NCBI GenBank assembly: GCA_016931655.1
Contig: JAFGEJ010000120.1
Span: forward strand, 1 to 32,723
From: Phycisphaerae bacterium
GTDB lineage: Bacteria > Planctomycetota > Phycisphaerae > SM23-33
DNA length: 32,723 bases
Direction: 5' to 3'
Shown here: positions 1-32,723 of the stretch, piece by piece
How the letters are laid out: each line of letters starts with the position of its first letter
How positions within the stretch are numbered: the stretch's first letter is position 1
The notes under the pieces: model-generated
Told to the model about the DNA's origin: nothing
Databases searched by the model: none
What the model saw: only the letters and a program-made list of their open reading frames with translations
Translations under genes and position numbers: made by a program

Positions 1-260
1 CTTCGGGCTTCAAGACCGGATCGTATGAATACTCCACAACCTTCGGGCTTCAAGACCGGATCGTATGAATACTCCACAACCTTCGGGTTTCAAGACCGGA
101 TCGTATGAATACTCCACAACCTTCGGGCTTCAAGACCGGATTGTATGGATATTCCACAACCTTCGGGTTTCAAGACCGGATCGTATGAATACTCCACAAC
201 CTTCGGGTTTCAAGATCAGATCGTTTGGATATTCCACAATCTTTCGGGCTTCAAAACCAA
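1..260. repeat. Direct tandem repeat, 40-bp unit (CTTCGGGYTTCAAGACCGGATCGTATGAATACTCCACAAC), at least 6 units, degenerating rightward and truncated by the left window edge
   Basis: Units start at 1, 41, 81, 121, 161 and 201, with a decayed seventh at about 241. No spacers between units. Confidence 0.95.
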
Positions 261-276
261 TTCATTTGTCAAAATG

Positions 277-317
277 AACACAGGGGCGTCGAGTAGAATC
301 ACCGACGCCCCTGTGTT
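277..317. terminator. Perfect 14-bp inverted repeat (AACACAGGGGCGTC / GACGCCCCTGTGTT), terminator-like hairpin
   Basis: Arms 277-290 and 304-317 with a 13-nt loop, followed by the T-rich stretch TTTGGTTTTC. Confidence 0.6.
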
Positions 318-334
318 TGGTTTTCAAACATCGC

Positions 335-450
335 TGTCACCCTGAGTGAAGGCCCGAAGGGCCGAAGTCGAAGGGCCTAACGCTTAATCCTACGTAAGGT
401 TCTTCGGCTTCGCGGCTCACATCCGTTCGCCGCTTCGCTCAGAATGACAA
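335..450. repeat. Intergenic palindromic element with ends TGTCACCCTGAGTGAAG ... CGCTTCGCTCAGAATGACA
   Basis: Terminal inverted repeat TGTCAYYCTGAGYGAAG; contains an internal GGCCC-GAA-GGGCC hairpin. Confidence 0.65.
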
Positions 451-476
451 CTGAGTTATTCCTTGACCTGAAGTAT

Positions 477-2096
477 TTAGATCACCGCACCGGCGACGGG
501 TTCTTCGTCTTTCTTGGCGTCGTATTCGGTGACCATCAGGTCGCAGGTCAGCAGCAGGCCGGCGACGGAAGCGGCGTTCTGCAGGGCAGAGCGGGCGACC
601 TTCGCGGGGTCGATCACGCCCGCGGAGACCATGTCCACGTACTGGCCCGTGCGGGCGTTGAAGCCTTTCTTGCCGCCGTTGTCCATGACTTCCGCGACGA
701 CCACGTCGCCGTCCTCGCCGGCGTTCTCGGCGATCTGGCGCGTCGGGGAGCGCAAAGCTCTGGCGACAATATCCACGCCGATCTTCTCGTCGCCCTTGGC
801 CTTGGCGCGAACTTTCTCCACCGCGGGGATGCAGGCCAGCAGCGTCGTTCCGCCGCCGGGGACCACGCCTTCCTCCGCGGCGGCGCGGGTGGCGTGCACG
901 GCGTCGTCGATGAGGTCCTTGCGTTCCTTCATTTCGGTTTCGGTGGCCGCCCCGGCGCGGATGACGGCCACCCCGCCGGTCAGCTTCGCCAGGCGCTCGG
1001 TGAGTTTCTCGCGGTCGTAATCGCTGGTGGTCTTTTCGATCTGCACGCGGATGGTCTCCACGCGGGCGTCGATATCCTTCTTCTTTCCGGCGCCTTCCAT
1101 GATCGTGGTATTTTCCTTGTCCACGATAATGCGCTTGGCCCGGCCGAGCTGCGAAAGCTCAATGGTCTCCAGCTTCACGCCGAGGTCCTCGCTGATAAGC
1201 TGCCCGCCGGTCAGGGCGGCGATATCGCCCAGGATCGCCTTGCGGCGGTCGCCGAAGGCCGGCGCCTTGACCGCACAGACGTTCAGCACGCCGCGCAGCT
1301 TGTTGACCACCAGCGCCGCCAACGCCTCGCCCTCCACGTCCTCGGCGATAATCATCAGCGGCTTGCCGGACGTGGCGATTTTCTCCAGCAGCGGCACGAG
1401 GTCGCGCAGGCTGGTGAGCTTTTTCTCATGGATGAGGATATAGGCGTCTTCCAGCACCGCCTCCAGCGTGGTGGGGTTGGTCATGAAGTAGGCCGAGATG
1501 TAGCCCTTGTCGAACTGCATGCCCTCGACCACTTCCAGTTCGGTCGTGATGCTCTTGCCCTCTTAGACCGTGATCACGCCGTCCGTGCCGACCTTCTCGA
1601 AGGCCTCGGCGATCAGCCCGCCGATGTCCTCGTTCCAGTTGGCCGAGACGGTGGCCACCTTGCGGAGGTCGTCCGTGCCCTTGACGGGTTTGGCGAGGTT
1701 GGCGATTTCCTCGACGGCGGCAGCGACGGCCTGGTCGATGCCGCGTTTGACAGCCATCGGGTTCGCGCCGGCGGCTACGGTCTTGAGGCCCTCAGCCATG
1801 ATCGCCTCAGCCAGCACGACGGCTGTCGTCGTGCCGTCGCCGGCGATGTCAGAAGTCTTGCTGGCGACCTGGTTGGCCATCTTCGCGCCCATGTTGGCGA
1901 AGGGATTGGGCAGTTCGATCTCCTTGGAGACCGTCACGCCGTCCTTGGTGACCTTCGGCGAGCCGAAGGATTTCTGCAGCAGCACGTTCCGCCCGGTGGG
2001 GCCCAGCGTGACCTTGACAGCCGCCGCCAATTGGCTCACGCCGTCCAGAATCGCCGCCCGTGCGTCGCTGTCGTAAAGCATTTGCTTCGTTGCCAT
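477..2096 (-). pseudogene. groEL: GroEL chaperonin paralog B interrupted by one in-frame TAA at codon 178 (1563-1565); ORF fragments 1563..2096 and 477..1532
   Basis: [20 protein letters not shown]...GDGTTTA...[29 protein letters not shown]...; both fragments are in the same frame and together give a full-length GroEL; the tail ends EEPVAGAVI without a GGM repeat. Confidence 0.9.
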
Positions 2097-2110
2097 TGTT
2101 TGCTCCTTTG

Positions 2111-2173
2111 GGTAGCCGGTAGTCCGTAGTCGGTAGCCGGGAAACGGGCTACCTGCTACAGGCTACGGGATAC
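2111..2173. repeat. Heptad-phased palindrome (9 x 7 nt) abutting the groES stop codon
   Basis: ggtagcc|ggtagtc|cgtagtc|ggtagcc|gggaaac|gggctac|ctgctac|aggctac|gggatac. Confidence 0.85.
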
Positions 2174-2464
2174 TTATTTCTCCACAATCGCCAGGATGTC
2201 GCTCTCACGAAGAATGACGTACTCTTCGCCGTCGATTTTGATTTCCGTGCCGGCGTACTTGCCGTAGAAGATCTCGTCGCCCTTTTTGACGCTCAACTTG
2301 CCGCGCTGGCCGCTGTCCAGCAGCTTGCCCGGGCCGGTGGCGACGACCTTGCCCCGCTGGGGTTTTTCCTGGGCGCTGTCCGGCAGGACAATGCCGCCGG
2401 CTGTCTTCTGCTCCGCTTCACACTGTTTCACAAGAACGCGATCATCCAATGGTTTCACTGCCAT
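2174..2464 (-). CDS. groES: Co-chaperonin GroES
   Basis: [14 protein letters not shown]...[25 protein letters not shown]...[37 protein letters not shown]. Confidence 0.97.
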
Positions 2465-2524
2465 GGTTTATTCTCCTTGTCGTATCTTTTTTGTTTTGTC
2501 CTGGTTGGTCCGTTTATTGTTTTA

Positions 2525-2587
2525 GGGAGCGGGGAGCAGGTAGCGGGCAGCGGGACGGCTGCCTGCTTCCCGCTCCCTGCTGCCCAT
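2525..2587. repeat. Heptad-phased palindrome (about 9 x 7 nt) immediately 3' of the groEL-A stop
   Basis: gggagcg|gggagca|ggtagcg|ggcagcg|ggacggc|tgcctgc|ttcccgc|tccctgc|tgcccat. Confidence 0.8.
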
Positions 2588-2589
2588 TC

Positions 2590-4260
2590 TCACATCATGC
2601 CGCCCATGCCTCCCATTCCGCCCATGCCGCCCATTCCGCCCATGCCTCCCATGCCGCCGCCGGGCATCGGTGCGGGTTCTTCGTCCCTGGGGGCTTCGAA
2701 GACGGCTGCGTCGCAGGTCAGCAGCAGCGTGGCGACGGACGCGGCGTTCTGCAGCGCGGTGCGGGTGACCTTCGCGGGGTCGATCACGCCGGCTTCCACG
2801 AGATCGCCGAATTCCATCGTGTCGGCGTTGAAGCCGAAGGCGCCTTTGCCCTTGGCGACCTTGCTGACGATGACGGCGGGGCTTTCGCCCGCGTTGGCGG
2901 CGATCTGTCGCAGCGGGGCCTGGATCGCCCGTCGGACGATATCCACGCCGGTGGCTTCGTCGCCGGAGGCCTTGATCGCGTCCAGCGCCTTGGCCGCCCG
3001 GATCAGGGCCACGCCTCCGCCGGGCAGGACGCCTTCCTCGATGGCGGCTCGCGTGGCGTGCAGGGCGTCTTCGATGCGGGCTTTCTTCTCTTTCATTTCG
3101 CTCTCGGTGGCGGCCCCGACGTTGATCTGGGCCACGCCGCCGGCGAGTTTTGCCAAACGCTCCTGGAGCTTCTCGCGGTCGTAATCGCTCGTGGTGGCCT
3201 CGATCTCCTGGCGGATCTGGGCGATGCGGGCCTGGAGGTCCTTCGTCCCGCCGGCGCCTTCGAGGATCGTGGTGTTGTCGTTGTCCACGCGGACGCGCTT
3301 GGCCTGGCCGAGGTCGGCCAGCTCCACCGTCGCCAGGTCAATGCCCAGGTCCTTGCTGAAATACTTCCCGCCGGTCAGAATGGCGATATCCTCCAGCATG
3401 GCCTTGCGGCGGTCGCCGTAGCCGGGGGCCTTGACGGCGCAAATCTGCAGAATGCCGCGCAACTTGTTGACCACCAGCGTCGCGAGGGCCTCGCCCTCCA
3501 CGTCCTCGCAGATAATCAGCAGGGGGCGCTTCTTCTGGGCGGCCTTCTCCAGAATCGGGACGATCTTGGTGACGTTGGAAATTTTCTCCTCGTGGATGAG
3601 GATCAGGGGCTTGTCCAGCACGCATTCCATCGCTTCCTGGTCGGTCACGAAGTGCGGGCTGAGATACCCGCGGTCGAACTGCATGCCCTCGACGACGTCC
3701 ACGACGGTATCCAGGCCCTTGCCCTCTTCGACGGTGATTACGCCGTCGCGGCCGACCTTGCTCATGGCGTCGGCGAGGTCCTTGCCGACCTGCGGGTCGT
3801 TGTTGGCGCTGACGGCGGCGATATTGCGGATGTCCTCGTCGCCCTTGACGGGCGTGGAGAGCTTGGCCAGTTCCGCGACGACGGCCTCGACGGCGCGGCG
3901 GATGCCGCGGGCCAGGCTCATCGCGTCGGCGCCGGCGGCCAGGTTGCGGTAGCCCTCGGCGAAGATCGCCTCCGCGAGCACGGTCGCGGTGGTCGTGCCG
4001 TCGCCGGCTTTGTCGGAGGTCTTGGAGGCGGCCTCTTTTACGAGCTGCGCGCCCATGTTCTCGTTCTTGTCGGCCAGTTCGATTTCCTCAGCCACCGTTA
4101 CGCCGTCCTTGGTGACGGTCGGTGCGCCCCAGCCCTTGTCGAGGATCGCACATCGCCCTCGCGGGCCGAGTGTGCTCTTGACGGCCCGGGCGAGTTTTTT
4201 GACTCCCGTCAACAACGCCTCGCGGGCCTTGCTGTCAAATGCCAGTTGCTTCGCTGTCAT
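2590..4260 (-). CDS. groEL: GroEL chaperonin paralog A, intact, with C-terminal GGM repeat tail
   Basis: [20 protein letters not shown]...[30 protein letters not shown]...[23 protein letters not shown]. Confidence 0.97.
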
Positions 4261-4314
4261 GGATACATGCTCCTTTCCTAAGCCTTTTATTAAAAGTCAG
4301 TAAAAGATTTTTTG

Positions 4315-4404
4315 CCACAAAGGGCACAAAGGTCTCAAAGGAAAAATAACAGAAATTCTCTTGGTATTTCTTTAATCTTTGTGGCCTTTGTGATCTCTGT
4401 GGCT
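4315..4404. repeat. Nonamer-phased palindrome (10 x 9 nt)
   Basis: ccacaaagg|gcacaaagg|tctcaaagg|...|tttgtggcc|tttgtgatc|tctgtggct; both arms are in the same 9-nt phase. Confidence 0.85.
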
Positions 4405-4719
4405 TCCTGTCTTATGTGTTTTGTTTTTCTGCGATTGTCAACAAAGAGCCGTGTGTTATTAACTTCTTTTTTCATAAAAACTTATGTAGCTTCTGTTTCA
4501 ATTCCCCGTTCCCACGCGCCTGCACTGGGCGCGCAACGGCGACGACATGGAAAAAGCAACGGCTGTGCCAGAAGATTCCCCCCAGGCTGTAAACCCTTGT
4601 TTGAACTAAAGATAAAAAACTTTCAACAGCTTATCCCCAACAATAGTTCTCTGCCAACTCCGGCAGGGAAGGCGGGTCGCACACCGATTTTGACAGAAAA
4701 TGGATGTATTTAAGTTTTT

Positions 4720-5334
4720 ATGCGCCCTTTTTCGCAGGATTTCCCGTCTTATAGTATGAAAGCCATGGTTAGTTGTTCCGGTATCGGAAAGGGAATGAGA
4801 TTGGCAGAAAGGCCGGATGAAGAATTGGTCTCCGCCGTGATGGGCGGCGATGTCGACAGTTTTGTCGTGTTGTGTCATCGCTACTACCCACTCCTGGTTG
4901 CGATTGCGCGAGCAGTCCTGGGAGATGGGCATCTTGCGGAAGATGCCGCCCAGGAGACTTTTGCCAAGGTTTGTCGACGGCTGAACGATCTTAAGAATCC
5001 AAAGCGTTTTGGTGCGTGGATTGCGACGATCTGTCGTAATGAAGCCGGAGACATTCTTCGTCGGAGTCCGAAGATTATAAGCCTTAACGAGCGAGACATT
5101 CCAGCCAAGGCGCATGATTCAAACCCGGAAACAGACGCCGTGAGAGAAATCCTGAATCTCATGCCTCCCGAATCACGTGAACTGTTGTACCTGCGATATC
5201 GCAACAATTTAAGTTACGAGGCCATGGCCGACCTTCTTGACATATCGGTCGAAGCCGTCAACGGACGACTTCGTCGGGCCAGGCTGGAAGTCAAGACGCA
5301 TCTGGAACACTCACGGAATCGGAAGTCATCATGA
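4720..5334 (+). CDS. RNA polymerase sigma-70 factor, ECF family (start may be an internal ATG, e.g. MRLAERPDEELV)
   Basis: Sigma region 2 (EDAAQETFAKVCRRLNDLKNPKRFGAWIATICRNEAGDILRR) and region 4 (LMPPESRELLYLRYRNNLSYEAMADLLDISVEAVNGRLRRAR). Confidence 0.92.
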   Translation: MRPFSQDFPSYSMKAMVSCSGIGKGMRLAERPDEELVSAVMGGDVDSFVVLCHRYYPLLVAIARAVLGDGHLAEDAAQETFAKVCRRLNDLKNPKRFGAWIATICRNEAGDILRRSPKIISLNERDIPAKAHDSNPETDAVREILNLMPPESRELLYLRYRNNLSYEAMADLLDISVEAVNGRLRRARLEVKTHLEHSRNRKSS

Positions 5335-6767
5335 ACGAAAACCAGAACGACAAAATGCTGGACAAGATGATCCGACGCGCCGTCGGCTCAGAGACAGTCC
5401 GATTTGACGCAGCCGAGTGGACAAAAACTCACCGTAAAGAAATCGCATTAATTCGATCACGAAAATCAACTACCGCCCCTGAGGGTAACCGCAGGTGGCG
5501 TATCTGGAGAATGATTATGAACACGCGCACGTTAAAAATTGCCGCGCCGACAACGGCTGTGGCGACAATGGTCATTATTTCCATCGTTTGGGCCATCGGC
5601 GGAACCCCAGGCATCGCCATGGCGGATGTGCTTGAGCAGTTGAAAACGAAGAGTTACGAGTTCGTAATGGATGTCAATGAGGGTGGGGCAGGTACAATAA
5701 TTAAAGGCACAGTCCTGGAACCGTGCAAAATGAGATTGGAGCAAACCAGTGGTATGGGGCCAATTGTCAGTATCATTGATAATGACACCCATCAGTCCCT
5801 TTTGCTGTGGAAACGTTTCAAGGCAGCAAATCGTTTTGACCAGCGGGAGAAAAAGCAAGTGGGTGTTTTGGGATTTCTCCTCCTACCCGGACGGTCCGTC
5901 AGTGATCTCTGGAATCTCCAGGCGGGCGAGGAAACCAAGCTGACACAAAAGAAAATAAATGGCTGCGATGCCCAGGGATTTCGGGTGACGCAAAAGAACG
6001 ATGACTATACCGAAACCATTACCGTGTGGGCAGATGCGAAGACGGCGGCTCCTTTGATGGTCGATATCATCATGCAACCGAAGCAGGTTGAAGGGCAGGC
6101 GCTGAAATTGACACTGCGGGACTTCAAGGTTATACAAAATCCCAATCCCGCCCTTTTCAGCACGGACGTACCTGAGGGATACACTCTCGCCAGCCGGAAA
6201 ACCCTCAAACAATTGACAACGGCACCGGACACTGTCGCCCCCACGACAAAAGACACACCCAACGAAGCCGAGAAGGTGCAAAAAGCGATGGAGTTCTGGA
6301 GACGCGGGAAAAAGGAAAAATCCTTACCGACACTGACGGAGGTTCATTGGAAAGGACGCTTCCATTTTAACAGGGAGTGTTATCTGTTCACCATGACGGA
6401 GAAGAAATTCATCTCCCTGGTATCGGCGGATCAGCAAAAGGTGATGGCCGAGATCATGTCGCAATCCAAAGATTATCGAAACATCGCTCGAGAACTTGTT
6501 ACATTGGCCAGTAAAGCACGTACCTCCGGGAATAATGCTAAGGCCGAGAAGTATCTCCAAACCGCGCTGGGGCTGGGAGAACTTCTGGATCGTGACAAGA
6601 ACATGATGCTTATTGTCCGCATGGTTGGAATCGCTATCCAGCGGCATGCTGCCGATGAGCTGGTGACGCTTTACAAAAACCAAGGCCAGATGAATAAATT
6701 ACAGAACATTCGGAAGCGAATTATAGAACTTGATACGGAAACGAAAAAGATCAAACAGGGAAGGTAA
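5331..6767 (+). CDS. Membrane-anchored partner of the ECF sigma factor: cytoplasmic N-terminus, one TM helix, LolA-like extracytoplasmic domain, helical C-terminus; putative anti-sigma
   Basis: ATGA overlap with the sigma stop; TM segment APTTAVATMVIISIVWAIGG; FEFV..LDV-like lipoprotein-carrier segment DVLEQLKTKSYEFVMDVNEGG; helical TPR-like C-terminus. Confidence 0.7.
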   Translation: MNENQNDKMLDKMIRRAVGSETVRFDAAEWTKTHRKEIALIRSRKSTTAPEGNRRWRIWRMIMNTRTLKIAAPTTAVATMVIISIVWAIGGTPGIAMADVLEQLKTKSYEFVMDVNEGGAGTIIKGTVLEPCKMRLEQTSGMGPIVSIIDNDTHQSLLLWKRFKAANRFDQREKKQVGVLGFLLLPGRSVSDLWNLQAGEETKLTQKKINGCDAQGFRVTQKNDDYTETITVWADAKTAAPLMVDIIMQPKQVEGQALKLTLRDFKVIQNPNPALFSTDVPEGYTLASRKTLKQLTTAPDTVAPTTKDTPNEAEKVQKAMEFWRRGKKEKSLPTLTEVHWKGRFHFNRECYLFTMTEKKFISLVSADQQKVMAEIMSQSKDYRNIARELVTLASKARTSGNNAKAEKYLQTALGLGELLDRDKNMMLIVRMVGIAIQRHAADELVTLYKNQGQMNKLQNIRKRIIELDTETKKIKQGR

Positions 6768-6827
6768 AGAAAATATTCGGCTGGCGGGAGATATTCTCCC
6801 GTTAGCCGGGATTCCGCGAAGGTTTCT

Positions 6828-7976
6828 TTATTTTTTTGAGATCAGCTTTCCCAGCACTTCCACGACACGGGTAACCTGCTGTTCGCTGAGGTTGGCGAAG
6901 AAGGGCAGTGCGATCGTGCGGGCGGCGATGCGCTCGGTGATCGGGAAGTCGCCTTCTTTCGTGCCGAGGGTTTCCTGAATGTACGGCTGAAGGTGAATCG
7001 GTACGAAATAGCAATTGCAGCCGATGTTCTGCTCCCGCAGGCCGGCCATCACCGCGTCGCGGTCCTCACCCGTGAATCTGTCGGCCAGGCGGATGACGTA
7101 GACGAACCAGCTTGCCTTGTCGCGCTGGGCCATCGGCGGCAGGTGGAGCAGGCCTTTTTGTACAAGGCCCGCCAGGGCTTCGTCATACAACGCGGCTGCG
7201 GCGCGGCGCTTGGCGAGGATTTCGTCCAGGCGCGACACCTGCACCTCGCCCAGGGCGGCTGTCACTTCGCTCATGCGGTAGTTGTAGCCCATGCGCGCGT
7301 GGCTGAGCCATGCTTCGGTGGCCCGGCCCTGGTTGCGCAGGGAGAGGCACATGTCGCGGATATCCTGCCGGTCGGTCACGATCATGCCGCCCTCGCCGGT
7401 GGTGATCTGCTTGTTGGGATAAAAGGCAAAGCACCCGCAGTCGCCGAAATTGCCCGCGGGCCTGTTTCCCAGCACGCCGCCCAGGGCCTCGCAGCAGTCT
7501 TCGATCATCGCAAGGTTGTGTTTTTGAGCGAGGGTTTCGTAGGCGTCGAAGTGGGCGGTATTGCCGAAGACTTCCACCGGCAGCAGGGCCTTGGCTTTCG
7601 GGGTGACGGCGGCTTCGACGGCGGCGGGGTCCATTTGATAGGTTTCCGGGTCGATATCGACAAAGACGGGCCTGGCCCGCTCGAACAGGATGCAGTTGGT
7701 GGTAGCCACGAACGAGAACGGCGTGGTGATGACCTCGTCGCCGTCGGAGATGCCCAGCGCCCGGACGCACAGGTGCAGCCCGCTCGTGCCGCTGTTAACG
7801 GCGAGGCCGTATTTTCGGCCCGCCCGTTGTGCGCAGGCAGCCTCGAAGGCCTGCATGTGAGGCCCCAGCGCCAGGCGGTCGCCGCGAAGCACCTCCACGA
7901 CGGCGTCGATTTCGGCCTGGGTGATATCCTGGCTGGACAGGGGAATGGATTCGTCGCTCACGGTACGTCCTTTCAA
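6828..7976 (-). CDS. DegT/DnrJ/EryC1/StrS family PLP-dependent sugar aminotransferase
   Basis: IPLSSQDITQAEIDAVVEVLRGDRLALGP; SGTSGLHLCVRALG; EDCCEALGG; FAFYPNKQITTGEGGMIVT; GYNYRMSEVTAALGEVQ. Confidence 0.95.
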   Translation of the reverse strand: MKGRTVSDESIPLSSQDITQAEIDAVVEVLRGDRLALGPHMQAFEAACAQRAGRKYGLAVNSGTSGLHLCVRALGISDGDEVITTPFSFVATTNCILFERARPVFVDIDPETYQMDPAAVEAAVTPKAKALLPVEVFGNTAHFDAYETLAQKHNLAMIEDCCEALGGVLGNRPAGNFGDCGCFAFYPNKQITTGEGGMIVTDRQDIRDMCLSLRNQGRATEAWLSHARMGYNYRMSEVTAALGEVQVSRLDEILAKRRAAAALYDEALAGLVQKGLLHLPPMAQRDKASWFVYVIRLADRFTGEDRDAVMAGLREQNIGCNCYFVPIHLQPYIQETLGTKEGDFPITERIAARTIALPFFANLSEQQVTRVVEVLGKLISKK

Positions 7977-9955
7977 GCCGACTTCGCCGGGGCTGAGATG
8001 TTCGGTTCATATTCCGGCACGGCCTCTCGCAGGGTCTGGATGATCGCGTCGCGGTCGGGGCAATTTTCCAGCGACTCGAACTTCTTCATCATCGCCTGGA
8101 CGCGATCCCACGGTACGGGCTGGTGTGCCCAGACGAGCACCTTGGGGTGCACGGTCGGTTCGATGTCCTCGCCCTCGGTGCGGAGTTCCTCGAAGAGTTT
8201 TTCGCCCGGGCGAATGCCCGTGTAGACAATGTCGATGTCCTCATCAGGCCGAAAGCCGCTCAGGGTAATCATTTGCTTCGCCAGGTCGGAGATTTTGACC
8301 GGCTCGCCCATATTCAGCAGGAAGATTTGCCCGCCTTCGCCGGTGGCGGCGGCCTGGAGGACCAGTTGGGCGGCTTCGGGAATGGTCATGAAATAGCGGG
8401 TCATGTCCGGATGGGTCACGGTAACGGGCCCGCCGGCGGCGATTTGCCGCCGAAACGTGGGCACGACCGAGCCGGCCGAGCCAAGGACGTTTCCGAATCG
8501 GACGGCTTTGAACTGCGTTTTGCAGCCCTCCCGGCCGTTGAGAGCCTGGGTATAAATTTCCCCCACGCGCTTGGAACAGCCCATGACGCTGGAGGGATTG
8601 ACGGCCTTGTCGGTGGAAATGGTTACAAACTCCGCCACGCCGAATTGGCACGAGGCGTCGGCGACGTTTTGCGTGCCCAGGATGTTATTTTTGATGGCCT
8701 CGCAGGGGTTGAGTTCCATCATCGGGACGTGCTTGTGGGCGGCGGCGTGGATAACGACGTCGGGGCGGCATTCCTCCCAGACGGCCATCACGCGGTTACG
8801 ATCGTAAATGTCGCCGATGCGAGGCGTGATGCGAAGGTCGGGATGGCTTTTTTTCAGTTCGTTTTCGATGTCGAACATGGGCGTTTCGGCCTGTTCGACG
8901 AGCACGAGATGGGCCGGGCCGAAATGGCAGATTTGACGGCACATTTCCGAGCCGATGCTCCCGCCGGAGCCGGTCACGAGCACCACGCGGTTGTAGATGA
9001 ACCGGGCGACGGCTTCGGTGTCGAGGTTGACCACGTCGCGCCCGAGCAGGTCGTTGATGTCCACCGGGCGAATCTGCGAGACGGTCACCCGCCCGTTGAT
9101 CAGGTCGCTCACGCCGGGTAAGGATTGAAACTTGAGCTTCGTGCCGCTGCACAGCTCAATCACGCGGCGAAGTTCCTTCTGCGACGCGGAGGGCATGGCG
9201 ATGAGGATTTCCTCGATGTTTTCCTCTTCGCAGATTTTGCGGAGGTCGTCGGTTTTTCCAAGCACCGGCGCACCGTGGATGAGGATGCCGCGCTTGGTCG
9301 GGTCGTCGTCGACCAGGCCCACCACGCGGAATCGCTCGACGCGCTGGCGGTTAATTTCGCGGATGATGGTCTCGGCGGCGTTGCCCGCCCCGACGACCAG
9401 CACGCGGCAGACGCCCTCTTCCGAGACGGGGCGAAGCTCCTCGCGGTAGATGCGAAAGCCCAGCCTCGCCGTGCTGACCAGGAAGACCGTGCCCAGAAAG
9501 TCCAGCACCAGCACGCCGCGCGGCATGAGTTGGAAATACGGCCCGATCACCGGCGGCAGGACGCGGTCGTACCATTTGGGCGCCTGGACAAACAGGGTAT
9601 AGCAGACAAAGGCGATCAGAACGAAAATCCACGCTCCCAGCAGGATGCGGGCAATATCCCGGATGCTCGAATACTGCCACCCCCCCCGAAACAACCGCAG
9701 CCGCCAGAAAACGGCGCTTTTGACGATCAGGAAAAACGGCAGCACGTACACGAAATTCTGCAGACCTTCCTGCCACGAGTACCGGGTTCCGACGACGACG
9801 TCTGAGCGGATCAGGTATGCCATCAGCAGAGACAGGCAGAACAGGAGCAAATGCACCAACACGCTTAACCAGTGACGATGGCGCACCACAAATGCTTCCA
9901 ACCCCGATAGTTCCGTTGACGGTGCGGCGGCGGTTTCGTTTTTTTGTATTGCCAT
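7973..9955 (-). CDS. Membrane-bound nucleoside-diphosphate-sugar epimerase/dehydratase (CapD/FlaA1/PglF-like polysaccharide biosynthesis protein)
   Basis: N-terminal TM helices; LVVGAGNAAETIIREI; VLVTGSGGSIGSEMCRQI; AAHKHVPMMELNPCEAIKNN; STDKAVNPSSVMGCSKR. Start set to MAIQKNE; the ORF extends to 9994. Confidence 0.93.
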   Translation of the reverse strand: MAIQKNETAAAPSTELSGLEAFVVRHRHWLSVLVHLLLFCLSLLMAYLIRSDVVVGTRYSWQEGLQNFVYVLPFFLIVKSAVFWRLRLFRGGWQYSSIRDIARILLGAWIFVLIAFVCYTLFVQAPKWYDRVLPPVIGPYFQLMPRGVLVLDFLGTVFLVSTARLGFRIYREELRPVSEEGVCRVLVVGAGNAAETIIREINRQRVERFRVVGLVDDDPTKRGILIHGAPVLGKTDDLRKICEEENIEEILIAMPSASQKELRRVIELCSGTKLKFQSLPGVSDLINGRVTVSQIRPVDINDLLGRDVVNLDTEAVARFIYNRVVLVTGSGGSIGSEMCRQICHFGPAHLVLVEQAETPMFDIENELKKSHPDLRITPRIGDIYDRNRVMAVWEECRPDVVIHAAAHKHVPMMELNPCEAIKNNILGTQNVADASCQFGVAEFVTISTDKAVNPSSVMGCSKRVGEIYTQALNGREGCKTQFKAVRFGNVLGSAGSVVPTFRRQIAAGGPVTVTHPDMTRYFMTIPEAAQLVLQAAATGEGGQIFLLNMGEPVKISDLAKQMITLSGFRPDEDIDIVYTGIRPGEKLFEELRTEGEDIEPTVHPKVLVWAHQPVPWDRVQAMMKKFESLENCPDRDAIIQTLREAVPEYEPNISAPAKSA

Positions 9956-10130
9956 GCGCTTTCCACTGGTAACACGCACTCTACCGGAGAGCAAGGTTTT
10001 TTCGTGTTCTCGTTCTACGATGCCGGGAAAAACAAAGCTTGCCCGTGTACAGAAATTTTGATTGTACTATGGAAACAAATTTCGGACAAGGCCACAAATC
10101 CTTCTGCTCGGCTGTAAATTTTCCCTTCCG

Positions 10131-11327
10131 TCATTCGTCCTCAGACGGCGCCTCCGCCGGTGGAATGACCGGCATCATGGGAAGGGATTCCATGTCCGGG
10201 GAGGACGAGGTTTCTTCCAGTGTGCCCGAAACCGCGCCGGCATGCACCAGGCCCTTCCAGAACGTCTGGATGGCGTCGGCGAGTTCCTCGTTGTTTTTGC
10301 GATGCTCCCACGCCCGTCGCAGGGCCGCGGCGGCCTGATCGGGCTGTTTTTCCCGCCATTTCATGTACGCCAGTACCAGTTGGGCGTTGGCGTCGTCGGG
10401 GTCGGCCTGAGCGTATTCTTCCAGGCGGATCACGTCTTTGACAAATTGTCCGGCGTTGCCGTAAAAATCGCGAGGATGAACGGGAAGCAAAGGCAGTTCG
10501 GGGACCTCCCGCAGGACCCGCTGAAGATAGAGCGAAGGCATGTTGTATTCATTTCGGGCGGTGGCGAAATGCACGTGCATGAGACTGAGCTGGCTTTCAC
10601 TGGATTGGGAGGAAATTTCCGCCGCCGTTTCGAAGGACCGGGCGGCCTTGTTGTAGTCTTCCTTCCGGAAGGCGTCTTCCCCCTCGCGGATCAGCCGGCG
10701 ATAATGAAAGGATTCCCCCGTTTTGGGTGCGAGCGTTTTGAGAGTTTCATCGTCTTCGTCCTGGGCGTCGGAGTTTCGCGGAGAGGCCACCGCCGCGGCG
10801 TACGCACGGCCGGACGATTCGGCGGGCAGGGGAAACGTGGCGAGGGCTTCCGCGTCCGCCACGGCGGAGTGAACCTTCGTAGCCGAAGGCGTTGCCCCGG
10901 ACCCCGCCAGCACGGGCGCCGCGCCTCCGACGGTAGGCGGTGGCGCGTCGCCGCCGCCCAGGGCTGACGAGCCGAGAGCTCCGGGGGCGATGGTTTTCGT
11001 GCTCTTGCCGAATTGTACCCCAGCCGGCATCGTTCCGCCGAACGCCGAAGCCGGGTTTCCTCCCGTCCGACCGCCGCGATCGTTGAGTTGCCGGATGGAA
11101 GATCTCAATGCTCCACCTCCCTGGGGAGCACTGTAAAGATTTCCGTAGCTCCCCGCCCCGGCGGAGTAGGCGTTGAAACTCCTCGTCGCGGACGATTTGC
11201 CCACGCTCATGCCCGAAGAAATAGTCGAAAGACTTTTGATCTTGGAACTCTGCGCTCGCCCGGACGACGCCGGAAGGCATAGCAGAAGTACCATGCCCGT
11301 TACGCGAATGATTCGTTGATATTTCAT
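10131..11327 (-). CDS. Secreted protein with signal peptide, low-complexity N-terminal half and C-terminal TPR-like helices
   Basis: MKYQRIIRVTGMVLLLCLPASSGRAQ signal peptide; GEDAFRKEDYNKAARSFETAAEI and ANAQLVLAYMKWREKQPDQAAAALRRAWE. Confidence 0.7.
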   Translation of the reverse strand: MKYQRIIRVTGMVLLLCLPASSGRAQSSKIKSLSTISSGMSVGKSSATRSFNAYSAGAGSYGNLYSAPQGGGALRSSIRQLNDRGGRTGGNPASAFGGTMPAGVQFGKSTKTIAPGALGSSALGGGDAPPPTVGGAAPVLAGSGATPSATKVHSAVADAEALATFPLPAESSGRAYAAAVASPRNSDAQDEDDETLKTLAPKTGESFHYRRLIREGEDAFRKEDYNKAARSFETAAEISSQSSESQLSLMHVHFATARNEYNMPSLYLQRVLREVPELPLLPVHPRDFYGNAGQFVKDVIRLEEYAQADPDDANAQLVLAYMKWREKQPDQAAAALRRAWEHRKNNEELADAIQTFWKGLVHAGAVSGTLEETSSSPDMESLPMMPVIPPAEAPSEDE

Positions 11328-11376
11328 GACGTTTCCCTTCGCCTATAATAAATATAACACAGTCGGGGCGATAAAG

Positions 11377-12918
11377 TTACTCTTCCTTTTCCAGGCCGGT
11401 CAAATCGCCGCCGGTGCGGGCGACGTCCCGGAAGAACGACGCCACGCCCGACGTGACGTTTCGGATCGGTTCGACGCGAATGCGGGGGCGGTTCCAGTCG
11501 CCGGTGACGCGAAGGGCCGTCAACTGGTTCACGCTGTTGGCCGCCCATCCGAGGATGGGAATTTTGCCCAGGTCGTTGAGCGTCCCGCCGAGGATGCGCA
11601 GGTCCATTCGGTGATCGATGATATCCACCGTGCCGTCGGGTTCGGCTATGACGGCTACCAGATTGTTCCCCAGCCGTGCCTGGGCCAACGTCATCACGCC
11701 GCCGCGCAGCTCGAAGATCATCCGCAGATCGCTGCCCCGCCGGATGTTGTCCCGTTCGACGTGCAACGCGCGGAATACGTCCTCGATCACGTGCACCTGA
11801 TCGAGGTCGGAATCATCCATCGCCACCGCGCCGTCCATTTCCAGGTCTCGCGGGTCGCCCGTTGTGCCGGCGATGTCGTCGATCAGCACCGAGGCGTAGC
11901 CGTACCTGACCTTCTGCGTCGGGTCATAGGCGTCGTAGAACGCCCGAAGCGGAACGCGGTGTGCCTGCACGTTGCCGGTGAACGTTGCCGGCCTGTCGGG
12001 CGCGACGTGCATCTTCATCTCGCCACGCAGGCGTCCCTCGCCGACCTTCACGGAAAACCGGGGGATCTCCAGCGTTCCGTCGTGGTAGGTGATTCGGGGC
12101 AGGTGAACGTCGTGCAGGACGAGGGGTTTGATTTGCGCGCCGTTTTCCAGCGGCCCCCGGCCCAGCAGCGAGCGCAGGTCGCGGACGATCAGCCGGGAGA
12201 GATTCACGCGGAATTCCGCGCGGGCGTGGGCGTCGGTGCGGTCGCCGTGGGTCAGGGTGAGGTCGCCGCCGGCCGACGCCGTCCCGTAAAAGCGAAGATT
12301 TTGCAGCAGGCCCAGCTCCGTCGGCGGAATTGTATCCCGTGGAAAGTGCGGATCGGATTCCACGACCACCAGCGAAATGTCGTTCAGGAACGTTTTTTCA
12401 ACTTCGATGTAATACTTCACGTCCCATCGACTCGGCGGGCTTGCCGGCGGGGTGGAGGAATCGAGCATTTCGTCGATGGCGGCGCCCTTCACGGGGAGAT
12501 TCACCTGTCCTTCGTCGAGATACACGGTGGCGGCCGGCTCGTCGACGTGGATTTCGTGCAAAATCGGGCGGAAGCTCGGCCAGTCGCGCAGATAGTAGGT
12601 CAGGCTTTCGATATGCACCCACTGGCGCCCGACGGAGTCGCGCAGGGACACGTTGGACAAGACGGCCGTGCCGTCGGCGAAGTTGAAGTCCACACTCCCG
12701 ATATCCATCGGCCCGGACCAGTAGTTTTTCAGAAACGACCGCGTCGCCCAGCGCCAGAAGCTTGGCGCCGCCACGTGACGCACAAGGACGATCAAAACGA
12801 CGGCCAGGAGCACTAGGCGAATCCCCCAGCGCAGCAGGGCGCGAAACCACCTTCGCTTGCGCCGCCGCGGTGGGTCGGCCGGGGCGGCCTTGCCGGTTGG
12901 CCTGTGCTTTTCCGTCAT
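11377..12918 (-). CDS. AsmA-like membrane-anchored envelope protein
   Basis: Start MTEKHRP; basic N-terminus followed by LLRWGIRLVLLAVVLIVLVRHV TM helix; long beta-rich periplasmic domain with a C-terminal LRILGGTLNDLGKIPILGW...TGDWNRPRIRVEPI AsmA-like end. Confidence 0.65.
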   Translation of the reverse strand: MTEKHRPTGKAAPADPPRRRKRRWFRALLRWGIRLVLLAVVLIVLVRHVAAPSFWRWATRSFLKNYWSGPMDIGSVDFNFADGTAVLSNVSLRDSVGRQWVHIESLTYYLRDWPSFRPILHEIHVDEPAATVYLDEGQVNLPVKGAAIDEMLDSSTPPASPPSRWDVKYYIEVEKTFLNDISLVVVESDPHFPRDTIPPTELGLLQNLRFYGTASAGGDLTLTHGDRTDAHARAEFRVNLSRLIVRDLRSLLGRGPLENGAQIKPLVLHDVHLPRITYHDGTLEIPRFSVKVGEGRLRGEMKMHVAPDRPATFTGNVQAHRVPLRAFYDAYDPTQKVRYGYASVLIDDIAGTTGDPRDLEMDGAVAMDDSDLDQVHVIEDVFRALHVERDNIRRGSDLRMIFELRGGVMTLAQARLGNNLVAVIAEPDGTVDIIDHRMDLRILGGTLNDLGKIPILGWAANSVNQLTALRVTGDWNRPRIRVEPIRNVTSGVASFFRDVARTGGDLTGLEKEE

Positions 12919-12960
12919 GGGGGTTGTTCCGTTCGGGGTCCGGGCCGTACAATCGCGGGT

Positions 12961-13773
12961 ATGATAACAGGACATCGTATGCTTATGGGAGGAATTCTAC
13001 TCGCCGCCGTCGTCGGCTGCGACGTCAAGCCGAGCGTTGTGACGCTCGACGTGACCGCCGTTGCGCCCACCACCGACGTGAAGGACTTAGCAGCCGTCCT
13101 GAAACGCTGCGTTGACAAGAACGGCTTCATTGACGTGGATAAATATCGGAGCGTCGCCGGCCGGCTCGAACGGCAACTGGCGCGCCTGGCGGTGTCAGGT
13201 CCGGACGCCTCGGGGCAATTGTATCCCACTGCCGACGACCGCCTGGCCTACTGGTACAACGCGCGGGCCGCCTGGTCGATCGCACTGGCGATGCGCCTGC
13301 ATAATAAGGAGAAGAAAAAGGACGCCGCCGGGTTAAAGGCGTTTCTGTTTCCCCTGAACGGCCGGCAGATGACGCTGGAGGAGATCGACCGGGCCGTCTT
13401 CGCCCTCGGCGGATACCAGGCCGTCGTGGCGGCCCCCGGTGCAGCCCTGCAATGCGCCGCCTTGCCGGAAGAACCCTTCACCGCCCAGACCATCCGCCGG
13501 GCCGTCCGTCTGCGATTCGGCGCGTTTGTGGACGATTGGCGGCGGTTCGTCATCGACGTGGAAACGCAACAGATTCGTTTTCCGCCGGTGCTGTGGCGGT
13601 ATCGCGAGTCCATTCTCGCCGAACAGGACAAACGCTACGGCACGCCGCGGGCGACGTTCACCACGGCCATGCTGCCGCTGGTGAGCGGCTCGGCTGTCCG
13701 ACGCCTCCAGGACGCCGTGGGATACACCTGCGTGGAGAACATCGCACCCGACGAACTGACGCTGAGGGAGTAA
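12961..13773 (+). CDS. DUF547 domain lipoprotein
   Basis: Lipobox LLAAVVGC; GFIDVDKYR...DDRLAYWYNARAAWSIALAMRL; AAPGAALQCAALPEEPFTAQTI. Confidence 0.7.
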   Translation: MITGHRMLMGGILLAAVVGCDVKPSVVTLDVTAVAPTTDVKDLAAVLKRCVDKNGFIDVDKYRSVAGRLERQLARLAVSGPDASGQLYPTADDRLAYWYNARAAWSIALAMRLHNKEKKKDAAGLKAFLFPLNGRQMTLEEIDRAVFALGGYQAVVAAPGAALQCAALPEEPFTAQTIRRAVRLRFGAFVDDWRRFVIDVETQQIRFPPVLWRYRESILAEQDKRYGTPRATFTTAMLPLVSGSAVRRLQDAVGYTCVENIAPDELTLRE

Positions 13774-13816
13774 TGCCAAACATATCAAAGTAAATGCGTG
13801 GCGCACTTAGTTCTTG

Positions 13817-13864
13817 CATGGTGGAGCCTACCTATGGCATCCCTGCGGGACCTGCTCCACCATG
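13817..13864. repeat. Hairpin with outer stem CATGGTGGAGC/GCTCCACCATG and core ATCCCTGCGGGAC
   Basis: Inverted repeat read directly; shares its core with hairpins at 14193 and 16253. Confidence 0.75.
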
Positions 13865-13932
13865 TTCATGCACCATTATACATTGGCGTAACGCGTATGA
13901 ATGAAGCTTCTCCGAAATTTTGTTGTTTTTTC

Positions 13933-14145
13933 CTGTCCCGAAGGGACAGAAAGCATCTAGCCGGGGGTGAGCGAAGCGAACCCCCGGAAAAGGACTTATT
14001 TTCTTATAGCCCCAACGGGGCGACAGCGACGATTCTTTCTCAACGAACTCGCTGCCGTCCCGTCGGGACTCAAAATAAAACAGCCCTCTATCCGGGGGTT
14101 CGCTTCGCTCACCCCCGGCTAGACGCTTACCGGCCCTTCGGGCCG
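13933..14145. repeat. Composite palindromic island: several short hairpins plus long inverted arms CTAGCCGGGGGTGAGCGAAGCGAACCCCCGG / CCGGGGGTTCGCTTCGCTCACCCCCGGCTAG
   Basis: Arms 13957-13987 and 14092-14122; triloop hairpins CTGTCCC-GAA-GGGACAG, GCCCC-AAC-GGGGC, GTCCC-GTC-GGGAC, CGGCCC-TTC-GGGCCG. Confidence 0.9.
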
Positions 14146-14192
14146 AAGAGAAGAACAATCAATACGGTAATTTCTGGACAGCCTTAAACAAC

Positions 14193-14228
14193 GTGGTTGC
14201 TGCATTCCTTCGGGATTCCGCAAACCAC
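14193..14228. repeat. Hairpin GTGGTT...AACCAC with core ATTCC-TTC-GGGAT
   Basis: Same layout as the 16253-16288 element. Confidence 0.7.
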
Positions 14229-14242
14229 ATCGCCCGCATCTG

Positions 14243-16009
14243 ATGAAAAGAACGGTGATTGAAATAAATCGACATGTTGTGTTTCGTATGACGGCGTTGC
14301 TGCTGGCGGGGGCGTGTTTTTCCGCCCAGCCGTCCGCCGTCGCGGACGAGGCGCCGGGCGGTGCGCAAAAGCGAACCATTTCGCGTCGCCAACTGGACAA
14401 AGCCGTCAAACTCGGCCTGTGGCGCCTGGCCGGGCGAACCTCCCGCACCGGCCGAGTTGCCAGCCGGGCGTATCGCTACCAGGACGGCGGAATCGAGGCC
14501 CTGGTCGCCTTAGCGGCCCTGGAGGCCGGCGGCGACCCCCGCTCACCGGGCCTGCGCGTCCTCCTGAAGCGCCTGGCGAAGCGATCCCCCGAACGGACAG
14601 CCGCCCGCGCCCTGCGGGCGATGGTCTACGCCCGCCTGGGCAAATCCCGCCGCAGGTTGCTCCGCGACGACGTGCAATGGCTCCTTCACGCCCAACGCGA
14701 CGACGGCGGTTGGGGCGAAACGCCTTCGGCGCCTTGTGACGTGTTCGACGGCGCCCTGGCGATGCTGGCGCTGGGACAGGCCGACCGGCTTGGGGCAGCC
14801 ACGCCCACGTCGGCGTGGGATCGCGCCAAGCAGTTCCTGTTGGCCGCCCAGAATCCCGACGGCGGATACGGCTATCAATATGCACCGGGAGAGACGCCCC
14901 GCCTGCGGGGCTTTTCCAATGGTTCCGCGACCGCCGCGGCTGCCGTCATGTGGAGCGTCCTGATCGACCGCAAGCAACTCCCTCCGCCCGGGGACGTGGA
15001 AAACCACCTGTGGAAATGCTTCCTGCGGACGGCCCACTGGCTGGAGGGGCACTTCAACATCCAGGCCGTGCCCGAATGGTACTGGGGCGACGCGCCGGAA
15101 CACGCCTACCGTTACCTTCTGCTGCTGGCGGCGCCGTCGCTGACGGCCTCGCGCAGCCAGTGGGCGCATCTACCGGGACAGTTGGCCGCCTTTCTGCTGG
15201 ATAGCCGAAAGCCCGAAGAGGAATCCTGGGCGACGCAGCCTCTGGCCGAGGACGACGCGGTGGCCGCGGCCTGGTACGTCCTGACGCTCTGCCGCGCCCG
15301 GCAGGAACTGCTAGCCGCCCAGCCCGAACCGACCAAAATCGCACCGGCCTTCCACCCCGGTATGCTGCTGCTGGTCGGACGCATCCACCACGCCGGCGAT
15401 TGGAACGCGCAGGAGCATACCGAAGATCGCTGGTCCGAAGCACTGGCAGCCGCGGTCAGCGTGGGCTTAAAGCGGCAGGACGTTTTCGCGGGGCAGGATT
15501 ACAATCCAGGCGTGGCGATGGTGCACTTAACGGGCACGCGGCTGGAGGGGTTCGGCGCGCCGGCAAGGGCGGCGCTGAAGACGTATCTCCAGCGCGGCGG
15601 CATGGTGCTGATCGACCCAGCCGCCGGCGGGCGGGAATTTTTCGACCAGGCGCGGGACATGCTGGTGCGAATGTTCGGGCCGGGGTCGATTACGCTCCTT
15701 CCGCCGGACGATCCGCTGGTCACGGGCCGATTCGCCGGCGACGTCGGCAGCAACTTATCCGCCGTACGGCTGACGCCCGCCGCCGCCCAACACGCCGGCC
15801 GAGCCCAGGGTCCGCCGATTCTGTGGGTGGTGAAAGACCAGGGCCGAATCGTCGCCGTGCTCAGCCGCTATTCGCTGGCCGTCCCGTCGGCCGAGGCGCC
15901 CTCCGATCCACCAGCCGGCTACGACCCCGCCGACGCCCAACGCATCGCCATCAACGTCCTGCTCTACACCTACGCCGCCAGACAGCAGGGACTGGGAACT
16001 GGGGATTAG
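14243..16009 (+). CDS. Exported protein with squalene-cyclase/prenyltransferase-like alpha-alpha repeats and C-terminal DUF4159-like domain
   Basis: VQWLLHAQRDDGGWGETPSAPCDVFDGALAMLAL; FLLAAQNPDGGYGYQYAPGETP; MVHLTGTRLEGFGAPARAALKTYLQRGGMVLIDPAAGGREFFDQ. Confidence 0.8.
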   Translation: MKRTVIEINRHVVFRMTALLLAGACFSAQPSAVADEAPGGAQKRTISRRQLDKAVKLGLWRLAGRTSRTGRVASRAYRYQDGGIEALVALAALEAGGDPRSPGLRVLLKRLAKRSPERTAARALRAMVYARLGKSRRRLLRDDVQWLLHAQRDDGGWGETPSAPCDVFDGALAMLALGQADRLGAATPTSAWDRAKQFLLAAQNPDGGYGYQYAPGETPRLRGFSNGSATAAAAVMWSVLIDRKQLPPPGDVENHLWKCFLRTAHWLEGHFNIQAVPEWYWGDAPEHAYRYLLLLAAPSLTASRSQWAHLPGQLAAFLLDSRKPEEESWATQPLAEDDAVAAAWYVLTLCRARQELLAAQPEPTKIAPAFHPGMLLLVGRIHHAGDWNAQEHTEDRWSEALAAAVSVGLKRQDVFAGQDYNPGVAMVHLTGTRLEGFGAPARAALKTYLQRGGMVLIDPAAGGREFFDQARDMLVRMFGPGSITLLPPDDPLVTGRFAGDVGSNLSAVRLTPAAAQHAGRAQGPPILWVVKDQGRIVAVLSRYSLAVPSAEAPSDPPAGYDPADAQRIAINVLLYTYAARQQGLGTGD

Positions 16010-16041
16010 GGACTGGGGACTAGCAGCCCGTTTAGAAAGTG

Positions 16042-16218
16042 TCGCGGGCATCCTGCCCGCGAGTACCGAGGGCATCTTGCCCTCGGGATGACCTTATTTT
16101 CGCGGCCAAGATGGCCGCGATACGCGCGGGCGAGACGCCCGCGACACGAACCCATCACCCGGCCTACAAGGCCGGGCCTAAACCCGCCTACGGCGGGGGA
16201 AGGGTTGTAAACAACCCT
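16042..16218. repeat. Array of seven consecutive perfect short hairpins, mostly with 3-nt loops
   Basis: TCGCGGGCA-TCC-TGCCCGCGA; CCGAGGGCA-TCT-TGCCCTCGG; TCGCGGCCA-AGA-TGGCCGCGA; CGCGGGCG-AGA-CGCCCGCG; CCCGGCCT-ACA-AGGCCGGG; CCCGCC-TAC-GGCGGG; AGGGTTG-TAAA-CAACCCT. Confidence 0.95.
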
Positions 16219-16252
16219 GAAGAAGATTTTATGGTGAAATAACGAAATAAAC

Positions 16253-16288
16253 GTGGTTACTGCGTCCCTGCGGGACTCCGCGAACCAC
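16253..16288. repeat. Hairpin GTGGTT...AACCAC with core GTCCC-TGC-GGGAC
   Basis: Inverted repeat; near copy of 14193-14228. Confidence 0.75.
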
Positions 16289-16309
16289 GGCACCTGAATC
16301 GTATTAATC

Positions 16310-16939
16310 TTAAGTCGCTTGTTTTTTTATTCCATGCATTTCATAGACTCGACTTTGAGATAAATCTTTCCAGTGACTATGGGAAAAGGAAGGTTCTTCA
16401 CGATCAAATTCTTTGAGAATTTCTTTTCTAACATCTTTCCATAGAGCGAAAATTTGTTCATGGCATTTTTCAGAATCGCAAGACTTATGTCTATCGCCGA
16501 AACTAAGATTTTCAATAAGCAAATAGATGTTTTTTATTGGTTCAAAAGGATACAGACCAACTTTTGAATTATTTTCCCCAAGGTTACAAAAAACCCCGCG
16601 AATTTCATCAATAGCGGTACTGAGTTTAATAAGGGTAGTTAGGTATTGTTCTTCAATCGGGTGTTCAATTCGGGTGTAACAGATAGCAGAATGGACAGCT
16701 TCAATAAGGTTTGACCATAGAGACCTTAATTGTTGTTGGTAAGCATTTCTTCGTTGAACGCAGTAACCTAACCATACGGCTGCAATACCGAGGATCAAAG
16801 GCATGAGACCCGTAAAAGTAGAATACACACTCCTTTGGGGAGTATTGTCGAAGATGCTAATCAAAATACCAGTAATAAGAAGAGCAATGAATATAACGAT
16901 AGCGAGGATGAACCATTTCCTGATAGTTCTCTTCATCAT
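16310..16939 (-). CDS. Hypothetical membrane protein with two predicted N-terminal TM helices and a soluble helical domain, AT-rich
   Basis: MMKRTIRKWFILAIVIFIALLITGILISIFD...YSTFTGLMPLILGIAAVWLGYCVQRR; visibly lower GC than its neighbours. Confidence 0.65.
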   Translation of the reverse strand: MMKRTIRKWFILAIVIFIALLITGILISIFDNTPQRSVYSTFTGLMPLILGIAAVWLGYCVQRRNAYQQQLRSLWSNLIEAVHSAICYTRIEHPIEEQYLTTLIKLSTAIDEIRGVFCNLGENNSKVGLYPFEPIKNIYLLIENLSFGDRHKSCDSEKCHEQIFALWKDVRKEILKEFDREEPSFSHSHWKDLSQSRVYEMHGIKKQAT

Positions 16940-16989
16940 TGTAAAATTCCCTTATGTGCCCAAATGCTTTTAAGTACATTGTCTCAAGC

Positions 16990-17234
16990 AAGTGGCACCT
17001 TCAAGCGAGTTTTTTCTTAAAAACGAGCTTGTGGGTGCTTTTTTGTTCTATGTTTCTTCCTGCTGCCTCTCTGTTTCGCCCTGCGTAGCGGCTCTTTGCT
17101 CTGCGAAGCGCTACGCAAAGCAGAGTCGCAGAGCAGGATTTCCTGCTCCCTGCTGCCTTTCCGGAAAGCACCCACAATCGTCGAGGCGACGATTGAAGGT
17201 GCCACGAACTTGGCGGAGCAGGTGCTCCGCCAAG
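16990..17234. repeat. Nested palindromic composite: GTGGCACCTTCAA/TTGAAGGTGCCAC outer arms, GTGGGTGCTTT/AAAGCACCCAC inner arms, with additional hairpins
   Basis: Arms 16992-17004 with 17193-17205; 17031-17041 with 17165-17175; AATCGTCG-AGG-CGACGATT 17176-17194; CTTGGCGGAGCA/TGCTCCGCCAAG 17209-17234; GAGCAGGA-TT-TCCTGCTC 17131-17148. Confidence 0.85.
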
Positions 17235-17263
17235 CAATAGTCAACCAGCCTCGCAAGGATTAT

Positions 17264-18703
17264 TTATATTTTCAAATCCCCTGTGGGTTTGAGGACGGCG
17301 GCGTAGGCTTGACGGATGGGGACGACCTGGTCTTGTAAAAATTCCTCGGTCTGTTGCGGAGCGCGGCCGACGAAGGCCTTCGGGTCGAGCAGGGCGTCGA
17401 CGTCGATCTTCGCGAAGGCCTTGTCCGCTTTTAATCGTGCGATCAGGTCGTTGGGCCTGCCCTTTTCCTTCACTTCCCGCGCGGCGGCGATGCTGTGCTT
17501 GCGAATGGCTTCGTGCAATTCCTGCCGATCGCCGCCGGCCTGCACTGCGGCCATCAGAATGTTCTCGGTGGCCATGAAGGGCAGTTCGGCTGCGATGTTC
17601 GCCTCGATAACGGCGGGGTAGACCACCAGGCCTTCGGCGACATTCGCGACGATCCGTAGGCAGGCGTCGGCCGACAGGAACGCCTCGCTCATGGCCAGCC
17701 GCTTGTTGGCCGAATCGTCCAGCGTACGCTCCAGCCACTGCTCGGCTGCGGTGTGCACGGGACTCATCGAAACGTCCACGAGGAATCGCGCCAGGGCCGT
17801 CGCCCGCTCGCAGCGCATCGGGTTGCGTTTGTAGGCCATCGCGGAAGAACCGACCTGATCTTTTGCGAACGGTTCTTCCAGCTCCTTGCGGTGCGCGAGC
17901 AGCCGGACGTCGTTGCACATCTTGTGCACACTCACGCCGATTCCCGCCAACGCCTGCGCGACGGCGGCATCGATCTTGCGGCTGTACGTCTGGCCGGTGA
18001 CGCACGCGATTTTGTCTTCGCCGAAACCCATCTTTTCCGCGACGAGTTTATCGAGCGTTTTTACCTTCTCATGGTCGCCGCCGAACAGGGCCAGGAAGCT
18101 GGCCTGCGTGCCGGTTGTGCCCTTCACGCCGCGGAATTCCAGGCCGTCGCGGCGATATTCCAGGTCGCGCAGGTCGCGGATGAAGTCCATGCACCACAGC
18201 GTGGCGCGTTTGCCGACGGTCGTCATCTGGGCCGGCTGAAAGTGCGTAAAGCCCAGGCAGGGCTGGTTCTTCCACCGCTCGGCGAAGCGGCCCAGCGCGT
18301 CGATCACGTTGGCCAGTTGCTCCAGCAGCAGGCCCAGGGCCTGACGCATCACGAGGATATCGGTATTGCAGTTGACGAACTGGCTGGTCGCGCCGAGGTG
18401 AATAATGCCCTTGGCTTCGGGCGCAGCCTCGCCGAACGCGTGGATGTGGGCCATCACGTCGTGGCGGAATTTCGTCTCGTAGGCGTCGGCCTGCGCGTAA
18501 TCGACGTCGTCCAGGTGCGCCCGCATGGCGGCAAGTTGGGCGTCGGTAATGGCCAGGCCGAGCTGCTGCTGGGCCTCGGCCAGCGCCAGCCAAAGCCGCC
18601 GCCAGGTGGTGAATTTCCGCTGCTCGCTGAACAGTTCGCGCATGGCTGAAGAAGCGTAGCGGGTTTCCAGCGGACTGCGATATGACGTGCGAAGATCGTC
18701 CAT
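17264..18703 (-). CDS. purB: Adenylosuccinate lyase
   Basis: [38 protein letters not shown]; signature [14 protein letters not shown]. Confidence 0.95.
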
Positions 18704-18715
18704 AACGTAAAAATC

Positions 18716-19180
18716 CTACTTAATGAGCCGAAGCGAAATCGGATAACGGTAATGTTCGCCGTTGCTGGTTTTGACGGCGGCGATAATCACGAAGATCAGG
18801 GAGGTAATTCCCACCGCGAGGGCCAGGAAAATTCCGATGATAATGAAAATCAGAGGAATACAGATCGCCAAGGCGATTATCACGGTGATCTGGAAGTTCA
18901 GTGATTCCTTTCCCTGTTCATCGACGAAGGCAAAATCATTCTTTTTGACCAGCCACATAACGAGTGGGCCGAGGATGTTCCCGAACGGAACGCCCACCAG
19001 GGACGCCAGGGCCGTCAGGTGGCAGAGCATGGCAAAGGTACGGGCGTCATTATTGGTTTCCACGTCCCGCGGCTCAGCCGGCGGCGGAGCAATCGACCCG
19101 GCCGTGGGCGGCGGTGTGGACGATGGCGTGTTCGACGGACTCGCGACGGGCGATTCGTAAGGATTTTCCGCGTCGGTCAT
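18716..19180 (-). CDS. DUF4870 family membrane protein
   Basis: AMLCHLTALASLVGVPFGNILGPLVMWLVKKNDFAFVDEQGKESLNFQITVIIALAI. Confidence 0.85.
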   Translation of the reverse strand: MTDAENPYESPVASPSNTPSSTPPPTAGSIAPPPAEPRDVETNNDARTFAMLCHLTALASLVGVPFGNILGPLVMWLVKKNDFAFVDEQGKESLNFQITVIIALAICIPLIFIIIGIFLALAVGITSLIFVIIAAVKTSNGEHYRYPISLRLIK

Positions 19181-19319
19181 GGCCTTGTTCTCCCAGGTTG
19201 ACGAAAAAATTCATACCGCGGGACGACAGGGGCGAAACGCAAACGCCCGACCCATCATGAAAATCGCGACGGGAGTATTGTAGTCTCTGCGGCGCGGGAA
19301 ATCCACATGGAACCGTGCA

Positions 19320-19342
19320 GGCACAGGTTATAAACCTGTGCC
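19320..19342. repeat. Triloop hairpin GGCACAGGTT-ATA-AACCTGTGCC in the lepA leader
   Basis: Perfect 10-bp stem with 3-nt loop. Confidence 0.85.
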
Positions 19343-19395
19343 ACCTCCTTCCGAGCGCCTTGTCAAACGAACCGGCGGGGAATACAATCCCCTCG

Positions 19396-21192
19396 ATGGA
19401 GCAAAGCCATATCCGCAACTTCTCGATCATCGCTCACATCGACCACGGCAAGAGCACGCTGGCCGACCGTATGCTGCTGCGCGTCGGGGCGATTTCGCAG
19501 CGAGAGTTTCACGACCAGTTGCTGGACGACATGGACCTGGAGCGGGAGCGAGGCATTACGATCAAGGCCTCCGCCGTCACGATGGAATACGAAATCGACG
19601 GCGAAACGTACATGCTCAACATGATCGACACGCCCGGTCACGTGGACTTTCACTACGAGGTCAGTCGCAGCCTGGCGGCCTGCGAGGGCGCGCTGCTGGT
19701 GGTGGACTGCGCCCAGGGCGTGGAGGCCCAGACCGTCGCCAACGCCCACCTGGCCTCCAGGGGCGGCCTGGCGCTCGTGCCGGTCATCAACAAAATCGAC
19801 CTGCCGGCCGCCCGGCCCGAAGACACCGCGATGGAAGTCGAAAAACTCATCCACACGCCCGCGGAGGACGGCATTTTCACCTCGGCCAAGAGCGGTGAGG
19901 GCACGGACGAAATGCTCCAGGCCATTGTCCGCCGCCTGCCGCCGCCCAAGGGCGACCCGGACGCGCCGACGCGAGCGCTGATTTTCGACAGCAACTTCGA
20001 CGACTACCGCGGCGTGGTCGTTTACGTTCGCGTGTTCGACGGCGGCCTGTCCGTCGGCGAGAAGGTCCGCATGATGGGCGTCGGGCGCGACTACCTGATT
20101 ACGGACCTGGGCAAGTTCTGCCCCAAGCCCAGGCAGGTCAAAACCCTCGGCGCGGGCGAGGTGGGCTACGTGGTGGCGAACATCCGCTCCGTCGCCGACG
20201 TGCACGTGGGCGACACGGTCACGCTGTCGGCTTCCCCGGCGGAGAAACCCCTGCCCGGATATCAGCCGCCGCAGCAGATGGTCTTCTGCGATTTTTACCC
20301 CGGCCCGAGCACGCAGTTTCCCGAACTGCGCGAGGCCCTGGAAAAACTCCAGCTCAACGATTCGTCACTGACGTATCAGCCGATCAGCTCCGACGCGCTG
20401 GGGTTCGGCTTTCGCTGCGGATTCCTGGGCATGCTGCACATGGAGATCGTCCAGGAGCGCCTGGAGCGCGAGCACGACGTGGAGGTCGTGCAGACCGCCC
20501 CGACCGTGCCCTACCAGGTGCTGAAAACCGACGGAAGCCTCGTCGAGGTGGACTCAGCCGGCGAGCTGCCCGAACCGACCTATATCGAGGAAATCCGCGA
20601 GCCGATCGTTCGCGTGGACCTGATCGTGCCCGCCGACGGCATCGGCGGCGTGATGAAACTGGCTGAGGATCGGCGGGCGGAATACAAGAAGACGGAATAC
20701 CTCTCCCGCGACCGCGTGATTTTGACGTACGAATTCCCGTTGGCGGAGATCATTTACGACTTTTACGACAAGCTCAAGAGCGCCACGCGCGGCTACGGCA
20801 CGATGGACTACGAAATGATCGGCTTCCACGCCAACGACTTGGTGAAACTGGACATTCTCGTGAACAATCAGAAGGTGGACGCCCTGTCGGTCATCGTGCA
20901 CCGCTCGAAGGCCGATCCTCGCGGGCGAGGCCTCATCCAGCGGCTGCGGAGGGAAATTTCGCGTCATCAATTCGAGATTCCGCTCCAGGCCGCCGTCGGC
21001 AGCCGCATTATCGCGCGCGAGACGATCAAGGCCGTCCGGAAAAACGTTACCGCCAAGTGCTACGGCGGCGACGTGACCCGCAAACGAAAACTCCTCGAAA
21101 AACAGAAAGCCGGCAAGAAGCGAATGAAAATGGTCGGCAACGTTGAAATTCCCCAAAAGGCCTTCATGGCCGTCCTCGACCCGGGGGAATAA
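19396..21192 (+). CDS. lepA: Elongation factor 4 (LepA)
   Basis: MEQSHIRNFSIIAHIDHGKSTLADRML...DTPGHVDFHYEVSRSLAACEGALLVVDCAQGVEAQT...KNVTAKCYGGDVTRKRKLLEKQKAGKKRMK. Confidence 0.98.
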   Translation: MEQSHIRNFSIIAHIDHGKSTLADRMLLRVGAISQREFHDQLLDDMDLERERGITIKASAVTMEYEIDGETYMLNMIDTPGHVDFHYEVSRSLAACEGALLVVDCAQGVEAQTVANAHLASRGGLALVPVINKIDLPAARPEDTAMEVEKLIHTPAEDGIFTSAKSGEGTDEMLQAIVRRLPPPKGDPDAPTRALIFDSNFDDYRGVVVYVRVFDGGLSVGEKVRMMGVGRDYLITDLGKFCPKPRQVKTLGAGEVGYVVANIRSVADVHVGDTVTLSASPAEKPLPGYQPPQQMVFCDFYPGPSTQFPELREALEKLQLNDSSLTYQPISSDALGFGFRCGFLGMLHMEIVQERLEREHDVEVVQTAPTVPYQVLKTDGSLVEVDSAGELPEPTYIEEIREPIVRVDLIVPADGIGGVMKLAEDRRAEYKKTEYLSRDRVILTYEFPLAEIIYDFYDKLKSATRGYGTMDYEMIGFHANDLVKLDILVNNQKVDALSVIVHRSKADPRGRGLIQRLRREISRHQFEIPLQAAVGSRIIARETIKAVRKNVTAKCYGGDVTRKRKLLEKQKAGKKRMKMVGNVEIPQKAFMAVLDPGE

Positions 21193-21286
21193 AAGAATTG
21201 CGGATTGGTCCGGCGGCGAAAGTTTGGTACAATTTCCAGCTTCGCATTCCGGAATTGTACATATTACGCATGGGAGTACCGAAACG

Positions 21287-21847
21287 ATGGCGATGAAAAT
21301 CGGAGATTTCAATCGAGGCCAGGGCATTTACTGGCGAGACCAGATATGGGTGATTCTGAACATGGAGCACGTCAAGCCCGGCAAGGGGCCTGCCTATCTC
21401 CAGACCGAGATGCGCAATCCCAAGACGGGACAGATCGTGAACAATCGGTTTCGGCCCGATGAATCGGTCGAACCGGTCCATTTCGACCGGAAAAAATACG
21501 AGTATCTCTATTCCGACGGCAATTCGCACGTGTTGATGGACACCGAAACGTACGAGCAGCTCGAACTGCCCAAAGAGCACATCGGCGATCAGGCGGTATA
21601 TCTTACGCCGAACTGCCCCATCGAGGTCTGCTCCGTTCAGGGCGACATTATCACGGTGGAACTGCCCAATACCGTCGATCTGAAGATCGTTGACACGCCG
21701 CCGCAGGTCAAGGGCGCGACGGTCACGAACCAGCAGAAGGACGCCGTCTGCGAGGGCGGGGCGGTGATCCGCGTGCCGCCGTTCATCGAAAACGGCGAGG
21801 TCGTTCGCGTGGACACGCGCACGGGCGAATATCTCGGCCGGGCGTAG
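21287..21847 (+). CDS. efp: Elongation factor P
   Basis: MAMKIGDFNRGQGIYWRDQIWVILNMEHVKPGKGPAYLQTEMRNPKTGQIVNNRFRPDESVE...; start set at the internal ATG of the 21143 ORF. Confidence 0.95.
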   Translation: MAMKIGDFNRGQGIYWRDQIWVILNMEHVKPGKGPAYLQTEMRNPKTGQIVNNRFRPDESVEPVHFDRKKYEYLYSDGNSHVLMDTETYEQLELPKEHIGDQAVYLTPNCPIEVCSVQGDIITVELPNTVDLKIVDTPPQVKGATVTNQQKDAVCEGGAVIRVPPFIENGEVVRVDTRTGEYLGRA

Positions 21848-21884
21848 TACTACACTGTCAGTGCACAATACAGGAATCTGAGCA

Positions 21885-21939
21885 GGTGGCACAGGGTTTT
21901 AACCTGTGTTTTTGACACAGATTGGAAATCTGTGCCACC
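21885..21939. repeat. Palindrome GGTGGCACAG...CTGTGCCACC containing triloop hairpin CACAGATT-GGA-AATCTGTG, between convergent genes
   Basis: Arms 21885-21894 and 21930-21939; shares the GGCACAGG word with 19320-19342. Confidence 0.85.
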
Positions 21940-21942
21940 ACG

Positions 21943-22632
21943 TCAATATGCCCCGTGGGCGGAGAGGACCGCGGGGATCGTCTGAATGAGAATCAGCAGG
22001 TCCAGCCACAGGTTGCGCCGGCGGATGTAGTACAGGTCCAGCACGATCCACTGTTCGTAGCTCAGTTCGCTTCGGCCTGAGATCTGCCACAGGCACGTCA
22101 GGCCGGGTTTGACCTGCGTGCGAAGCTTCGCCGGGCCGACGGTCTGGTCGGCTTCGGGCTGCCACAGAGGCCGCGGCCCCACCAGCGACATCTGCCCCAG
22201 GAGCACGTTGAACAACTGCGGCAGTTCGTCGATGCTGCTGCGGCGGAGAAACTTGCCCAGCCGGATCAGGCGGGGGTCTTCGGGCAGTTTGAACACCGGC
22301 CCGTTCTGATAGTTGTGCTCGCGGAGGAATTCCTGGTCCGCCTGGGCGTTGGGGCGCATCGTGCGGAATTTGAGCATGGTAAAAGGTCGGCCTTGCCGGC
22401 CCGCGCGGGTCTGGCGGAACAGCACCGGCCCGCGGCTGGTCAGCTTGATCAGCACCGTCACGAGCAGCATCAGCGGCGAGAGCAGCACGATCAGCACCGC
22501 CGCGCCGAGAATATCCGTTACTCGCTTGATGAAGCGATAGACGGCCCCGCCGGCGGGCGTTGCCGCGGCGGCGCCCTCGGCCTCCAGCGCCTTCAACAGG
22601 GACAGTGCATTCATCGAACGTACAGCCGTCAT
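21943..22632 (-). CDS. Bacterial sugar transferase (undecaprenyl-phosphate hexose-1-phosphate transferase, WcaJ/PglC-like)
   Basis: FRQTRAGRQGRPFTMLKFRTMRPNA; LRRSSIDELPQLFNVLLGQMSLVGPRPL; KPGLTCLWQISGRSELSYEQWIVLDLYYIRRRNLWLDL. Confidence 0.95.
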   Translation of the reverse strand: MTAVRSMNALSLLKALEAEGAAAATPAGGAVYRFIKRVTDILGAAVLIVLLSPLMLLVTVLIKLTSRGPVLFRQTRAGRQGRPFTMLKFRTMRPNAQADQEFLREHNYQNGPVFKLPEDPRLIRLGKFLRRSSIDELPQLFNVLLGQMSLVGPRPLWQPEADQTVGPAKLRTQVKPGLTCLWQISGRSELSYEQWIVLDLYYIRRRNLWLDLLILIQTIPAVLSAHGAY

Positions 22633-22655
22633 AGGTTCCTATCCGGGGATCAGAC

Positions 22656-23738
22656 TCATTTTATATATTTTTCGTATATTCGTTCGTACTCCGACACCAC
22701 CCCGTCCCCGTCGAACCGTTCCCGCACGTATTGGCAGGCCTGTCGGCCCAGGCTTGCGCGCGAAGCTTCGTCCTGATTATATCGGACGATTTTCTCCGCC
22801 AGTACAGCCGAATCGTCCGGCGGGAAATACACGGCGTGCGGGCCCAGGATTTCCCGGTGGGCGGGAATGTCCGCCGCCACGACGCACCGCCCGTAGGCCG
22901 CCGCCTCCAGCACCACCAGGGGGGCGCCCTCCAGGACGCTGGGCTGAATGACCATCGCCGCGTGGGAATACAGTTCCGCCAGTTCCCCGCCGAACTTCGG
23001 GCCGACGAACCGAACGTTCGGCGGTGCGATTTGGCGACATCGCCGGGCGTAGGCGGCTACGTCCTCGTCCGCCGCCACGACCAGTGACAAGGGAAGGTTC
23101 GCTTTTGACCATGCTTCGAGCAAAACATGAAGCCGTTTCTCCGGCGTCATCCTTCCGACGTGCAGTGCATACTTTCCCGGTTCAAGGCCGAGGCTCAAAA
23201 TTGCCTCCGCCGGCTGCGGGGTTACATCCGGTGCGGCGTTGGGGATGCACACGACGGGTTTGTGGAGCATGGTTTCCAGCTCGGCGGCCAGGGACGGACT
23301 GACGGCTGTGATCGCGCGGGCGGATTTCCCGCCGATCTTCAGCCCCAGGCGGATCGCGGCTTGGGCGATTCGGGACCACTTTTCCCGCCGCCAGTCCGGT
23401 GCGTGGACGGTAAAGACGACCGGGCGGCGTATCGCGGGTAAGCCGCTCCACAAAGCCGGCCCGGGCGAATGCACGTGAACCACGTCCACGTCGCGCCACA
23501 GCACGTCGAGGCAGGCCGTCGCGGAGTGCGTAATCGCGTCGAACGTGTTTCCCCGCAGGCCCGGCGTGAGGATCAGGCGCCCCTCAGACGGTTTTCGGTT
23601 GCCGACGTAGTGCCGTCGGCCATAGACTAAAACCTCGTGCCCGCGCTTCACAAGCCCGCGCGTCAGGTGCTCCACCACGCGCTCCACGCCGCCGACGCCG
23701 GCGGGTATGCCCCGCGATCCGATCATCGCAATGCGCAT
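22656..23738 (-). CDS. Glycosyltransferase family 4-type
   Basis: Start MRIAMIGSRGIPAGVGGVERVVEHLTRGL; LHVGRMTPEKRLHVLLEAW; AMVIQPSVLEGAPLVVLEAAAYGRCVVAADIPAHREI. Confidence 0.92.
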   Translation of the reverse strand: MRIAMIGSRGIPAGVGGVERVVEHLTRGLVKRGHEVLVYGRRHYVGNRKPSEGRLILTPGLRGNTFDAITHSATACLDVLWRDVDVVHVHSPGPALWSGLPAIRRPVVFTVHAPDWRREKWSRIAQAAIRLGLKIGGKSARAITAVSPSLAAELETMLHKPVVCIPNAAPDVTPQPAEAILSLGLEPGKYALHVGRMTPEKRLHVLLEAWSKANLPLSLVVAADEDVAAYARRCRQIAPPNVRFVGPKFGGELAELYSHAAMVIQPSVLEGAPLVVLEAAAYGRCVVAADIPAHREILGPHAVYFPPDDSAVLAEKIVRYNQDEASRASLGRQACQYVRERFDGDGVVSEYERIYEKYIK

Positions 23739-24937
23739 CGTCGCCTCGCTTCTTCGTAGGCCTTCTCGATCGTATCCACCGCCGCGGCCAGGTCGTGTCG
23801 CGGCTGCACGCATCGCCGGGCGGCGGCGCCCATGTCGCGCCGCGTGGTTTCGCTCCCCAGCGTTTCCCGAACGACGGAAGCAAGTTGTTCCGCGTTGCCC
23901 GTGGCGTACAGCCGCCCGGTTCGGCCTTCCGAGACCCATTCTCGCAGCGGAGGCTGATCCGGCGCGATGACGCATCGCCCGGCTGACATCGCCTCGAGCA
24001 TCGCCACGGGAGAATTCTCCATGCATCGGCTGGCGATCACCACGGCTGCGGCGCGGGCGTACCATTGCATCAATTCCCCGCGCGAAATGTGGCCGAGCAT
24101 TTCAACGTTGCTCAAACCTTCCCGCCGGCAACGTTCGGCCAGGCTTTGACGCAGCGGCCCGTCGCCCGCCAGCACGATATGAGCATCGCCCAGACGCCCA
24201 GCCAGGTCCAGCATCAACCCCGGCGATTTTTCGACGCTCAGCCGGCCCGCGAACAGCACTGTTTTCCCGTCGTCGGCTGCCGGCGGAACCTCGCCGATTG
24301 GAAGGGGAACGGGACTGTATACAATTTTATCCCGCGGCGTCCCGGCCTGCCGCAATTGCTCGCACATGAATTCCGTGGGACACAAAAACACGTCCACCCA
24401 CCGGGAATACCACCGCGCCGAGCGCTCGAAAAAACCGCGCAGGCGCAGTGCCCAGCCGCCCAGGCCGGTGCAGCGCCGGCGGGCTTCGTGGTAAAATTCG
24501 TCCTCGCGCTCGCTATCCGGATCGCCCATGCCCCATCGCCAGAAGATTTTTTCAAAACCGATCTGGCGGTAATCGTGCAGCGTCATTACCACGCCCACCC
24601 CGCAGCCGGCCAGCACGGGCAGAATCGACGCGGTAAGGTGATGGTAGACGTTGTGCAGGTGCGCCACGTCGGCGGGGTTCTTGCGGAGATGTTTTTTCAA
24701 TAACGCCGCGGCGGAAGGATTGTGCAACAGCTTTATAAAGCGCCCCAGTCCCGCGGCATCGGTAAAATCTTCAAACGCAGGCCGATCTGTCCGCGCGGCG
24801 GTCTCGGCGCAGCCGAACTCGTCCACCACGTGCCCGCGACGGGATAATTCGTCGCTCAGCGTGCGGACGTACCGTCCGACCCCGCCGCCGGCGGCGTCCG
24901 AGGCATGCAGAAATTTATCGATGTGCAGAATTTGCAT
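23723..24937 (-). CDS. Glycosyltransferase family 4-type
   Basis: GGGVGRYVRTLSDELSRRGHVV; VLFAGRLSVEKSPGLMLDLAG; VVIASRCMENSPVAMLEAMSAGRCVIAPDQPPLREWV. Confidence 0.92.
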   Translation of the reverse strand: MQILHIDKFLHASDAAGGGVGRYVRTLSDELSRRGHVVDEFGCAETAARTDRPAFEDFTDAAGLGRFIKLLHNPSAAALLKKHLRKNPADVAHLHNVYHHLTASILPVLAGCGVGVVMTLHDYRQIGFEKIFWRWGMGDPDSEREDEFYHEARRRCTGLGGWALRLRGFFERSARWYSRWVDVFLCPTEFMCEQLRQAGTPRDKIVYSPVPLPIGEVPPAADDGKTVLFAGRLSVEKSPGLMLDLAGRLGDAHIVLAGDGPLRQSLAERCRREGLSNVEMLGHISRGELMQWYARAAAVVIASRCMENSPVAMLEAMSAGRCVIAPDQPPLREWVSEGRTGRLYATGNAEQLASVVRETLGSETTRRDMGAAARRCVQPRHDLAAAVDTIEKAYEEARRRCALR

Positions 24938-24949
24938 AAGAGTTTTTTA

Positions 24950-25097
24950 CCACAGAGACTCAGAGAGCACAGAGAAAGAAATCAGGAGTTAGAAGTTAGA
25001 AGCTATATTGCCCAAAAGTTTCATTCATTAGCTTCTAGCTTTTAGTTTTTAGCTCCTATCTTCTGGTTTCTCCTCTGTGACCTCTGTGCCTCTGTGG
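24950..25097. repeat. Nested palindrome: outer 9-nt-phased arms enclosing an inner 7-nt-phased palindrome (24984-25060)
   Basis: Outer ccacagaga|ctcagagag|cacagagaa ... tcctctgtg|acctctgtg|cctctgtgg; inner aggagtt|agaagtt|agaagct|...|cattagc|ttctagc|ttttagt|ttttagc|tcctatc. Confidence 0.9.
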
Positions 25098-26126
25098 TCA
25101 AATTTCTTTCTGTTTTATTCGTCTCAGTTTGAATCGTCCCAAATGGGCGCGGAGTTTCGCCCAGGCGATCCACAGCATGACCCGCGGCGCCCGGCGGCGA
25201 TAGACGCCCCGGACGGTGCAGATCATCCAGCAGTGTTCCGGGCAATTCCGGGCAGCCCGGCGGGCCTCCTCGGCTGCCGGCGAGCGCCAAAGCGCCTCGA
25301 AGGGTTCGTCGATGATATTGCCCATCGCCTTGCCCTGTACCGAACAGTGATACACCTCGCCGTCGGCCTGCAGGAAGAAAAAGTCCTCCCCGGCCTTGCA
25401 GCGGAATCGCCAGGGCCGATCCGTCAGGTGATAATACGTCCGTGCGGCGAAATGCGCCCGAAGCCAGCGACGCGGATCGGAACTTCTCAGCCAGCGGGAG
25501 ATGACGGCCTCGAACGGCTCGTGCAGCCATTCGGGATTTTCTAAAAAATCGCCGAAGACGCCCGGCTCGACGTCCAGATGGGTCTTGACGCCGTGGGCGG
25601 CGATCACGCCCAGTTCCACGCCCAGCCGGTCGGCCAGTTCCGCTACGCCCAGAAGCTGATCGAGATTGCCGCGGGACAGCGTCATACTCAATCGCAGGCC
25701 GGCATAGCCTTTGGCGCGAAGCGACTCGATCAGCATCATGGCCTTGTCGAACGCGCCGGGTACGCCGCGGATGTTGTCGTGCGATTCCCCCAGGCCGTCC
25801 AGGCTGACGGCCAGGCGAACCGTCGGATCGATTTGCAGGATCTCAGCCATCATCGCTTCGATCCGCTCGGGCAGGAAGGCGTTGGTGGAGATCGTAATCA
25901 CCGCTCGCCGGCAGCGGACGCGGATTTCTCGAACGAATTCGCCCAGGTCCTCCCGCAGGAACGGCTCGCCGCCGGACAGGTTCACCGTTCGCAGCGAGAT
26001 CGGCAGGCGGCGCATATGCTCCGGCGCGAGACGGTCGGGCGTCTGGCGCTTCCACGCGTTGCACATCACGCACCGCGCGTTGCAGCGGTGCGTTACGGCG
26101 ATTACGGCGTCGGTGGGAAATAGCAT
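25098..26126 (-). CDS. Radical SAM protein with SPASM-like C-terminal cysteines
   Basis: AVTHRCNARCVMCNAW (CxxxCxxC); VNLSGGEPFLREDL; C-terminal FRCKAGEDFFFLQADGEVYHCSVQGKAMGNIIDEPFEALW and CPEHCWMIC. Confidence 0.9.
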   Translation of the reverse strand: MLFPTDAVIAVTHRCNARCVMCNAWKRQTPDRLAPEHMRRLPISLRTVNLSGGEPFLREDLGEFVREIRVRCRRAVITISTNAFLPERIEAMMAEILQIDPTVRLAVSLDGLGESHDNIRGVPGAFDKAMMLIESLRAKGYAGLRLSMTLSRGNLDQLLGVAELADRLGVELGVIAAHGVKTHLDVEPGVFGDFLENPEWLHEPFEAVISRWLRSSDPRRWLRAHFAARTYYHLTDRPWRFRCKAGEDFFFLQADGEVYHCSVQGKAMGNIIDEPFEALWRSPAAEEARRAARNCPEHCWMICTVRGVYRRRAPRVMLWIAWAKLRAHLGRFKLRRIKQKEI

Positions 26127-26182
26127 ACATTCTAACTTTATCGCCTCGTTTCGATGGAGGCAATGAGATGGTTGGAAAACTT

Positions 26183-26219
26183 TACCGGCGTGCCCTTGAT
26201 TCACGAGGCCACGCCGGTA
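26183..26219. promoter_or_regulatory. 10-bp dyad TACCGGCGTG-N17-CACGCCGGTA in the divergent radical-SAM/fhs intergenic region
   Basis: Perfect inverted repeat, arms 26183-26192 and 26210-26219. Confidence 0.45.
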
Positions 26220-26291
26220 CAATCGTTCCCTTGCCTGTTGCTGGATTTTCAAAAAATCCGAAAAATGAAGGTGTTCCTTCAGGAGACGAAG

Positions 26292-28037
26292 ATGAGCAAG
26301 GTTCCCTCGGACATAGAGATTTCGCGCGCCGCGGCCCCCAAAAAAATCACGGACATCGCCGCCGCGGCGGGTATTTTACCCGAAGAGTTGGAACCCTACG
26401 GCGACGTGAAGGCCAAGGTGAAGCTGAGCATTCTCGACCGCCTGACGAAGCATTCCAACGGCAAGTATATCGACGTGACAGCCATCACTCCCACGCCCCT
26501 GGGCGAGGGCAAGACCACCACGAGCGTCGGCCTGACCCAGGCGCTGGGCAAAATCGGAAAGAACGTGATGCTCTGCATCCGCCAGCCGAGCATGGGGCCG
26601 ACGTTCGGCATCAAGGGCGGCGCCGCCGGCGGCGGATACTCCCAGGTCATCCCGATGGAGGAATTCAACCTGCACTTAACCGGCGACATTCACGCCGTGT
26701 CCATCGCGAACAATCTGCTCGCGGCTGCCATCGACGCCCACATGAAGCACGAGGCCCACACCGACGAGGCGGCCTGGGCGAAGACCGGCCTGCCGCGCCT
26801 GAACATCGACCCGGAAACCGTCACCTGGCGGCGCGTGGTGGACGTCAACGACGCGGCCTTGCGGTTCATCGAGACCGGCCAGAGCGATAACTGGATGGAT
26901 GGCCCGACCCGCAAGACCGGTTTTGACATCTCCGTCGCCAGTGAGATCATGGCCGTCCTGGCCCTGTCGAACGACGCGAAGGACATGCGAAAGCGGCTCG
27001 GGCGAATCATCATCGGCATGAACACAAGCGGCGATCCCGTGACGGCGGAGCAACTCGGCTGCGCCGGCGCGATGATGGTGCTGCTGAAGGATGCGATCAA
27101 GCCCAACCTGATGCAGACGCTGGAAGGCCAGCCGGCGTTCATTCACGCCGGGCCGTTCGCGAACATCGCCCAGGGCAACAGCTCGATTCTCGCCGACCGC
27201 ATTGCGCTGAAGCTGGCCGACTACGTGGTCACGGAGTCCGGCTTCGGGGCCGACATCGGCATGGAGAAATTCTTCGATATCAAGTGCCGCATCTCCGGCC
27301 TGAAGCCCGACTGCGTGGTGCTCGTCGCTACGATTCGCGCCTTAAAGATGCACGGCGGCGGCCCGAAGGTCACGCCCGGAAAACCCCTCGACGAGGCCTA
27401 CACGAAGGAAAACCTCCCGCTGCTGGAAAAGGGCGTGTGCAACCTCGTGCGGAACATCGAAATCGCCAGAATGTTCGGCGTGCACGTGGTGGTGGCCATC
27501 AACCGCTTCCCGACCGACACGGACGCGGAAATCGAACTGGCCCGCAAGGCCGCCGCCAAGGCCGGCGCGGAAGGCGCCGTCCTGGCAGAACATTGGGAGA
27601 AGGGCGGCGCGGGCGCGACGCAACTCGCCGAGGCCGTCGTAGCCGCCTGCGAAAAACCCGCCAGGTTTCATTTGCTTTACCCGGATGAGATGCCTATCAA
27701 GGAAAAGATCGAAACCATCTGCAAAAAGGTCTACCAGGCCAAGGACGTGACCTACACGGAAAAGGCAAACGCCCAGATCGCTTCCTACGAAAAGGCGGGC
27801 TTAAGCCACCTGCCCATGTGCATGGCCAAGACGCACCTGAGCCTCACCCACGATCCGACCCTCAAGGGCGTGCCGACGGGCTTTACCGTGCCGGTGCAGG
27901 AGGTTCGTTGCGCCGCCGGCGCGGGGTTCCTCTATCCGCTGCTGGGGGCCATGCGCACCATGCCCGGCCTGCCCAGCCGCCCGGCGTTCATGGACGTCGA
28001 CCTCGACGAAAGCGGCAACGTGGTTGGAATGTTTTAA
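26292..28037 (+). CDS. fhs: Formate--tetrahydrofolate ligase
   Basis: [58 protein letters not shown]; start MSKVPSD with an AGGAG upstream. Confidence 0.97.
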
Positions 28038-28040
28038 AAA

Positions 28041-28117
28041 CAGCTTTCAGCGATCAGCACTCAGCGATCAGCATCTGTTTGCTGATTGCTGACAGCTGAT
28101 TGCTGATAGCTGATAGC
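28041..28117. repeat. Heptad-phased palindrome (11 x 7 nt)
   Basis: cagcttt|cagcgat|cagcact|cagcgat|cagcatc|tgtttgc|tgattgc|tgacagc|tgattgc|tgatagc|tgatagc. Confidence 0.95.
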
Positions 28118-28142
28118 TTACTACCATGAAAGGATCTGAATC

Positions 28143-29156
28143 ATGGATATCTCCAATTTCACCACGATCGCGGAAAACATTCACTGCACGCTGATCGTCA
28201 AGCTGGACGGCAAAAAAGTCGTCGACGCCGACGGCCAAAAGGCCGTGAAGTTTACACATGAAGGCAGGGACAGACTCCTGCCGATTTCGCCGGCCTGGAA
28301 GAGTCCCATGCTCGAGCAGGGCAAGGTGCAGCACGTTGCCCTGGCGCTGTGGCACGCGATGAATTCCAGCGGCGAGGACAAGCAGGCCGGCGAGGATTAT
28401 CTCGTCATGTCGGCCCGGAAGCAGATCGACGGCGGGGCGACGTTCCTCGACGTGAACGTGGATGAATACTCCAACGACAACGCCGTCCGCGTGGACGTGA
28501 TGAAATTCCTCGCCACGTTCCTCTCCGAGCGGTTCGATACGCCGCTGTCCATCGATTCGTCCAACAAGGCCGTGCTGCGGGCGGGCCTGGAATGCTGCCG
28601 GAAAGACCTCGGCGAGCCGATGCTCAACAGCGTTTCGCTGGAGCGCGAGGACTGCATCGAACTCGTGCCCGAATTCAACGCACACGTCGTCGTCAGCGCG
28701 GCTGGAAAGGAAGGTCTGCCCACCACGCTGGAGGGTCGCATGACGAACCTGCGCGAAATCATCGGCAGGCTCGACGCCCTGGGCGTTGATCGCAGCCGGA
28801 TGCACCTGGATCCGCTGGTGTTTCCGATCAGCACGGATCCGATGAACGGCAAGGGCTTCTTTGAGGTCACGACGGCCGCCAAGAAGGAATTCGGCGAGGT
28901 GAAAATTACAGGCGGATACAGCAACATCTCGTTCGGCATGCCGAATCGCAAGCTGCTCAACGAGGTGTTCATTTACCTGGTCGTCGAAGCCGGGGCCGAG
29001 AGCGGAATCATCAATCCCGTCGCAACGCCCATCAAGGCCGTCGCGGCGCTGGACGCCAATTCCGAGCCGTTCCAACTCGCCAAGGCGGTGCTCGAGGGCA
29101 CGGATATGTACGGTATGGAATACATCTCCGCCTTCCGCGAAGGCCGATTGGGATAA
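28143..29156 (+). CDS. Methyltetrahydrofolate:corrinoid methyltransferase, AcsE/MetH pterin-binding (DHPS-like) family
   Basis: QIDGGATFLDVNVDEYSNDNAVRVDVMKFLATFLSERFDTPLSIDSSNKAVLRAGLE; ITGGYSNISFGMPNRKLLNEVFIYLVVEAGAESGIINP; located in an fhs/metV/metF block. Confidence 0.85.
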   Translation: MDISNFTTIAENIHCTLIVKLDGKKVVDADGQKAVKFTHEGRDRLLPISPAWKSPMLEQGKVQHVALALWHAMNSSGEDKQAGEDYLVMSARKQIDGGATFLDVNVDEYSNDNAVRVDVMKFLATFLSERFDTPLSIDSSNKAVLRAGLECCRKDLGEPMLNSVSLEREDCIELVPEFNAHVVVSAAGKEGLPTTLEGRMTNLREIIGRLDALGVDRSRMHLDPLVFPISTDPMNGKGFFEVTTAAKKEFGEVKITGGYSNISFGMPNRKLLNEVFIYLVVEAGAESGIINPVATPIKAVAALDANSEPFQLAKAVLEGTDMYGMEYISAFREGRLG

Positions 29157-29163
29157 AAGAAGA

Positions 29164-29307
29164 TTGACCACAGAGACACAGAGATCACAGAGAAAAAGAT
29201 GGAAGATAGAAACTAGAAGATAGGAGCTAAATATTGAAAGGTTCCGGCTTCTTAGCTCCTAACTACTAACTCCTTTCTTCTCTGTGTCCTCTGAGTCTCT
29301 GTGGTCA
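29164..29307. repeat. Nested palindrome: outer 9-nt-phased arms (TTGACCACAGAG/CTCTGTGGTCAA) enclosing an inner 7-nt-phased palindrome (29201-29277)
   Basis: ccacagaga|cacagagat|cacagagaa ... ctctgtgtc ctctgagtc tctgtggtc; inner ggaagat|agaaact|agaagat|aggagct|...|tcttagc|tcctaac|tactaac|tcctttc. Confidence 0.9.
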
Positions 29308-29329
29308 AAAAAAGCAGGAGTTTTTGGGC

Positions 29330-31402
29330 ATGATCGACGGCGACTTGACCACGCGAGACCTGGCGCGGCTTAAGAGCACCGCGGAGCTGATGGCCCGCGA
29401 ATGGGCGCCGTGTCGAAACGGCTGTCCGGTGCACGCCGACGTCCGCGCGTATCTGCAGTGCATCGCCGAGGGCGACTGGCGGGCCGCCATCGACGTGATC
29501 CGCGAGCAGTTGCCCTTCGCCGCCGTCTGCGGGCGCGTGTGTCATCACCCCTGCGAAGACAACTGCCGCCGCCAGGACGTGGACGAGCGAGTCGCCATCC
29601 GCGAACTGAAACGCTTCGTCGCGGAGACGCAGGGCGCGACGGGTTGCACCGTCAACAAGCCGAAAAAGCAGGACAAGGCCCGCGTGGCCGTCATCGGCGC
29701 CGGCCCGGCGGGTTTGTCGGCGGCCCTGGAACTGGCGAAGCTCGGCTATCGCCCGACGGTGTTTGAGAAGGCCTCCGTCGCCGGCGGCATCCCCGCCACG
29801 ACCATTCCCCGCTACCGCCTGCCGCTGGAGGTTGTGCGGATCGACGTGGACTGGATCTGCGCCCACGGCGTGGAGATCGTCACGGGCGTTGAGATCGGCA
29901 AAGGCAAAACCATCGCCCGGCTTCGCGGGGACGGCTTCGAGGCCGTCGTTATTGCCACGGGTTTGGCGAGCAGCCGGAGTTTGCCGATTCCCAATGCCGA
30001 TCACAAGGACGTGCATCTCGTGCTCGATTTCCTCCAGGCCGTCAGCGCCGGGGAGGCCCCGAACGTCGGCCAGAATGTGCTGGTCATCGGCGGCGGAAAC
30101 GTTGCCATGGACGCCGCGCGGTCCGCGGTTCGCCTGGGCGCGAAAACCGTCCGCGCAATGTGCCTGGAAAACGAAGAGGAAATGCCCGCCTGGTCCTGGG
30201 AGCAGGAAGAAGCTCGAGACGAGGGCGTGGAGTTCATCCACCGGCGGGGGCCTGTCGAGATTATCGTGAAGGACGGAAAGATCGTCGGCATGAAGGCCCG
30301 GCGTGTCACGCGCGTTTTCAACGAGCAGAAAAAATTTGATCCGCAATACGACGATTCGGACGTGATCGACGTTGCCTGTGATACGGTCATTTTCGCCATC
30401 GGCCAGATGGCCGACCTGGGCTTTATTGAGGGCGGCGAGCTTGCCGCCGAGCGCGGCCGGCTGACGTATACCGCCGCCACGCACGAAACGTCCGTCGCGG
30501 GCGTGTTCGCCTGCGGCGAGATCGTCACGCCGCCCGGCTCGGTCGTGGAGGCCTGCGCGTCCGGCCGACGGTGCGCCAAGGCCGTCGATCAGTTCCTTTC
30601 CGGCAAGAGTATTCAGATCGACGATTCCACGCCGCCGGTGATCGACACGATTCCCGAAGCGACGGCGGAAAAAGTTTTGAAGGTCGATCGCGTGACGGTT
30701 CCCACCGACGCCGCGGAAAAACGCAAAACCAATTTCGAGCAATTTGAACACACACTTGATGAAGCGGCTGTGTTGCGTGAAGCGCGCCGCTGCATGGGTT
30801 GCGGTGGCGGGGCGGAAGTGATCGTCGATAAGTGCGCCGCGTGCCTGACGTGCCTTCGCGTCTGCCCGTTTGACATTCCCGTCGTCACGGACGTCGCGCG
30901 GATCGAATCGGACAAGTGCCAGGCCTGCGGCATCTGCATCGCGGAATGTCCCGCCAACGCCATCGTTCCCCGCAGCCGGGCTGTTGACGAACTCGTACGG
31001 CGGACGGCGGCTGCCTTGGCGAAGACGCCCAAAGGCAAAAAAATCATTGCGTATATCGGCGGATTCCGCTGCACCGCCGACGAATGGATGGGCCGATCCG
31101 AACCGATCCCCGGCGTGGCGGAGCTGTACCACGCCAGCACATCCCGGCTGGGCGTGCCCGAACTGCTCCACGCCCTGGAAGCCGGCGCCGACGGCGTGGT
31201 AGTCGTCAGTTGTCCGGACGGCACGGACCGCTATCCGACAACCGCGACCCGCACGAAGAAGCGCGTCGAGCAGGCCCGCGAACTGCTGGGCGAGATCGGC
31301 CTGTCGCCGGAGAAGGTGCAGTTGGCGGAGACGGCTGACAAGGGCCGGGACGCCGTCCGCGAAGCGATCCGCGAAGCGGTGGTGAAGATAACGGAAGAAT
31401 AA
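29330..31402 (+). CDS. GltD/NfnB-like FAD-dependent NAD(P) oxidoreductase with N-terminal Fe-S domain, 2[4Fe-4S] ferredoxin domain and C-terminal FlpD/MvhD-like domain
   Basis: CRNGCPVHADVRAYLQ, CGRVCHHPCEDNCRR; VAVIGAGPAGLSAALELA; VIGGGNVAMDAARSAVRLG; CAACLTCLRVCP and CQACGICIAECPANAI; C-terminal LEAGADGVVVVSCPDGTDRY. Confidence 0.9.
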   Translation: MIDGDLTTRDLARLKSTAELMAREWAPCRNGCPVHADVRAYLQCIAEGDWRAAIDVIREQLPFAAVCGRVCHHPCEDNCRRQDVDERVAIRELKRFVAETQGATGCTVNKPKKQDKARVAVIGAGPAGLSAALELAKLGYRPTVFEKASVAGGIPATTIPRYRLPLEVVRIDVDWICAHGVEIVTGVEIGKGKTIARLRGDGFEAVVIATGLASSRSLPIPNADHKDVHLVLDFLQAVSAGEAPNVGQNVLVIGGGNVAMDAARSAVRLGAKTVRAMCLENEEEMPAWSWEQEEARDEGVEFIHRRGPVEIIVKDGKIVGMKARRVTRVFNEQKKFDPQYDDSDVIDVACDTVIFAIGQMADLGFIEGGELAAERGRLTYTAATHETSVAGVFACGEIVTPPGSVVEACASGRRCAKAVDQFLSGKSIQIDDSTPPVIDTIPEATAEKVLKVDRVTVPTDAAEKRKTNFEQFEHTLDEAAVLREARRCMGCGGGAEVIVDKCAACLTCLRVCPFDIPVVTDVARIESDKCQACGICIAECPANAIVPRSRAVDELVRRTAAALAKTPKGKKIIAYIGGFRCTADEWMGRSEPIPGVAELYHASTSRLGVPELLHALEAGADGVVVVSCPDGTDRYPTTATRTKKRVEQARELLGEIGLSPEKVQLAETADKGRDAVREAIREAVVKITEE

Positions 31403-31405
31403 AAA

Positions 31406-31620
31406 CGTCCACGAATTTCACGAATTACTCGAATTGTTTTTAAGAAAAATATAACAAAAAGATTTTTTGCCACAGAGGGCACAAAGGACTCAAAGGAAAG
31501 AATTTTGAGACTTCCTTCTTTGTGACCTTTGTGCACTTTGTGGCTTCTACTCTTAGTTTGTTATTTTTTTAATTCGAGCAACCTGCCTACCGGCAGGCAG
31601 GTTCGTGTAATTCGTGGACG
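31406..31620. repeat. Nested palindrome: outer CCACGAATT nonamer arms enclosing an inner CCACAGAGG nonamer palindrome (31470-31544), with CCTGCC(T)..GGCAGG inserted in the right arm
   Basis: Outer ccacgaatt|tcacgaatt|actcgaatt ... aattcgag[caacctgcctaccggcaggcagg]ttcgtgtaattcgtgg; inner ccacagagg|gcacaaagg|actcaaagg ... ctttgtgac|ctttgtgca|ctttgtggc. Confidence 0.9.
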
Positions 31621-31636
31621 AACGAAGGAGTAAGCA

Positions 31637-32314
31637 ATGATAGTGGCTGAGCGAAAACCGATGGACGAGATCCTGGAGATGCTCGCACCATACAAAAAGG
31701 TGCTGGTATTGGCCTGCGGAAGCTGCGTGACGGTCTGTCTGACCGGCGGCGAGAAGCAGGCCGAGGAACTCGCTTCGATGCTGAACCTGGCTGCCAGGGC
31801 GAAGGGTCTGGACCTGCACGCCGACTTCGACTGCATCACCCGCCAGTGCGACCGCGAGTTTATCGAAAATCTCACGAAACAACCCGCCGACTACGACGCC
31901 GTGCTGAGTATCGCCTGCGGCGTGGGCGTGGGATTCATGTCCGAGCTGTTTCCCGACACGCCGTTTCTGCCCGGCCTGAACACGACGTTCTACGGCGCGA
32001 ACGTCGCCGACGGCGTGTGGGCGGAATACTGTCACGGCTGCGGCGACTGCGTGCTGGCCTGGACGGGCGGTATCTGCCCCATCGCGCGATGTTCCAAGAG
32101 CCTCCTCAACGGCTCCTGCGGCGGCACGAACCAGGGCAAATGCGAGGTCGATCCCGACATGGATTGCGCCTGGCTGAAAATTTACCAGCGGCTCGAATCG
32201 CTGGGCCAATTGGACAACCTGCGCAAGCTCCGCCCGCCGAAGGACTGGAGCAAAGACCGCGGAAAGGGCGTGCGGCGCCTGACGCATAAGGAATTGAGCG
32301 AATTGGAATCATAA
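31637..32314 (+). CDS. metV: Methylenetetrahydrofolate reductase C-terminal/zinc-binding type partner subunit (MetV-like)
   Basis: VLVLACGSCVTVCLTGGEKQAEELASML; DCITRQCDREF; LPGLNTTFYG; EYCHGCGDCVLAWTGGICPIARCSKSLLNGSCGGTNQGKCEVDPDMDCAWLKIYQRL. Confidence 0.88.
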   Translation: MIVAERKPMDEILEMLAPYKKVLVLACGSCVTVCLTGGEKQAEELASMLNLAARAKGLDLHADFDCITRQCDREFIENLTKQPADYDAVLSIACGVGVGFMSELFPDTPFLPGLNTTFYGANVADGVWAEYCHGCGDCVLAWTGGICPIARCSKSLLNGSCGGTNQGKCEVDPDMDCAWLKIYQRLESLGQLDNLRKLRPPKDWSKDRGKGVRRLTHKELSELES

Positions 32315-32352
32315 AGATGAGTTTCCTTTGTTGGCCGAAACCAGAAGGAAAT

Positions 32353-32472
32353 CGTCCACGGATTACACCGATTACAGAAGGATTTCACGGATTTTTTTAA
32401 ATGGAAAAAAAGAAATCCGTGTAATCTGGTTTTATCCGTGAAACCTGCCTGCCTGCCGGCAGGTCCGTGGAC
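32353..32472. repeat. CCACGGATT nonamer-type palindrome with a CCTGCC...GGCAGG insertion in the right arm
   Basis: gtccacggattacaccgatt...ttcacgg / atccgtgtaatc...atccgtgaaa[cctgcctgcctgccggcagg]tccgtggac. Confidence 0.85.
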
Positions 32473-32516
32473 TCTTTTGACGCGGCAAATACCGAGGAAC
32501 AGGAGAGTGATTCAAT

Positions 32517-32723
32517 ATGAGTGAATCCGTAAGTCGAATGCAGGCGGAACTGTCCGCCGGGAAGTTCGTCGTCACCGCCGAAATCGGCCCGCCCAAGGGC
32601 GTGAATCTCGATCCGGTGATTCACGAGGCCGAGCACAGCCTCAAGAGCGACAAGATCGCCGCCGTCAACGTTACGGACATCCAGACGGCTGTCATGCGCG
32701 CCAGCAGCATGATCGGCTGCAAG
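32517..32723 (+). CDS. metF: Methylenetetrahydrofolate reductase, MetF family, truncated by the window edge
   Basis: MSESVSRMQAELSAGKFVVTAEIGPPKGVNLDPVIHEAEHSLKSDKIAAVNVTDIQTAVMRASSMIGCK; ORF open to the window end. Confidence 0.8.
   Translation, partial: MSESVSRMQAELSAGKFVVTAEIGPPKGVNLDPVIHEAEHSLKSDKIAAVNVTDIQTAVMRASSMIGCK

Follow-up and report, generated by a model that had tools for sequence, protein, structure and literature searches.

The segment at 16039-16147 of the window (the whole 32,723-nucleotide stretch of Phycisphaerae DNA analyzed here) is best read as a mobile repeat of the non-autonomous kind, a REPIN carrying a pair of hairpins at either end, that would be served by a RAYT (REP-associated tyrosine transposase), a single-strand DNA transposase of the HUH/Y1 class; we put the probability of this reading at roughly 0.8. 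The original prediction had described seven perfect, back-to-back hairpins with different stems at 16042-16218, and all seven are present there with the loops it gave (Table 1). They are real and beyond chance: the window has 8 triloop hairpins with a stem of at least 8 bp where simulated sequence averages 1.2, and a 1.05-Mb sample of the genome holds 332, compared with 27 to 45 under an order-3 Markov null, an enrichment that is inflated because the contigs sampled from the 2.8-Mb total were partly picked for having repeat hits. The outcome named in advance as fatal to the prediction, a lack of enrichment over shuffled sequence, was thus not observed, with intergenic and coding DNA pooled. 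The loops are RGA or its complement TCY in 230 of the 332. "Back-to-back" was a loose term for hairpins that are separated by about 3 to 14 nt, and the stems differ except that hairpins 1 and 4 have CGCGGGC in common.

Table 1. Hairpins and repeats of the window, and the RAYT genes of the same genome that lie within host genes
Feature	Position	Strand	Description
Left arm of outer inverted-repeat frame	16024..16038	+	CAGCCCGTTTAGAAA; right arm missing here
Four-hairpin REPIN-like repeat	16039..16147	+	109 bp; H1, H2, spacer, H3, H4; ends GTGTCGCGGGC...GCCCGCGACAC
Hairpin 1	16042..16062	+	9 bp; TCGCGGGCA(TCC)TGCCCGCGA
Hairpin 2	16066..16086	+	9 bp; CCGAGGGCA(TCT)TGCCCTCGG
Hairpin 3	16100..16120	+	9 bp; TCGCGGCCA(AGA)TGGCCGCGA
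Hairpin 4	16125..16143	+	8 bp; CGCGGGCG(AGA)CGCCCGCG
Solo end of IS200-type element (hairpins 5-7)	16157..16221	+	matches ends of TnpA gene on G000:C273
Hairpin 5	16158-16176		8 bp; loop ACA
Hairpin 6	16183-16197		6 bp; loop TAC
Hairpin 7	16201-16218		7 bp with TAAA loop; 8 bp allowing a 2-nt loop
Third dispersed hairpin repeat	16250..16294	+	CGTGGTT...AACCACG, inner GTCCC/GGGAC; several genome copies
valS RAYT	L121 (G000:C245:113-749) with L166 (G000:C136:1-120)		in-frame fusion, only valS
leuS RAYT	L120 (G000:C242)		in-frame fusion, one contig

What did not survive is the notion of a single seven-hairpin unit. Because 16030-16150 and 16148-16310 match different places in the genome, the cluster marks the junction of two elements, two unrelated mobile-element pieces lying side by side. 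The second of these, hairpins 5-7, is a detached end of an IS200-type element unrelated to hairpins 1-4. On contig C273, the same end sequence stands on both sides of a Y1 transposase gene whose product matches NF033573 at 70.1 bits (cut-off 55); the right end of that element aligns over 16157-16223, with the same hairpin order and shared spacer words, and hairpin 5, inverted, matches its left end. The copy in the window is solo, without a transposase, and a second solo copy lies on C207. In having a Y1 transposase above the family cut-off and hairpin-bearing ends, the element resembles IS200/IS605, from which it differs by carrying three-hairpin ends in inverted copies, where one subterminal hairpin is known. 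Other repeats crowd the neighborhood. The 16250-16294 repeat has copies on C56, C253, C127, and C279; a degenerate GGGACTGGGGACTA-type repeat at 15988-16023 overlaps the end of the DUF4159 reading frame; and a recurrent hairpin, NGGCGGAGC(AGGT or ACCT)GCTCCGCC, occurs at 17209-17234 and also at L111:1256-1331, L102, L125, and L146.

The first piece was found at about 40 places when 16030-16150 was used as query against the 2.8-Mb genome. In all 34 full copies examined, the ends read GTGTCGC...GCGACAC, the GTGT foot being invariant, and 21 of the 34 lie outside ORFs by a crude ORF call, with some of the remainder within ORFs. The layout is that of a doubled REPIN, with two hairpins, a spacer, and two inverted hairpins between GTGT and ACAC. 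The repeat is therefore dispersed, multicopy, and mostly extragenic, as REPs are, and it holds two inverted REPs (H1-H2 against H3-H4) within a unit of about 100 bp, as REPINs do. The canonical REP foot is GTAG; the GTGT found here is absent from the listed foot variants, among which GTGG is accepted, and GTGG, GTGA, and GTGT all occur at RAYT flanks in relatives. Membership in the REP class is likely, and not complete, because the GTAG foot is present only in variant form. Many contigs, including those of L121 and L166, end inside the four-hairpin unit, where repeats break the assembly, and short-read genomes should therefore undercount it.

The original prediction had also pointed to an alternative long fold, and the 11-bp pairing on which it rests does exist, between GTGTCGCGGGC (16039-16049) and GCCCGCGACAC (16137-16147), and forms part of the predicted RNA minimum-energy fold (-141.9 kcal/mol, z -9.3; the predicted fold of the opposite strand likewise has z -9.3). 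The conserved structure is clearly the four local hairpins, however, and not the long fold. Across the 34 aligned copies, 98.8% of local-hairpin cells are paired, and double changes occur at 11 pairs in 47 cells. Shuffling gives 8.5 such cells (0 of 500), and sliding gives no more than 8; the slid controls, unlike the shuffles, account for the relatedness of the copies. The apical pair is swapped among A-T, C-G, and G-C with the TCY/RGA triloop kept. In the same copies the long fold shows no double change at all, and 30 of the 34 cannot form its pair 16-96. The idea that selection acts on one long palindrome was accordingly rejected, and the long fold arises because the hairpin pairs lie inverted. 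Long-hairpin and clover folds have been debated for REPINs also (PMC3116915).

The candidate transposase lies elsewhere in the genome, which has nine Y1_Tnp matches. The RAYT on C245 matches NCBIfam NF047646 at 83.4 bits (cut-off 80), and TnpAREP (4er8) is its best PDB match by profile and by fold. To its left stand GTGTCGCGGGCATCTTGCCCGCG and a second hairpin, that is, a pair of the GTGTCGCGGGC type; to its right an inverted hairpin pair ends in GCCCGCGACAC. The gene is thus flanked on both sides by the same hairpins, arranged as in the 109-bp unit but with the gene in place of the spacer, although the left inner hairpin, GCGAAGGC, differs from H2. It has no free-standing gene, being open in frame within valS: the reading order is N-terminal ValRS, VAGILPA (encoded by the REP), RAYT, REP-encoded peptides, and then the editing domain, where the frame continues on C136 into ITVATTRPETM, the join of C245 and C136 being inferred from shared repeat sequence. 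A second insert, in leuS, occupies the corresponding junction, just ahead of the editing-domain motif (TTRPET/TTRPDT), and translation of the REP hairpins gives the peptides VAGILPA and GTGFQPV. Two hairpins of the window, CACAGGTT(ATA) at 19320-19342, which overlaps the annotated lepA start, and CACAGATT(GGA) at 21916-21934, resemble the hairpins that flank the leuS RAYT, CACAGGTT(GAA). Pfam gives Y1_Tnp alone for the valS insert and no splicing (Hint) domain, and an intein identity was set aside on that ground. An AlphaFold prediction for the ValRS catalytic half, RAYT, and editing domain scored poorly as a whole (pTM 0.34).

Close RAYTs are present in nine further genomes of 60 examined. 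Most lie in valS, in the linker between YPL and TTRPET; the exceptions are L183, in the C-terminal part of valS, and L188, in etfB (named by sequence). In nine genomes, only one locus per genome passes the ValRS model, and it carries the insert. The number of GGGCATCYTGCCC copies follows the presence of the RAYT, with a median of 104 in the ten RAYT genomes and 2 in the fifty others (p about 1e-6, uncorrected for phylogeny), and stem-specific counts agree. Counting against the link, some genomes with no strong RAYT hit, G055 (52) and G002 (32), have moderate motif counts. Only in part does stem use track the local RAYT flanks: GCATGGGC flanks the RAYT of G026, and that genome holds 273 CATGGGC hairpins against 2 in this one, but G016 and G003 have many hairpins of both stem kinds.

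The pattern extends further. Among 85,462 species genomes scanned, the best 80 homologues come from Planctomycetota, Verrucomicrobiota, Armatimonadota, Acidobacteriota, and others, and 50 of these 80 are open in frame for at least 100 residues on both sides. Pfam identifies as hosts Sua5, IspG (GcpE), MetH, AlaRS, and LeuRS, as well as a DEAD/Helicase_C_2 helicase, type ISP and Eco57I-like methylases, a chorismate-binding enzyme, and GH38, in several cases with parts of the host domain on both sides of the RAYT. Embedded loci in other phyla, in sua5, leuS, type ISP methylase genes, ispG, metH, and alaS, include L217, L223, L234, L236, L238, L244, L260, L266, L270, L273, and L275. A binning artefact can be dismissed, since two of the embedded-RAYT records, L266 from Roseibacillus persicicus (metH) and L260 (ispG), are not metagenome-assembled genomes. 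Hairpins with RGA/TCY triloops stand on both sides at 59 of 75 testable RAYT loci, while stretches drawn at random from these loci give a background rate of 2.3% per side. The recurrence of ispG and sua5 among the hosts suggests that these genes hold favored insertion sites.

The insert is under purifying selection, the closest pair having a dN of 0.08 and a dS of 0.72. When trees of RAYT and of ValRS are compared for 19 valS-embedded RAYTs, only 2 of 16 splits are common to both. L206 and L210, grouped with 99/99 support by the RAYT data, are rejected as a group by the ValRS data (p-AU 0.00017); conversely, L199 and L206, grouped 98/95 by the ValRS data, are rejected by the RAYT data (p 0.0017), in tests where the groups were picked after the first trees, the L199 sequence is incomplete, and support for most RAYT branches is weak. 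On this conflict and the AU tests, strictly vertical descent of the embedded RAYT was rejected. The simplest reading is at least one same-site exchange, which suggests that the RAYT has been transferred, at least once, into the same valS site, in contrast to RAYTs elsewhere, which have been described as vertically inherited (PMC8049555).

The setting of the repeat raises the question of whether something other than the RAYT moved it. Three unrelated inverted-repeat arm pairs (TACTACAACGAAAGATC, CAGCCCGTTTAGAAA, and GAGCGTGTATGAAAA) bracket many 109-bp copies (seen at L079, L083, L084, L085, L108, L081, L104, L109, L073, and L080) at a near-constant offset. Two of the three arm sets also carry a second four-hairpin family. 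This GCTTGGGC-type family, GTGGCTTGGGC...GTCCAAGCCAC, is seen at L102:2295-2465, L164:278-426, L163, and L165. It could be argued that classical MITEs carry the unit as cargo, other transposases recognizing the arms and moving it with its hairpins as mere passengers, and the constancy of the brackets, together with the finding that paired frames in the sampled DNA nearly all contain the hairpin core, speaks in favor. We consider this unlikely, since at least three unrelated arm families surround the same core, another core is found within one of the arm families (L102 and L164), and in other genomes core hairpins flank RAYTs with no arms at all. Even so, the frames around so many copies allow that another transposase has contributed to amplification. 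The copy in the window diverges just after 16150, at the IS200-type end, which may have replaced the right arm of the frame or may coincide with its loss; REPs joined to unrelated stem-loops offer a comparable case (PMC3733652).

Less probable still is that the hairpins are RNA elements, a bidirectional terminator or an mRNA 3′-end stabilizer kept for convergent genes. The array likely does lie between convergent genes, as had been proposed: the plus-strand gene at 14243..16009 is supported (DUF4159), and the other half of the claim is the minus-strand ORF at 16310..16939, which has no family match, family searches having also led us to reject it as a transposase. The predicted folds are strong on both strands, and REPs are known downstream of genes (PMC3733652). 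Against this, the bidirectional termination suggested earlier finds no support, the search for a GC hairpin with a T-run giving 1 weak site where 0.7 are expected; copies are dispersed in many contexts, some inside ORFs by the crude call; and recognition of single-stranded DNA accounts equally well for the covariation. An Rfam search of the window returned no family at gathering score. The least probable of these alternatives is that the perfect stems are a mutational artefact, in which template switching during replication corrects imperfect palindromes and neither selection nor recognition is needed. It would fit the exchange of the apical pair as a whole (A-T, C-G, or G-C) with almost no intermediates; it leaves unexplained the dispersal, the 109-bp layout, the conserved triloop, and the flanking of RAYTs in many phyla.

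The preferred reading, a REPIN dependent on a RAYT, suggests a mechanism. Replication would leave the DNA single-stranded, and the unit would fold into four small hairpins. The RAYT, expressed as part of ValRS and presumably tolerated by that enzyme, would recognize a stem with an RGA/TCY triloop and a GTGN foot, and then cut. Hairpin ends could be moved or copied by it without the transposase gene, and insertions would survive between genes or in frame within protein linkers.

The known system closest to this one is that of REPIN/REP doublets and their RAYT (TnpAREP) in Pseudomonas fluorescens SBW25 (PMC3116915), with the GTAG REPs (PMC3733652): short perfect hairpins likewise stand inverted in units of about 100 bp that are dispersed and mainly intergenic, and in REPINs the cognate RAYT is likewise flanked by the same hairpins (PMC3116915). 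The differences are that REPINs have one hairpin per end and here there are two; that the GTAG foot is replaced by GTGT, with an RGA/TCY triloop and an exchangeable apical pair; and that REPIN-associated RAYTs are free genes, whereas this one is inside valS. RAYT subclasses 2.4 and 2.7 (Quentin et al. 2018, PMC6006769), whose REPs bear a GT[AG]G tag and occur in many phyla, have similar NHVH and W[QM] motifs, a comparison made by motif. In subclass 2.4, REPs are inserted in frame within tnpAREP genes (PMC6006769); there the REP is inside the RAYT gene, and here RAYT and REPs together are inside host genes. REPs within genes, including tRNA synthetases and repair genes, and translated in frame, have been described, as have GTGG-tagged repeats of Opitutus terrae (Di Nocera et al. 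2013, PMC3733652); only REPs are reported inside genes in that work, and here the transposase is present too. In the literature searched, with subscription journals mostly outside it, no report of a RAYT inside a tRNA synthetase was found. Like inteins, these are in-frame mobile-element inserts in essential enzymes, at the same site across genera and with conflicting host-gene trees; unlike inteins, they have no Hint domain by Pfam and are flanked by REP hairpins that are translated, and the inserted part is presumably retained in the protein.

It is an even bet, in our estimation, that the array descends from a hitherto unrecognized class of single-strand transposases, resident in frame in essential enzymes (the only ValRS or LeuRS; AlaRS, IspG, MetH, Sua5, and restriction methylases) and moving between genomes into the same site. 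Their hairpin ends would serve as protein linkers, and the host gene would give expression and hinder deletion, a non-splicing, intein-like life. REPs are among the commonest bacterial repeats, and both the way they move and the reason their transposases persist as single copies are unsettled. A model of REPIN persistence assumes that insertion into a gene destroys it (PMC8049555), and here the transposase leaves the frame of the only valS intact. With hairpins, enzyme, and site all defined, this is a concrete system for RAYT activity, expression, and site choice. An earlier survey dropped "unexpectedly long proteins", taking them for fusions or errors of annotation (PMC6006769); long "fusion" records of RAYTs or tRNA synthetases may be real.
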